A DNA stretch of 64,000 nucleotides, from contig JADFCV010000004.1 in NCBI GenBank assembly GCA_017161655.1, forward strand, positions 201,378 through 265,377, given 5' to 3'. Position 1 is the stretch's first letter. Each line of letters begins with the position of its first letter. The stretch is from Candidatus Sumerlaeota bacterium. Lineage in GTDB: Bacteria; Sumerlaeota; Sumerlaeia; Sumerlaeales; Sumerlaeaceae. The position numbers and the translations under genes were made by a program. Below the pieces are notes generated by a model. That model was not told the DNA's origin. It did not search any database and saw nothing but the letters and a program-made list of their open reading frames with translations. Of the stretch, positions 1 to 64,000 are shown one piece after another.

Positions 1-167
1 GGGCCCTTCGGTTGCGGTAACAAACGTCCCAGGCGGAACACGACGCCGCGCTCATACTCGTTCAGTACGTTGATGCATTTCGCCAGGTAGATGACGACGA
101 TGAGAATAACCGGGACGATTGGCCCACTCAACAAAGACGTTAAAAAATTGACATCTGGCTGCGCCAT
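1..167 (-). CDS. Slipin/stomatin-like SPFH-family membrane protein (partial, runs off left edge)
   Basis: Manual translation of the minus strand from ATG at 167: MAQPDVNFLTSLLSGPIVPVILIVVIYLAKCINVLNEYERGVVFRLGRLLPQPKGP. N-terminal TM segment plus the YERGVVFRLGRL hallmark. Absent from the ORF track because it is truncated. Confidence 0.9.
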   Translation of the reverse strand, partial: MAQPDVNFLTSLLSGPIVPVILIVVIYLAKCINVLNEYERGVVFRLGRLLPQPKG

Positions 168-303
168 GTTTTCTGACCTCCCTGACTTTGCTAACTAGCT
201 CATAACCTTTGCGTGTTGCGGAATCTATAGAAAAGCGCCATTGCTTAGACAGAATCTCTTTTTCATGGAATTGGTGACCACAAGTCTGGCACGAAATCCC
301 CCA

Positions 304-1962
304 ATGAATGAGTTGCAACAGTCTGAATGGGCGGTCGAGATGCTCGACATCACGCGCTCCTTTGCGCGTGTGGTAGCCAATGATCGTGTGACGTTTCGCG
401 TTCGACGGGGCGAGGTGCACGCCCTCGTGGGGGAGAATGGGGCTGGGAAATCTACCCTTATGAAGATCCTTTATGGTCTTTATCGCCCCGATTCTGGCGA
501 AATCCGTGTGCACGGAAGGACAGTCAATTTTCGCTCGCCTGCTGATGCCATTGCTGCTGGCATTGGCATGGTTCACCAGCACTTCATGCTCGTGCCGCCT
601 TTTACTGTGACGGAAAACGTGATTCTCGGCGACGAACGCCTCCGTTTAGGAATCTATCGGCCGAGAGAGGCCGCCGTGCGGGTTGCTGAGCTCATTCAGC
701 GATATGGTATGGCAATCGATCCCTTCGCTGTCGTCGACAACCTTAGCGTGGGGGAGCAGCAGCGCGTTGAGATTCTCAAGATTCTTTACCGCGACGCCTC
801 CATTGTGATCCTCGATGAGCCAACCGCGGTGCTTACGCCGCAGGAAGTCGAGACCCTCTTCGGCACGATAAGGACCCTCGCTGATGGCGGAAAAACTGTC
901 ATTATCATCACGCACAAACTTCACGAGGTCATGTCCGTTTCACATCGTCTCACGGTCCTCCGCAGCGGCCGTGTTGTAGCCACTCTCGACACAGCTTCAA
1001 CCACTCCCGAAGAAATTGCGCGTCTGATGGTGGGACGCGACGTCATTCTCCCAACGCTCGCCCGTGACATCGAAAAAGCTCGCGGCAAGTGTGTGGAGAG
1101 CGCAGATGGTGAAACGCCGTCAGCAAATAGAAACGCGCCGCGCATCGAGACTTCGGTAGCCGGTGAGCAGGGAGGCGAAGTGAAAGGACTCGAGCCACTT
1201 CGGCTCGAACGAGTGTCGCTCCGTCGTGGGCGCGGACGCGCCCTTCTCAGCGAGATCTCTTTCAACGTTAAGTCTGGCGAGATTGTTGGAATTGCGGGCG
1301 TCGAGGGTAATGGCCAGAAGGAACTCCTTGAAGTGATCACTGGCCTGCGCTTCCCCTCAGAGGGCAGGATTTATATCAATCAGCGCGATGTAACCCTTTT
1401 GCCGCCACGGGAGAGGTTCTCTGCGGGGATGGCCTGCATTCCTGAAGATCGTCACCGCCAAGGGCTCATTCTCGACTTCGACTTGCGGGAGAATCTCGTG
1501 CTTGGTCGTCACCACAATTGGCGTTGGGTAAGAAAATTCGACCGCGCCGCCGCTGCCTGTTTGTTAGAGGATTTCGACGTACGTCCCGCTGATCCGCGAT
1601 TGCGGGCCAGCCAGCTAAGTGGGGGGAATCAGCAAAAGCTCATTGTTGCCCGCGAATTTACCCGTGGCGCGAACCTTCTCGTCGCCGCACATCCCACACG
1701 TGGCATTGACCTTGGCGCGATCGAGTTCATCCATCGCAAGCTTTTAGAACTGCGTGCCGCTGGGGTAGGAATTCTTCTCATTTCCGCCGAGCTGAGTGAA
1801 ATTCTTGCGCTCAGCGACCGTGTGCTCGTCATCTATGGCGGCAGCATTGTCTTTGAGGCCCCCAATCGAAATCTCGAAGAGAAAGATCTCGGAGTCTACA
1901 TGGCAGGTGGACATTCCATCTCCGTCCAATCTGAACTTGCACGAGAGGAGCCGCGGAAATGA
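304..1962 (+). CDS. ABC transporter ATP-binding protein, tandem NBDs (simple sugar/nucleoside BMP-type)
   Basis: Two NBDs: Walker A GENGAGKST, LSVGEQQRVEILK, VILDEPTAVLTP; second half LSGGNQQKLIVAREF and HPTRGIDLGA. Start taken at ATG 304 (MNELQQSEW). Confidence 0.93.
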   Translation: MNELQQSEWAVEMLDITRSFARVVANDRVTFRVRRGEVHALVGENGAGKSTLMKILYGLYRPDSGEIRVHGRTVNFRSPADAIAAGIGMVHQHFMLVPPFTVTENVILGDERLRLGIYRPREAAVRVAELIQRYGMAIDPFAVVDNLSVGEQQRVEILKILYRDASIVILDEPTAVLTPQEVETLFGTIRTLADGGKTVIIITHKLHEVMSVSHRLTVLRSGRVVATLDTASTTPEEIARLMVGRDVILPTLARDIEKARGKCVESADGETPSANRNAPRIETSVAGEQGGEVKGLEPLRLERVSLRRGRGRALLSEISFNVKSGEIVGIAGVEGNGQKELLEVITGLRFPSEGRIYINQRDVTLLPPRERFSAGMACIPEDRHRQGLILDFDLRENLVLGRHHNWRWVRKFDRAAAACLLEDFDVRPADPRLRASQLSGGNQQKLIVAREFTRGANLLVAAHPTRGIDLGAIEFIHRKLLELRAAGVGILLISAELSEILALSDRVLVIYGGSIVFEAPNRNLEEKDLGVYMAGGHSISVQSELAREEPRK

Positions 1963-3068
1963 AACAGTGGTTTGTTCGTGCCATCCTTGCCCCTACTATC
2001 GCGCTGTTTCTTTCCACTCTCGTTGGCATGGCCTTTTTGGCGGTCACAGGTTATCCTGTGCTTTCCACATTCCGCGCTATTGTGCAAGAGAGCCTCCGCG
2101 ATTGGTACGGTCTGGGCCAGGTTCTTCACACGGCCACATTGCTCACCTTCACGGGTCTAGCCGTTGCTGTTGCGTTTCGTGCGGGGCTCTTTAACATTGG
2201 GGCAGAGGGACAACTCTACGTGGGGGCGATGGCCCTTGGCATCGTGGGCTACTACCTGAAGGGTGTTTCAAAAGACACCATTCAGCATATTCCGTGGCTC
2301 GCTTGGATGATCGCCCTGGTGCTCATTGCGATGCTGGGCGGTGGGCTCTATGCCACTATTCCCGGTGTTCTCAAAGCCTTTACCGGTGCGCACGAAGTCA
2401 TTACGACAATCATGCTGAATTTTGTCGCTCTTGCGTGGATCAACTATCTTCTCCGCTACGATCCAGATAGCTTCGCGGTGCCTGCAACCGTTCGAACACC
2501 AGCGTTTCCCGACTACCTGCGGCTGCCACGTTTATCAAAGTGGCTTCCAGTTTTTCAGGGGTCGGTTGTCAATGTGTCGCTGCTTCTGGCGCTTGCTGCA
2601 GCAGTCGCTGTCTGGTGGATGCTCCGCTCCACAAAACTAGGCTACGAAATCCGAGCTGTGGGCAAGAACCCCTTGGCCGCCCGACTTGCTGGGATTGTTC
2701 CAGCGCGCATCACCATCCTTGCCATGTTCCTCAGTGGTGCACTCGCCGGACTTGTTGGCGTCGGGTTCGTACTTGGCCATAAAGGGTACTTCGAAGAGAA
2801 TTTTTCCGCAGGACTCGGCTTCCTTGGGATCGCAGTGGCGTTGCTTGCCAATAATCACCCGATTGGCATACTGTTCACTGCTCTTCTTTTCGGAATTTTG
2901 AACTACGGCAAAGTCGCTGCGGCGAGTGAGATTCCCAAAGATATCATCGAGGTAATGGAAGCCGCCATCATTTTCAGTGTCGTGATCGTTAACCGCATGG
3001 CAACGCACGTGCTCCTGAGGATTTCGAAGCGAAGACTTCAGACCGCCGGAACCGACGACACAAAATAA
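1959..3068 (+). CDS. ABC transporter permease (BPD_transp_2 family, nucleoside/simple sugar type)
   Basis: Multi-TM protein with FRAGLFNIGAEGQLYVGA and GAHEVITTIMLNFVA motifs; 4-nt overlap with the ATPase gene. Confidence 0.92.
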   Translation: MKQWFVRAILAPTIALFLSTLVGMAFLAVTGYPVLSTFRAIVQESLRDWYGLGQVLHTATLLTFTGLAVAVAFRAGLFNIGAEGQLYVGAMALGIVGYYLKGVSKDTIQHIPWLAWMIALVLIAMLGGGLYATIPGVLKAFTGAHEVITTIMLNFVALAWINYLLRYDPDSFAVPATVRTPAFPDYLRLPRLSKWLPVFQGSVVNVSLLLALAAAVAVWWMLRSTKLGYEIRAVGKNPLAARLAGIVPARITILAMFLSGALAGLVGVGFVLGHKGYFEENFSAGLGFLGIAVALLANNHPIGILFTALLFGILNYGKVAAASEIPKDIIEVMEAAIIFSVVIVNRMATHVLLRISKRRLQTAGTDDTK

Positions 3069-3145
3069 ATTAGCCTCTTACGGCGTCTTACTCAGTGCGG
3101 AATATGCGCGGCCTTAGCACATCGGGAGAAACGGGAGACCACAAC

Positions 3146-4336
3146 ATGTTTAACCACAATGCCACATCGTCCCCAATCGCTGCTCCAGGTGTGGAATGGC
3201 AAATCGGCTCCTTGCCCTTGCGCAGCCGCGTGTTGCCCGCGCCGATGTGCAACATCACGGATCGGCCATTCCGCGAAATCTTGCGCTCCATGGGGGCCGA
3301 TCTCGTTTATACACAAATGATCTCCGCGGAGGGGCTCATTCGGGGCGACAAAGGAACGTGGAGCCTTTTGGATATTGGCGGAGAGGCGCCGCCTGTTGCT
3401 GTTCAACTCTTAGGCGGCGAACCGGACCGCCTGGCCGAAGCTGCACGAATCGTGGAGCAGCAAGGGGCTGCACTGGTCGATGTCAACATGGGCTGCCCTG
3501 CGCGCAAAGTCACAGGCAACCATTGTGGAAGCGCGCTCATGAAAGAGCCTGCGCGCGTGGCGGCCATTGTCCGTGCGCTGCGTCGAGCCGTGAAAATCCC
3601 CGTTACCGTAAAGATGCGCGCCGGTTGGGAGGATGGGCAGATCATTGCGGTAGAGCTGGCTCGAATTTGTGAAGCCGAGGGCGCCGATGCGGTGGCACTC
3701 CATGCTCGTACCCGTCAGCAGGGCTATCGAGGCCAGGCAGATTGGCGCCTCATCGCTGAACTCAAAGAAGCGGTGCGTATCCCTGTCATCGGCAATGGCG
3801 ACGTCACATCTCCGGCTGATGCTGTGCGCATGATCCGCGAGACCCATTGCGATGCAATCATGATCGGGCGCGGACTTATTGGTAACCCGTGGTTGCTCAG
3901 AGCGTGTGAGCGCGCGATGCGCGACTTTTGCGAGGGCCGAATTTCCTCAGAAGACGAAGTCCCCACCGACGAAATGATCGAATGCGAGGAAGGTGATGCT
4001 CACACGCTCATTCGAGTTCCAGCTTACTTGCTCGACGTAAATCTCGATGAGCGATTCTCGCTGGTTCTCAATCACACTCGAATGATGGTGAGCGCAAAAG
4101 GTGAGCGCCGCGGCATTCTCGAGATGCGCAAGCATACCGTACAGTATCTGCGCGGTTTGCATGGTGCGCGCGCTTTCCGCGAGAAACTCATGCACATTGA
4201 GACCTTGAGCGACCTTGAGCATGCCCTTGCACAGTATCGTGATTGGCTGCGCTCACGACCCCACCACGGAGTCGCTTGCCCGCGCCGTGAACAACCTTCG
4301 CATGCTCCAGTAAATGAATCTCAGAATGAGGCCTGA
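3146..4336 (+). CDS. tRNA-dihydrouridine synthase (Dus family)
   Basis: LPAPMCNITDRPFREILRSMGADLVYTQMISAEGL, DVNMGCPARKVTGNHCGSALMKEP, VTVKMRAGWEDG, GNGDVTSPADA, IGRGLIGNPWLL. Confidence 0.93.
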   Translation: MFNHNATSSPIAAPGVEWQIGSLPLRSRVLPAPMCNITDRPFREILRSMGADLVYTQMISAEGLIRGDKGTWSLLDIGGEAPPVAVQLLGGEPDRLAEAARIVEQQGAALVDVNMGCPARKVTGNHCGSALMKEPARVAAIVRALRRAVKIPVTVKMRAGWEDGQIIAVELARICEAEGADAVALHARTRQQGYRGQADWRLIAELKEAVRIPVIGNGDVTSPADAVRMIRETHCDAIMIGRGLIGNPWLLRACERAMRDFCEGRISSEDEVPTDEMIECEEGDAHTLIRVPAYLLDVNLDERFSLVLNHTRMMVSAKGERRGILEMRKHTVQYLRGLHGARAFREKLMHIETLSDLEHALAQYRDWLRSRPHHGVACPRREQPSHAPVNESQNEA

Positions 4337-5174
4337 ATTAGTCCAGAAAGTCGAGCGCTTGAAGGACGCTTTTCGGCAGAAGCGTCGCGTGCTGGTTGCA
4401 CTGTCAGGGGGAGTCGATTCTACGCTCCTGCAAGAGATTGCTCACCTGGCCCTGGGATTCGAAGACGCGATCGCCGTGACCGCAAAGAGTGAAACACTCA
4501 CGCCAGAAGAGTTCCAAAACGTCTGCGACCTGGCTCATGCGCGTGGATGGAATCATCACGTCATCGAGTACTCCGAACTGGAAATCCCAAACTACGCCGA
4601 AAATCCCGTGAATCGCTGTTATTTCTGCAAGCGAGAGCTTTTCGGACGGCTTCGCGAGCTCGCTGAGAGGTGGGGATGTTCGGCAGTTGTCGAAGGGACA
4701 AACGCCGACGATCGCGGCGACTATCGGCCAGGGATGAAGGCCGCGAACGAAACCGGTACGTGGGCGCCACTGCTCGAATACGGTTGGACGAAGAGCGACA
4801 TCCGCGACGCAGCGCGCGCCCTTGGCCTTCCCACGTGGGATAAGCCCTCCGGCGCATGTTTGTCGTCGCGTGTTCCGTATGGCATGCCGATCACGCGCGA
4901 AAAACTCGAGCAAATAGCTCTGGCTGAAAAGGTCCTCAAAAAACTCGGCTTCTCTCAAGTGCGCGTGAGACATCACGGCACCATCGCTCGCATTGAAATT
5001 CTGCCTGAGGAAATGCCACGTCTTTTCTCAGAGAACCTAGCAGGTCAAATTGCCGACGAATTCCGACGAATTGGTTTTGTCTATACAACGGTTGATCTTT
5101 TAGGCTACCGCACAGGAAGTCTCAATGCCGTGCTGAGTGTCGACGGGGAAGCCCGCCCCAGTTCGTCAGCGTAA
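4314..5174 (+). CDS. larE: LarE-type ATP-dependent sacrificial sulfur transferase (three-cysteine variant)
   Basis: PP-loop RVLVALSGGVDSTLLQ; NRCYFCKREL and SGACLSSRVPYGMPIT motifs typical of LarE; overlaps dus by 23 nt. Confidence 0.9.
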   Translation: MNLRMRPELVQKVERLKDAFRQKRRVLVALSGGVDSTLLQEIAHLALGFEDAIAVTAKSETLTPEEFQNVCDLAHARGWNHHVIEYSELEIPNYAENPVNRCYFCKRELFGRLRELAERWGCSAVVEGTNADDRGDYRPGMKAANETGTWAPLLEYGWTKSDIRDAARALGLPTWDKPSGACLSSRVPYGMPITREKLEQIALAEKVLKKLGFSQVRVRHHGTIARIEILPEEMPRLFSENLAGQIADEFRRIGFVYTTVDLLGYRTGSLNAVLSVDGEARPSSSA

Positions 5175-5239
5175 TCAGCCAGCGCAAAGGCGCCTTGAAA
5201 TCCCTTGCCCCCCACGCCGCTTCCCGTTAGGATGCGATT

Positions 5240-5545
5240 ATGGAAATTAACCGGGAACAAGCAAAGTACCTGAGCTACGAGTTCGAGTGTTTTGTTCGTA
5301 TCGGCCTCGATGCACAAGCCCGGCTCGACGCACTGAAACGGATAGAAGCGTATTTTCTTGGCCCGGAAGGAACACCGCTCCCCACATTTCATTTCGAAAT
5401 CCCTGATGAGCGTGGACGAATCAGTCGCGTGATCGATTTCGAACCTGACGACCGCCAGCTCGTACGCCTTCACGAATTTCTCACTCGCTGGACCATTGAG
5501 CAGGTGCAGGAGATGACGTCGCTGCTACCTCGACACGAGGATTAA
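5240..5545 (+). CDS. Small conserved-looking hypothetical protein (101 aa)
   Basis: Intact ORF between larE and a convergent gene; no family recognised. Confidence 0.6.
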   Translation: MEINREQAKYLSYEFECFVRIGLDAQARLDALKRIEAYFLGPEGTPLPTFHFEIPDERGRISRVIDFEPDDRQLVRLHEFLTRWTIEQVQEMTSLLPRHED

Positions 5546-5570
5546 GCATCCTCTTTTCGCACGGCCCCTC

Positions 5571-7001
5571 TCAGTCCACGATGCGGAAGTGTGCAAATTG
5601 GTCCAGGCTCGCGTACCAGGCTTGCGCTGGTGATGGGTAGTTTCCCACCACACATTCCGCTGCGCGAATTCCCATGAGCATGGAGTGATCCATATTGTTG
5701 TGGTTGAACAATCCCTGGCGTCCCGTGGTGATCACGTTGGGGATTTGACCAAGCGCCTGACAAACAGCGGACAAGAGCTGGCGATAGTTGCGAGTGTAGA
5801 TTGGATACGCATGCGAGAGGCGCTTGGTAAAGGTCTCCACAACTTCGTCCCGCGTAAACAATCCAGCCTCGACAGCGTCGTGTACCACCAGCTCGCGAAG
5901 CTCGCTATCAGTTTTCCTCCATAGCCCAGAGTTCAGCCGAGCAGTCACCTCGAAAACAACAAGCGTGCGATCTGCTGGAGCCATGCCAGGATCAAAATTC
6001 TTCGGCTCGTAGGCTCGGTTGAACACGATGTGCTCTTCAGGGAAATAAATCCATGTGTTGGGTGACATCTGGCGCTTCGCTAGGGCAACACCCACCAGCA
6101 CCATCCCCACATACTCTAATTGCTTCGCTGCTAACACCCCTTCATCTAGCTTGCTGCCAAGCATTGCGGAGAGATCAGTGACCGGAATGGTTGAAACCAC
6201 GACATCGGTTTCGAAAAATGAGTCTGAAGATTCTTCAGTTGAGGCCTCGGCGCAAACGGCTGTCACGCCGCTGCCGCCTGACTCAAAAGCCAGAGCGCGA
6301 AGTCCTGTCTCAATCGAACCGCCGCGTTCGAGCACCCTATTTTCGAGGGCATGAACAAGCCCCTCCACGCCGCCTCGAATGTACGTAAATCGGTCGAGTG
6401 CAGTCGGCCGCGACTGCTTATCTTTACGCCGCAGTAAACGCTGCACGACCTTGTTTGTGTTTCCCGCACTCACGCGAACGCGGGCAATGTCTTCGCTGAG
6501 TTGCTCTGGTGGGGTTTTCCACACTTTGCGCGTGTATGGTTCAATCAGCTTTCGGTAGAGTGCGTCTCCAAACGCCTGCCGCATAGCATCTGCGTAGCTG
6601 AGTGGACGCCCAACGAGGGAACGTATCTGCCCCCAAATAGCAGAAGTGCCATAGTAACCGAGTTTGAACGGCCCCATGACCCGCAAGATTTCTCCCGCGC
6701 GCACCGGATACGTGTAATAATGCCCATCGAGATACAGTTGGCTCCGCCGTTCGACCTGAAGTGCATCTTCAGCAGCAATGAGCTCCGGCAGCAGCGTAGC
6801 AATCTCCGGTAATTCCGTATAGACCCGATGGGGCCCCAAATCCGCAGCAAACTCTCCACAGCGCCAGAGCGATGCAAGTCCTCCCAGCTGCGTATCAGCC
6901 TCGATCACAGTCACTTCGCAAGTGGGTTCAAGTTCCAGCAAGCGCGCAGCACATGCTAAGCCAGCAACACCGCCACCGAGAACGAGTATCGTCTTTTTCA
7001 T
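5571..7001 (-). CDS. FAD-dependent oxidoreductase (protoporphyrinogen oxidase/amine oxidase-like)
   Basis: N-terminal ILVLGGGVAGLACAARLLE dinucleotide-binding motif and VIEADTQLGGLASLW. Confidence 0.85.
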   Translation of the reverse strand: MKKTILVLGGGVAGLACAARLLELEPTCEVTVIEADTQLGGLASLWRCGEFAADLGPHRVYTELPEIATLLPELIAAEDALQVERRSQLYLDGHYYTYPVRAGEILRVMGPFKLGYYGTSAIWGQIRSLVGRPLSYADAMRQAFGDALYRKLIEPYTRKVWKTPPEQLSEDIARVRVSAGNTNKVVQRLLRRKDKQSRPTALDRFTYIRGGVEGLVHALENRVLERGGSIETGLRALAFESGGSGVTAVCAEASTEESSDSFFETDVVVSTIPVTDLSAMLGSKLDEGVLAAKQLEYVGMVLVGVALAKRQMSPNTWIYFPEEHIVFNRAYEPKNFDPGMAPADRTLVVFEVTARLNSGLWRKTDSELRELVVHDAVEAGLFTRDEVVETFTKRLSHAYPIYTRNYRQLLSAVCQALGQIPNVITTGRQGLFNHNNMDHSMLMGIRAAECVVGNYPSPAQAWYASLDQFAHFRIVD

Positions 7002-7120
7002 AAGTCTCCTCGACGGTGCGGCAAGCTTTGCCGGTAGAGAAAGCGCGGTGAATCACCTGATGAGGATTTTCCAAACATCTTCGGACTTTACGCGGTCTTA
7101 TTCTTTTCCATTCACAGCCG

Positions 7121-10100
7121 TTACGGAGTGGGGGACTGGAAGAGAGGAAGTGGGATAGGAGTGACTGAAGGCTGTGCGGCAGGGCCACTGACACGAAATG
7201 CCATGATGACCTTGCCCAACGTTCGATCTGCCATCCGAGCCAGCTCGTCCACGAGGGGAATCGCTCCCAGCAATGAGGACTCAAACAAATTCAACCGGAC
7301 CTGGGCGTCAATTCGGTGATCTTCCAGGTAGTAACGACCATAAAGTTCCAGCAGTAACCCCTCTGTTTCGAGCTCGACTTTGTCCCACATCACGACACCG
7401 TCAGCGATTTGAAAGCGAGCATCACGTTTCGAATTATAGGCAGCTTTCTCAAAGAGTCCGCGCGTCTGAGTGAGGTTCACCACCTGGAAGAGTTTCAAAA
7501 TGAATGGCAACCGGCCCGCTTCCACCTGCACAAGTCCCACTCTGCCCTCACCGCGTAATCGCTGGACGTCAGTCTTGACGCCACTGAGCTTGATCTTTCC
7601 TGTCAAGACACCCTCAACCAATCTGGGATTCTGGAACACCCAGCGACTAAGCGGTGGGATTCTGACGTGATCGAGCTGCACATTGGCTTCCCACCGCGGG
7701 TAGTCGTCGGGCTTTTCGCGCCATGACTCGATTGCTCCATAGCCCCGCATGCTCCCCCCAAATCCTTGGATGAAAATGTTTCGAAATTCCGTCCGCCGCG
7801 GTGGCTCGCCCGAAACGAACGTGTAAACTAATTCACCGGAGCACTGTCCGACGCTTTCCCCTTTGTAGGTCCCTCGCGCAGCCACAATGGTTCCTTCTAG
7901 TTCAAAGCGCTTCCCTTTCGCAGGCGGTGATCGTCTCGCCGGTGGGTGAAAGTCAGCACTCCAGCCAGTAATCCACGTGTCGAAATGAGCCTCTTCGGGG
8001 GTTTCGATCTGGAACTTTATCTTCGGATAGTGATTCGGAACCATTGCGATGCTGCCCCACAGCCGGCAATTCGGCGTGTCGGCCATAGCACACCGCAACG
8101 GTGCGTTCTCAGGAACTTCAATCGTGGTTCCCCTGAGCACAAAGCTTCCGTGGATATCTTTGATTTCGCCCCTTGGAACACTTATGCCGTAAGAAAGAGT
8201 CCGAGCTGGTGGCATCGCATGATGTCGGAAGCTTGCCCCTTTTGCTTGGTCGCCAGCGACAACGCGTCCATTCATTTGGAGGCGGCCGCCCTGATAGGCC
8301 CTGAGCACGCGGGGTCCTAGGGAAGCGAGCAATCGGAACAGCTCATTTTGGAGTTTGGAATCAGCGGCGAGTGTTGGTTCTGCGATTTCGACGGTTACGT
8401 CAGCTGCTGCAGGGCCATGGATTTCAACAAAAGGCTCCATGCGTGGAAGTAGTTGCTGCACCTGCTCAAGGTTCCCCGTCGCGTTGAGCCGCACAGCTAT
8501 TCGCGTCTGGTCCAGCGATCCCGTTCCGTTCGCCTGGATTCCATTCATTGCACCGCTGAAACTTTTCAGAGTCAGGCGTTTCCCGTCCCAGCCAATATCC
8601 GCGCTGAGATTCTCCAGCTTGGCAGAAACGTAGTCCGTAACAAATTCAAAAGCTAACTGCGAAAGACTCGCGTTGCCTCTGAGATTCGCATGTTGCCAAT
8701 CGCTCAAACGCAGATCGCACTGCACGCTCGCTGCCAGTTTTCCGGAGGGCCGGTAAGCACTGACCTGGTTGCGCCAGGTCGGCTCGAGGCTCGCCACGAA
8801 GGCTGCCGCATCTGCTGAAAGTTGTAACGTAACCGAGACTTCCGGATCCTTCCAAAAATACCGATCGCCTGCGATGCTGCCCACCAGCCTCACATCACTT
8901 GCTCCAAACTTTGCTCGCAATCCGTCAATAATGACCGTGGAGTTCTGAACACGCAGCTCTCCATTGGCGTCGGTTACTGGAGCGGGCATGGACTTCTGAC
9001 GAAAGGCTAAATCTTGCACACGAACAACTCCAACCATTTTCGGAGCAGGCCAGGCCCCGGGGTCGCCTTCAACGGGTTGTTCAAGGCTTCCCTCACTATA
9101 AATGCTGCCCCCTAGCGGAGTGATCGATTCGGCCGACTCGGCAACTTGCCCTCCTGCCGATTGCACCAATTCCGTCAACTCGCGAGCGTCAGCCTGGCTT
9201 TCCCACCGTAGGCGCAAAGTCCCTGTCCGCGAGGTCAAATAATCCCCCACAAGTTCTCCGTTCACTGTAAGCGCTGCTTTTCCAAGTTGGCCTGCTAGCT
9301 CATGGAACACGAGCCGGCGTGGTTCGAAGTCCAGCTCACCTTTCAACTCACGCACGGGACGCCGCAAATGGGGGGTGTGCAGTGTCACCGATGAAAAAGT
9401 CAATTTCCCCACCACAGTGCGCAGCTCAGGTCCAGCGCCGGCCACATGGAGATTTGCCTGGACCGCACCGTTGCCTGCTGTGACCTCAAATCCCTTCGGT
9501 AGGGGAGCATTCAACAGCTCGATATACGGTGCGCCAATATGATCCGCTGATAAATTGGCTTCGTATTCCTGCTGTTCCCAATTCCCCCGGCCCTCAGCTT
9601 CAAGTCGGATTTGCGGGCTTTCGATACGCGCTTTCGTCAGCGTGAGCTGGCGTGAGTCAAACTCGATTGCACCCCGCAGGGCCAACTGAACATTTTCGTC
9701 CTGGTAAGCAATGCTGTGCGTTGGCATCGAGAGAGCAAGGGCACTCACCGAGACGTTGGTCACGAAGTCCCACTGGTTTTCGCGCCGTAGCATTCGAACA
9801 TCCAAACGCGTGTCGCGCGCCTCCGTGGCTACGGACCCGCGGAAACCCATGGGCCAGTAGGCGCGAAATGTGGGACTCTCAAGCTCCCCGGCAAATTCGC
9901 TTGTTCCCAAAAAAGTTCCTCGCACAGTAAAAGGTGAGGGCGCCTCGCGGACTGTAGCAAGTCCTGTACACTGCACCGCATAGCGTTCACCGCTCAATTC
10001 TCGCACTTGAAGATTGGAAATCTGCACCGCCGCAACAGTGGTCTCGTAGCTTTGACTCTTCGAACGCATGGGGAGGGCAGTCATGCGGTCTAGTCCTTGA

Positions 10101-10642
10101 TAGACGACGATCTCTCCCCGCCGAATCTCGAGCAAAGATATCGGAACCTTGAAAGCTCCCTCTTTCTTTTTCTGGGTCGAGAACTGTTCTGCGAGCGCTT
10201 GTATTCCCGGTGGCCAGTGCAAGGCTCCGTGTTCCATCCGCACGCGCACCACGCCTGGCGAAATGATGTGAACGGCGCGCAAGGGTTTCCCCATTCCAAA
10301 GAGCCACCAAAGCGGATTCAGTGAGGCTTGCACTCGCTCTGCCGAGAGCTCATCACCCGCGGACGCTGTCGCTTCGGGGCGAACCCGGGCCTTTTCGAGC
10401 ACGAGACGCGGAGGCAAACACCAGAGCTCCGCCGCAGAAATCTCAACTTCCAGCCCAAATTGCTCTCGAAGGACCTTGGCTACATACGGTGGAACGTTCC
10501 GGAAGCGCAGCGGAACTTCTGCCAAGAATGTGCCAGCCAGGCACAGCAGTGCCACGGCACCGATGGCAATGCGCCATTTCAGGCGTCGCCGGCGGTTCTG
10601 GCGATCATCTCGCTGAGTTTTTCTTTGTGTCCTGCTCGCCAT
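7121..10642 (-). CDS. AsmA/TamB-like large membrane-anchored protein (1173 aa)
   Basis: N-terminal TM helix after an Arg-rich start, long beta-rich region, AsmA-type C-terminal region (LSGVKTDVQRLRGEGRVGLVQVEAGRLPF...LLLELYGRYYLEDHRIDAQVRLNLF). Confidence 0.75.
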   Translation of the reverse strand: MASRTQRKTQRDDRQNRRRRLKWRIAIGAVALLCLAGTFLAEVPLRFRNVPPYVAKVLREQFGLEVEISAAELWCLPPRLVLEKARVRPEATASAGDELSAERVQASLNPLWWLFGMGKPLRAVHIISPGVVRVRMEHGALHWPPGIQALAEQFSTQKKKEGAFKVPISLLEIRRGEIVVYQGLDRMTALPMRSKSQSYETTVAAVQISNLQVRELSGERYAVQCTGLATVREAPSPFTVRGTFLGTSEFAGELESPTFRAYWPMGFRGSVATEARDTRLDVRMLRRENQWDFVTNVSVSALALSMPTHSIAYQDENVQLALRGAIEFDSRQLTLTKARIESPQIRLEAEGRGNWEQQEYEANLSADHIGAPYIELLNAPLPKGFEVTAGNGAVQANLHVAGAGPELRTVVGKLTFSSVTLHTPHLRRPVRELKGELDFEPRRLVFHELAGQLGKAALTVNGELVGDYLTSRTGTLRLRWESQADARELTELVQSAGGQVAESAESITPLGGSIYSEGSLEQPVEGDPGAWPAPKMVGVVRVQDLAFRQKSMPAPVTDANGELRVQNSTVIIDGLRAKFGASDVRLVGSIAGDRYFWKDPEVSVTLQLSADAAAFVASLEPTWRNQVSAYRPSGKLAASVQCDLRLSDWQHANLRGNASLSQLAFEFVTDYVSAKLENLSADIGWDGKRLTLKSFSGAMNGIQANGTGSLDQTRIAVRLNATGNLEQVQQLLPRMEPFVEIHGPAAADVTVEIAEPTLAADSKLQNELFRLLASLGPRVLRAYQGGRLQMNGRVVAGDQAKGASFRHHAMPPARTLSYGISVPRGEIKDIHGSFVLRGTTIEVPENAPLRCAMADTPNCRLWGSIAMVPNHYPKIKFQIETPEEAHFDTWITGWSADFHPPARRSPPAKGKRFELEGTIVAARGTYKGESVGQCSGELVYTFVSGEPPRRTEFRNIFIQGFGGSMRGYGAIESWREKPDDYPRWEANVQLDHVRIPPLSRWVFQNPRLVEGVLTGKIKLSGVKTDVQRLRGEGRVGLVQVEAGRLPFILKLFQVVNLTQTRGLFEKAAYNSKRDARFQIADGVVMWDKVELETEGLLLELYGRYYLEDHRIDAQVRLNLFESSLLGAIPLVDELARMADRTLGKVIMAFRVSGPAAQPSVTPIPLPLFQSPTP

Positions 10643-10672
10643 GCCGTGTCACGTCTGCTTCTTCACTCAATC

Positions 10673-11395
10673 ATGATTCCGTGCACCGCACTTTCTCTAT
10701 TGGAAGAACCTATTGAAACAAGAGTTCCACTGCCACAAACTTCTTGCGTGAAAATCCGAGAGTTCAAAGTCGGCAAACGCAAAACCGACCGTGTCACCGT
10801 CGTTTTCGACGACGACTCTGCACTCGCTCTCGATCCGGAAATTGTTGTTCGTTTTCAGCTTAAAACTCAGATGTCTGTGGATGCTCAGCTTGTTAAGCAG
10901 CTGCGTCAAGCGGACGAAATCCTTTCCGCACGCCGGCGACTTGTGCGGTACCTGACGACTCGAAAAAAAACATCTGCGGAAGCTCGACAGTATCTCACGA
11001 GAGTAGGATTCTCCGACTACGCCATAGAACAGGCTCTCGCAGCTGCGCGTGAATTGGGACTGCTCGACGATGCTGCGTTTGCTCAAGCCTATGTCCGTAC
11101 GCAGAAGAAGGTCACCAGGAAAGGTCCTCGTGCCATTGGGCATGAACTTCGTGCTCGCGGCGTCTCAGAAGACCTCGCCGAAGCTGCGCTCGATGCAAAC
11201 TATACTCCCGAGCAACAGGCAGAGCTGGCGCGCATCGTGGCCAGGAAACGCCTTGCATCCCTATCACCGCAAAAGCGTGATGCGAAACTCCATCAGCGTC
11301 TCTATCAGTTCTTACTCCGGCGGGGTTTCGATCCGGAAATCTGCTCCGAGACGCTACGTGAGCTTCTCGGAGAATCGCCCGAAGAAAACTGTTGA
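10673..11395 (+). CDS. recX: Regulatory protein RecX
   Basis: RRLVRYLTTRKKTSAEARQYLTRVGFSDYAIEQALAAARELGLLDDAAFAQAYVRTQ is RecX-like. Start at ATG 10673 or GTG 10748; the ORF-track start at 10328 is antisense to the AsmA-like gene. Confidence 0.88.
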   Translation: MIPCTALSLLEEPIETRVPLPQTSCVKIREFKVGKRKTDRVTVVFDDDSALALDPEIVVRFQLKTQMSVDAQLVKQLRQADEILSARRRLVRYLTTRKKTSAEARQYLTRVGFSDYAIEQALAAARELGLLDDAAFAQAYVRTQKKVTRKGPRAIGHELRARGVSEDLAEAALDANYTPEQQAELARIVARKRLASLSPQKRDAKLHQRLYQFLLRRGFDPEICSETLRELLGESPEENC

Positions 11396-11545
11396 ATGAG
11401 CTGAAGACATCAGTCGAACAATTGGCGTTCAGATTTTTACAATGCGTTGAACCGGCGAACGAACGCAGTGTGTCGCTGGACGCGCGGCGTTCCACGTGTC
11501 GGCCTTCAGAATTCCATAAGCGCTTGGAGAGGACGGTAACAAGCT

Positions 11546-12787
11546 ATGCGCGTCGATGATTTGCGTGGAAAAACGATCGCTTTTGCAGCATCGGGAGGGC
11601 TTGATAGTTGCACTATCACACGCTGGCTCACGGATAATGGTGTGCGCGTGGTGTGCGTGACCCTCGATCTCGGTCAACCTGATGATCCAGATCTGGAACT
11701 CGTGCGTCAGCGCATGCTGGCCTCAGGTGCTGCCGAAGCCCACATTCTCGACGGCCGCGAGGCTCTCGCCCGCGAAGGACTTGCCGTCATTCATGCCCAA
11801 GCGAAGTACGAAGGCGATTATTGGAACACCACAGGCATTGCCCGCCACGTGACAACAACGCTTCTCCTGCGCTTCATGCGTGAGCGCGGAATTACCATCT
11901 TGAGTCACGGAGCGACTGGACGCGGCAACGATCAGGTGCGCTTCCAAATCGTCACCAATATGCTCGAACCAGATTTCGAGGTCTACGCGCCATGGCGCGA
12001 CGACGCCTTCCTTCAAGCCTTCGGTGGCCGCAAAGAAATGATCGATTTCTGTCTCAAGTGCGGCATTCCAATCAAAGCGAGCCACGCGAAACCCTACAGC
12101 ACCGACGCAAATCTCCTGGGCCTGACTCATGAGGCTGGCAAACTCGAGTCGCTCGAAGTGGGCGCTTATGCCATTGAACCAGAGTTTGGGGTTTTGCCAA
12201 CGGCCGCCCCTGACAAGCCCGAGCGTTTCGCCGTGCGCTTTGAGGAGGGAATTCCCGTTGCGATTAATGGTGAGCGCACTAGTGTGCTCGAAGCCTTCCA
12301 GCGTGCAAACGCCGCAGGAGGACGAAACGGTGTCGGGATCGCTCTCCATCTGGTAGAAAACCGGTTCGTCGGCATCAAATCACGCGGTGTTTACGAGACC
12401 CCTGGCATGGAGGTGCTTGGAAAAGCGTACGAGTATTTGCTCCAACTTCTTCTCGACCGCCGCGCCCGCAGACTATTCGACTTCCTTTCCGGCTACCTCG
12501 CGGAGCAGATTTACCAGGGCTACTGGTTCGATCCCGGCTCCGCCGCTGCTAAGACTGCGGTTGCGGCCTTCGCGCAGTTTGCCACAGGAACCATCGAGCT
12601 GGATCTCTATAAGGGGCATGCGATCTTCGCGGCTGCGAAAGACGTGCCGCATTGCGTGTACTCCGAGACAGCTGCCTCCATGGAAAAGGTCGGCGAATTC
12701 AATCACGCGGATTCAGAGGGATTCCTCAACGTGCTCGGCGTTTCCGCCCGCATTCTTGCTCGCGCAAAGCAGATCCGAGAGAGCTAA
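11546..12787 (+). CDS. argG: Argininosuccinate synthase
   Basis: FAASGGLDSCTITRWLTDNGVRVVCVTLDLGQ; HGATGRGNDQVRFQ; full-length 413 aa. Confidence 0.92.
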   Translation: MRVDDLRGKTIAFAASGGLDSCTITRWLTDNGVRVVCVTLDLGQPDDPDLELVRQRMLASGAAEAHILDGREALAREGLAVIHAQAKYEGDYWNTTGIARHVTTTLLLRFMRERGITILSHGATGRGNDQVRFQIVTNMLEPDFEVYAPWRDDAFLQAFGGRKEMIDFCLKCGIPIKASHAKPYSTDANLLGLTHEAGKLESLEVGAYAIEPEFGVLPTAAPDKPERFAVRFEEGIPVAINGERTSVLEAFQRANAAGGRNGVGIALHLVENRFVGIKSRGVYETPGMEVLGKAYEYLLQLLLDRRARRLFDFLSGYLAEQIYQGYWFDPGSAAAKTAVAAFAQFATGTIELDLYKGHAIFAAAKDVPHCVYSETAASMEKVGEFNHADSEGFLNVLGVSARILARAKQIRES

Positions 12788-13691
12788 GGATTTCCTTTTT
12801 GCTTTGTGAAGCAAGACGCGTACGGAGCTGGCAGATCTCAGCCAGTTCGCAGGCTTCGCATACACCCACGTCTGGCGTCGTTGGGCAATCGCCAAGAATG
12901 CCAAGGTGGCACAGGGCAAAGTCGAATCGGACGGGATCTTTGGCGTCGAGAACTCGAAAGAAGCCGGTGATTGCACGAGCCACCTTCAATGTGGCCGAGC
13001 GGGCGCTGACGATTCCAATGTTATTCGCAATGCGCAGGATGTGGCGGTCTACCGGGAAGAGCAGCTTGCTTGAATCTGCCTGATGCCACAGCCCGAGATC
13101 TATGCCATCCCGTGGCCTTACAACCCATCTCAAAAACAGGAACCATCGCTTGCACGCGCTGCCCCGTTGCGGCGAAGCCATGAAGTGGATAAACGAGGGC
13201 TTACCGAGCATGGAACGCAACCGCGATGCTCTGCCGAGCCAGGAATGCCACAGGTTAAGCAAACCACCCAGAGCTCCGGAATAATCCTCTCCCGAATCGA
13301 AGTGAAGAAATGCTCGTTCGAGGGAGCCAAACTCCACCTGGGTTTGGCGAAAAAGCCATAAAAGTGTAGCGATGTCTTGGCCGTCATGAAAACGGTGCCG
13401 AAACGTTTTTAGGGCTTTGTGCACCGAACGCAAATCAAGACATTCAACAAACGCCGCTGGATGCATCTCCATTAGGGCAAAGAGGTGGTTCAACGATCGG
13501 ATGATTTGCTTAACATTCCCGTAGGCAAGAAGCGCAGCCAGTAGGGCCGCAATCTCTTGGTCGGCTGCATTCGTAAAGCGATGAACCACGCAGAGTGGAT
13601 CAGCACCAAGAAACTCAGCTTTGTGATAGCGGCGAAGTAAAGCTTCGAAATAGCGAGCCTGCGTTTGAAGACTCTTACTTTGCAGTTCCAC
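12726..13691 (-). CDS. TIGR02757 family protein (DUF2400)
   Basis: GADPLCVVHRFTNAADQEIAALLAALLAYGNVKQIIRSL; RDGIDLGLW; LLFPVDRHILRIA. Convergent overlap with the argG 3' end. Confidence 0.85.
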   Translation of the reverse strand: MELQSKSLQTQARYFEALLRRYHKAEFLGADPLCVVHRFTNAADQEIAALLAALLAYGNVKQIIRSLNHLFALMEMHPAAFVECLDLRSVHKALKTFRHRFHDGQDIATLLWLFRQTQVEFGSLERAFLHFDSGEDYSGALGGLLNLWHSWLGRASRLRSMLGKPSFIHFMASPQRGSACKRWFLFLRWVVRPRDGIDLGLWHQADSSKLLFPVDRHILRIANNIGIVSARSATLKVARAITGFFRVLDAKDPVRFDFALCHLGILGDCPTTPDVGVCEACELAEICQLRTRLASQSKKEILSSLGSALREQECGRKRRAR

Positions 13692-13760
13692 GCGTGAAGC
13701 TACTGTTTGCTGAGTGCCATATTTGCGGCCCGTGACCTTCGTGGAGTTGCTTACTGTGCC

Positions 13761-15311
13761 TCAAGCGGACGCGTTGACGGTCTCTTTATCGGCGGGGAAA
13801 ATAAGTTTGGAATGGCATTTGGGGCACGAGATCCAGCGGGCTGAGAAAGCTGGGCTCAACTGAATTTTCTGTCCGCACACCGTGCATTCCAAACTCTGCC
13901 AGCGCCCCCCTTGCCTTGGCGTTGTCAGTTCAACGGTTTGAGCAGGTGGAATGTCGCTCTTCCGTGCTGCTGAACGCGACTCTGAGTCAAAAGGTGGTTT
14001 AGCCGCGCCGGAGTCGGTTTCCGATGGTTCCCCTTCCGCCTCCGACGGTTTCTCCTCCATCAAGCTCGCCGTGGCAATCGCGCCAGGCGGCGGCAAGTGG
14101 ATCGTCTCTCCACAGCGCGGGCATTCCATTGTGTCCGTCTGAAGGGTGGGAGGAACCTTGAGCGTCAACTTGCAGGTCGGGCAGCTCACCATGCGGTATC
14201 CGCCACGGGCTCTATGCATATCGGAAGCCGCAAGAATTGCTGCCGCGCCAATGGTCTCGGCTCCTTGCAAGGGCGACATAACAGGCTGGGGCTCGGTGGC
14301 TTGGAGATTCTTGCTCCGGATGATGCGACGCCCAACCACGGACTCTGCCGCCCGTTCATAGTCGTAAAGCGATGCGCCGGCCATACTTCGCAGAATCTTA
14401 ATCCGTTTCTCGACTGGCGGATGTGTTGAAAAAATACTGTCAGCATCAAGCGCCTCGAGTGGATTCACGATAAAGAGCGGAGCCACGGCCCTACTCACCT
14501 TTGTCAAACGCACTGGGGAGTACGCGATTTTTTCCAGCGCCGATGCAAGTCCTTCGGGATAACGCGTAAACAGCGCAGCGCTAGCGTCGGCCAGATATTC
14601 GCGCCGGCGTGAGCTTGCAAAGTAAAGAATCTGCGCTAGGGTCGGCGCAATCAGCATGAAGATCAGCGCTGCAAGAAAGATGATCAGCTCAGCCCCACCA
14701 GCGCTGCTGCGTCTTGAAGAGCGGGAACTCGAACGCTCGCCTACCCGTGCTCCAATGTAAATCAATCGGTAGGCAACCTCACCAAGCACGATAATTGTCC
14801 CCAGCATCACTGCAGCAAGCGTCATGAAGTTGATGTCACGATTACGAATGTGCCCAATCTCATGGGCAATGACTCCCTGGAGCTCATCGCGGTTCAGCAT
14901 CTCCAGCAGACCAGTCGTAACGGCGACTGATGCATGCTCTCCCCGTCCGAATGCAAAAGCATTGGGCGCTGGATCAAAGATCAGATAGACGCGAGGTGTC
15001 TTGCCGATGCCGGACGCAATCGTCATCTCCTCCACGATGTTGATCAGTTGTGGGATGTCCTCCTTTGTCACTTCCTGCACCTGCAAACCGCTAAAAACAA
15101 CGGACTGTGGCGTGAGGGCGTAAATAGCGTATTGAATGAGGAACACAATACCCCCAATCATCACGCCGGTAGCAACCCATGTTTGGTCGTCGTCGTTCTT
15201 CGGCGGCGATAGCAAATAACCCACCGCGCACCCCATGGCAATCATCATGAGGAAAAGCACAAAAAGCAAAATGGTGGAGCGTCGCTTGTTAGCTGCGATC
15301 TGTTCCCACAC
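13761..15311 (-). CDS. M48 family metallopeptidase (HtpX-like) with C-terminal zinc ribbons
   Basis: HEIGHIRNRDINFMTLAAV (HExxH); C-terminal CPTCKLTLKVPP...CPRCGETIHLPP and CTVCGQKIQL...CPKCHSKLIFP. Confidence 0.93.
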   Translation of the reverse strand: MWEQIAANKRRSTILLFVLFLMMIAMGCAVGYLLSPPKNDDDQTWVATGVMIGGIVFLIQYAIYALTPQSVVFSGLQVQEVTKEDIPQLINIVEEMTIASGIGKTPRVYLIFDPAPNAFAFGRGEHASVAVTTGLLEMLNRDELQGVIAHEIGHIRNRDINFMTLAAVMLGTIIVLGEVAYRLIYIGARVGERSSSRSSRRSSAGGAELIIFLAALIFMLIAPTLAQILYFASSRRREYLADASAALFTRYPEGLASALEKIAYSPVRLTKVSRAVAPLFIVNPLEALDADSIFSTHPPVEKRIKILRSMAGASLYDYERAAESVVGRRIIRSKNLQATEPQPVMSPLQGAETIGAAAILAASDMHRARGGYRMVSCPTCKLTLKVPPTLQTDTMECPRCGETIHLPPPGAIATASLMEEKPSEAEGEPSETDSGAAKPPFDSESRSAARKSDIPPAQTVELTTPRQGGRWQSLECTVCGQKIQLSPAFSARWISCPKCHSKLIFPADKETVNASA

Positions 15312-15344
15312 GGCCTAATCTGCTTCCCTTCGACAAGGCAATGA

Positions 15345-15920
15345 TTACGCCGTAAACTTCACGCGCGGAGCTTCGCGTTGCTCCTGGTCTTGCAGTTCAA
15401 AGAAATCACGGCGCGAGAAGCCAAACATGTTTGCGACCACGTTCGCGGGAAATTGCTGAATTCTCGCGTTATAGCGCATCACACTGTCGTTGTAGTACTG
15501 ACGCGCAAAGGCTATCCGATTCTCTGTGGAACTGAGCTCCTCCTGTAAGGCGAGGAAGTTCTCGTTCGCTTTCAAATTCGGATAGGCTTCTGCCAGCGCA
15601 AAAATCGAGCGCAGCGTGCTCGTCAGCATATTTTCTGCCTCAGCTTTTTGCGCCACGCCCTGCGCTTGCATCGCAGCGTTTCGGGCCTGGATCACCTTTT
15701 CGAGCGTTTCGCGCTCGTGAGCGGCGTAGCCCTTTACCGTTTCAACCAGGTTTGGAATCAAGTCATAACGCCGCTTCAACTGCACGTCAATCTGTGCCCA
15801 CGCATTGTCGATTTCCGCCCGCATTGCGACCAGTGAGTTGTACGTTCCAATCACCCACAAGATCGCAAGGATGAGTATAATCAGAATTACGATTGCTGCT
15901 GTTCCCATCTCATTCTCCAC
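15345..15920 (-). CDS. LemA family protein
   Basis: YNSLVAMRAEIDNAWAQIDVQLKRRYDLIPNLVETVKGYAAHERETLEKV; ALQEELSSTENRIAFARQYYNDSVMRYNARIQQFPANVVANMFGF. Confidence 0.95.
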   Translation of the reverse strand: MENEMGTAAIVILIILILAILWVIGTYNSLVAMRAEIDNAWAQIDVQLKRRYDLIPNLVETVKGYAAHERETLEKVIQARNAAMQAQGVAQKAEAENMLTSTLRSIFALAEAYPNLKANENFLALQEELSSTENRIAFARQYYNDSVMRYNARIQQFPANVVANMFGFSRRDFFELQDQEQREAPRVKFTA

Positions 15921-15962
15921 CTGCTCGAATTTAGTCGACGTCTGTTCGCCGTCGTTGTTCTT

Positions 15963-16400
15963 CTACTTGCCCCCAAACAACTCTTTCAAGAAGGAACCCA
16001 CCCGAGCGACACTGGATTCGTCAGTCGCCACTTGACGCAAGTAGGTCTCTAATTCTCCGCCATCAAACCACAGACCATGCCCGTGTGGGCAGCGGTCCAG
16101 CTTTAGTTCTCCTTTGTCACCAGCTTCCACCTGAAATTCCACGAGACGTGCATCACAGCGTGGGCAGAGGCGCTTGGTTTTCTTTGGCGGGAGCTGGCTC
16201 TTTTCTTTGGGAAGCCAGCCACTCTCCACTTTTCTCCCTTCGCCCAGGATGCTCTGCAGCTCACCGTGATCCAGCCATACGCCATGGCATCCAATGCAGT
16301 AATCCACCTCGATACCACGCCACTCGAGGGTCACCATCGGCTTGTCGCAGGCCGGACACACTGGTATGTAGGTGTTTGTCACAAGGTCTTTTCCTTGCAT
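15963..16400 (-). CDS. Double zf-TFIIB zinc-ribbon protein
   Basis: CPACDKPMVTLEWRGIEVDYCIGCHGVWLDHGEL and CPRCDARLVEFQVEAGDKGELKLDRCPHGHGLWFDGGEL. Confidence 0.88.
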   Translation of the reverse strand: MQGKDLVTNTYIPVCPACDKPMVTLEWRGIEVDYCIGCHGVWLDHGELQSILGEGRKVESGWLPKEKSQLPPKKTKRLCPRCDARLVEFQVEAGDKGELKLDRCPHGHGLWFDGGELETYLRQVATDESSVARVGSFLKELFGGK

Positions 16401-16459
16401 AGGCGTCTGTTTTTCGTCAAATTGAATCCACCTCGGAAAATCATGAGTGGAGGTCGTTC

Positions 16460-17029
16460 ATGCCAAGCATGCGTTCGCTCGTCTCAGTGATTGGATGGAT
16501 TCTTTTAGGTGCCCATGTCCTTACCGTTCATCCATCTCATGCGGCTGAAACCACAGGAGGTCGTACCATGAAAATTGTCGTCACAAGTCCAGCCTTTAGC
16601 GAAGCAGCAAGCATTCCGAGCAAGTACACTTGCGATGGCGCTGATATCTCTCCGCCGCTCGCAATAAGCGGAATCCCGGAAGGAACGAAGAGTCTCGCAC
16701 TCATCAGCGATGACCCGGATGCTCCGCGCGGCACATGGGTTCACTGGGTTCTCTATGATTGGCCCGCTGACAGTCTCACGATTCCCGAGAATTTACCGAA
16801 AGTCGGAGACCTCCCTACTGGCGCCAAACAGGGAATGACCGATTTCCGACGGGTCGGCTATGGCGGACCATGTCCGCCAAGCGGCACACATCGCTACTAT
16901 TTTAAAGTTTATGCGCTCGACGTCAAACTCGGCAAGCCGGCCGGCCTCACCAAACCGCAACTCCTAGAGGCAATGAAAGGCCACGTTCTGGCTGAAGGCA
17001 GTTTGATGGGACGCTACGCGCGCAAATAG
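16460..17029 (+). CDS. YbhB/YbcL-type PEBP family protein with signal peptide
   Basis: SPAFSEAASIPSKYTCDGADISPPLAISGIPEGTKSLALISDDPDAPRGTWVHWVLYDWP; GPCPPSGTHRYYFKVYALD. Confidence 0.93.
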   Translation: MPSMRSLVSVIGWILLGAHVLTVHPSHAAETTGGRTMKIVVTSPAFSEAASIPSKYTCDGADISPPLAISGIPEGTKSLALISDDPDAPRGTWVHWVLYDWPADSLTIPENLPKVGDLPTGAKQGMTDFRRVGYGGPCPPSGTHRYYFKVYALDVKLGKPAGLTKPQLLEAMKGHVLAEGSLMGRYARK

Positions 17030-17569
17030 TTAGCGTCGAGGCTCAATCCAACGCACTCGGAAAAGCTCTTCCTCAGGCATTTTCTCGCACTCTCGAGATT
17101 GCCGCTCGAGATCGTGTACCGTTCCTTGGCTGATGCGTTTTAAATACTCGGCGCATGGCTCAAAAACAAGGACAAGCTTGCGATCGGAAGCTCGCCGAAC
17201 GCTCACGTGAATGAACTCCGGGAGTGCTACTTCCGACCAGAGCAAATCGAGGCGTCCCTCGCTGTTCCCTGTGGCCACGGCAAGTCCGTCGAGAATGCAG
17301 GAGTAAGGAGTGCATGCAGGGATATGAGCCGTGACAATGTATTCATGGCTGCCCCATGAGGTTCCGAGCTCACGCAGGACAAACCGCCCCATGCGGTATC
17401 CAAGCACGTTCCACGGACCCACGTGACCATGGCGATTCACGAGCTCCTGCCACCAATCAGCCGGATCCTGTCCTCGATTCCATTCGTTCGATCCGCTCGA
17501 TGCCTTGCGGATCACCCGCACCGAGAGATCCATCGGCCCATGTTGGTGTTCATGTGGCGAATCGTGCAT
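17030..17569 (-). CDS. FmdE-like (formylmethanofuran dehydrogenase subunit E-like) domain protein
   Basis: VNRHGHVGPWNVLGYRMGRFVLRELG and CTPYSCILDGLAVATG resemble the FmdE signature; C-terminal extension. Confidence 0.65.
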   Translation of the reverse strand: MHDSPHEHQHGPMDLSVRVIRKASSGSNEWNRGQDPADWWQELVNRHGHVGPWNVLGYRMGRFVLRELGTSWGSHEYIVTAHIPACTPYSCILDGLAVATGNSEGRLDLLWSEVALPEFIHVSVRRASDRKLVLVFEPCAEYLKRISQGTVHDLERQSRECEKMPEEELFRVRWIEPRR

Positions 17570-17661
17570 AACTTAGGCTCTCCTTCTTATCCCATCAAGC
17601 AGTGCCACTGGCAAACGTTTCATTCAACGCCATCCTGAAAATAACCCAAGCGGTTAAATGG

Positions 17662-18339
17662 TCACTGCCGGGGCACGCTTTCACTATATTTCTGAGTCCG
17701 CACGATGTCGCCATCGCTCACGGTTCCGTTCGTCGGGTCATAGATAATGTTCAACTTCGCGTCCGCTCCACGATCACCGTCCGGACCACACGCGATCATC
17801 CGCCATTGTCCAGATTTCGAAAGGATGTCCTGCTTATTGGCTTCTGACATCGGGTTGGGCAGCGTGTAGAGGTGATAAGGCAGATTGATATAATTAATGT
17901 ATCGGATATATGGCTCTGGGCCAGGAATCTTTGTCGCGAACGGATCCTCAAACCGCGACGTGATATACGCGATCGGTGTCGTCAGGTGATACATCGGGAA
18001 TTCATTCTTATCGTACAGACCAACTGTCGTTGCGGGTTCATAGACAGTGTTATCAGGTTTGATCTGGCCGTATAGTGGATACGTATTGTTGTCCACACAG
18101 TACGACTCTATGCCTGTGGCCATTGAGCGCATATCCGCTTTGCAACGAGCCACTTTTGAACGCACCTGTGCTTCCAGGAAATTTGGCACCGCGATCGCAG
18201 CAAGAATAGCGATGATAGCCACTACGATGAGCAGTTCGATGAGAGTGAATCCCAGAGAAAACGAGAATGACGGACGCCGGCAAAACCGAACCATTGAAGT
18301 TGGCTCTCCTTTCACACGTTTTTCAAAATCGTATGACAA
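17662..18339 (-). CDS. Prepilin-type N-terminal cleavage/methylation domain protein (pseudopilin)
   Basis: GFTLIELLIVVAIIAILAAIAVPNFLEAQVRSKVARCKADMRSMATGIESY; C-terminal YDPTNGTVSDGDI. Confidence 0.92.
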   Translation of the reverse strand: MSYDFEKRVKGEPTSMVRFCRRPSFSFSLGFTLIELLIVVAIIAILAAIAVPNFLEAQVRSKVARCKADMRSMATGIESYCVDNNTYPLYGQIKPDNTVYEPATTVGLYDKNEFPMYHLTTPIAYITSRFEDPFATKIPGPEPYIRYINYINLPYHLYTLPNPMSEANKQDILSKSGQWRMIACGPDGDRGADAKLNIIYDPTNGTVSDGDIVRTQKYSESVPRQ

Positions 18340-18545
18340 AATTCTAAAACACGGTGACTTTCGGATTTATTCATTTGCTACGAAGACATCTCTTTCCGTC
18401 AGGGGCAACGTGGTCGGCAAACGCAGGCAGGCTGGGGGCGTGGCAAGATTCTGTCTGAGCTAGCCGTCAACTGTTGCAATCTCACGCCGAATGAAACTAA
18501 AAAAGACCGTAATCAGTGATGCTTAGGTGAGAACTTCGAGAAGAG

Positions 18546-18995
18546 GTGACCGTTGTGGCCAGGAAAGCTTCAGGCGCCACGGGTGCGGCGCGTTATACGG
18601 TGTCGATGGACGCTCGTCTGCTGGAGAAATTCGATGAGCTGATCGCAAAAAAAGGATACGAGAATCGTAGCGAGGCAATCCGCGACCTTATCCGCGCCAT
18701 GCTCGTGGAAGAGCAGTGGCGCCAGGCAAAGGGCAAAGTTGCTGCCACGGTGACGCTTGTGTATGATCATCACAATCGGCAAGTTGCCGATCGTCTCGGC
18801 GATTTACAACACCACCACACCGACCTCGTCGTCTCCGCGACGCATGTGCACCTCGACAACGACAACTGTCTCGAAGTCGTCATTCTGCGCGGTGAAGCCG
18901 GGAGAGTGCGTGCTCTCGCTGACGAGCTCATCGCTTGCAAGGGCGTTAAGCACGGCCGTGCAGTCCTTACGACAGAGGGACGAGACATTCCCTAG
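18546..18995 (+). CDS. nikR: Nickel-responsive transcriptional regulator NikR
   Basis: RHH domain (RYTVSMDARLLEKFDELIAKKGYENRSEAIRDLIR) and ACT-like Ni site (HHHTDLVVSATHVHLDNDNCLEVVILRG). GTG start. Confidence 0.92.
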   Translation: MTVVARKASGATGAARYTVSMDARLLEKFDELIAKKGYENRSEAIRDLIRAMLVEEQWRQAKGKVAATVTLVYDHHNRQVADRLGDLQHHHTDLVVSATHVHLDNDNCLEVVILRGEAGRVRALADELIACKGVKHGRAVLTTEGRDIP

Positions 18996-19103
18996 GATAT
19001 GGCTCGCCTTTCAGAAACGTTGAGAATACCTTGCCCCCGCCGCTGGTACGCAAAGCGGGCCGGTTGTGTTGCGGCCTGATTTCGTTTAGGAGCTTTGCTG
19101 TCC

Positions 19104-20678
19104 ATGCCACTGGATCGGCGCCTTGCTGGAATTCTTCTGCATCCCACAAGTCTTCCTGGACCTTTTGGAATAGGGGACCTCGGACCACAAGCCTATCGGT
19201 TTCTCGATTGGATGCAAGCGGCTGGTCTCGCTTACTGGCAGGTGCTGCCGCTTGGCCCCACAAGCTTCGGCGATAGCCCCTACCAATGTTTTTCCGCCTT
19301 TGCCGGCAATCCGTTGCTTGTGAGTCCAGAGCTTCTCGTGGCAGATGGGCTTCTTAGCTCAGAGGCAATCTCACCTCCACCATTCCCGGCAAATCGCGTG
19401 GATTACGGCTGGGTCATCCAGTGGAAACGGGACCTTTTCCAGCGAGCGTTTCAGCGTTTTCGTGAGCTGGAGCGTTCAGCCCTACGCGATGAGTTCGAGC
19501 AGTTTGTCACGCGCCCGGACGTCCTCAAATGGCTAGATGATTTTGCCCTGTTTATGGCATTGAAGGATGAGCATGGCGGACAGCCATGGTACACATGGGA
19601 GCAAGAGTTGCGTTCATTCCGCAAATCCGCTTTGCAGAAAGCGCGCAAGCAGCTTGCGGACGCCGTGGAGTTTCATCGCTTCTGTCAGTTTCTCTTTTTC
19701 CGCCAATGGGATGCTTTGCGCAGAGAGTGCCACCGCCGCGGGATCGAGATCATTGGCGACGCTCCTATTTACGTGGCTTACGACAGTGCTGACGTATGGG
19801 CTCACCAGAAACTGTTCCTGCTCGATGACAACGGAACTCCTACCCATGTCGCCGGAGTTCCTCCTGACTATTTCAGTGTGACAGGCCAGCTGTGGGGAAA
19901 CCCGATCTACAACTGGAAGCTCATGGAACGGCAGGGCTTTGAGTGGTGGATTGACCGCATGCGCTCAATTTTCGCGCTCGTGGACATTGTGCGTCTCGAT
20001 CATTTCCGTGGCTTCATGGGCTACTGGAGCGTTCCCTACGGAAGTCCAACAGCTGCGACGGGAGAATGGGTTCGCGGCCCTGGCCGCAAGCTTTTCGAGG
20101 TCTTGACGCGCGAGCTGGGTTCCTTGCCGATCATTGCGGAAGACCTTGGTGAAATCACCACAGACGTTGTCGAAGTCCGCAAAGAATTTGGTTTTCCAGG
20201 CATGCGAGTCATGCAATTCGCTTGGTCCGTCGCTTCCACCGATCCCTTTGTGCCTGATCCGAACAATCCGTTTCTTCCGCACCATCACGATGCCAACACC
20301 GTGGTCTACACGGGCACACATGACAATGACACCACAATTGGTTGGTGGCGCAACAGTTCGAAGCCAGAGGAGCGCACGTGTATGCAGCTTTATCTGGCAA
20401 TAGATGGGAACGCAGCGAACTGGGATCTCATCCGCGCGAGTTTCATGTCTGTTGCCAACACAGCTGTCGTTCCTGCGCAGGATTTCCTAGGTCTGGATTC
20501 TGACGCACGCATGAACTTCCCTGGTCGGCCTGAAGGCAACTGGACCTGGCGCCTCGTTGACGGACAGCTCTCGGACGAACTGGCACGCCGTATCTGGTGC
20601 ATGTTGTTGCTCTATGAGCGCTGCGCTAATCCACCGGATTTCGTGAAGCAGGCACAGCCGAAAAAGCCTCTCTACTAA
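19104..20678 (+). CDS. malQ: 4-alpha-glucanotransferase (GH77)
   Basis: GILLHPTSLPGPFGIGDLGPQAYRFLDWMQAAGLAYWQVLPLGPTSFGDSPYQCFSAFAGNPLL; VRLDHFRGF; AEDLGEIT; YTGTHDNDTTIGW. Confidence 0.96.
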   Translation: MPLDRRLAGILLHPTSLPGPFGIGDLGPQAYRFLDWMQAAGLAYWQVLPLGPTSFGDSPYQCFSAFAGNPLLVSPELLVADGLLSSEAISPPPFPANRVDYGWVIQWKRDLFQRAFQRFRELERSALRDEFEQFVTRPDVLKWLDDFALFMALKDEHGGQPWYTWEQELRSFRKSALQKARKQLADAVEFHRFCQFLFFRQWDALRRECHRRGIEIIGDAPIYVAYDSADVWAHQKLFLLDDNGTPTHVAGVPPDYFSVTGQLWGNPIYNWKLMERQGFEWWIDRMRSIFALVDIVRLDHFRGFMGYWSVPYGSPTAATGEWVRGPGRKLFEVLTRELGSLPIIAEDLGEITTDVVEVRKEFGFPGMRVMQFAWSVASTDPFVPDPNNPFLPHHHDANTVVYTGTHDNDTTIGWWRNSSKPEERTCMQLYLAIDGNAANWDLIRASFMSVANTAVVPAQDFLGLDSDARMNFPGRPEGNWTWRLVDGQLSDELARRIWCMLLLYERCANPPDFVKQAQPKKPLY

Positions 20679-20735
20679 ACGCGCGCATGTGGGGCGCGTG
20701 TGGCTAGCAGGTCAACGCAATGAGACCTGATAACC

Positions 20736-22142
20736 TCACGACGTCTTGTCGGCCGAAACGGGCGAAACAGTGGCAATAGTCAGGCGCCGAGGAAAGCCTT
20801 TGGCTGCGATTGCTGCTCCAGCGACCGCGAGGATGCTCAAAACAACAGTGAGAAAACCGAGTCGCTGTTCCACACGGCCAAGCCAGCTCGACAAGTGTCC
20901 TTGTTCGCTGAGAATGCTCGCCCCAGCGAGGAGTGAGCCCAGCAGCAGCGTATTCAGGAGAAGATTATTAAACGCAAACACACGCCCGCGCATGTCGTCG
21001 GGAACAGCCTTCTGCATGACGGTTTCCATGGACACGACCACTCCGCCAGCAGCCAGGCCAATTGCGAGGTTCACGAGGTAATGCGTTGCTGGCGGCAGCG
21101 GCAAGAGATTCACAAGCATAAGCGCAGCTGCTGACACAAAGCATGCCGGAACAAAAACGCGGAGGGTTTGGTGTGCTGCAATGCGGCCCGCCACTATGCC
21201 TCCGATAGCCAGGCCGAGACCCAGAACACCGTAGGCATAGCCCAAGTACAGTGTTGCGTCAGCCTCTGCTTTCACCAGTCGAAGATAAGTAAGCTTCGTC
21301 GTGAGCGTAAAGTAGCCGCCACCGATAAAGAAGAACCACGACACCATGAAAGCGGCGACCGCCGGAACGCGATGGTGCGCCAGGAAGACAACGCCGTCCA
21401 TGGCGCGTCGCAAAATGCCACCCTCCGTCACGACGCGGCGCTGGCGCTTCTCAGTGAACTCCCGGTTTCTTGCCTCGACAACGATCAGCCACAACAGGAC
21501 GGCCGAAACGATATAGCTCGCAGAGTCCACCAGAAACGCCACCGCGAGCCCAAGTGGCAACTTGATCAGATTAAGGGCGGGAATTGTATGGTGCGCGATC
21601 TCATTTAGCCGTGAAAGTCCGGAAACGAGGGCGCCACCGATGACCGTCCCAAACAGCGTTGTCAGTGTTCCCATGGTGGCGGTCACGGAATTTGCACGCA
21701 GGAGATGAGTCTCGGGAACGATTTCCGGAAGAAATGCACTCTTGGCAGGCGCGAAGATCGCTGTCGCGCAGCCGATAAGGAGGACAAGAGCGTAAATGAC
21801 ACGTACATCGTGTTCTGGCGAAATTGTGAAGGGCAGAAGTACCACAACCAGAGCCCGAAAGAAATCCAGCGCAATCATAAGCCGCCGTCGGTCGAAGCGG
21901 TCAACGATCGGTCCTGCCACAAAACTCATAAAGACATACGGCAGCGTCGCCCAAAATGTGATCATATTGGCACGATCCGCTGCGATGGCCTTGGTCACGC
22001 CCGCACTCACAACTGCGATCATCGCCATCTGATCAATGCGGTCGCCGAGATAGGAAATGACTTGGCCAACCCAAAACTTCACGAAATTGGCATTGCGAAA
22101 AAGTTCCGCAAGTGTTGGTTGGCTAGAAGAACCTTTTTGCAT
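20736..22142 (-). CDS. MFS transporter (exporter type)
   Basis: Twelve-TM-like protein, FRNANFVKFWVGQVISYLGDRIDQMAMIAVV, PDDMRGRVFAFNNLLLN. Likely start ATG 22142. Confidence 0.88.
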   Translation of the reverse strand: MQKGSSSQPTLAELFRNANFVKFWVGQVISYLGDRIDQMAMIAVVSAGVTKAIAADRANMITFWATLPYVFMSFVAGPIVDRFDRRRLMIALDFFRALVVVLLPFTISPEHDVRVIYALVLLIGCATAIFAPAKSAFLPEIVPETHLLRANSVTATMGTLTTLFGTVIGGALVSGLSRLNEIAHHTIPALNLIKLPLGLAVAFLVDSASYIVSAVLLWLIVVEARNREFTEKRQRRVVTEGGILRRAMDGVVFLAHHRVPAVAAFMVSWFFFIGGGYFTLTTKLTYLRLVKAEADATLYLGYAYGVLGLGLAIGGIVAGRIAAHQTLRVFVPACFVSAAALMLVNLLPLPPATHYLVNLAIGLAAGGVVVSMETVMQKAVPDDMRGRVFAFNNLLLNTLLLGSLLAGASILSEQGHLSSWLGRVEQRLGFLTVVLSILAVAGAAIAAKGFPRRLTIATVSPVSADKTS

Positions 22143-22210
22143 AGTGACGCAGAGCATTATTCGGCGGACGACGAGTGTCAACGCCCTAAGCCGACGAAGA
22201 GGTGCTGTGA

Positions 22211-23881
22211 ATGGCCGGAGATTTGATGCGGAGGCGAACAACTATGTTACGAAAACTGATGGGTCTGGTGGCGATTACGCTCACCTTGCAGGCAGCCGGA
22301 ACAACTGACCATGCTAACCCACCTCGCTACGACGTCATAGTTCGTCATGCGAGGATCATTGACGGCACAGGCGCGCCGTGGTTTCGCGGCGATGTCGCCG
22401 TCTCCGGGGACAAGATTGCCGCACTTGGCAAATTGGATCCCTGCTCAACCGCTGCCGTTGTCGTCGAGGCGCACGAGCGCTACGTCGCACCTGGCTTCAT
22501 AGATGTGCACACGCATTGCGAAGATGACCTGCTCAGCATGCCTCAAGCGGAAAACTTTGTCCGCATGGGGGTGACCTCAATCGTCATGGGCAACTGCGGA
22601 GGCTCGTATTTACGCCTCGACGAAGCCTTTACCTCTATGTCGCAGCGAGGACTGGGTGTGAACGTGGCGTCGCTCATTGGGCACAACACGGTGCGGTCCG
22701 CGGTCATGAAAAACGTAGCCCGTGATCCAAGCACGACGGAACTCGCTGAAATGAAACGCCTTGTACGTGAAGCCATGAAGGCGGGTGCTCTCGGGCTTTC
22801 GACGGGTCTCATTTATACGCCCGGAACGTATTCGAAGACCCCAGAAATCATCGAGCTGGCGAAAGAAGCGGCACGCTTTGGAGGCATTTATGCCACACAC
22901 ATGCGCAGCGAAGGCATTGATGTCATCAACGCACTCGATGAAGCTCTAACTGTGGGGTTGGCCGCGAAGATCCCCGTCCAGGTTTCGCACCACAAGATTG
23001 TCGCACCTTTTCGTTTTGGTCAGACTACGGTGACTCTCGCGATGATGGACAAGGCCAGGGAAGCCGGTATTGATGTGGCATGTGACCAGTACGTTTATAC
23101 CGCATCCTCCACAAGCATCTCCACCATGCTACCTGACTGGGCGGTCGAAGGCACCCGCCAGCAAGTGCTCCAGCGCCTTCGTGACCCGGTGCTTCGCGAA
23201 AAGATCATCGCCGGCATCATCGAAGAGCGACGCGATAAATCGGGGCGCAGAGATCTCGGCTACGCTGTAGTCGCAAACTGCCGTGCCGAGCCATCAATCA
23301 ATGGGAAGAATCTCCTAGAATTGGCACGAGAACGCTATGGTTCCGATTCCTGGCACGCTCAAGCCCAGGTCGTGGTGGACATCATGACCAGCGGCGGGGC
23401 CAGCATGGTGTTTCATAGCATGGATGAAGAGGACGTTCAGCGTGTGGCTTGCTACCGCAACACAGCCTTTGCGTCGGATTCAGGTGTGCGCGCGTTTGGT
23501 GTCGGTGTGCCACATCCTCGTGGCTATGGCAACAATGCGCGCGTGCTTCAGCGCTATGTGCGTGAGCTAAAGCTCTTACCGCTAGAGGAGGCGGTTCGTC
23601 GGATGACTTCATTGCCTGCCCAGCGAATGCGCCTTTTCGACCGAGGGATTTTGCGGCCAGGCATGCCCGCCGACCTTGTGATCTTTGATCTCGATCGCGT
23701 GAAAGAAAAAACCACATTCGAGCATCCTCATGCCTACGCCGAAGGCTTTGACTACGTTATGGTGAATGGTCAGTGGGTGATCGAGAACGGAAAGCTCACG
23801 GGCGCTCTCCCAGGGAAAATCCTGTATGGTCCAGGGAAGGGACTTGATTCCGATGCCCCGTGTGAAAGTCCATCGCACTGA
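22211..23881 (+). CDS. D-aminoacylase / N-acyl-D-amino-acid deacylase family amidohydrolase, probably exported
   Basis: YDVIVRHARIIDGTGAPWFRGDVAVSGDKIAALG; VAPGFIDVHTHCEDDLL; GLSTGLIYTPGTYSKTPEIIELAKEAARFGGIYATHMRSEG; hydrophobic N-terminus. Confidence 0.9.
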   Translation: MAGDLMRRRTTMLRKLMGLVAITLTLQAAGTTDHANPPRYDVIVRHARIIDGTGAPWFRGDVAVSGDKIAALGKLDPCSTAAVVVEAHERYVAPGFIDVHTHCEDDLLSMPQAENFVRMGVTSIVMGNCGGSYLRLDEAFTSMSQRGLGVNVASLIGHNTVRSAVMKNVARDPSTTELAEMKRLVREAMKAGALGLSTGLIYTPGTYSKTPEIIELAKEAARFGGIYATHMRSEGIDVINALDEALTVGLAAKIPVQVSHHKIVAPFRFGQTTVTLAMMDKAREAGIDVACDQYVYTASSTSISTMLPDWAVEGTRQQVLQRLRDPVLREKIIAGIIEERRDKSGRRDLGYAVVANCRAEPSINGKNLLELARERYGSDSWHAQAQVVVDIMTSGGASMVFHSMDEEDVQRVACYRNTAFASDSGVRAFGVGVPHPRGYGNNARVLQRYVRELKLLPLEEAVRRMTSLPAQRMRLFDRGILRPGMPADLVIFDLDRVKEKTTFEHPHAYAEGFDYVMVNGQWVIENGKLTGALPGKILYGPGKGLDSDAPCESPSH

Positions 23882-23898
23882 CAAAGACAGGAACGCCG

Positions 23899-26097
23899 GT
23901 GAACTCGCAGAATCGAGCGGTCGAATCAAGCCGTTCATTCGGAAAAGGAACGAGTGTACGATTCCTCATTGTAGTGCTACTCGTATTGGCCGCTGCCGCC
24001 GTATCGGTATGGGTCCCTCTCTGGTGTCATTGGCCTTTCTCCGCGGGTCAAAGTTTGGATCAGGTTGATGCGGCGGTGCTTCCTGAAAGACTTGTTCAGG
24101 GACTCACAGCGACGCTGAGTGCTTTTCCCAGCTTCGCACTTCGAGTCGAATTTTGGAAAAACATCGGATTGTACCTTGCGTGGCTCGGCGCAGTGATGGG
24201 ATGGGGAGGACTCGGTCGCAGGTGGATTCTCACCCACCTTACCTGCGAAGAGTGCACTGTCATACGTTTTGCGCTTGGCACCTTATGGCTGGGACTCGCT
24301 CTAGAGTGCGCCGGGCTTGCAGGATGGTTCCGCGGCGAAACGCTGGCATTTCTTCTTGTGCTTGGTTGGGCGTTTCTTCTTCTCGACGCTCGTTTCGTTT
24401 TCCCTCCGCGATTACGGATATCCGCCCGGCGCCCAAACTCTTTCGCTTATACTTTGTGCTGGTTCTTCATCGTGAGCTATCTTGTGCTCGGCTTCTTGTA
24501 TGCACTCACGCCGCCCATTCAGTCGGACGGCATGCGTTACCATCTCGCGGCAGTTCAGGAGTATCTCCGGCATCGACGCGTTATTTACCTGCCGCACAAC
24601 GCATTTTCGAACTTCCCCTTTCTCGTCGAAATGCACTTTGCCTTCGGGGTTGCAGCCAACGTGCCTGAGCACTCACAGCTCGTTCATTACACGTATTTTC
24701 TCGCAGTGGGGGGATTGCTCCACGTTTTCGCAAGGCGCCTCATCCGCACGCATGCGCCGCGATGGAGTCGTTCTCTCTCCGGTCACCTTACTGCATGGCT
24801 TCCGGCCTGGCTCTATTGGACTGTTCCTGCGAACACCATTGTCGCCGCGTGGCCATTTGTTGACCAAGCCGTGAACTTTTACTGGTTGGCCGCTTTCTTC
24901 GTTGCCTATCTTGCGCTGGAAAGAAAAGCCCTGCGTTCCTTCGCGCTGTTAGGCTGCCTGCTTGGTGCGGCGCTGGGAGCCAAGTACACGTCCCTCGCGT
25001 TGGTTGTTTTTCTCCTAATCGTCATGATGGGATTGGCAGCCTGGCCTTCCTCTTCGCTTTCGTTCCGCCACGTATTCAGAGGGCTGCTGGTCGCCCTCAT
25101 TCTGACGGGTGTCACGTCTGTTCTGTGGTTTGCGAAAAATTACGCGTTCACGGGCAACCCCCTGTATCCACTAGCTGGGTCACTGTTTGGGTACGGCGAG
25201 TTCTCTCCACGCGATGCGGCCCTTTACGCACAAAAAATGGCAGAAAAGGGCGTGCCAAAGACCGCCATGAGCTTCTTTCTCTCGCCTCTCTTTGCAACGT
25301 TCCGCTGGACTGCGTTCGAGCATCATTTTCTGGGAGCTCATCTTCTTGTCGGTTTTTTGCTAGCTCTTGTCTCATCACTGCTCTGCCGTTCCCCAAAGGT
25401 GCGTTTGTGGACCATGGCCGCGTTTCTTCTGGGTGGGCTGCTGTATGCGTTGTGGTTTTTCACTTACCAGAGCAATCGCATGCTCGGTGCCGTTCTTGGT
25501 CTCTGGTTCCTTACGGCTTGCTTTGGGCAAGCGCATCTGTCGCACCGCAAGCTGGTCGGCAAGGCGGCCATGGCAGCGTGTTGGCTAACGGGGCTTTTTG
25601 GCGCCCTCTACAATGTTCAATACGTGACCTCTATCCATCGCCCGCCGCTGTACGCCTACTTCTCTGGTCGGATCACGCGCGACGAGTATCTGGCTGATGC
25701 GCTGAACTATTACCGCGCTTTCAAATGGCTAGAAAGCCGAGTGCACCCGGATGAGAAAGTTCTGCTTATCGGCGAGCATCGGATTTTTTACGCGCCATTT
25801 AATGCCGTCTGGAGTGATTGGTTCGACACGCCTGCCATTCTTGCCATAATTCGCAACGAAAAGCCCCACGACGTTCCGGACCTGATCGCGGCGTTGCGCC
25901 AATGTGGAGTGGAGTGGATTCTTGTGAACGAAGCTGAATTGCTCCCCCAGCGCGAGAGATATTGGAAACCCCGTTTTACTCCTGAGGAATGGCAGCTCTA
26001 TGAGAAATTCGTCTCTCTGCCTCACTGGGATCGCGTGCGCATTCCGCCAGGCGTCACGATTTTTCGAATCTCCCCACGTGTCGAGAGTGCTGGATGA
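23899..26097 (+). CDS. GT-C-type glycosyltransferase-like integral membrane protein (732 aa)
   Basis: Many TM segments; TPPIQSDGMRYHLAAVQEYLRHRRV loop after the first TM region; soluble C-terminus, as in GT39/PMT-like proteins. Confidence 0.7.
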   Translation: MNSQNRAVESSRSFGKGTSVRFLIVVLLVLAAAAVSVWVPLWCHWPFSAGQSLDQVDAAVLPERLVQGLTATLSAFPSFALRVEFWKNIGLYLAWLGAVMGWGGLGRRWILTHLTCEECTVIRFALGTLWLGLALECAGLAGWFRGETLAFLLVLGWAFLLLDARFVFPPRLRISARRPNSFAYTLCWFFIVSYLVLGFLYALTPPIQSDGMRYHLAAVQEYLRHRRVIYLPHNAFSNFPFLVEMHFAFGVAANVPEHSQLVHYTYFLAVGGLLHVFARRLIRTHAPRWSRSLSGHLTAWLPAWLYWTVPANTIVAAWPFVDQAVNFYWLAAFFVAYLALERKALRSFALLGCLLGAALGAKYTSLALVVFLLIVMMGLAAWPSSSLSFRHVFRGLLVALILTGVTSVLWFAKNYAFTGNPLYPLAGSLFGYGEFSPRDAALYAQKMAEKGVPKTAMSFFLSPLFATFRWTAFEHHFLGAHLLVGFLLALVSSLLCRSPKVRLWTMAAFLLGGLLYALWFFTYQSNRMLGAVLGLWFLTACFGQAHLSHRKLVGKAAMAACWLTGLFGALYNVQYVTSIHRPPLYAYFSGRITRDEYLADALNYYRAFKWLESRVHPDEKVLLIGEHRIFYAPFNAVWSDWFDTPAILAIIRNEKPHDVPDLIAALRQCGVEWILVNEAELLPQRERYWKPRFTPEEWQLYEKFVSLPHWDRVRIPPGVTIFRISPRVESAG

Positions 26098-27446
26098 TCG
26101 TTTGCCTCCAAAAACTGCTGCGAACACTTGTCAACAGCTGGTACTTATTTTCGCTTGCGGCCGCCCTCTATGCCTATGGCCAGGTGTGGCAGCCACTGAC
26201 CCATTTGCACAGCAATGATTTCAAACACATCTATCTAGGGACTCAGGCCATTTGGAGCGGACGCGATCCCTACTCTGCCCCGTCTCTCCTTGATGTCGCA
26301 AAAGATTTTGGATTAGGAAATGCAGCGCTTAATCCTTACGTGTACCTGCCCTTTACGGGGATCGCTCTGGGCTTTTTGAAGTTCTTTCCGTTTCCGACAG
26401 CAGCGCTCCTCTGGTTTTTCATCAATCACTCTTTTCTCTTATTCTCGTTCATCATTTGGGCGCGACTGCTCGCAGAGAATACCACCAGCACTTTCTCGCG
26501 ACTTGGATGGTTCAATATCCTCCTGCTTCTGGCTTCCATCTCGCATCCCCTCAGTCGCACACTTACAGCCGGACAGCTAAATATCGTATTATTATTTTGT
26601 TATGTCATGAGCTTCTGGGCTTTGCGAAAACATTGGGAGTTTCTTGCAGGGGCCATCATCGGTTTCGCATCTGTATTCAAGCTCGCACCTGCCGTCTTTG
26701 CACTGTATTTTCTTTTGCTTCGACGTGTCAGAGCCTTGCTCGCGATGGCGCTTACCAGTGCAGTGTTGTTGCTACTTTCCATCGCCATTGCCGGATGGCG
26801 TATGCATCGAGACTTTTTGCCGGTTCTGGCTCAAATGGGTTATGGGAAATCCACGTGGCAGGAATATGGGGCCACTTTCTGGAAAGATCCCTGGAACCAA
26901 AGTCTCAACTCGTTCTTTACGCATCTTATGGTCGAAGCCAATCGGGTGACCGTCAGTTGGTTTTCAGGAACCCAGGTGTCTGCAAACATCTTCACCATAG
27001 TGGCAAGCGCTGTTCTCGTTGCGTTGTTCTCGGCTGCCGCATGGCAGTATGGTGGGAAATACCCAAGGGCTAATCATGCCTCTGAAGAACGCGTCCGCGA
27101 GGCGCTGTTTCTCGCCACGTTGCTTCTGTCTCTCCTTCTGCCCTCGCTGCTCTGGGATCACTACCTTGTTGTTCTACTACTGCCAGTGAGTTGGCTGATC
27201 GCGGTGGGCATTGAACGAAACCTTGTCGGCATCCCGTGGATTGCGCTTCTCTGCTATATGCTTACAGCGATGCCTGTGCGCCTCGACGCGGAAAGCTTTC
27301 GTCATGGCTTGGGGGTTCTCCTCATGAGTTCCAAGCTCTATCCCACACTGATCATTTTCGGTCTGCTTCTGCGCGTGACTTACCAGCTTCAAAAGTCTTG
27401 CAGCCAGCCGTCCGACCAAGGTGAAATCGCCAGGAAAGACAGATGA
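26094..27446 (+). CDS. GT87/DUF2029-type membrane mannosyltransferase-like protein
   Basis: HSNDFKHIYLGTQAIWSGRDPYSAPSL...NPYVYLPFTGIALGFLKFFPF; multi-TM; ATGA overlap with the upstream gene. Confidence 0.82.
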   Translation: MIVCLQKLLRTLVNSWYLFSLAAALYAYGQVWQPLTHLHSNDFKHIYLGTQAIWSGRDPYSAPSLLDVAKDFGLGNAALNPYVYLPFTGIALGFLKFFPFPTAALLWFFINHSFLLFSFIIWARLLAENTTSTFSRLGWFNILLLLASISHPLSRTLTAGQLNIVLLFCYVMSFWALRKHWEFLAGAIIGFASVFKLAPAVFALYFLLLRRVRALLAMALTSAVLLLLSIAIAGWRMHRDFLPVLAQMGYGKSTWQEYGATFWKDPWNQSLNSFFTHLMVEANRVTVSWFSGTQVSANIFTIVASAVLVALFSAAAWQYGGKYPRANHASEERVREALFLATLLLSLLLPSLLWDHYLVVLLLPVSWLIAVGIERNLVGIPWIALLCYMLTAMPVRLDAESFRHGLGVLLMSSKLYPTLIIFGLLLRVTYQLQKSCSQPSDQGEIARKDR

Positions 27447-27501
27447 GTTGCCCAGGGTGCGCTAAAAGATTGGGCCGCTTTTCTGCCCAGGAGGGAGAAT
27501 C

Positions 27502-28710
27502 ATGAAAAAGGTTATTGCCTTGGTCCTCGCCGGCGGCAAGACAGGCATGTACGGCGTGCTTACCCGCAATCGTGCGAAAGGGGCTCTGACGTTTGCTTCC
27601 CACTATCGAATCATTGATTTCACCCTGTCGAATTTGAAGAATTCAGGCATTGAGCAGGTGGGCCTCGTCATCCAGTATTTGCCTGCTTCCCTCATTGAGC
27701 ACGTCGGGGTGGGGTTGCCATGGGACCTTTATGGTTCTGGTCGGTGCCTGAAGATCATGCCTCCATTTGTCGGTGTGGAAACAACCGCGTGGTACAAAGG
27801 AACCGCCGACGCCTTGTGGCAAAACTGGAATTTCGTCGAAGATTGCAAGCCGGAGCATATCGTTGTCCTTAGCGGTGAGCATGTATATCATCTCGATTTC
27901 CGTCCAGTGCTTGATTTTCATCGCGACACGCAGGCCGACGTCACCATGATCACTTGCGATTTGCCCCCCGAGCGGCGTCGTTCGCGCTTCGGTTACGTCT
28001 TCACCGGGGAGAACTCGCGGGTGGAGAAATTCATCGAGAAGCCAGAAGTCCCCCCTGACACCTGCGCATCCACGGGCATGTACGTCTTTCGGCGCGAAGT
28101 GCTAGAGGAGCTTTTGCGCGAGAATGCTGGCGTCGCGGAGTGCAATCTCGCCAAGCACATTTTGGAGCCCCGCGTGCACACACTCAATTCTTATGCCTAT
28201 TGCATGCCCGGAACATGGGACTACATGGAGAATGTTATTGATTACTTTGAAACTCAAATGAACATGCTCCGCTCTGACCGTTTCGCCGAACTCCAGCGGT
28301 GGGGAATTCTCACCAATTTAGAGTTTCGTGATGTGGGGGTGGCCCCAGCCACGCGTTTCACGTCAACTGCCAATGTGGTGGACTCCTTTCTAGGGCCGAA
28401 GTGTGTCATCGAAGGAACCGTCGAGCATTCCATCCTTTCACCCGGCGTACGCGTAGGTCGTGGCGCTGTGGTGCGTAATTGCATACTCATGCACGACTGC
28501 GTCGTAGAAGAAGGAGCTCAACTCGACTACGTGATAAGCGACCGTGACACAACTTTTGGGGCAAATTGCCGTGTGGGAGCCGCGACCTCCCCCGATCCTT
28601 ATGATCCTGCTCGCGGACCACTCACGCTAGTGGGAAAAGCCGCAAGGATCGCTTGCAGAGCCACTGTGCCGCAAGGATTCGAAGTCAACCATCGCGAACA
28701 ATACGGATAG
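27502..28710 (+). CDS. glgC: Glucose-1-phosphate adenylyltransferase-like nucleotidyltransferase (divergent signature)
   Basis: MKKVIALVLAGGKTGMYGVLTRNRAKGALTFASHYRIIDFTLSNLKNSGI; YKGTADALWQN; VVLSGEHVYHLDFRPVLDFH; C-terminal left-handed beta-helix. Confidence 0.85.
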   Translation: MKKVIALVLAGGKTGMYGVLTRNRAKGALTFASHYRIIDFTLSNLKNSGIEQVGLVIQYLPASLIEHVGVGLPWDLYGSGRCLKIMPPFVGVETTAWYKGTADALWQNWNFVEDCKPEHIVVLSGEHVYHLDFRPVLDFHRDTQADVTMITCDLPPERRRSRFGYVFTGENSRVEKFIEKPEVPPDTCASTGMYVFRREVLEELLRENAGVAECNLAKHILEPRVHTLNSYAYCMPGTWDYMENVIDYFETQMNMLRSDRFAELQRWGILTNLEFRDVGVAPATRFTSTANVVDSFLGPKCVIEGTVEHSILSPGVRVGRGAVVRNCILMHDCVVEEGAQLDYVISDRDTTFGANCRVGAATSPDPYDPARGPLTLVGKAARIACRATVPQGFEVNHREQYG

Positions 28711-28730
28711 TCTTCCCCCTCCTCTTTGAG

Positions 28731-28788
28731 CCCATACTGGACTGTTAGGACGTATGGGTCTGCGCGATCCACGCGCGCAGACCCATAC
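28731..28788. terminator. Strong 15-bp hairpin between convergent glgC and pckA, with an alternative 7-bp pairing upstream
   Basis: GTATGGGTCTGCGCG (28752-28766) is a perfect inverted repeat of CGCGCAGACCCATAC (28774-28788). CCCATAC also occurs at 28731-28737. No clear T-tract. Confidence 0.6.
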
Positions 28789-28793
28789 CTGAC

Positions 28794-30374
28794 CTAAATG
28801 CGCGGGCCGCCGCCCATAATCTCTGCACCGATATCCGAAAACCGCTCAAAATTTGTCTTGAAGGTTTGCGCCAGTTTCCTCGCGGCTTCGTCATACGCTG
28901 TTTTGTCTGGCCAGCTATTGCGCGGGATGAGGATATCCGCTGGCACATCGGGTACGACCGCAGGTATGGCAAAGCCAAACATCGGGTCTTCAGTATAGGG
29001 GACATCGTCGAGTTTATTATCAAGGATCGCATGGATAATCGTGCGTGTGTACGGCAAGTCAATGCGCCGCCCCACACCGTATGCTCCACCAATCCACCCT
29101 GTGTTCACCAGCCAGCACTGTGCATTGTGCTTGCGCAGACGTTCCCCGAGCATTTCCGCATAAACTTTGGGCGGCAGTGGCAGGAACGGAGCTCCAAAGC
29201 AGCTCGAGAACACTGGTTGAGGCTCTTTCACACCGGTCTCTGTCCCGGCAAGTTTTGAAGTGTAACCACTGAGGAAGTGGTACATAGCCTGAGCTTCGTT
29301 GAGTTTTGCCACTGGAGGCAACACGCCAGTGGCGTCCGCGGTTAAAAAGATAACGTGATTCGGATGCCCACCTACTCCCGGAATCTTTGCGTTCTCTATG
29401 TAGTCTATAGGATAGGCGCAGCGAGTGTTTTCTGTTATGAAGTTGTCGCTATAATCTGGATTCCGCTCATCATCCAGCACGACATTCTCAAGCACTGCAC
29501 CGAAACGAATCGCGTCGTAGATTTGAGGCTCCTTTTCACGGGTCAATCCGATAACCTTCGCGTAGCAGCCACCCTCGAAATTAAAAATCCCATCATCGCT
29601 CCATCCGTGTTCGTCGTCACCAATAAGCCGCCGCTCGGGATCTGCGCTCAGTGTTGTTTTCCCCGTTCCACTCAAGCCGAAAAACAAAGCCACGTCACCG
29701 CGCTTGCCCTCGTTCGCAGAGCAGTGCATCGGTAGCACCCCCTGACGCGGCAGGAGATAATTCATCACAGTGAAAACACTTTTCTTAATTTCTCCAGCAT
29801 AGCGCGTTCCCCCAATCAGGACAATACGGCGCTCATAGTTAATAATAATGAACGCTTCCGAATTAGTATGGTCTCGTTCGGGGCGCGCCCGAAATGCTGG
29901 AACTGCAATAACAGTGAAGCTCGGACGATGCGTGCGCAGTTCTTCGCGGCTTGGGCGAATGAAAAGCTGATGGGCGAAAAGATTATGCCACGCCAGCTCC
30001 GTCTTAACGCGAATCGGGAGGCGATAGCGTGGGTCTGCTCCGCAATAACCGTCGAACACGTACATGGTTCGCTGGCGCACGTATTCTGCCACACGGCTAA
30101 AGAGAGCATCAAAATGCTGCGGTTCAAATGGGGCATTCGGTCCCCAATGCACAAGCTGTGCGGCTTCGCCACTGCGCACGATGAATTTGTCTTTCGGCGA
30201 GCGGCCCGTTCGCGGAGCTGTAATGGCATTAAAGGCTCCATTCGCCGCTAACTGCCCTTCCCGGTGTGCGATCGCCAGCTCAATGAGCTGCGGGACAGAG
30301 ACGTTTCGAATAGCATGCCCTGGCACAGCGACGCGGAATTCTTGCAGTGCTTCGTCATGAAGGTCGTACGACAT
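28794..30374 (-). CDS. pckA: Phosphoenolpyruvate carboxykinase (ATP)
   Basis: ALFFGLSGTGKTTLSADPERRLIGDDEHGW; NFEGGCYAKVIGL; LPRQGVLPMHCSANEG. Confidence 0.97.
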   Translation of the reverse strand: MSYDLHDEALQEFRVAVPGHAIRNVSVPQLIELAIAHREGQLAANGAFNAITAPRTGRSPKDKFIVRSGEAAQLVHWGPNAPFEPQHFDALFSRVAEYVRQRTMYVFDGYCGADPRYRLPIRVKTELAWHNLFAHQLFIRPSREELRTHRPSFTVIAVPAFRARPERDHTNSEAFIIINYERRIVLIGGTRYAGEIKKSVFTVMNYLLPRQGVLPMHCSANEGKRGDVALFFGLSGTGKTTLSADPERRLIGDDEHGWSDDGIFNFEGGCYAKVIGLTREKEPQIYDAIRFGAVLENVVLDDERNPDYSDNFITENTRCAYPIDYIENAKIPGVGGHPNHVIFLTADATGVLPPVAKLNEAQAMYHFLSGYTSKLAGTETGVKEPQPVFSSCFGAPFLPLPPKVYAEMLGERLRKHNAQCWLVNTGWIGGAYGVGRRIDLPYTRTIIHAILDNKLDDVPYTEDPMFGFAIPAVVPDVPADILIPRNSWPDKTAYDEAARKLAQTFKTNFERFSDIGAEIMGGGPRI

Positions 30375-30451
30375 TGCTGCGGTTTCTCCTGTTTTTTTTT
30401 TCGTAATGTCTTGATTAGCAGTAATCGTTGGGCGCTTGCTCTCAGGAGCCG

Positions 30452-31711
30452 TTATGCGCTTTCTTTCTTCTGCCGCGCCACATAATGCGGCTCAGCTCTT
30501 CCTTCGATGACGTCGGCGTCGATAACGACCTCTGCAACGTCAGCTGCGCGCGAAGGAAGGTCGAACATGATATCTAGCATCACATTTTCTAAGATCGCCC
30601 TCAGGCCGCGCGCTCCGGTTTCCATCTTGAGCGCCTGCCGCGCGATTGTCTTGAGTGCTTCTGGAGTGATCGTGAGCTCCACACCTTCCATCTCGAAAAA
30701 TTTCTTGTATTGTTTCACGATAGCGTTGCGCGGCTCGACCAGAATTTGGATGAGCTCCTTCTCGCCCAGTTTGTCGAGAGTCGCAACCACTGGCAACCGG
30801 CCAATGAACTCCGGGATAAACCCAAATTTCATGAGGTCCTGGGGCGTGACCTGGGCGAGTAACCTGCCAATATCGCGGTCTCGCCGCGAAACAATCTCGG
30901 CCCCAAATCCCATGCTCTTCGCTGACACACGATGCTCGATGATTTTTTCCAGGCCGGTAAACGCTCCACCGCAGATAAAAAGAATATTTGTTGTGTCAAT
31001 CGTGATGTACTCCTGGTGTGGATGCTTACGTCCGCCCCCGGGCGGCACGTTCGCGACAGTGCCTTCCAGGATCTTAAGAAGCGCTTGCTGCACACCCTCG
31101 CCGCTCACGTCTCGGGTGATGGACACGTTTTGCGTCGTGCGGGCAATCTTGTCTATTTCGTCAATGTAGACGATTCCGCGCTGTGTGCGCTCTTTATCTT
31201 GCCCCGCGTTCTGCCACAGCTTCAGCAAAATGTTCTCAACGTCCTCGCCCACGTAACCAGCTTGTGTCAGCGTCGTGGCATCCGCGATTGCGAAGGGAAC
31301 ATCCAATATCTTCGCGAGTGTTTGGGCCAGCAGGGTTTTTCCGCTACCAGTCGGACCTATCAGCAGGATATTGGCTTTTTCGATCTCCACATCCTCGGCC
31401 GTGTAATTGAACATGATCCGCTTGTAATGGTTGTGCACGGCCACACTGAGAATCTTCTTGGTCCGTTCCTGCGAAATCACGTACTGGTCGAGAATCTGTT
31501 TGATTTCCCGTGGTGAGGGCAGCCGCTTCACGCTCTGCAGTGCAGCTTCCTCGGCGCGAAGGAGTTCCTCTTGACGCAGCCTTTCGCTGCATTGCATCAC
31601 ACAGTCGTCGCAAATGTAGACATTTGCCAGCGTATCTTTCGTGGGTAAACCACGAAAAAGCGTCTTTACCGCGTGTTGGTCCTTACCACAAAATGAGCAA
31701 CGAAGTCGCAT
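30452..31711 (-). CDS. clpX: ATP-dependent Clp protease ATP-binding subunit ClpX
   Basis: N-terminal zinc-binding domain CSFCGKDQ...[60 protein letters not shown]. Confidence 0.97.
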
Positions 31712-31904
31712 ACTGTCCTCAATAGTTTCTACTCGTCACCTTTGGAGCGAAGGGAAATAAAAACCCTTCCTTCGAAAGGCACGAGCGCTACGCTTTTTGG
31801 CTTTCTTTGGTCATATAAACCGCGCAAGCATCTATTCTCAACCAGTTAGTTCGGTGAAGAGCCGCCAAAGTTCAGTTTTGAGGAAAAACCTTCCGAAACA
31901 CGGC

Positions 31905-33398
31905 ATGAACAACCGTCACACAAACCTCTTTTACCGCGTAAAAACCTGTCTTCGCTTCGTTGTCAGCCGAGGAATGGCGTGGTATTTCTTGATCTTTCTT
32001 GCACTTCTCGCCTTCAACTACGCGCATTTCACCTACCGTCGGCCAGTGCCCCGCGTCCCTTACCTCACAGGGTTTGATGATCTTGGATATTTTGTTTATG
32101 CGAGGTCTCTCTTCTTTGACGGCGATCTGGATTTCCGAAACGACTACCTGTTCATCGTGCGTCTTCTGGGAGAGGATCTAGCCGGCCCTGCATTTGCTGA
32201 GTTGTTAAGGCTCAGCGAGAATGGGCTTCCGCGCAATCACTTCAACGCAGGAACCGGCATTGCGGCGCTACCAGGTCTGCTTGTGTTTCACCTTCTGGCC
32301 TACTTTCTGCATACGATCACGGTATTGCCAGAGATGCCATCACCGTTCGGTCCATGGTACGTATTTGCCTTCCTCACCACCAACCTGGCGTACGGGATTT
32401 TCGGTTTGTGGCTCACAACGCGCGTGGTCGGCAGGTTCTTCCCCACAGCAGTGGCACATCTGGGTTCGATCTCTACGCTCGTCGCAGGACCGGCTCTTTT
32501 CTATTTCCTTTATCAACCAGGCATGTCGCACCTTACCAGCTTGGCATGCGTCGCAGGAGCACTGCGTTTAACCCTCCTTTGGGAGGAAGAGAATCGTCCC
32601 CACCGCCAGACCACATGGGCGCTTCTGTGGGGACTGGTTGTCGGATTTGCACTTTCGGTGCGTTCAACCAATCTTCCGCTGGTTTTTCTTGCCTGCGTTC
32701 CCCTCTGCAGGGGCCGAGAAGCTCAGCACTCAACAACTCCTCGCCATCCCATCTTAAACTTACGCGAGCTCGCCTTTCCTCTGCTGGGACTCTTCTTGGG
32801 TTTCCTCCCACAGTTGATCTCTTGGCGGGTTCTCTATGGCTCCTGGTTTGCTAATACCTATTCTTACGAAGCCCATCTTGTGCCTTCGCACTTTTTTCAG
32901 GTTCTTTTCGGCCGACGCCACGGACTTTTCTTCTGGCATCCCTGGATGTTTGTCAGCGTGCTGGGGCTTGTCCTCTTCATTCGGAACCATCGCCGGATGG
33001 GGCTGGTGAACTTCGCAATTCTCCTCGCCATAGCCTGGGTTTACGGGAACTGGCAGGTTTACTGGTTGGGCGTCTCCTTCGGCATGAGGGGATATGTCGA
33101 ATATCTGCCGCTTTTCGCACTTGGGGCAGCCAGCTTTCTCGATTGGCTTCGCAAGCGTGTTCGCTCGACCTTTGCCCCTTTCGGCCTGACTTTGATTTTC
33201 TTCATCCTGAATCTTCACCTTTTGGTAGCATTCCGCGGAGGCGTGATCACTGTCGATGGCCCACTTTACTGGCTAGACACATTAGCGGACGGTCAAAAAT
33301 ACAAGGCCCAGCTCCGCCGCGAATGGCTGGCCCTGACCTCCTGGCATTATGGTTTTGCCGCCGGGGAACGCGCAAGCCTTTGGGAAAACGCATTTTGA
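31905..33398 (+). CDS. GT-C-like/PMT-type integral membrane protein
   Basis: Multi-TM ORF with TGFDDLGYFVYARSLFFDGDLDFRNDY loop. Likely start ATG 31905. Confidence 0.65.
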   Translation: MNNRHTNLFYRVKTCLRFVVSRGMAWYFLIFLALLAFNYAHFTYRRPVPRVPYLTGFDDLGYFVYARSLFFDGDLDFRNDYLFIVRLLGEDLAGPAFAELLRLSENGLPRNHFNAGTGIAALPGLLVFHLLAYFLHTITVLPEMPSPFGPWYVFAFLTTNLAYGIFGLWLTTRVVGRFFPTAVAHLGSISTLVAGPALFYFLYQPGMSHLTSLACVAGALRLTLLWEEENRPHRQTTWALLWGLVVGFALSVRSTNLPLVFLACVPLCRGREAQHSTTPRHPILNLRELAFPLLGLFLGFLPQLISWRVLYGSWFANTYSYEAHLVPSHFFQVLFGRRHGLFFWHPWMFVSVLGLVLFIRNHRRMGLVNFAILLAIAWVYGNWQVYWLGVSFGMRGYVEYLPLFALGAASFLDWLRKRVRSTFAPFGLTLIFFILNLHLLVAFRGGVITVDGPLYWLDTLADGQKYKAQLRREWLALTSWHYGFAAGERASLWENAF

Positions 33399-33603
33399 CT
33401 CACACACGGCTCTCTGTTCCACTTTCCGGTTTTGCGAATGAAGTTTTGCCCTGCTCTCGCTGTTGAAAAATAAAAGCGTCCGCGGCCAATTCGCTTGCAA
33501 ACAACGCCGGGGACTTCCATGCAATCTTAGCAAACTGTGGGGAAGACTGTCGCCGAATCCCTCAGAGGTCCGCAGTTCTTCTCACCAAGAGAGGATTTGA
33601 ATC

Positions 33604-34968
33604 ATGTCTACGCCGTTTGAGTTCGAAAGCGACTACGTTCAAGGCGCGAGAATCAAAGTCATTGGAATCGGGGGAGCGGGCTCGAATGCTGTCGACGAGC
33701 TCATCAAGTCGAACCTTCAAGGTGTCGAGTTTTATGTCATGAACACCGATGTCCAGGCGCTCGGGCTCTCGAAGGCGCCAAATAGAATTCAGATTGGCCG
33801 CGAGCTCACGCGGGGCCGCGGGGCTGGCTCCAACCCCGAAATTGGTCGCCAGGCTGCCGAAGAGGCCAAGGAAGAGATCGAGCGGATTCTTTCAGGTGCG
33901 GACATCGTGTTCATTACGGCGGGGCTTGGCGGCGGCACGGGCACTGGCGCCGCACCAGTTGTGGCTCGCATTGCGCGTGATCTCGGCATTCTCACCGTCG
34001 CTGTGGTCACTCTTCCCTTCGAATTCGAGGGACGCAAGCGAGCGAACAATGCGCAGGTGGGGTTGGCGCAGTTGCGCGAAGTCGTCGATGCCTGCACCGT
34101 CGTCAACAATACCCGCCTCCTCTCGCTTGCTGACAACAAAACCAGCTTCGTCGAGGGCCTGCGCATTGCCAACGAGATCCTCACCATGGCGGTGAAGAGC
34201 GTGAGTGAGGTCATCAACGTGCCAGGTCTCATTAATGTAGAGTTCTCTGATGTCCGCAACATCATGCAGGGCAAAGGAGGCGCGGTGATCGGTATCGGGG
34301 TCGGTAAAGGCGACCGCCGTGCTATCGAAGCCGTGGAAAAAGCTCGGGAAAACAAGCTGCTGGACGGTCTCGACATTCGAGGAGCTACGGGGGTCCTCAT
34401 TTGCTTTGCTGGTGGACCAGACGTGACAATTCACGAAGTTGCTGAAGCCTGCAGCGTCATCCACAAGGAAGCTGATCCCGAAGCAAACATCATTTTCGGG
34501 CTGGTCCTCGACGAAAGCATGAAGGATGAGGTGCGTGTGACCATTATCGCCACAGGACTTGACCGTGGCGCATCGCATGGTCCTGCGCTCGGCGTCCCAG
34601 AGACCCGCACTGAGCCTTCGCGCTTTGAGATTTCGAGGGGACCCGCTGAGTCTTCCTTTAAGCCTCAGGTCTCCACGCCTCGTTTCTCTTTCGTTGACGA
34701 GGGAAGCTCTGCCACGCCGTCCGCGCCTGCAAGCCAGTCTGGGTTTGCGAAAAGCGAGCCTTTTGCTGATACGGGAGGGCCAATCAAACTTGGCGGTTCG
34801 CCGGAGCCACTAGGCGCGGATACTCGGCCCTCGGAGCCTCGCCTTCAGCCGTCGCCGGCTCCATCCCCGGCTGCAGAGCAGGCGAAGGACAGCACTCCGC
34901 GGCCTCCTGATCCCAACGACAAAAGCACGCCTAGCTACTTTCGGCGCAGCTCGAGTTTGGGATTGTAA
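33604..34968 (+). CDS. ftsZ: Cell division protein FtsZ
   Basis: IKVIGIGGAGSNAVDELI; FITAGLGGGTGTGAAPVVA; NNTRLLSLADNKTSFVEGL; C-terminal peptide STPSYFRRSSSLGL after a disordered linker. Confidence 0.97.
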   Translation: MSTPFEFESDYVQGARIKVIGIGGAGSNAVDELIKSNLQGVEFYVMNTDVQALGLSKAPNRIQIGRELTRGRGAGSNPEIGRQAAEEAKEEIERILSGADIVFITAGLGGGTGTGAAPVVARIARDLGILTVAVVTLPFEFEGRKRANNAQVGLAQLREVVDACTVVNNTRLLSLADNKTSFVEGLRIANEILTMAVKSVSEVINVPGLINVEFSDVRNIMQGKGGAVIGIGVGKGDRRAIEAVEKARENKLLDGLDIRGATGVLICFAGGPDVTIHEVAEACSVIHKEADPEANIIFGLVLDESMKDEVRVTIIATGLDRGASHGPALGVPETRTEPSRFEISRGPAESSFKPQVSTPRFSFVDEGSSATPSAPASQSGFAKSEPFADTGGPIKLGGSPEPLGADTRPSEPRLQPSPAPSPAAEQAKDSTPRPPDPNDKSTPSYFRRSSSLGL

Positions 34969-34991
34969 GCAGCATTCGGCGGTACAGTTTT

Positions 34992-35041
34992 GGCCTCTAC
35001 GCATCTCGTTGCGAGATTGTCGCAGAGGCCGTTTCTTTTTT
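34992..35041 (+). terminator. Rho-independent terminator downstream of ftsZ
   Basis: GGCCTCTaCGcATCTCG / CGAGATtgtCGcAGAGGCC long imperfect stem followed by gTTTcTTTTTT. Confidence 0.85.
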
Positions 35042-35141
35042 CTCAGAACCTCGCAGTTGAGCAATTGCTTTTGCTCTGCAGAGAAGGCTTCTATCGAAAG
35101 GTTGCATAAGGGATTGTTTGTGAAACGCATCGAGCCTGATT

Positions 35142-35912
35142 ATGCGTGAGAAAATCTCGGTTATCATTCCGACGTACAACGAAGAGAAGAACATTCGGGC
35201 AGCCATCGAGTCGGTGCGCTGGGCTGACGAAATCATTGTCGTAGATTCCTTCAGCACCGATAGCACTCCTGAGCTCGCGCGCCAGATGGGAGCGCGTGTG
35301 CTCCAACATGAGTATGTCAATTCAGCTTCGCAGAAGAACTGGGCCATCCCGCAAGCCTCCTATCAGTGGGTCATGATTCTCGATGCTGATGAACGCGTCA
35401 CGCCTGCCTTGCGTGATGAAATTCTCGAGTTTTTAGAAAACCCTGGCGATGTCGTGGGGCTGCGCATTTATCGCGCGAATCATTTTATGGGGCGCCCCAT
35501 TCGTTATAGCGGCTGGCAAGACGACAACGTTCTCCGCGTATTCCTCCGCGACAAGGGGCGCTATCTCGATCGAGAAGTTCACGCAGATGTGGTGATCGAC
35601 GGGCCGGTGCGAGTCCTGCGCGCAAAGCTTTATCATAACACCTTCAGCAGCTTTGACCAATACATGCGCAAGTTCGACCGCTATACGACGTGGGCTGCAG
35701 GCGACCGAGCAAAAACAACGCGAAACGTCACCTTTGTGCATCTGTTCCTTCGTCCATGCTGGCGATTCTTCCGTCAATATGTGCTGAGATTCGGGTTCCT
35801 TGATGGCAAACCAGGACTCATTGTCTGCATGCTTGCAGCATTTAGCGTATTTCTGAAATACGCGAAGCTCTGGGAGCGTCTCGAACGCCAGAAAAGGGGT
35901 TCTCAGCAGTGA
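35142..35912 (+). CDS. Glycosyltransferase family 2 (WaaE/KdtX-like)
   Basis: ISVIIPTYNEEKNIRAAIESVRWADEIIVVDSFSTDST; WVMILDADERVTPALRDEI; LDREVHADVVIDGPV. Confidence 0.9.
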   Translation: MREKISVIIPTYNEEKNIRAAIESVRWADEIIVVDSFSTDSTPELARQMGARVLQHEYVNSASQKNWAIPQASYQWVMILDADERVTPALRDEILEFLENPGDVVGLRIYRANHFMGRPIRYSGWQDDNVLRVFLRDKGRYLDREVHADVVIDGPVRVLRAKLYHNTFSSFDQYMRKFDRYTTWAAGDRAKTTRNVTFVHLFLRPCWRFFRQYVLRFGFLDGKPGLIVCMLAAFSVFLKYAKLWERLERQKRGSQQ

Positions 35913-37036
35913 AGCTGCTTCTCAAAGCGCCGAATTGGATTGGTGATTGCGTGATGGCCACGCCAGCAGTGGCCCACCTGCGTGCTGCTTTTCCAACTGC
36001 CAACCTCACTGTGCTCTCCCGCCGAAGTTGCGCCGGCATTTGGCTAAACCATCCTCTCATCGATGACGTCATTGTTGCGGACGATCGAGAGTTCAAGCAT
36101 CGCCAAATCTCCGAGCTGCGTCATCTCAATTTCGATGCGGCGATTCTTTTTCCTAATTCCTTTCGGTCTGCGTGGGTGATTTGGCGGGCGGGTATTCCCC
36201 GGCGTTTTGGCTACAATCGCGCGGGCCGCATGTGGCTGCTGACGGATCTTCTTCCTTTTCGGCGGCGCGAATGGCAAACCGCAACGCCGGAACCTGTCAC
36301 CAAAAAGAGCATTCGTCCTAAAGGCGATGATCCTCCACCCCGCCACATGGTCGAGTATTATCTCGATCTCGCATCCTTCGCTGCGAGGCGCTTAGGTGCG
36401 ACAGTTGCGCCCCCCTGCGTTGATCCAGCACGCTCGTATCCGCCCCTGGTCTTGCCCGTTCAACCCACGGCGGATGCCACGGTGGAGCAAGTTCTTGCGC
36501 GTGAAGGAGTGTCACCTTCTGCTCCCCTCATAGGAATTCACCCCGGAGCCGCCTACGGTGGCGCAAAGCGCTGGCCTCTCGATCGCCTTGCACGAGCCGC
36601 CGAGTTACTTGCTCGCGAACTGAGAGCGACTGTAGTTATCACGGCTGGGCCAGCCGAAAGCGAGCTCTCCGCTGAATTGGCTCGTTCTATTGCCGTGCCG
36701 GTGTTGGAACTAGGACCACGTTTCGATTTGCCCTGTCTTACCGCCCTCCTTCGACGCCTCAAGCTCTTCATTGGGAATGATACGGGTGTTACCCACATGG
36801 CGGCGGCGGTCGGTACTCCCACCGTGGTTGTCTTTGGCCCCATGGATTGGAACGTGACTCGCCCGTGGTCGTCACGGGCGCGAGTTGTGCGCAAAAGCCC
36901 CCCATGTGCGCCTTGTTTTTTGCGTGAGTGTCCGCTCGATCACCGCTGCATGACTCAGGTTGTCCCAGAGGATGTTGTTGAGGCGGCCCGTTCACTTCTC
37001 ACGGAAGTTAAAGAGGCGGCGCATGCAGTTCAGTAA
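35909..37036 (+). CDS. waaF: Lipopolysaccharide heptosyltransferase II-like (GT9)
   Basis: LLLKAPNWIGDCVMATPAVAHLRAAFP; IGIHPGAAYGGAKRWP; FIGNDTGVTHMAAAVGTPTVVVFGPMDWNVTRPW. GTG start overlapping the upstream stop. Confidence 0.92.
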   Translation: MKLLLKAPNWIGDCVMATPAVAHLRAAFPTANLTVLSRRSCAGIWLNHPLIDDVIVADDREFKHRQISELRHLNFDAAILFPNSFRSAWVIWRAGIPRRFGYNRAGRMWLLTDLLPFRRREWQTATPEPVTKKSIRPKGDDPPPRHMVEYYLDLASFAARRLGATVAPPCVDPARSYPPLVLPVQPTADATVEQVLAREGVSPSAPLIGIHPGAAYGGAKRWPLDRLARAAELLARELRATVVITAGPAESELSAELARSIAVPVLELGPRFDLPCLTALLRRLKLFIGNDTGVTHMAAAVGTPTVVVFGPMDWNVTRPWSSRARVVRKSPPCAPCFLRECPLDHRCMTQVVPEDVVEAARSLLTEVKEAAHAVQ

Positions 37037-38165
37037 ACCGTTGGTGCTCCATCTATCCACAGAAAAAGGCTGGCGTGGAGGCGAGCGTCAGGTCCAGTTG
37101 CTCACGAACGGACTTCTTTCACGCGGATGGCCCTGCCTGGTTGCATCTCCACCCGACAGCGAGCTGTATCACGAGCGGAGAAAACAAGATAGCAAGTTAG
37201 CTGTTGCGCTTCCTATGCGCAACGAGTGGGATCTCCCCGCAGTAGCTCGGTTGGTACAAATCATTCGCCAACACAATCCTGCCATTCTTCACGCCCACAC
37301 CTCCCATGCTCATGCGCTTGCTTGGTTAGCAGGAAGAATCACAAACCGTCCGGTCGTCGTCACTCGCCGCGTAGATTTTCCCATTTCCACCAACTGGTTA
37401 TCAAAGCGAAAGTACCTCTCACCTTCTGTGACGTTTATCGCAATTTCCGAAGGCGTGCGTGAAGTGCTCATGCGTGGCGGCGTGCCGCGCGAGCGGATTC
37501 ACCTTGTGCACAGCGGCATAGAGCTAGGTCGCTATGAGTTTCGCAAAGGTCCCCGCGACGAGGCTGCGGCAAATACTTTTGGTGTCCGTGCTGGGGAAGC
37601 TTTTATCCTCAATGTCGCCGCCCTCGTTGATCATAAAGATCACCTTACACTCATCCGAGCCGCAGCACAACTGCGCGAGATCGCGCCCCGACCGTGGAGG
37701 CTTTTCATTGCGGGTTCGGGAGAAGAAGAGCCTCGGATTCGCAAAGCCATTGCTGAGTATGCGCTCGAGGAGCAGGTGACACTGTTGGGATATGTTCGCG
37801 ACTTGGTTCCTCTCTATCGCGCCGCGGACGTTTTTGTCCTCTCTTCGCATCTTGAAGGACTTTGTACTTCCATTCTTGATGCCATGACGGCGGGCGTTCC
37901 CGTGGTCGCAACCGACACAGGCGGCGTCCGAGACGCTGTTGCCCACGAGCAGACCGGGCTTCTCGTCCCGCCACGGAATCCTGGTGCATTGGCCGGCGCC
38001 ATCGCTCGGCTCCTTGAGGAACCAGAATTAGCTCGCGCCTTAACCGCCCATGCCCGCGCGAAAGTTGAAAAAGAGTTCACGGCCGACGCCATGGTCGAAG
38101 GCACCATTCGCGTTTATGAGAGTGTGCTGCGAGCGATTGGTAGCTCCTCGTGCAGAACATGCTGA
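37023..38165 (+). CDS. Glycosyltransferase family 4
   Basis: HLSTEKGWRGGERQVQLLTNGL; GSGEEEPRIRKAIAEYALEEQVTLLGYVRDLVPLYRAADVFVLSSHLEGLCTSILDAMTAGVPVVATDTGGVRD. Confidence 0.92.
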   Translation: MQFSKPLVLHLSTEKGWRGGERQVQLLTNGLLSRGWPCLVASPPDSELYHERRKQDSKLAVALPMRNEWDLPAVARLVQIIRQHNPAILHAHTSHAHALAWLAGRITNRPVVVTRRVDFPISTNWLSKRKYLSPSVTFIAISEGVREVLMRGGVPRERIHLVHSGIELGRYEFRKGPRDEAAANTFGVRAGEAFILNVAALVDHKDHLTLIRAAAQLREIAPRPWRLFIAGSGEEEPRIRKAIAEYALEEQVTLLGYVRDLVPLYRAADVFVLSSHLEGLCTSILDAMTAGVPVVATDTGGVRDAVAHEQTGLLVPPRNPGALAGAIARLLEEPELARALTAHARAKVEKEFTADAMVEGTIRVYESVLRAIGSSSCRTC

Positions 38166-38251
38166 AAGCGTGTCGAATTTCCGATCCCCCCACAGGACCG
38201 AAATTTTTTCTTGCATAGATTCCGCCTTGTGAGGGTAAAGAAGAATTACAA

Positions 38252-38338
38252 ATGCATCCCGCAAACAACATACAGCGTCTTTTTGCTGAGCGAGTACTTC
38301 TCGTAGCAGTAGTCGCTGTATGCGGCCTTGCGCCGTAG
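38252..38338 (+). CDS. Attenuator leader peptide (28 aa, Val/Leu-rich) for the ilvBN operon
   Basis: ATG 38252 to TAG 38336-38338: MHPANNIQRLFAERVLLVAVVAVCGLAP*. Residues 15-23 (VLLVAVVAV) are 7/9 Val/Leu. It lies just before competing RNA hairpins and ilvB. Below the ORF-track size cutoff. Confidence 0.85.
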   Translation: MHPANNIQRLFAERVLLVAVVAVCGLAP

Positions 38339-38413
38339 CGGGGATGCGCGCGTAGTTAGCATAAGTTTTGAGCCCCCGCCGGCGCAAGGGTCGGCGGGGG
38401 CTCTTCTATTTTC
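38261..38413 (+). promoter_or_regulatory. Transcription attenuator (pause hairpin / antiterminator / terminator) of ilvBN
   Basis: Pause stem: 38269-38277 CATACAGCG with 38314-38322 CGCTGTATG, plus 38261-38264 GCAA with 38328-38331 TTGC. Antiterminator: 38326-38335 CCTTGCGCCG with 38380-38389 CGGCGCAAGG, plus 38338-38343 GCGGGG with 38374-38379 CCCCGC. The antiterminator excludes the terminator at 38371-38402. Confidence 0.87.
38371..38412 (+). terminator. Intrinsic terminator of the ilvBN attenuator
   Basis: Stem 38371-38383 AGCCCCCGCCGGC with 38390-38402 GTCGGCGGGGGCT (13 bp with one G-U), loop GCAAGG, then CTTCTATTTT. Confidence 0.88.
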
Positions 38414-38472
38414 CCCTCTTCCTCTTGCCCAAGCGGTGGCTAATCCCAAAGCCAAAAGGAGCAGCAACAATC

Positions 38473-40158
38473 ATGAAAGCGTCGGGTGCACAAATCATCG
38501 CTCATTTACTTGAGCGCCATGGCATCACGTATGTGCCAGGAATTCCTGGCGGAGCAAATCTGCCTTTGTACGATGCTGTGAAGGCGAGTAAAATCCGACA
38601 TATCCTGGCACGCCACGAACAGGGGGGCGGTTTCATTGCCCAGGGGATGGCACGCACCACGGGGCGCACGGCAGTCTGTTTCGCCACGTCGGGGCCAGGC
38701 GCAACAAACCTGCTCACGGCTATTGCTGACGCCAAGCTAGACTCAATTCCGCTTGTCGCGATCACGGGGCAAGTGCCGCGGGCAATGATAGGGACGGACG
38801 CCTTTCAAGAGATCGACACTTATGGTCTGACCATTCCGATCACCAAGCACAACTACCTTGTTCGTGACGCGGCCGAACTTCTTGAGGTGATTCCAGAAGC
38901 ATTCAGAATTGCTGGGTCGGGTCGCCCCGGTCCAGTCGTGGTGGACGTGCCCAAGGATGTCCAGAATCAAGTGGTGGAATTTGATAAGTGGCCAGATCCG
39001 TTGCCGCTAGCCACCCCACCGAGACCTTCAGCTGAAGAGATCCGTCGTGCCGAAGAGCTCATCAGCAAAGCTCAGCGCCCTGTCATTCTCATTGGAGCTG
39101 GCGTTGTGTCTGCCGACGCGGGGGACTTCGTGATTCAGCTAGCCGAGAGGATCGACGCTCCCATTGCGTCCACACTCCTCGGCCTGGGTGCAGTGCCGAG
39201 CTCCCACCCGCGTATGCTAGGCATGATGGGAATGCACGGTGCACCCAGCACAAATTATATCATCCACGAAGCCGATCTCGTGATTGCGCTCGGGATGCGT
39301 TTCGACGACCGCGCCACCGGTAAGGCGAGCGAGTTCTGTCCGAACGCCGCCATCATTCACGTGGATCTTGACCGCTGTGAGCTGGGGAAAATCAAACGTC
39401 CTACCCTGGCGGTGGAAGCAGATGTGAAAGAGTTTTTGGGCGAGCTCTTGCAGCATCTTTCGCCTGGTCCGCGGCCCGAGTGGCGTGAGCGCACCGACGA
39501 ACTTCGTGCCGAGTTCCCTCTCCTCATGCCTGGGAGCGACGATGCGTGCCAACCCTATGGCTGTGTGTTGCAAACGGCTAACCTCCTCGATGAAGCACCA
39601 GTCGTCGTCACGGATGTGGGACAACATCAGATGTGGGTGGCACAGGCATTCCCATTCAGCTTTCCGCGACAACTACTCACCTCTGGAGGACTGGGCACGA
39701 TGGGCTTCGGTCTACCCGCGGCTATCGGTGCAGCCCTGGCTCGTCCAGATAAAACCGTGGTGCTCTTCAGCGGTGACGGAAGCCTCTTAATGAACATCCA
39801 GGAGATGGCGACAGCCGCCGAACTCGGCGTGAACGTGAAGGTCATCCTTATGAACAACGCCCACCTCGGCCTTGTGCGTCAGCAGCAGGAGCTGTTCTAC
39901 GGGGCGCGCTTTCATGCCTCACGTTTCGAATTCGAACCCGATTTCGTTGCCATTGCTCGAGGCTTTGGCTGGAATGCCTGCAATCTCGGCCAAGCCACCG
40001 ATCCGGTGGAAATGCTCGCAACCGCGCTTTCGCAACCGGGTCCTACATTCGTCAATGTTCCCATTCCGCGCACAGTGAATGTGCTCCCGATGGTGCCACC
40101 GGGCGCTCCCAATATCGAAATGATCGGAGGACACTCGCATGTCTGCCAAAACGCATGA
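38473..40158 (+). CDS. ilvB: Acetolactate synthase large subunit
   Basis: [78 protein letters not shown]-like [28 protein letters not shown]. Confidence 0.97.
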
Positions 40159-40471
40159 ACCCATTACCCCGAATGATCAAATTATCCGTGACGAGCGTCG
40201 CCCAGTCTTGCGGCTTGTGGTCCGCAATCATCCCGGTGTGATGTCGCACATCTGTGGGCTGTTCGCACGCCGCGCGTTCAATGTGGAGGCAATTCTCTGT
40301 CTGCCGATCGAGGATGGCCAGCGCAGCGTCATTCTCCTTCTCGTCGACGAAGATGAACGGCTCGAGCAGATGGTGCGTCAGATCGAAAAACTGGAAGACG
40401 TTCTCGAAGTGACGCGAGAAGAAGACGGGCACGAACCATTTGAGGCCATGGCTCGCTATTTGGCCTCTTAG
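40139..40471 (+). CDS. ilvN: Acetolactate synthase small subunit (ACT domain)
   Basis: [46 protein letters not shown]; 20-nt overlap with ilvB. Confidence 0.93.
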
Positions 40472-40532
40472 CGTGTCCCCAGTGTTACAGGGTCGGGGGC
40501 GGTTGACAGTTGTCGTCGTCCCTGAGAAAGAG

Positions 40533-40568
40533 GCGGCGGCTGCTTTTGGGGCATGCCGCCGCTTCCTT
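40533..40568. terminator. Probable bidirectional terminator between convergent ilvN and an amidase gene
   Basis: GCGGCGGC TGC TTTTGGG GCA T GCCGCCGC hairpin, flanked by TTCCTT (plus) and CTCTTTCTC (minus). Confidence 0.5.
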
Positions 40569-40589
40569 ACTGACCAACATTGAGACGCT

Positions 40590-43500
40590 CTATCGGAGCA
40601 GTTCGTCGAGAAGCGCTCGTCGCGCCTCCGCTCCCACAACGCATTCGAACGGAAAAGCCACAACAATCATGCGTGCTTGGCCGACTCGATCCGTAACGGC
40701 AGCCCCCACGCCAGTATCAGCATACCGGAGCACAATCTTTCCCCCTTTCTGCGCGGGTGCGACGCCACCGGCAGCTTCGACGCCATAGACACCATCTTCC
40801 CCAAGGTCCTTGCTCACATGCAGTTGCAGCGAAGAGAGGACGGATCGCACGTCGTTAGTGCGCGAGGCTCTTTCAGCTGTCCATTTGCACCGCAATACGT
40901 CGCGGACAAACGACTTCGTATCGGATGAGGCCAGGGCGCCAATGACCGCATCAGTGGCAACGTACGATCCTGAAACAAGGATGTTGACCTGCTGTGTGGT
41001 CAAATCGCGGACCCACTGCCTGAGTGCCGATGGCCACACTTCAAAGCGTGGCCCCATTCGATCCGCCACTGCTCCTTTCGGATCATGAGCTGGCGGAGGT
41101 AATGTCGTGCGCTGTTCGCCGAATAGCAGATCAATCACTGCATAACGTTTTGCAGTATCAGCGACCGGCAGTTTCACGCAGTCCTTGGCGTTGATCGTAT
41201 CCACTCCGTAGCCAAGAGCAGCGAACGCCTCAGCGTGTCGCAACGCAAGATCGGGCGTTCGTCCGACCTCACATGTTGTCTCCAAATCCCCGTATGAAGC
41301 GCCATGTCCTGGATGATCGTTCGTGTAAGGGGAATCCTCACCAACCCACGCGTGGGTGCGGTCAAAATCAAACTGATCACCTACGAGTGGCGAATTCCAG
41401 ATCTCCGCAACGCCTTGGTCCAGTGAGCGGCTAACGCCTTCGAAGGTTGTCCCCCCCAAAGTGTTAGGTGCAGGTCCTTGCGACGCCACAAATGCTGGCG
41501 GGGCAATCCGATCGAAACCATGCACGATCAGAGCGCGTTTGCCAGTTCCGGCGGTCACGCTGTAAGCATCCGAAGGTGCCGACTCTCCGCCAGCATTGAC
41601 CGCACTTACACAAAAACTTTCTACCGCAGCCGGATTGCTCGCGGTCAGAGGTAAATTCGCCACTGTCGTGTTTCCCACATAAGTCCCACTGTCAAAGCCC
41701 CCCGCTCCGACTTTGCGATACACGATATAACCGGTCGGAGAAGCAGTCGGTTCGAGAGGATCAGGTGTCGGTTCCCATTCCAGACGTACTTGCCCGCCGT
41801 CAAGTCGTGCTGCCACCATCCGTGGAGCCAGGGGGGCAACAACCGGCTGGTAGCCGTATTCCGTGGCCAGAAAGCGCAGGATCCCCTTGTAAATAGCTCG
41901 AGCCCAGGTCTGCCGAAAACTCGGATCGAGAGCAAATTTGATGTCATCATAGTTTTGGTGCGACAGCGCTTCTATCAGCACGCACGGCACATTTGGGCGC
42001 CGCGCCTCGGCGTAGTCGCGGTCCCCAAGATCTCGTCTATTCCATGTGCTGCAAAATTTTGCCCGAATGTCCTGGACGATTTGTGTTTGCACCAGGTCGG
42101 CAAGATCGCGATTCAACATCCGGTCGCGTCCGTCGGGGAAAAACTCCGATTTTGACTCATCAGCGAGACGGTAGATTGCGAGCGTACCAATCGTGCCAGT
42201 TGAGATTGTCGCGTCCGTATGCAAGGCAAACGCCACATCCACGGGTACACCTTTGCCTGGTGCCTTGCGATTCGTATTTGGTCCACGCGGAGCGCCGACC
42301 AAATAATTCACGAATTCCGGCCGTCCCACATAATCCTCAGTATAATCTTCCCCTGCATGCTTACCGAAAGCGTAGACCAGAGCGGGATCGACTCCTGCGT
42401 ACTGGAACCAATAGCGCGCCGCTTCCAGAAAGCGCGGATAGCCACTGGGGCGTCCGTCGCGCGTGACATTTCCCATCCCTCCCCCGAACTTTACAGCGTC
42501 AGCGCTAAGTGAGCCAGGAGCTGACCCTTCTGCCAGGAGTTCCACACTTCCTCGCTCTGCAGCTTGGCCGGCCTGAAAACGAAAGGTTCCCAGATAGACC
42601 CACATGTTGCCGGCTATCTGCTGGTTGACGTAGACATCTTTGACGCCGCCCCAATAGTGCACGCGATAGTGAGCTCGCGGAGAACGTTGCGCATCCGCGC
42701 TATACGAAACGTACACCGCGTAGTCACCGTCTTCAGGAAACCGCGGAATCCATCGTGCAAAAGTAGCCGGCACTGTGCCGCGAGTTTCGTGCGTGCGTCC
42801 AAGTGTGTGGGGATTGATTCCCTCTGCGTAGGGGGCTTTCCCATTCGCAAATCCCGCCGCGTTGCTCGGCACAAAGCCACTGCACTCGAAAACCCCATTT
42901 GGTCCCGATGTCCCATCACCGTCATCAACAATGACTTCACGAAGCTGATAATCGCGCTCACGACACGAAATCACCGTCGCTCCCGCGCGTTCGAGCATTG
43001 GAATAAGATAATCGTTCACGACCGACATCGTGAGGCGATCCTCAACGGTGGTAAACATACGCGGCCGTTGCCACGTCCAGCGCCCACTTGCGCGATCGTA
43101 GTAAAGGCCATGACTGGCCCAAACGACAATATGCTTCCCCGCTAAACCCTGAACCGGCGAGGGAGCGCCCGAAGGCATGGGGACGTCACGCAATGGGGCC
43201 ATGGCACGAGGCGGTGCTTGCGATGCGCCGCTTCGAGGCTTGCGCTCGGGGCGGAAGTATGGAGGGACATACTCGTCAATAAGACGGCTTCCGACATGAA
43301 CAATGACTTGGGATGTCTGCGGGACGTTCGCCGCCTTGCGCAAGCCTTCGAGTAACAGCGAAATGTCGTCCGGCCGCCATGGGCGATCCGCTGCCTCCTT
43401 CGAAAGTTCGATGAGCGCCGCCGTAGATAGCGCGTCCGTTTTTACCACCTTTGTGCGTTTTGGAAGAAGGGGTGAGCCGTCCGCTGCTGTGATATTGGCC

Positions 43501-43604
43501 AGCGGAATCGGAGTCTGTTGGGCATCTGCGAGCGCAACCGAGCAAATAAGAGCCAATGCACTCGCCACGCAGCGAAGTGATCGCAACTCTTGCCAGGTGG
43601 ACAT
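40590..43604 (-). CDS. Secreted N-acetylmuramoyl-L-alanine amidase-like / 'xanthan lyase'-like protein with golvesin-like and FnIII-like domains
   Basis: Signal peptide; DGDYAVYVSYSADAQRSPRAHYRVHYWGGVKDVYVNQQIAGNMWVYLGTFRFQAGQAAERGSVEL (golvesin-like); VDVAFALHTDATISTGTIGTLAIY; GYIVYRKVGAGGFDSGTYVGNTTV...FCVSAVNAGGESAPSDAYSV. Start ATG 43604. Confidence 0.7.
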   Translation of the reverse strand: MSTWQELRSLRCVASALALICSVALADAQQTPIPLANITAADGSPLLPKRTKVVKTDALSTAALIELSKEAADRPWRPDDISLLLEGLRKAANVPQTSQVIVHVGSRLIDEYVPPYFRPERKPRSGASQAPPRAMAPLRDVPMPSGAPSPVQGLAGKHIVVWASHGLYYDRASGRWTWQRPRMFTTVEDRLTMSVVNDYLIPMLERAGATVISCRERDYQLREVIVDDGDGTSGPNGVFECSGFVPSNAAGFANGKAPYAEGINPHTLGRTHETRGTVPATFARWIPRFPEDGDYAVYVSYSADAQRSPRAHYRVHYWGGVKDVYVNQQIAGNMWVYLGTFRFQAGQAAERGSVELLAEGSAPGSLSADAVKFGGGMGNVTRDGRPSGYPRFLEAARYWFQYAGVDPALVYAFGKHAGEDYTEDYVGRPEFVNYLVGAPRGPNTNRKAPGKGVPVDVAFALHTDATISTGTIGTLAIYRLADESKSEFFPDGRDRMLNRDLADLVQTQIVQDIRAKFCSTWNRRDLGDRDYAEARRPNVPCVLIEALSHQNYDDIKFALDPSFRQTWARAIYKGILRFLATEYGYQPVVAPLAPRMVAARLDGGQVRLEWEPTPDPLEPTASPTGYIVYRKVGAGGFDSGTYVGNTTVANLPLTASNPAAVESFCVSAVNAGGESAPSDAYSVTAGTGKRALIVHGFDRIAPPAFVASQGPAPNTLGGTTFEGVSRSLDQGVAEIWNSPLVGDQFDFDRTHAWVGEDSPYTNDHPGHGASYGDLETTCEVGRTPDLALRHAEAFAALGYGVDTINAKDCVKLPVADTAKRYAVIDLLFGEQRTTLPPPAHDPKGAVADRMGPRFEVWPSALRQWVRDLTTQQVNILVSGSYVATDAVIGALASSDTKSFVRDVLRCKWTAERASRTNDVRSVLSSLQLHVSKDLGEDGVYGVEAAGGVAPAQKGGKIVLRYADTGVGAAVTDRVGQARMIVVAFPFECVVGAEARRALLDELLR

Positions 43605-43917
43605 GGATGAGAGTTCCTTTCCACTATTCTGTGATACGGGCACCGTCGTGACAAATCGGGCTCTCCGCAAGAGATTGTTTAGAATTACAAAACCAAAAAC
43701 TAACGAAATGGTTTGCTATCCATGCTCACCGAGACGCGAATCTTCTCCCCGCTCGTTGTTTTCGCTGAAAGAAAACGCTGCGGGAGTGCATCATTCCAAA
43801 AGGTGTTTTGTTCCCAGCGAGGTAAGGTCAGGATTGATTTCCCCCATCGGCAACCCGCAAAGTGACGCGAGACTAGGTGATAACATGATTCTGCACGCTA
43901 AGATGAGGGACAAACTG

Positions 43918-46278
43918 ATGAACACAAAAAACGCAAGGCTGTCTCGGCATGCTGGGAATATCTCACGGCCACTGTTGGGGATCTTTGCTTTGGCCGGCTG
44001 GGCCCTCATCACTGCCCCCGCTTTTGGCGTGGAAACAAAGGTTCTGCGGGACGACACGTTTTCGGATTTCTACCGCGGTGAAACCACAGGCACAGAGATT
44101 CTTGCTGAAGGGAAAATCACGGTTGGACCACTTCCCAAGCGTCTCGTTCGCACCGACGACGCGATCGCCTGGAAAGTGGCACTTGATCGCTACGACAAGA
44201 ATCTTTTTGTCGCCACGGGCCACGAAGGAAAAGTCTGGCGTGTCGAGCCAGATGGGAAAACCGAACTCTGGGCCGATCTCGAAGAGGTGGAGGCCACAGC
44301 AATTGCTGTGGACTTCACAGGGGGAGTGCTGGTAGGCGCTTCACCCAGCGGAAAAATCTATCGTATCGTACAGGCTGGAAAACCTGAGCTCTTTTTCGAT
44401 ACCAAAGAGCAGCAGATTTGGGATCTTATTTTCGACCGCAATGGCGTCCTCTATGCAGCCACAGGTCCTCATGGAAAAATCTTTCGCATCCGCGGGCCCA
44501 ACAATGGAGAGGTTTATTGCGACACTCCGGCCACAAATGTGATGGCCCTGGCTTTCAATAGTGAAGGCTCGCTGCTGGCTGCCACGCAGGGCAAAGCTTA
44601 TGTTCTCGAAATCCCTAAGGCCAACACAGCAAAAGTTCTCTATGCTGCAAGTGAAGATGAATGCCGTGCGATCGCTGTTGATGGCACCGGGAGTATCTTT
44701 GTTGCTGTCAATAGTGCACGCCTTGCCACGGTGGTAGAACGCCTGCGGGGGGATCGCTCGGCTCAACAGGCGAGCGGTGCTTCACCAGCGGGAAATCAGG
44801 CGCAGCAGGCTCAAACTCGGACTGATGCTCTCCGCGAAGCTCTCGCATCAATGACTTCTAGTCTGGCGGGTTTGGGGGGGCAGAGCCAGATTGTGAAAAT
44901 CGAGCCCTCCGGGTTTGCTTCAACTTTCTGGAATGCTCCGGAGGCTCCGATTCATGCGATGGTGGCTGATCCCATGGAGAAAGGCATTTATGTAGCCGCT
45001 GGCAATCAGGGAAAAATCTATCGCCTGTTCAGCGACACAAACTACTCCCTGGTCGCCGATGTGGAAGAACAGTGTGCACTCTCCTTTACCTCGCATCACA
45101 ACATGATCTATTTCACCACAGCTGACCGCGCTTCAGTGTACGCTCTGGGAGAGCACGTAACCACCTCAGGGCTTTATGCCTCCCGTCCCCTAAATGCTGG
45201 TTCCATTGTTGCGTGGGGAAACTTTCTGGTGGAATCCGAAGTGCATGAAGGGGCGCATCTTGCAGTCGAGGTCCGTGTGGGGAATACGCCAGATCCGACA
45301 GACAAAACATGGGGGGAGTGGAAAAAGGCTGTTCCCGTGACTGATTCCTTGTGGAGCGCAGGGTCATTGATTGCTCAGTATCTTCAGTATCGCTTGAAGC
45401 TCGATCCTTCTCCCTCTGGTATGCTGCCGAGCGTGAATGCTCTCCAGTTTTTCTATGTGCAGCGAAATGCGCCCCCAGTTTTAACTTCTATCAAGGTAGA
45501 AAAAATCGGCGGCGAAGTGGTGCCTCCCACTTCTCAACCGCAACCCAGCTCCACGCCGCCCTCAGGGAGTGCCCCCCCCGCTTCGCGCACTGACCCTTCT
45601 GCCGGAGCCCGTCCTGCAAGTCCATCTGGTGTTCAGGCACTTGTGGCTGCAATGGCGAGTGGGCGGGCTGAGATTCCTGCATCTTCTCCCAACCAACCGC
45701 CTGCAGCCACGCTTGGTGCCCCTTCCAATTCGAGCAAATTCAATGTGAGCTGGGAAGCAAATGATCCGAATGGAGATAAACTCGTCTATCGAATCGAGAT
45801 CAAGGGTGAGGACGAGACCCAGTGGCAAACGCTTGAGAAAGAGTATTCCAGCACCCGTTATTCTCTTGATGCGGCCCTGTTCCCTGATGGACTGTATCGC
45901 TTCAGGATCATTGCCTCAGATCGTCAGCAGAATCCCGAGGATGTGGCCACGTCGGCCACAATTCTGAGTCGTGTTGTTGTCATCGACAACACCCCCCCCA
46001 ACGTCAGCAATTTGGCGAGCAAAAAGCTCGGGGCTGGCCGATGGCAGGTGCGGGCAGATGCAGAGGATGCTCTTTCCATTCTTGCATCAGCCAGCTATCG
46101 TCTGGATGGCGAGACGACGTGGTACGCACTTCTCCCCGAAGACGGCATCTTTGACAGCAAGAAAGAGTCGTTCCGCTTCGAGGTTGAACCAAAGGAAGCG
46201 AAAGACGAACACGTGTTGCACCTTCGAGTCATGGACCGTGAAGGCAACGCGCATGTTGCAAAGCTCCTGCTAAAATAA
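43918..46278 (+). CDS. Secreted beta-propeller/FnIII-type surface protein
   Basis: Signal peptide LGIFALAGWALITAPAFG; repeated blades (NLFVATGHEGKVWRVEPDGK, VLVGASPSGKIYRIVQAGK, LYAATGPHGKIFRI, IYVAAGNQGKIYRLF); C-terminal FnIII-like region. The ORF-track 5' extension (43303-43884) is antisense to the amidase. Confidence 0.72.
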   Translation: MNTKNARLSRHAGNISRPLLGIFALAGWALITAPAFGVETKVLRDDTFSDFYRGETTGTEILAEGKITVGPLPKRLVRTDDAIAWKVALDRYDKNLFVATGHEGKVWRVEPDGKTELWADLEEVEATAIAVDFTGGVLVGASPSGKIYRIVQAGKPELFFDTKEQQIWDLIFDRNGVLYAATGPHGKIFRIRGPNNGEVYCDTPATNVMALAFNSEGSLLAATQGKAYVLEIPKANTAKVLYAASEDECRAIAVDGTGSIFVAVNSARLATVVERLRGDRSAQQASGASPAGNQAQQAQTRTDALREALASMTSSLAGLGGQSQIVKIEPSGFASTFWNAPEAPIHAMVADPMEKGIYVAAGNQGKIYRLFSDTNYSLVADVEEQCALSFTSHHNMIYFTTADRASVYALGEHVTTSGLYASRPLNAGSIVAWGNFLVESEVHEGAHLAVEVRVGNTPDPTDKTWGEWKKAVPVTDSLWSAGSLIAQYLQYRLKLDPSPSGMLPSVNALQFFYVQRNAPPVLTSIKVEKIGGEVVPPTSQPQPSSTPPSGSAPPASRTDPSAGARPASPSGVQALVAAMASGRAEIPASSPNQPPAATLGAPSNSSKFNVSWEANDPNGDKLVYRIEIKGEDETQWQTLEKEYSSTRYSLDAALFPDGLYRFRIIASDRQQNPEDVATSATILSRVVVIDNTPPNVSNLASKKLGAGRWQVRADAEDALSILASASYRLDGETTWYALLPEDGIFDSKKESFRFEVEPKEAKDEHVLHLRVMDREGNAHVAKLLLK

Positions 46279-46484
46279 TAACAAGTCACTGACTTGTCAT
46301 CGTGGGATCAATCGTGCCATTGCCCGGCGGCAGTGGGGCGCGCTTCTGTCCTTTGAGCGGTGCCCAGGCCCGTTGTCTTGGCTGAAGGGACCCCTTGGCC
46401 GCAAAGACAAGCTTCCCTCGATGCCTGTGGAAGCTGAAACAGGAAGCCATTCCCACAGCTTGTGTTTCATCGAACAGAGTCCTG

Positions 46485-49400
46485 TTATTGCACCGGCTCG
46501 ACGTGTCCGTCCGCCTCAATGCGAATAGTTCCTAGCGGCGCATCACCAACCGACACCGAGTAGACTCCGGGCTGAAGATTTGCTTCGAAGAGGCCATTGC
46601 GCCATTGGCAACGAACGGTCTCGCCCGTATCGCGTGAAAGAAGTATGATTTCCGCGCCAGGGCTGACTGCCATCGATGGGGGCAGAGAAAAACTTATTCG
46701 CGGAGGGGGAGCGAAATCCAGGTCCACCTGCACAACTCCTCCCTCTTGGGGGATCGTTGTCCCCTTGCGCACCCGTCGCGATGTTTCTTCGCCTGTGGCT
46801 AGTTCGGCTTCCACAACGTAGGAGTCCGCTGGAAGGCTCTCAACGCGGAATGAGCCTGTTTCATCCGTCTCTGCCACTTTCGGCGGGAACGTGGGATCAG
46901 TTTGCGACTTCACGGTGATGCGAACCTGCGGCAGGGGTATTTGGCGCTCCAGCACGCGGCCTTCGATTGTCCCGAGTTGCATAGATCGGAGCTTTACTGT
47001 CGCCATTCTCTCGGCCTCGACCCGCACATTGATGGCACTCGCATTGAACGACGGACTTGTACAGATCACAAGATAATCACCAGGCAACAAATCCGACAGC
47101 ACAACGCTATCGCCCTGGACATTCGACATCTTGTACTCGGCAGCTGAGAGCGATTCAGGTAGAATCATGTTTGTTGCCACGACTTCGCCTTGATCAATCG
47201 TGGCATTTTCGAATTCCAGCCGCAACTGTCCGGTTTTCCCAGGGATCACTACGACCGGGCGGGGTGCTTCTTTGGACGGATCCCAGTCCACCTCATCAGA
47301 GACGCCGACCATTCTGCCACCATCGCTGCTCACTGCCACCAACCGATAGCGTCCTTGCGGAGGTGACGGGAAGGCATCCTGAGTTCCGCCAACAACGCGT
47401 GCGGATGAGATTTCTCGGCCTAAAAGCTGCTTCGCGTACGTTCCAGAGCCCCAGAGATCGATCTTCATAAGGTGCACGTCCCAGGTTTTTGCGGGTGAAG
47501 CTTGCACGACGAAAGGCAAAGCCGCCTCCGGTTTCAGAACAACCTCTAGGTTGTCACACGGCAAGGGGATCTCTCGCTGCTCCCACGTGACATAACCTTT
47601 TCGCTCCACTTGCACAAGTGACAGTGCGTCACCATCCAATTCGCGGACCTCAAACTGCCCCTGAGCATCGGTTTCAACTAGCCCTGCCTCGGTTGAACCA
47701 TCCGCCTTGCGCACGTAATACCGCACAGCTACCCCCGCGAGCTTTTGCTTCTTTTCGTCAATGACGGAACCGGCGAAGCGTTTGCCAGCTGGTAGCTCAA
47801 TCTCAACGAACACATGTTGCCCCACACCAAGCGAAAGCTTTCGACTACGCTCAACTTTCCCACTGCTTGAGGTGGCGATGAGGCTGTAATTGCCGTCAGG
47901 AAGACACGGAAAACGGAACCTTCCATCAACCGTGGTCGTGGCTTCAAAAAGTGATGGCATGTTATCAAGTTTTGATGAGGAAACGTTATCAGGAACGATT
48001 CTAACAGTTGGTCGCGAGGGGGACGTGTTGGGATCCTGTGACCGCACCACACGCCCATCCACACTTGCCGCCGGATGCAAAGTAAGCGACAGGGCGAGAG
48101 TGGGGCGAGCAGGCTTCTTTGTGATGAATGCCAGTGACGATGCCCACGCTTTGTGATCAGTGCACCACAGCACCCCTCCTACCTCAGTTTTCAGACGTAT
48201 GACCTGACTTTGCGACGTCATGCGTTCAGCCACACGGCTTCCATCCTCGCCGACAAAAACCACCTGAACCGGTTGGGTCGTCAGCTCGTATCCAGAAAGG
48301 TTCACTCGCACCTGTCGTATGGGCCGAACCCAGACCGTTTCCCCCTCGATATTGCGGAAGCCATCTGTCTCGCCATGCTGAACAAAAGCGCCAGGTGGGG
48401 CAGTGGACGCGATCATGTAGCCTGATTCTTCCGAGACTTCGATGCTAGGTTTTCCAACTAACCAGAGGGGCCCAACTCGGAAAGAGCCATCTGCCCCACT
48501 TGTCGTCACTTTATCCTCAACTCTTAAGACCACTCCCGCGGCGGGAGCACTTGTGGTTGCATCGTAAACGGTTCCAATCAGCCAGTAGCCCTCGCTGACC
48601 AGAATCCGGACCTCTTTTCCGTTATCGCGAGGGAATTCAAGCAGCTCCACACGCGATACGCGAGGGTGCTCGACAAGCGCCTCGAGACTAAAATTCCCGG
48701 GGGGCAAGCCCTCGTAAACAAACCGTCCCTTTTCATCGGCCTTGGTAATAAAATTAAATCCATTACCATTTAACAGAAGGCGTGAATGAGCAAAATTTTC
48801 TGGGGGGCTTGAAGGCGAAGCGACAACTCCGCTTATCCGTGACCCGCCCTTTTTCAAACGCACGATGAGATTCTGGTTGCTTGCTTTGGTCTGTGCGTTT
48901 TCGAGCTGATAGCCCTCTTTGCGCACAAGAAACTGGAAGCTTCGTTTGGGCATTAACCCCTCGATCCTGAAACGGCCATCCGGCCCGCTGGCCGTCCACA
49001 CTGGCACATGTTTGTTTGCGAGGGCGACCTCTTCATCTGGAGAGAGGACCACAGGCCCAATGGCTGCATCGGCGATTGGCTGGCCTGTCACTGCATCCAG
49101 GACCTGACCCTCGATATTTTCGCCCCGATCCAGTGTGAGGCCGACTTTCGTATAGCCTCTGGGCAAGTCGGCAAATGCGAACCGCGCGCGTCGGAATCCC
49201 GGCGCATAGGCAATGATCACAAGCTCGTTGCTGGGGTGCAGAGGAATTGGGAAGACTCCAGATTCATCGCTCGTGACCGAGGCACGGGGGACAAGGTCGT
49301 CTGGCAACTGGAATTCGAAGCGTAATGGAACAAAATCTATTTTCGCCCCTTTAATCGGGCGCTTGTCCGGACCCACAATAACTCCTGCAAGTGGCTTAGC

Positions 49401-49499
49401 ATCAAGGATTTGTGCAAATGCAATTGGGGCGAAGGGCAACCATGAAAAAAACACTTGAAATTGTCGAAATAGTCGGTTCTTGTGGAAAGTCAGAATCAT
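46485..49499 (-). CDS. Secreted protein with multiple carboxypeptidase-regulatory-like domains
   Basis: Repeats such as LAGVIVGPDKRPIKGAKIDFVPL, IEGQVLDAVTGQPIADAAIGP, IGTVYDATTSAPAAGVVLRVEDKVTTSGADGSFRVGPL, FAGSVIDEKKQKLAGVAVRYYVRKADGS. Start likely ATG 49499. Confidence 0.78.
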   Translation of the reverse strand: MILTFHKNRLFRQFQVFFSWLPFAPIAFAQILDAKPLAGVIVGPDKRPIKGAKIDFVPLRFEFQLPDDLVPRASVTSDESGVFPIPLHPSNELVIIAYAPGFRRARFAFADLPRGYTKVGLTLDRGENIEGQVLDAVTGQPIADAAIGPVVLSPDEEVALANKHVPVWTASGPDGRFRIEGLMPKRSFQFLVRKEGYQLENAQTKASNQNLIVRLKKGGSRISGVVASPSSPPENFAHSRLLLNGNGFNFITKADEKGRFVYEGLPPGNFSLEALVEHPRVSRVELLEFPRDNGKEVRILVSEGYWLIGTVYDATTSAPAAGVVLRVEDKVTTSGADGSFRVGPLWLVGKPSIEVSEESGYMIASTAPPGAFVQHGETDGFRNIEGETVWVRPIRQVRVNLSGYELTTQPVQVVFVGEDGSRVAERMTSQSQVIRLKTEVGGVLWCTDHKAWASSLAFITKKPARPTLALSLTLHPAASVDGRVVRSQDPNTSPSRPTVRIVPDNVSSSKLDNMPSLFEATTTVDGRFRFPCLPDGNYSLIATSSSGKVERSRKLSLGVGQHVFVEIELPAGKRFAGSVIDEKKQKLAGVAVRYYVRKADGSTEAGLVETDAQGQFEVRELDGDALSLVQVERKGYVTWEQREIPLPCDNLEVVLKPEAALPFVVQASPAKTWDVHLMKIDLWGSGTYAKQLLGREISSARVVGGTQDAFPSPPQGRYRLVAVSSDGGRMVGVSDEVDWDPSKEAPRPVVVIPGKTGQLRLEFENATIDQGEVVATNMILPESLSAAEYKMSNVQGDSVVLSDLLPGDYLVICTSPSFNASAINVRVEAERMATVKLRSMQLGTIEGRVLERQIPLPQVRITVKSQTDPTFPPKVAETDETGSFRVESLPADSYVVEAELATGEETSRRVRKGTTIPQEGGVVQVDLDFAPPPRISFSLPPSMAVSPGAEIILLSRDTGETVRCQWRNGLFEANLQPGVYSVSVGDAPLGTIRIEADGHVEPVQ

Positions 49500-49532
49500 A
49501 GCGCCGGCCTCTAAGTGGCATGTGAAGACAAG

Positions 49533-50549
49533 ATGAAAAACGCCGCAAGCGGACAAATTTTCAAGATAAGTTTAGTAATAATTGCGGTGCTGCTGCTTGT
49601 TGGCGTCGCGTGGAAAGTTTTGCGCCCCACGTCCGTTTCTACCGCGAGGAGCGAGAAACGTGAAGAGAAGTTAGCGCGTTCGGCTGCCATTTCTGAGAAA
49701 ACTTCGGCGACACTTGCGAAATTCGAAAATGTCTTTTTCTTACCAGAGGCGGATCCGGGCTACACGAGCCGTCCTCGCCCTTCTTCACGAAAGTTGCCTG
49801 TAGCTAATGGCACGCGGCGCATTGGACCCCCACGGGCCATTACGACGAAGTCCGAAGGTGAATTCATTTCTCCCCGTTGGTCACCCGATGGCCTTGAGTT
49901 AATGTTTTCGAAGCCTGGTTACAACGGCCTTTATGCTAAGGGAGTAGAAGGCGGAGCGCTCCGTGAAATCACGGATAGCAATCATGTGGGCTTCAAATCG
50001 AAATGGAATCCAGACGGGACGATTAGTGCCATCGGAAATGATGGTCGGGAACAGAAACTCAATCCGGATGGCACGCCCGTTGATGCCCCCTCTCCGCTTG
50101 ATGACTCGAATTATGTGGGTGCATTCACGCAGGATGACAAAGTCTACTATCGTTCCGCCCCGGGTGAGCCTGCACGTGTGATCAGCGAGGGGGATGATCG
50201 CTTCTACGGTGGAGTGGTAAGTCCCGACGGCCGTTACATTGCATATAACGGTCTTTACACGGGGCTCTACATTGCACCTCTTGATGGGTCGCATCCGCCA
50301 GTTTACCTGGGAGAAGGCCACTCACCAAGCTGGCTGCCCGATGGATCAGGAATTGTCTACAACGTGTCGATCGACGATGGACACCAGTTGCTAGCCAGCG
50401 ACCTCTATCTTGCCACAGTGGACGGAAGTGCGGTTTCGAACCTTACCCAATCGCCCGATCAGATTGAAATTAACCCTAGCGTCAGTCCTGATGGGCAGTG
50501 GGTCGCATACGAGGTTGATGGTGTGATTTACGTAGCACCTTTATATTGA
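49533..50549 (+). CDS. TolB/WD40-like beta-propeller protein with N-terminal TM anchor
   Basis: Membrane anchor IFKISLVIIAVLLLVGVAWKVL; ISPRWSPDGLELMFSKPGYNGLYAKG, VVSPDGRYIAYNGLYTGLYIAPLDGSHPPVYLGEGHSPSWLPDGSGIVYNV, PSVSPDGQWVAYEVDGVIYV. Confidence 0.8.
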   Translation: MKNAASGQIFKISLVIIAVLLLVGVAWKVLRPTSVSTARSEKREEKLARSAAISEKTSATLAKFENVFFLPEADPGYTSRPRPSSRKLPVANGTRRIGPPRAITTKSEGEFISPRWSPDGLELMFSKPGYNGLYAKGVEGGALREITDSNHVGFKSKWNPDGTISAIGNDGREQKLNPDGTPVDAPSPLDDSNYVGAFTQDDKVYYRSAPGEPARVISEGDDRFYGGVVSPDGRYIAYNGLYTGLYIAPLDGSHPPVYLGEGHSPSWLPDGSGIVYNVSIDDGHQLLASDLYLATVDGSAVSNLTQSPDQIEINPSVSPDGQWVAYEVDGVIYVAPLY

Positions 50550-50606
50550 GGCATAGGATCTATGCCGAGTCACAACAAACCGTAAGGAAATGGAGGTGAG
50601 AAGATA

Positions 50607-50725
50607 CGCTTTCTCGGGAGCAGATCGGGCTCTGTGGGTGGGAGAAAGCGCCGGCGGGCACAGCCGGAAAGAAAAGTGCCGCCATTCATTTACCGCGAAC
50701 TGCCTCTTGAAGGAGGGGTATAAAA
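50607..50725 (+). promoter_or_regulatory. Structured 5' leader of the amidase gene, class unknown
   Basis: Perfect 9-bp stem CGCTTTCTC (50607-50615) with GAGAAAGCG (50642-50650), then CCGGC/GCCGG (50651-50667); GGAGG SD before ATG 50726. Confidence 0.35.
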
Positions 50726-51766
50726 ATGACGCTTTACCGCAACCTTACAACCGCAGCTCTCGCTGCAGTAGCTGCCCTTTCGTGGGGCGTTACCGCCAAA
50801 GTCTGCATTGACCCAGGCCATGGCGGAAGTGATCCTGGCGCGGTCGGCAACGGCCAGCAGGAAAAGACGAACGTCCTGAACACCTCCCTAAAATTCAAGG
50901 CGTGGCTTGATAAGGACACACAAGATGGAAACGGCGGTGGGTCATGGAGCATTGTCATGACGCGTTCCACCGACGTTGATGTCTCTCTGCAGGGACGTTG
51001 CGACATTGCCAACAATAACGCCTGCAATCGTTTTATGAGCATCCACAATAACGCCGCCTCAGATACCTCCGCCAATGGCACGGAGACCTATTCCTACACC
51101 GCGCCGAGCACATCCTCCGACCTGCGCGATAAGATCCAGACGCGCATGATCGAAGCCTGGAATCGTACCAACCGCGGCGTGAAAACGGCGGGTTTCTATG
51201 TGCTGAAGTACACAAACATGCCTGCCACACTTTCCGAGCTCGCTTTCATCACAAATGCTGCTGACTCGGTTTATACCGGTGGATCGTCGTGGCAGGATCT
51301 CGCCGGAAAGGCCCACATGTTTGCGTTGCAGAACCACTACGGCCTCACCGCTTACACCCCGCAGACGGCCCAAACCTACATCGTGGATAACGGCGGAGCT
51401 GGCTTCAGTGCATCCTCCAACTGGTTCGCCAGCACGAGCGTTGCAGGCTATTATGGGACGAACTATCATGCGCGTGCCACCGCTTCGGTGAGCGATCCTG
51501 CCCAGTGGACCGCCAACATCGCCACGAGCGGAAGCTATCAGATCTACGCATGGTGGACCGCTGCCTCGAATCGTGCTCCGAGCGCCCCGTACATTCTCCC
51601 CAACGGAACAACCGTCAATGTCAATCAGCAGGCTAACGGCGGGAAGTGGAACCTGCTCGGCACGGTCTCTCTCTCCGCCGGCAATCAGACCACCAAGCTT
51701 TCCTGCTGGACGACCAGCGGCTACTATGTCATTGCCGACGCCATCAAGTACTACGGTCCAAATTGA
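50726..51766 (+). CDS. N-acetylmuramoyl-L-alanine amidase (Amidase_3) with C-terminal golvesin-like domain
   Basis: VCIDPGHGGSDPGAVGNGQQEKTNVLNTSLKFKAWL; SIHNNAASDTSANGTETYSY; TLSELAFITNAADS; C-terminal IVDNGGAGFSASSNWFASTSVAGYYGTNYHAR...WTANIATSGSYQIYAWWTAASNRAPSAPYIL. Confidence 0.93.
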   Translation: MTLYRNLTTAALAAVAALSWGVTAKVCIDPGHGGSDPGAVGNGQQEKTNVLNTSLKFKAWLDKDTQDGNGGGSWSIVMTRSTDVDVSLQGRCDIANNNACNRFMSIHNNAASDTSANGTETYSYTAPSTSSDLRDKIQTRMIEAWNRTNRGVKTAGFYVLKYTNMPATLSELAFITNAADSVYTGGSSWQDLAGKAHMFALQNHYGLTAYTPQTAQTYIVDNGGAGFSASSNWFASTSVAGYYGTNYHARATASVSDPAQWTANIATSGSYQIYAWWTAASNRAPSAPYILPNGTTVNVNQQANGGKWNLLGTVSLSAGNQTTKLSCWTTSGYYVIADAIKYYGPN

Positions 51767-51791
51767 TGCCGCGTTTGTGGGGCAACACGAG

Positions 51792-51827
51792 GGGAGAGGG
51801 ATCGTCAGATCCCTCTCCCTTCTTCGT
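51792..51827 (+). terminator. Rho-independent terminator downstream of the amidase
   Basis: Perfect 12-bp stem GGGAGAGGGATC-GTCA-GATCCCTCTCCC followed by TTCTTCGT. Confidence 0.8.
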
Positions 51828-51912
51828 ATGGAGCAACAACACCTCGTCTGAGTAGGTTTGTGCTTTTGCGGTTAGGCGAAAGGATCGTCTGCAGCCTGCA
51901 AAAGACCAATCT

Positions 51913-54381
51913 TTGATTCAAATCGCGCGGAGCTTTCAAGTGAGAGATCATTCGTGGGTTTCCAGCGTTTGCCTGTTTGCTATGATTCATGTGTTGTCCG
52001 TGCCTACGTTTGGGTCCGCCCCCCCGGAGCATGTGACGACAACTAGCCTCATTCAGGAAGCGATGCGGGCGACCGCGCAGCGCAATTTTGCTGTCGCACG
52101 GGAGAAATACGAGCAATTGCTCAGTCTGGATCCAGCAACAGGTTTTCCACTTTATGCTCGCTTCCTGGCCCGCACAAAACAAACTACAGCGATACGCGAG
52201 CTGTTCTCTCGCGAATCGTTCGGGAAATTATCGCCACTCGCTCAGTCCCGTACAGCTCTCGCCGCGGGTGATACTGCAAAAGCACAAGAGCTGCTCGAGG
52301 AAACCACTTCCCCGGCGGAGCTATACGCTGCGACGATCGCCCTTTATAACCTCTTGCGGGACGCTGGAGAGACAACTCGCGCACAAGAACGTCTTCTTTC
52401 GTCATTGCGTGCACCGACTCTCTCCCCAGCGCAACGGCTCGATTTATTTGAACGACTTCTTCGCGTGGCGCCAACTCAACGCTTGTCTGATGTTTTCTGC
52501 GATGTCCTTGCATCGGTTGTATCCGAGTCGGCACTGGATTTTCCTGAACTTCGGCAGCTAGTCGCCGAAGCCCTCGCAAACCTGGATAGCAAGCCAGGTT
52601 ATGCGAAGTTACGGTCTGATCTTTCAGCCCGAAGCTCAGTTGATCCGCTCGCAGCTTGGCTAGAGTCGCTTACCTGGCAGCGCCGAGGGGATACGGCACG
52701 CGCGCGCTCGATCCTCGAGACTGGCCTAAAGAATGCGCGTGTGACAACCACCACAAAAGCCATTCTTTTGGAAGAACTTGCGCAGCTACCGAATCTTGAG
52801 CTTGATCGTTCTGAACAGCTCTACATGGAGCTGCTCCCACTGGCTTCCCATCCGGATCGCGTACGTCTTCGTCTGGCTGGCATTCTTTTCAAGGCCAAGC
52901 GTTACGAAGAGGTCTGCCGCCTACTTGAGGAAATTGATCGCACGAAGCTCAGTGAAGAGGACCGTAAGTTGCTCCCCAATATGCTTCTTACGGCGATGGC
53001 GAAGGTGCGTCCGGCAACGCAAGTTGTAGCTGCCTTCGAAAACGAGGCCAAAGGGCAACCTTATCCGTTTCTACGCGAGCTAGCTGAAGCCCCTTTTGCT
53101 CTGCTGCCTGAGACAGAGGATCATCTCAAGTACAGGCAGGCGCTCCAGGCGCGACTCCAGGAAAGCACTGCCCCAACGGAATTGCTCGTGCTGATGATGA
53201 GCACCGAAAACCAGCTTCGAAGTTCAGAAGCTGTTGTGGCAGCACTCGAAGCTTACACCCAGGCGCGGCCAAAAGACTATGAGGCCTTGAATGAGTATGC
53301 CATCGCAGCCAGTCAACGCGCATACTCGCTTGTCGTAGGCCCGCATGAAACCACTCCTTCGCAGGAATTAGTGCGAGAACAGGTTGATAAGGCCGCTCGT
53401 GCGCTTTGGCAGGTCGTCAAATCGCGTCCCTATGCCACCGAGCCATATCTCCGTCTCATGGAGCTTTATCGCGTTGTCGGCGAGAGAGACAAGGCTCTTG
53501 GCGTAGCGAACGCCCTTGCCAAGCATACCAGCGCCACGGCTGAGGAAATCCATCTTGCTGCCTATTTGCTCGATGAGGTAGGGTTTACTACTGACTCGTT
53601 AACATTTTATAAAGAAGCAATCCAGCTTGATCCACAAAACGGTCGTTTCAAAATGAACCTCGCCAATGCTTATCGAAAGCTAGGTCGCGACCAGGACGCC
53701 ATGGCGCTGTATCGAGAGCTATTCGAGCGCGGCTCTCATGGCCGTCAGCATCATGTCCACCAACTCACCGAAGATGCCTATGCCTTGGCGGAAAAGTTAG
53801 ACCAGACCGCAGAATTGATCCGCTTTTGGCGTTCGCTGGCCGCCCGCAATGACGTTCCGCAGCGTGACGAATTGCTTGTGCACGTTGGAGCCTTGCTCGT
53901 TGAGAAAAAGCGGTTCTCTGAGGCCACGGAATTCCTTGAGTTGGCAATGAAGCTCTATCCAACCAGCCAGGATGAAATCGAGCCTCTCATAGCGCGAGCT
54001 GCAGCCATGCAGGGAGATCTTGCTCGTGCCCGTGACATTTATATGGCTCGTGCGAAAAGAGCTACAACGCAGGAGGAGAGAATCGAGACCCTCATGGACT
54101 TCGGACGACTTCTGGCTGCCGTGGGGGATTTTGCCGGCGCAATCGACCATTGGGAAAAGCTTGCGGGCGATTTTCCCGATCATCCCCAAGCTGCGCGAGC
54201 ACTTATCCTGGCTGCGCAGGCGGCTATCGCAAACAATCAACGAGAACGAGCCCAAGCATTGCTCATGAAATACCTCAGCATTGACCGCGGAGATTCTGAA
54301 GGTGAGCGCCAGGCTCGAGAACTGCTGGATACCCTTTCAACCCAGGCCCTGCAAAAGGGTTCTCAGACGAAAAAACAGTAG
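51913..54381 (+). CDS. Secreted/periplasmic TPR-repeat protein
   Basis: N-terminal hydrophobic segment, then TPR-like helical repeats (e.g. AAYLLDEVGFTTDSLTFYKEAIQLDPQNGRFKMNLANAYRKLGRDQDAMALYRELFE). Confidence 0.8.
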   Translation: MIQIARSFQVRDHSWVSSVCLFAMIHVLSVPTFGSAPPEHVTTTSLIQEAMRATAQRNFAVAREKYEQLLSLDPATGFPLYARFLARTKQTTAIRELFSRESFGKLSPLAQSRTALAAGDTAKAQELLEETTSPAELYAATIALYNLLRDAGETTRAQERLLSSLRAPTLSPAQRLDLFERLLRVAPTQRLSDVFCDVLASVVSESALDFPELRQLVAEALANLDSKPGYAKLRSDLSARSSVDPLAAWLESLTWQRRGDTARARSILETGLKNARVTTTTKAILLEELAQLPNLELDRSEQLYMELLPLASHPDRVRLRLAGILFKAKRYEEVCRLLEEIDRTKLSEEDRKLLPNMLLTAMAKVRPATQVVAAFENEAKGQPYPFLRELAEAPFALLPETEDHLKYRQALQARLQESTAPTELLVLMMSTENQLRSSEAVVAALEAYTQARPKDYEALNEYAIAASQRAYSLVVGPHETTPSQELVREQVDKAARALWQVVKSRPYATEPYLRLMELYRVVGERDKALGVANALAKHTSATAEEIHLAAYLLDEVGFTTDSLTFYKEAIQLDPQNGRFKMNLANAYRKLGRDQDAMALYRELFERGSHGRQHHVHQLTEDAYALAEKLDQTAELIRFWRSLAARNDVPQRDELLVHVGALLVEKKRFSEATEFLELAMKLYPTSQDEIEPLIARAAAMQGDLARARDIYMARAKRATTQEERIETLMDFGRLLAAVGDFAGAIDHWEKLAGDFPDHPQAARALILAAQAAIANNQRERAQALLMKYLSIDRGDSEGERQARELLDTLSTQALQKGSQTKKQ

Positions 54382-54515
54382 CATGCTAGAATTGCCCAGT
54401 GGTGCCCCATTTCATGGTTGAAGCTCATCCGGCACTTGAGGCATAGGTCAAAGAGAACCTGATGTGAGCTTTGGTTTTTTCACCAATTGCAGTTGAGAGA
54501 AAAGGAGATCCTACG

Positions 54516-54683
54516 ATGAAGGGCATTGTTGCAATGGTAGCGGGTGCGCTGTTGCTTTCCGCTTGCTGCTATCGTCCGACGCCTCGTCCGTGCCCACCTG
54601 CACCAAGCTACGTGGCGCCCGCGTGTGCACCGTGTCAAGCAGTGGCTCCAGCAAAAACGTCCGCGGGGGCTGTCGAAAAATAG
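54516..54683 (+). CDS. Tiny Cys/Pro-rich lipoprotein (55 aa)
   Basis: AAGGAGATC SD, then MKGIVAMVAGALLLSACCYRPTPRPCPPAPSYVAPACAPCQAVAPAKTSAGAVEK*; lipobox LLSAC. Confidence 0.75.
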   Translation: MKGIVAMVAGALLLSACCYRPTPRPCPPAPSYVAPACAPCQAVAPAKTSAGAVEK

Positions 54684-54818
54684 CGGCGATTTTCCGCAGA
54701 AAAAACATCATTCGCGATGAATTTTTTCGTTGCGATGTCATTTTAGAAGCGTAGGTTAGACTTAGTTTTGATCGGGATAATCCCGCAAAACGATCCACTT
54801 AGGTTAGGAGGAGTTGTC

Positions 54819-54959
54819 ATGAAGAAGGCCGTTACCGTTGCCCTTCTTATCGCCTGTGCCGTTGCTTTTAGCGGCTGTGCAAACCTGAAGGCTCGCACGG
54901 CTCCGAAAGCGCCTGCTGCGAAACCGGCGAAGGTTGCTTGCAAGACCGTCGAGAAGTAA
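54819..54959 (+). CDS. Tiny lipoprotein (46 aa)
   Basis: TAGGAGGAG SD, then MKKAVTVALLIACAVAFSGCANLKARTAPKAPAAKPAKVACKTVEK*; lipobox AFSGC. Confidence 0.75.
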   Translation: MKKAVTVALLIACAVAFSGCANLKARTAPKAPAAKPAKVACKTVEK

Positions 54960-55084
54960 CTCATCTTCTCGGGCATGGACGTGCCCCTTTCTGCCTTAGA
55001 TGGGCGGGGAGGGGCTGTTCTTTTTTATAGCGATGAGAAGCCACGAGCTCTAAACTGATTTTATTAACTCCTTAACGTCTAGCT

Positions 55085-55759
55085 GTGTACACCATCGATT
55101 CTCTTCACAAACGCCTGGAAGAACTCACTCAGCTATCCATTCGTTTGCGCCTTAATCAGAACGGCTCTCACATCATATCAGTGCAACATGCGCACGAGAG
55201 CAACTTCATCGCAGTGTCTATCCATCGGGCATTTCTTGCGGCCGATGAAAAGGTCATTCGTGCCCTCGCGCAATTTGTAAAGACACCCACTCCCACGTGT
55301 CGCCGAATTTTGCGCGAATTCATCGATGCGATCCCGCATTCTGAAATGAGTAAGCATGCGCGCCGTCCGCGCCTGTGTGCGCGTGGTCGCGTCTACGACC
55401 TCGACAAGATCAAGCGTGAACTGGTGGAGGAGTTTTTTGACGGACAACTCGAGGTGGCGATCACTTGGGGACGCAATGGTCGACCCGCCCACAATCGACG
55501 GCGTCATCTTCAACTGGGCTGCTATCAGCACGCACAACGCGTCATTCGCATTCATCCCGTTCTCGACTCGCCAGACATTCCCGAATACTTCGTTCGTTTT
55601 GTCGTCTATCACGAACTGCTGCACGCAGTCTTCGATGTCAGGCGCGACGAAAATGGCAGGCGTCGTCTCCACACTCCAGAATTTCGTGCTCTCGAAAAAC
55701 GGTTTCCTCACTATCGCGAGGCTCTGGCGTTTGAGCGGGAGTTAATGAAAAAGCTATAG
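55085..55759 (+). CDS. SprT-like zinc metallopeptidase domain protein
   Basis: YFVRFVVYHELLHAVFDVRRDENGRRRLHTPEFRALEKRFPHY (HExxH plus downstream His). GTG start. Confidence 0.75.
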   Translation: MYTIDSLHKRLEELTQLSIRLRLNQNGSHIISVQHAHESNFIAVSIHRAFLAADEKVIRALAQFVKTPTPTCRRILREFIDAIPHSEMSKHARRPRLCARGRVYDLDKIKRELVEEFFDGQLEVAITWGRNGRPAHNRRRHLQLGCYQHAQRVIRIHPVLDSPDIPEYFVRFVVYHELLHAVFDVRRDENGRRRLHTPEFRALEKRFPHYREALAFERELMKKL

Positions 55760-56677
55760 GCATCCTGCCCTCTGCTCAAACAATTCCTCCGCTACGCACA
55801 AATGGCGGTCCGAGAGGAGAGACTCCAGGTATTCGCGAAGATGCGAAAGACGCTCACTCACGGGCATGGAGAAATATTTTGATCTACTGAGAGCGGGAAT
55901 CTCGGTTTGACGGAAATCTGTGAGATCTGCCCCGTGCAACAAAAAGACAAAAGGAGTCATAGGACAGAGTTTCAGGAGCTTTCGCAGAAAGGCAAAATAC
56001 CGGGGGCCGAGCTGCAAGCAAACACTGGCTTGCATCGGTATGCGCAGCACTGGTGCAGCTGCCACAGGGAGCTCCCAAATCCGTAAGGTATCACGCCACA
56101 CAATCTCATAAGGACGGAGCGCGTGCCACGCATCGGTGAATCGGGGAAATTGCGTTTTTTGCAATGAAGTGCTTGCCCCCATGGCTCTGCTCAATTGCCG
56201 ATCCAGGAGACGAAACACCCATCCAAACGGACTCGGCATGAGTGACGAATCGTAGAGATATCCTAACTCGGCGAGAATCCGAACCAATCTCCGCGACCAC
56301 GCATATCCTGGCGCGCGAAAACCTAACATTTTGATCCCCAGCTGATCTTCTGCCAGCCTGTGCGTGCGAAGAATCTCATCGCGCAGTCGTGGCTCGTCCA
56401 GATTGCGAAAGGCGAGATGATGCGAGAAACTATGATTCGCGAGTTTATGCCCCCGCCGAATGACGTCGCGTAGCAAGGCGACGCATTTCTCACTCTCTAG
56501 GTCAGCGCCGCAGACGAAAAACGTCGCTCGAATACTGAGTTGCTCCAGCAGCCCAAGAAGCCGTGGCAAGCCATCGTCGTAAACGTGGTGCCGAAACGGT
56601 TCCGGGATGCGAATGCCATAACACTCGCCGATGGCCCAGAGATCGTCAACGTCAACGTGGATAAAAATCTCATTCAT
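55754..56677 (-). CDS. Polysaccharide deacetylase family protein
   Basis: IFIHVDVDDLW; RATFFVCGADLES; GHKLANHSFSHH; MLGFRAPGYAWSRRLVRILAELGYLYDSSLMPSPFG. Confidence 0.88.
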   Translation of the reverse strand: MNEIFIHVDVDDLWAIGECYGIRIPEPFRHHVYDDGLPRLLGLLEQLSIRATFFVCGADLESEKCVALLRDVIRRGHKLANHSFSHHLAFRNLDEPRLRDEILRTHRLAEDQLGIKMLGFRAPGYAWSRRLVRILAELGYLYDSSLMPSPFGWVFRLLDRQLSRAMGASTSLQKTQFPRFTDAWHALRPYEIVWRDTLRIWELPVAAAPVLRIPMQASVCLQLGPRYFAFLRKLLKLCPMTPFVFLLHGADLTDFRQTEIPALSRSKYFSMPVSERLSHLREYLESLLSDRHLCVAEELFEQRAGCL

Positions 56678-56735
56678 CGAAGCGTCTAAAAGCTCCGGAT
56701 CTCAGGCGTCAGTTGACGGGGACAATGCTAGCGTA

Positions 56736-58289
56736 TCACTTGCCCCCCTCGATGACGAGTGTCGCACCCGGTGCTCCCAAAACACGTGCTATTGCAGCGG
56801 TGGTCTCCTCTCTGTCTTCCCCTTCGAGATTGTTTAGTGCAGTTGCCGGAGAACCAATGATACGCTCAATCTTGCCACTGCGTGCGCTTATGGTTGTTTC
56901 CTTTTCCTCACCTCTTCCTGCAGATGGCTCAGGCGAATGCGGCGACTCGGTCGACACCGGCGCTTTCGGCGAGCCTGACGGGGCAGTGCGATTGAACATC
57001 GGCGGCGTGAATACCGGCGTGGCCGGCGTGCGCTGAGGAGCTGTGTCGGCGATTCCGCTGGGAAGCTCGGACTCTGTTGTACGCGTTGTCTGGGGAGCAA
57101 GCTTGGTCTCCTTTCGCACGTAGGCTGTATGCGTCGAGCTTGTCTCGACAGCTTTCAATGTCGTCAGAGTCGGGCTTGTGTCTGATTTTTTCACGAGGGA
57201 GAAGCGCCGAACTTTGAGTCCGTTTGTTGTGACTGCTTCCGAGCGTGAGCTAGCTTTTGTCGTTTCGCTGTCTGCCTTTTTTGCCACAACAGTTGCGGAA
57301 GTTTCGCTACGTTCCCCGACCTTCGAAGTCTCAGCAGAAGCACCATGCTCCTCCTGACTCGGAGAGACCATTTCTTCGAACTCTGGCGACTTCCCTTCAC
57401 GCAGAGTCTTTCCACTGTCTGCGACTGCGAGATGTTTCCCTATCTTCTTTGCTGTTACGGAAATTCTAGACTCGTCAGCCGCTGCGGCGTTTTCTCCGGG
57501 ATCAAGTTTCGCCGGGCGAGCTACCCAGGGGCGGCCACCGGTCATAGGGCCATGGATCGATTGCAGCACAGGCTGTTCTCCGGGGCGTGGTTTCTCGAGT
57601 TCTTTCTCCGGCGACAACAGAATGGTTCGCTCAACAGAATTGAATGGACCAGGGACAATGCGTCCACGCTCATCCACCAACTCCATGCGAATGCGGTGGT
57701 AGCCCGCCTCGAGATCACGCAAATGGGCACTCTCTGGTCGATACAAGATATAACGCCGACCATCAACGTAATACTGAACACGGTATCCATGCCGACTCAG
57801 TGGTGCACCACTTACAGCAAAATTGAGAATGATGTCACCGCAATCGATCCCCCGGTATTCTCCCTGCGGCAGGACGTAGGTGAGCATAGGTTCACCGCGT
57901 TCGGGGCGGTTTTCTCCGTCATGATATTCGACAGCAAACGGAATGATGCTGAGTGTGTCAGGAATCATTTCGTGGTAGGGATTCGCAGCATAAACACGAA
58001 GGGTGTGAGTGCCAGGCGGAACATCGTGAAACACGTGAGGTCTCGAAAGGTCGTACTTCACAGCAAATGGCTCATTGTCCAGCATGAGGTGGAGCGAATT
58101 GCATCCAGGCCGGATGTCCAGTCCTGTCACCTCCACGTGAACTTTCACATCAGGTCCTGGAAGCACTTCTTCCATTTGCGGGGTCAACACCTTGACATGG
58201 TACGGCGCACGCGCTAGCGTCAGCAACGGGAGGGTAAGAAAACATAATAGTAAAATAGCAGCATTCCGATGCTTCTGTAAACCGTTCAT
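56736..58289 (-). CDS. Secreted hypothetical protein with Ser/Thr-rich low-complexity region
   Basis: Signal peptide (NAAILLLCFLTLPLLTLARA), beta-sandwich-like N-terminal half, long low-complexity region. Likely start ATG 58289. Confidence 0.6.
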   Translation of the reverse strand: MNGLQKHRNAAILLLCFLTLPLLTLARAPYHVKVLTPQMEEVLPGPDVKVHVEVTGLDIRPGCNSLHLMLDNEPFAVKYDLSRPHVFHDVPPGTHTLRVYAANPYHEMIPDTLSIIPFAVEYHDGENRPERGEPMLTYVLPQGEYRGIDCGDIILNFAVSGAPLSRHGYRVQYYVDGRRYILYRPESAHLRDLEAGYHRIRMELVDERGRIVPGPFNSVERTILLSPEKELEKPRPGEQPVLQSIHGPMTGGRPWVARPAKLDPGENAAAADESRISVTAKKIGKHLAVADSGKTLREGKSPEFEEMVSPSQEEHGASAETSKVGERSETSATVVAKKADSETTKASSRSEAVTTNGLKVRRFSLVKKSDTSPTLTTLKAVETSSTHTAYVRKETKLAPQTTRTTESELPSGIADTAPQRTPATPVFTPPMFNRTAPSGSPKAPVSTESPHSPEPSAGRGEEKETTISARSGKIERIIGSPATALNNLEGEDREETTAAIARVLGAPGATLVIEGGK

Positions 58290-58497
58290 AAAAATACTAT
58301 AGCTCCTTCGCTCGGACCCTTTCGCTAGACGAACCTCACTCCAGCTACGACTGGACAACCTACGGGTCAAAACAAATCCACCTTGTGCAGATCCCTTCGG
58401 ATGTGGAATTCTCGTCCAATCAAATCAGTCATTCGCGGTAGCTGGCTATGTGCCCTTGGCACCTACGGCCGAGAGTGATAACAGGAAAATTGAAAGG

Positions 58498-59190
58498 ATG
58501 GCGGTGTTGGTCAATCTGTCGCGTGTTACAAACCAGGATTTCTCGCCGGAAGAAGTTAGCGAAGTGGTTGCGCGCATCGAACATCGCAACGAGGAACTGT
58601 TGGCTGTTGGTTTCGATTTTCAGGCCACTGTGGAAAGCATCCTCAAAACAGCCCTTCCGCTACCCGAGCCGGTGCTCGAAATCGCGACGGGAAAGGGGCG
58701 GTTTTTATGTGCCATGGCGCAGCACGTCTCGCAAATCGTGACTGTGGATAAGGACGCTGCGGAGCAAAGGGTTGCCAAAATCCTGGCTCTGGCAAGGGGT
58801 GTGGCCGACCGTATCCAGTTTCTTGAAGCTGATGCGACTTGCCTTCCGTTTCCCGACGCATCCTTCGGCTCAATTGTATCCATGAACACTTTTCACCATG
58901 TTGTGGAGCCATTTGCTGTGCTTACAGAAATGGCTCGCCTCGTGCGCCCCAGCGGAAAAGTGATCATCTCCGATTTTGATGAGGATGGCTATGTTGCGAT
59001 GAAAAAGCTTCACGCGAAAGAGGGGCGCGTTCATCCACGTTCAGCTATTTCCATGGACATCCTGGCCGAATTCTGGCGCGATCGAGGATGGCGTGTCGAA
59101 CTAACAAAGGCTCCTTGCCAGGATATCGTGCTGGCATACGGCCCACAGCACCTTCGCACTGAGGAATGCCGCAGCGCTGAAAATAAATAA
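58498..59190 (+). CDS. Class I SAM-dependent methyltransferase
   Basis: VLEIATGKGRFLCAMAQHVSQIVTVDKD; ADATCLPFPDASFGSIVSMNTFHHV; RPSGKVIISDFDE. Confidence 0.85.
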   Translation: MAVLVNLSRVTNQDFSPEEVSEVVARIEHRNEELLAVGFDFQATVESILKTALPLPEPVLEIATGKGRFLCAMAQHVSQIVTVDKDAAEQRVAKILALARGVADRIQFLEADATCLPFPDASFGSIVSMNTFHHVVEPFAVLTEMARLVRPSGKVIISDFDEDGYVAMKKLHAKEGRVHPRSAISMDILAEFWRDRGWRVELTKAPCQDIVLAYGPQHLRTEECRSAENK

Positions 59191-59247
59191 GGCGTACGAC
59201 CTTTCGCCTTGCCTGCAGGAGCAGCTCGGCAGCGCTGCTCACATGGA

Positions 59248-59523
59248 TTAAGGCGCGGTCACCGGAATATCCTTGATTGCGCGAAGGCAACCGGCTCCGC
59301 CGTCAGCAATGCTTTCTGGCTGCTTGAGGCAATCTGCCAAACTCATTTTTCCCTGAACCATGGCGCGAGCGTGCGGCGCGACCTGGTCTATGGGCTTAAA
59401 TCCAGGATCCCCCTTGCGCACATACGGGCGATGAGTCGTTAACGAGCTCATCGAACTGCATCCCGATAGCAGCATGATGGCTAGTGTCCCTGCAAACATT
59501 CTCTTCACAGCTGCAGCTTTCAT
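59248..59523 (-). CDS. Small lipoprotein (91 aa or shorter)
   Basis: MFAGTLAIMLLSGCSSMSSLTTHRPYVRKGDPGFKPIDQ; lipobox LLSGC. Confidence 0.65.
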   Translation of the reverse strand: MKAAAVKRMFAGTLAIMLLSGCSSMSSLTTHRPYVRKGDPGFKPIDQVAPHARAMVQGKMSLADCLKQPESIADGGAGCLRAIKDIPVTAP

Positions 59524-60307
59524 CGGTCACCAATTTCCTCGTGTGGCTGTCACAGATCCATTGTCTAGAACTAGAATAAGAGCGCCTCGCGCTGGCGGGT
59601 GCAACTTTTTACTGATGCCATTTTGAATGCAGCGCAAAAAAAGCAATTCGTTTGAACCTCATGGGCACAGCGAACGCCCATGATGAGCCTGACAATGCAG
59701 GCCAGAACAATCACTGGGTGCTTCAGCGGGCGCCGTATGCGCTGCCGTGTGCTCAAAACCTCGCAGCGCTCTCGGAAATGCTTCACACAGACTGCGGTGT
59801 AAGCGCGCAAAAGCGAACAGAACCCACGTGCTTTCACCGTCGCGAAGGAAGCTAGGAGCTGTCCTTAAGATTCTAGCGATACCGCGGTCTGAGGTTCCCA
59901 GCTCTCCCACGGCCGCCTCTTTCAAACCTCGAGCAGTGAGCTTCGGCTGCCTTATCAGTTTTATCTGACAAGCAAAAGCGAAGCGTTCGTTTTGGTGCCG
60001 CCTGGTCATGTGCCGAAGTATTCCTGACTTGTCCGAGTGATTCCTCGAATGTTCTTTACCAAAACCAGTGTGCAGTCAGCTTGTCGCGAGGCTGTTGACG
60101 AGCAGTCGAATCCTTGCGCAGGGAAAAGAGCATCAACCACGACGGCATATCCCAAAACCCCGCGTGCTGACGACCTTGGGTTCCTCGGAAAAAACGAGGT
60201 CGTTTTTGCTAGTGTCACCGGTTATGCCTTTTTGCGTGCAGCACCTCAGGTAGCGTGCTGGTTTTGCATTGCCTCTTGCGGAAGAGCCTGCCCGAATTAA
60301 CCTTCGT

Positions 60308-62704
60308 ATGGAAAGCGGATCCGACCCACTCAAAAGCCTGTTCCGTTTCGGCAGAAAAAAAGGCGACTCAACACAGAGCGCGGCCGCGTGCGCGAACAAT
60401 GCACTCGCGCCACCAATGACTTTGAGCTGGTCGCTCCTCGTCATCGCCGTAGCTATCACGTTTGCCGTCGTGGCGCGCTTCTATGAGCTTGCCGCCAAGC
60501 CGTTGCATCATGACGAGAGCCTTTTTGCTTACTACTCCTATTTTTTGGCCCGTGGCTACGGCTATCAGTATCAGCCAATTCTTCATGGTCCCATTCTCGA
60601 ACATGTCACCGCACTTGTGTTTTTGCTCTTTGGTGACTCCGATTTTACGATGCGTCTTCCTGCTGCGGTGGGGAGTCTCGGCCTTTTCTGGGCGCTTATC
60701 GGGTGGCGGCGGTATTTGGGCAATGCCGGCACACTCGTAGCCATTGTGCTCCTTGCCGTCTCACCCTCGATCACATATTATTCTCGTTTTCTTCGCAACG
60801 ACGCACCTTACCTCGCAGCGACGTTCTGGTGCGCCTATGCCGTGCTTCGCGCTTTCCAGACGGGTGAGCGGCGCTACTTTTGGCATGCCGGGATAGCAGC
60901 AACCATCATGTTCTGCATGATGGAAAGCTCGATCTTTTTCTTTGCGGCCTGTTTCGGTTTTTTTGCTGTCGCCGTGGCAACAGACCTCCTGCGTGGCGCG
61001 TTTGGGCAGGGGAGTGGAAATCGCAAATTTCCGGGGAAAGCGGTGTTTTTTGCCCCACGCACCACGGATTCTCAACGCGAATCACTGGGGCGCGAAGTGC
61101 TCACAGTTCTCGCAAGTGCGGGAGTCGGCCTAGTCGTGGCCTTAGCCGTCGATTACCTCTACGTTCGTGTGTTGAGCGATTCGCTTCCCATGCCTGGCTG
61201 GAGGCGCGAAAACGACGTTTGGATCCCCTCGCTATGGAGTCGCATCCTCGAAGTTTTTCCGCTTACTGTTGTTGTTACCGTGCCAATTTGCGTGCTTGCT
61301 GGACTGAACTGGCATGCTCCACGCGGCGAATCTGGCACGCTCTATTACGTTCTCCGCGTATGCTGGCACCGCCGGTGGACGCTTATCGGAATCACGGCGT
61401 TCGCCATCGCGACCTACACAACGCTGTTTACAACCTATTTTACGCACACAGAAGGGCCAGACTTTTTCGGACAGCAAGTCCGCTGGACTCCCCTGCAAAT
61501 TTACAAAAACACCTGGGATTATTGGTGGGATCAGCATCAGCAGCATCGCATCAAAGGTCCCTTCCATTACCACTTACCCATACTTCTTCTTTATGAGTGG
61601 CCAGCGCTCGCGCTCGGAATCTGGGGAGCGAGCCGTTCGCTTGCCCAGGGCAGAAAATGGCTTCACCGCACTGTGATTGTCCTCCCGCAGCTCGCCCTAC
61701 TCATCTACGCTTTATTCGGTGGATTCACAGGTTGGGATTGGGAAGCCGTGGACCGACGTTGGCACGTTACGCACCCATTTCATATCGCATTGGCGCTGCT
61801 GTATGTTCAAATTCTGATCTATTTTTGCTCAGTTCTCATCGCCCGTCGAGCATTCGTTGAAGCCTTCCTCACCTTCTGGGCCGTCACGAGTCTTTTTGCT
61901 TATTCGTATGCTGGGGAAAAAGTCCCATGGCTTTCGATCCACATTGCAGGGCCCGCTATCTTGTTAGCTTCCTATTATTTCGGCCATTGGCTTGAGGCAA
62001 GGCAATCCCGTGCCCCTTCGTTTGTTGTCGCGGTGCTTGTTATCCTGGTGATTGTGTGGCAAATTCGTTCCCTCGCCTTTGCTGCATGGATTCACCCAGC
62101 AAGTCCTTCTGAGCGGATCGTTTACAATCACACGTCGCCCGACGTCCCAGAAGCTGTACAAACGATTGAAAAGTTAGCTCACGATTCGCAGCTCGGTGCA
62201 GGCTTGCCCATGTACGTGAAAGGTGAGATGGAATGGCCCCTGTACTGGTATTTGCGACGCTTCACCAACTGGGGGCCACAGGTTCAGGAGGACCTCTCAG
62301 AAACAAGCAGACCAGTCGTCCTTGTGAATTGGGAAAACGTAGAGGATACTCCCGTTCTTCAACGTGAATACGAGGTAATCCGCCTGAAGGTTCGTGAATG
62401 GTGGGAGCCACCGCTTCTTGATTTGGGGGCGCTTTGTGATGTATGGCGCTTACTCACCCCACGCGAAAGCCGTCGCGATACGGAAAATGGGCGTCGGCTC
62501 GAGGCCAGTCTCACTGAATGGCGAAAACTCTGGCGCTACCTTGCCTATCGCGAGATTTGGCTCGACCCAACAATGCCAAGCTATTCAAACGGGGCCAACG
62601 AGTTTGCTTTCTGTGTAAGCAAGAGATTTCTCGAACGAATTCGCACCTATTCGTGGCATGCTGTGCAACCAATGAGGCGTGATTGGCCAGTCTTCAACCC
62701 ATGA
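60308..62704 (+). CDS. TIGR03663/Agl23-like membrane protein (GT-C fold)
   Basis: FYELAAKPLHHDESLFAYYSYFLARGYGYQYQPILHGPILEHVTALVFLLFGDSDFTMRLPAAVGSLGLFWALIGWRRYLGNAGTLVAIVLLAVSPSITYYSRFLRNDAPYLA. Confidence 0.82.
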   Translation: MESGSDPLKSLFRFGRKKGDSTQSAAACANNALAPPMTLSWSLLVIAVAITFAVVARFYELAAKPLHHDESLFAYYSYFLARGYGYQYQPILHGPILEHVTALVFLLFGDSDFTMRLPAAVGSLGLFWALIGWRRYLGNAGTLVAIVLLAVSPSITYYSRFLRNDAPYLAATFWCAYAVLRAFQTGERRYFWHAGIAATIMFCMMESSIFFFAACFGFFAVAVATDLLRGAFGQGSGNRKFPGKAVFFAPRTTDSQRESLGREVLTVLASAGVGLVVALAVDYLYVRVLSDSLPMPGWRRENDVWIPSLWSRILEVFPLTVVVTVPICVLAGLNWHAPRGESGTLYYVLRVCWHRRWTLIGITAFAIATYTTLFTTYFTHTEGPDFFGQQVRWTPLQIYKNTWDYWWDQHQQHRIKGPFHYHLPILLLYEWPALALGIWGASRSLAQGRKWLHRTVIVLPQLALLIYALFGGFTGWDWEAVDRRWHVTHPFHIALALLYVQILIYFCSVLIARRAFVEAFLTFWAVTSLFAYSYAGEKVPWLSIHIAGPAILLASYYFGHWLEARQSRAPSFVVAVLVILVIVWQIRSLAFAAWIHPASPSERIVYNHTSPDVPEAVQTIEKLAHDSQLGAGLPMYVKGEMEWPLYWYLRRFTNWGPQVQEDLSETSRPVVLVNWENVEDTPVLQREYEVIRLKVREWWEPPLLDLGALCDVWRLLTPRESRRDTENGRRLEASLTEWRKLWRYLAYREIWLDPTMPSYSNGANEFAFCVSKRFLERIRTYSWHAVQPMRRDWPVFNP

Positions 62705-62756
62705 TGGTGGTGGGATCAAAAAAGAATGTGAGAAGGTTGCTCCTGTCACATAATAA

Positions 62757-63503
62757 GTGCGTTTGGTCTTGACCGCTAGCTACTCGGAGCTCAACATGCC
62801 GGCGATAAAAATGGAAAAATTCCGCCCTCGGGCCTTTACGCTAATTGAGCTGCTCATCGTGGTGGCCATCATTTCGGTGTTGGCTGCTATTGCGGTGCCG
62901 AATTTTCTCGAAGCTCAAGTGCGCTCGAAAGTGGCGCGCGTGGCAGCGGACCAACGCTCCCTTGCCACAGCACTTGAGAGCTATGCTGTGGAAAACAACA
63001 CCTATCCCGTCCGCCACGACAACTGGGCCACGGGCACAGGATTCAAAGCGTATCCTCCCCTGGCGTCCAAGATGTACGACCCCGCTTTTCCTGATGCCGC
63101 CGTGGGGCTTCACGTCCTCACGACACCTATTGGTTACATCAGCGCCATCCCGCGGGATGTGTTCAATCTCCCCGCCCGATCCCTTGCCACGCCCACAAAT
63201 CGTGAGCTGGACGCCCTTGATTACTGGGATCCTACCCAGGTGGACATTTGGCTTTCTATCCGCAAGGGGTCGCTCACACTGCAGAACGGCTTAGGCCGGG
63301 GGTGGGCTCTTGTGTCTGTCGGGCCGGACCAATACATCGGCGTGAATGCCTCCGGAAATCCTGGCGGCTATCCGCCTGAGCCATACAGCACCCAGTATAC
63401 GGGGTATTACATGTATGATCCAACGAACGGCACCATCTCGAGCGGCAATCTTTACCGATTCGCAGGACAACTCTCGGCAGCGTACATCTTTAGCCCGCCG
63501 TAA
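62757..63503 (+). CDS. Prepilin-type N-terminal cleavage/methylation domain protein (pseudopilin), paralog of 17662-18339
   Basis: AFTLIELLIVVAIISVLAAIAVPNFLEAQVRSKVARVAADQRSLATALESYAVENNTYP; C-terminal YDPTNGTISSGNL. Confidence 0.92.
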   Translation: MRLVLTASYSELNMPAIKMEKFRPRAFTLIELLIVVAIISVLAAIAVPNFLEAQVRSKVARVAADQRSLATALESYAVENNTYPVRHDNWATGTGFKAYPPLASKMYDPAFPDAAVGLHVLTTPIGYISAIPRDVFNLPARSLATPTNRELDALDYWDPTQVDIWLSIRKGSLTLQNGLGRGWALVSVGPDQYIGVNASGNPGGYPPEPYSTQYTGYYMYDPTNGTISSGNLYRFAGQLSAAYIFSPP

Positions 63504-63598
63504 TCGGTGAGGTCTTAGCTATCGTTCGTTGGTGTCAGGCGAGACGCTTGAACGGTGGCAGGAATCAAAAGGTGCCATATATTCTTTGAGGTTGCGAG

Positions 63599-64000
63599 AT
63601 GAAAAAAAAGCGGGTGAAAAAAAGTGCCATGATGATAAAAAAGTTGGCACGGGCAACTGTGCAATGCGCGTTCGTCAGTTTAGCAGTCCTGTGGGTGGTC
63701 ACTGCTTCCGCTACCGTGGAGACCTTTGAATCACTTGCCCAAAAAGCGGATTCAATCATTGTCGGCAAATGCGTGGGGAAGAAGTGTGTTGTCCGCAAGG
63801 GCGTATTTGTCACCACGCATGAAGTTCAGGTCGAGGAAGCTCTTAAGGGCAAAGCCTTGCGCGCCGGACAGAAGATCACCGTGGCTACCCTTGGCGGTCG
63901 CTTCACCAGCCCGCCGCTCACCCAATATGTGAACGATCAGCCGGAAATCCTCGAAGGCGAGAACGTCCTTCTGTTTTTAGAGGATTCTGCGAACAACGGA
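63599..64000 (+). CDS. Secreted hypothetical protein (partial, runs off right edge)
   Basis: Manual translation from ATG 63599: MKKKRVKKSAMMIKKLARATVQCAFVSLAVLWVVTASATVETFESLAQKADSIIVGKCVGKKCVVRKGVFVTTHEVQVEEALKGKALRAGQKITVATLGGRFTSPPLTQY...; open to the window end; not in the ORF track. Confidence 0.75.
   Translation, partial: MKKKRVKKSAMMIKKLARATVQCAFVSLAVLWVVTASATVETFESLAQKADSIIVGKCVGKKCVVRKGVFVTTHEVQVEEALKGKALRAGQKITVATLGGRFTSPPLTQYVNDQPEILEGENVLLFLEDSANNG

Follow-up and report, generated by a model that had tools for sequence, protein, structure and literature searches.

The window, that is, the whole 64,000-nucleotide stretch of DNA analysed here, contains the genes for the two subunits of an acetolactate synthase, ilvB and ilvN, preceded by a short open reading frame and a series of overlapping RNA stems (Table 1). 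The large subunit finds its best match in the profile PRK08155 at 868.8 bits, just below the cut-off of 870, and the small subunit exceeds the cut-off of PRK08178; these scores bear out the downstream operon named in an earlier note on this DNA, which had been made from the sequence alone. The start of ilvB lies 134 bases beyond the leader stop, with a strong terminator between the two. Downstream of ilvN, an ORF of 1026 aa on the minus strand (40590–43670) gives a weak, partial match to a CwlD amidase model. The contig also carries a second acetolactate synthase large-subunit gene, 43% identical (G000:C12:188727-190445, L141), about 11 kb ahead of the first base of the window; no Val/Leu leader was seen at this second gene.

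Table 1 Features of the ilvBN leader region and its surroundings (positions in the window)
Feature	Position	Strand	Details
Glycosyltransferase gene	36960–38165	same as leader	Ends 86 bases before the leader
Leader peptide ORF	38252–38338	+	28 aa, MHPANNIQRLFAERVLLVAVVAVCGLAP; ATG 38252, TAG 38336–38338; sequence re-read
Closing helix, 5' strand	38254–38262	+	Pairs with 38338–38347, 1-nt bulge; from the fold and relatives
Pause stem, 5' strand	38269–38277	+	CATACAGCG, exact reverse complement of 38314–38322
Control codons 15–23	38294–38320	+	V L L V A V V A V, Val/Leu in 7 of 9
Pause stem, 3' strand	38314–38322	+	CGCTGTATG
Antiterminator, 5' strand	38326–38343	+	CCTTGCGCCG-TA-GCGGGG, spans the leader stop codon
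Closing helix, 3' strand	38338–38347	+	Overlaps the antiterminator 5' strand
Intrinsic terminator stem-loop	38370–38403	+	14 pairs: 13 bp at 38371–38402 (one G-U) and outer pair 38370–38403
Antiterminator, 3' strand	38374–38389	+	CCCCGCCGGCGCAAGG, terminator 5' arm plus loop
Terminator U-rich tract	38404–38412	+	TTCTATTTT
Shine-Dalgarno of ilvB	38456–38461	+	AAGGAG, energy −7.9
ilvB, acetolactate synthase large subunit	38473–40158	+	E. coli IlvB (PRK08155) type
ilvN, acetolactate synthase small subunit	40139–40471	+	Short PRK08178 type, 110 aa

Direct reading of the sequence agrees with the earlier note on the length of the leader ORF and on its seven Val/Leu codons in nine. A run of at least 7 Ile, Leu or Val in 9 residues is found in this ORF alone among the 879 short ORFs (12–45 aa) in the six frames of the window. 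The valine codons of the leader read, in order, GTA GTA GTA GTC GTA; in the 36 long ORFs of the window GTA is the rarest valine codon, making up 7.5% of the total, and the excess in the leader (4 of 5 vs 7.5% in genes) has P = 1.5e-4. The Shine-Dalgarno energy of the leader, −3.9 kcal/mol, is about that of the best quarter of random positions, and the energy scan revealed no clear Shine-Dalgarno sequence for the leader ORF in either the window or the relatives. We raised the idea of a leaderless transcript because of this, and then dropped it. A promoter scan identified no consensus sigma-70-type site. The sequence TTGCAT, a candidate −35 or −10 element, is common to the window genome (G000; 38205–38252) and the relatives G001 and G005, 36–41 bases 5' of the leader ATG.

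Within the class, 39 genomes were examined, 8 of which carry an IlvB of the E. coli type, and in all 8 a Val/Leu-rich leader and a terminator are found ahead of ilvB. The leaders of the relatives G001, G005, G006 and G002 read MQPAKTIQRLMNLVVVVVAVCGLAP, MIPANYMRTIVNRLAAVVVALVVVGLAP, MNIALHTTNALLPVTAPVVVGVVVVVGVLEAIAP and MQSTNYATTSATVPASPLALVAVVRVVLLAIAP, respectively, and the three remoter ones end in PIAP, PIAP and MNAP, in keeping with the xAP-stop ending of the class leaders. Each of the 8 is followed by a terminator 5' arm and loop resembling CCCCCGCCGGCGCAA. The peptides keep the Val run and drift at residues that belong neither to the Val/Leu run nor to the codons dictated by the antiterminator; the conservation that the earlier note had proposed looking for is present throughout the class members with this type of ilvB. 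At least half of the leader valine codons are GTA in all 8, and GTA occurs only 0–4 times in their ilvB genes. According to theory, an attenuator can be highly sensitive only if specific synonymous codons are chosen (PMC1183508), and the GTA bias of the leader provides natural support for the use of a particular, starvation-sensitive codon by attenuators (PMC1183508).

The element (38252–38413) folds with a minimum free energy of −82.8 kcal/mol, compared with −57.2 ± 3.9 in shuffled sequences (z = −6.5). The pause stem given in the earlier note stands as an exact complement, and is found with an identical 9 bp in G001 and re-paired at 9 of 10 positions in G005; its proposed extension, 38261–38264 with 38328–38331, does not stand, as the fold prefers the closing helix, 38254–38262 with 38338–38347, which that note missed. 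In the best fold the closing helix shuts the whole leader ORF around the pause hairpin, joining bases just past the ATG start to bases just past the stop. A helix closing the leader in this way is the counterpart of structure 1:2 in classical attenuators. It was assessed by means of duplex energies rather than pair counts because the MAFFT alignment of whole leaders misplaced the start region of G006. Duplexes of the leader start with the post-stop region had better energies when both strands came from one sequence than when they were swapped between sequences, with P = 0.04 for the 8 class members and 0 of 5000 permutations for 18 diverse sequences. Compensating changes, by which different bases are re-paired, are clear in G001 (GCAACCCGC/GCGGGGTTGC), G005 (GATTCCCGC/GCGGGGATC) and G006 (ATGAAC/GTTCAT), weaker in G002 and unclear in G020 and G011. 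The closing helix may favour termination in an untranslated leader; the fold calculation has it forming first, but the antiterminator is more stable than the closing helix once transcribed.

The antiterminator, which overlaps the leader stop, and the intrinsic terminator are mutually exclusive. On re-reading the sequence we found the 16 bp of the antiterminator and its TA bulge at 38336–38337 to be correct as first described, and likewise the 13 bp of the terminator, to which one more outer pair can be added. The bases of the terminator loop play no part in the terminator itself, make up half of the antiterminator and track the bases at the end of the leader ORF: CTT.GCGCC is matched by GGCGC.AAG in the window, ATC by GAT in G002, AGT by ACT in L044 and GAC by GTC in L047. 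Contiguous loop pairs number 2.07 in own combinations vs 1.07 in swapped ones for 14 diverse sequences (P = 5e-5), and 2.1 vs 1.4 for the 8 class members (P = 0.02). In the pair count over the antiterminator, 76% of the cells are paired at register 0 vs 22–48% when the strands are slid by 1–3 columns, a control that keeps relatedness; double-changed cells number 14 vs 7.5 in shuffles, which ignore relatedness, and 0 of 500 shuffles are as high. Thus, the loop bases covary with the end of the leader ORF as the antiterminator demands, and the compensatory changes suggested as a check by the earlier note are found for this stem.

The position of the ribosome at which the switch would turn was estimated from folds of RNA ending at the terminator loop, with 17 bases upstream and 15 bases downstream of the A-site start masked. 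The antiterminator value is 0.85–1.0 for simulated stalls at codons 15–21, at least 8 codons before the stop, and 0 for a simulated ribosome within 6 codons of the stop, at codon 23 or at the stop itself; in the model, codon 23 (GTA) is therefore too near the stop for a productive stall. The switch point lies between stop-8 and stop-6 in G001 and between stop-7 and stop-6 in G005, and in the E. coli ivbL control it falls between stop-7 and stop-6, about the same distance as in the window element. In the equilibrium fold of the full-length window RNA the terminator wins in every ribosome state and the switch must therefore be kinetic. The proposal that stalling frees the antiterminator thus holds in the folds before the terminator 3' arm is made, but not at full length.

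We are highly confident that the leader element is a ribosome-mediated Val/Leu transcription attenuator of the E. coli ivbL-ilvBN type. This reading, already put forward in the earlier note, is supported by the conservation, the covariation, the GTA codons and the switch point, and the products of ilvBN make the amino acids that are sensed. Transcription would come from upstream of 38252, with RNA polymerase transcribing the leader and a ribosome following behind and translating it. When charged tRNA-Val and tRNA-Leu are ample, the ribosome would reach the last codons or the stop and cover 38326–38343; the antiterminator would then be blocked and the terminator would halt transcription ahead of ilvB, near 38410. 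A shortage of charged tRNA-Leu, or of charged tRNA-Val and most of all of the one that reads GTA, would stall the ribosome in codons 15–21; the antiterminator would then form ahead of the terminator 3' arm and ilvBN would be transcribed, giving the predicted direction of the response.

Three other explanations were weighed. The stem-loop could be an ordinary terminator of the glycosyltransferase gene, which shares the strand of the leader and stops just 86 bases 5' of it, where a terminator would be useful, the short ORF and the complementarity being due to chance. This is very improbable, as the leader ORF is unique of its kind among the 879 short ORFs, the leader, terminator and antiterminator are retained before ilvB in the relatives, loop bases with no part in the terminator change in step with the end of the leader, and in E. 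coli, too, the element precedes these genes. Equally small is the probability that the leader peptide acts by translational coupling, or in trans as a small protein, and not on transcription termination. A trans function is reported for another leader peptide, peTrpL (PMC7298713), but the peptide here drifts wherever neither the Val/Leu run nor the antiterminator fixes its codons; the distance from leader stop to ilvB, the strong terminator within it and the Shine-Dalgarno sequence that ilvB has of its own all speak against coupling.

We consider it scarcely credible, too, that the region is a ligand riboswitch or another ilvB RNA (ppGpp-type, T-box, ilvB-OMG or ilvB-II) in which the ORF is incidental. 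A distant IlvB relative in Fusibacter (L041) is without a leader ORF and has a GTGGTACCGCG stretch that we take to resemble that of T-boxes, and riboswitch-type RNAs do precede ilvB genes in other lineages (PMC10272879). Against this, a search of Rfam 15 gave no family at gathering score in the window and none with a meaningful E-value in the element, and the retained Val/Leu run and rare valine codons would be needless for a ligand sensor. An Escherichia sequence near-identical to E. coli ivbL (L038) likewise matches no Rfam leader family.

The attenuator reading can be placed in a wider setting by means of trees. In the RpoB tree the class forms a separate branch outside Pseudomonadota, next to Verrucomicrobiota with weak support. 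In the IlvB tree all the leader-bearing sequences included, that of E. coli too, form one clade (support 99/96), which also holds rows from Myxococcota, Fibrobacterota and Bacteroidota with Val-rich leaders; the IlvB of Photobacterium is outside the clade and its leader is Ile-rich and of another kind. The element, found here in a lineage outside Pseudomonadota, is less new than the earlier note implied, being of the E. coli ivbL type that runs through the IlvB clade.

A search of 386 genomes for the pattern GCGCCNTAG-N22-48-CCCCGCCGGCGC identified 5, of which 4 belong to the class and one (G367) to another phylum. In G367 (L148, 1300–1900) a GTA-rich short ORF ending DAP-TAG is followed by a CCCCGCCGGCGC terminator and then by an ilvB of the E. 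coli type, an attenuator of the same kind. The E. coli-type core (xAP-stop and CCCCGCCGGCGC) is thus found in the class, in Pseudomonadota and in G367, and partly in the Myxococcales row. Val-rich leader ORFs and terminators also precede ilvB in L057 (Fibrobacterota) and L084 (Bacteroidota), with leader ends (..LPLG and ..PPQG) and terminators unlike those of the E. coli type, and in L084 two Val-rich ORFs lie in tandem ahead of ilvB. It is possible, though we put this forward tentatively and as somewhat less probable than its opposite, that leader, terminator and ilvBN are a cassette, old or horizontally moved, that several phyla have in common and retain as a unit with its terminator core nearly unchanged, and that it is tuned here by the rarest valine codon and a strong closing helix. 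With terminator cores common to several phyla, the age or transfer of attenuators becomes testable.

Among known systems, the Corynebacterium ilvBNC attenuator, or ilvB-II motif, also has a leader ORF rich in branched-chain codons and a terminator before ilvB (PMC10272879), but differs, in a comparison made by description, in its ilvBNC operon and its two stems, P1 and P2. In the ilvB-OMG motif of various phyla, an RNA before ilvB, the uORF abounds in codons for threonine and the branched-chain amino acids (PMC10272879); compared again by description, the window leader has no threonine codons. A 2010 survey could name leader-peptide attenuators only from Proteobacteria and Actinobacteria, to which it added a case of its own in Firmicutes (PMC2965389).

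The closest counterpart is E. coli ivbL-ilvBN (L039), for which dependence on Val and Leu has been measured with reporters (PMC11187965). The two have in common the PRK08155 type of ilvB, the short ilvN and a Val/Leu run near the leader C-terminus. The GNAP-TAG end of the E. coli leader matches the xAP-TAG of the window, and the antiterminator strand TGCGCCGTAG and terminator core CCCCGCCGGCGCAA are shared; the terminator core of the window, CCCCGCCGGCGC, has its match in the CCCCGCCGGCGCAAA of E. coli, and the window leader likewise ends ..AP-stop. The position of the productive stall codons, as given by the masking folds, is about the same. The valine codons differ, the window leader being rich in GTA whereas ivbL uses GTG and GTC, and both the terminator and the helix joining the start and end of the leader are stronger in the window, so that at full length its RNA leans much more strongly towards termination than that of E. 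coli. The mechanism is already known; what is new is the lineage, together with the GTA bias, the closing helix and the evidence from covariation. The range of the best-known Val/Leu attenuator thereby grows beyond Enterobacteriaceae to take in an uncultured class that is not part of Pseudomonadota, and the relatives are numerous enough for covariation of the antiterminator to be seen.
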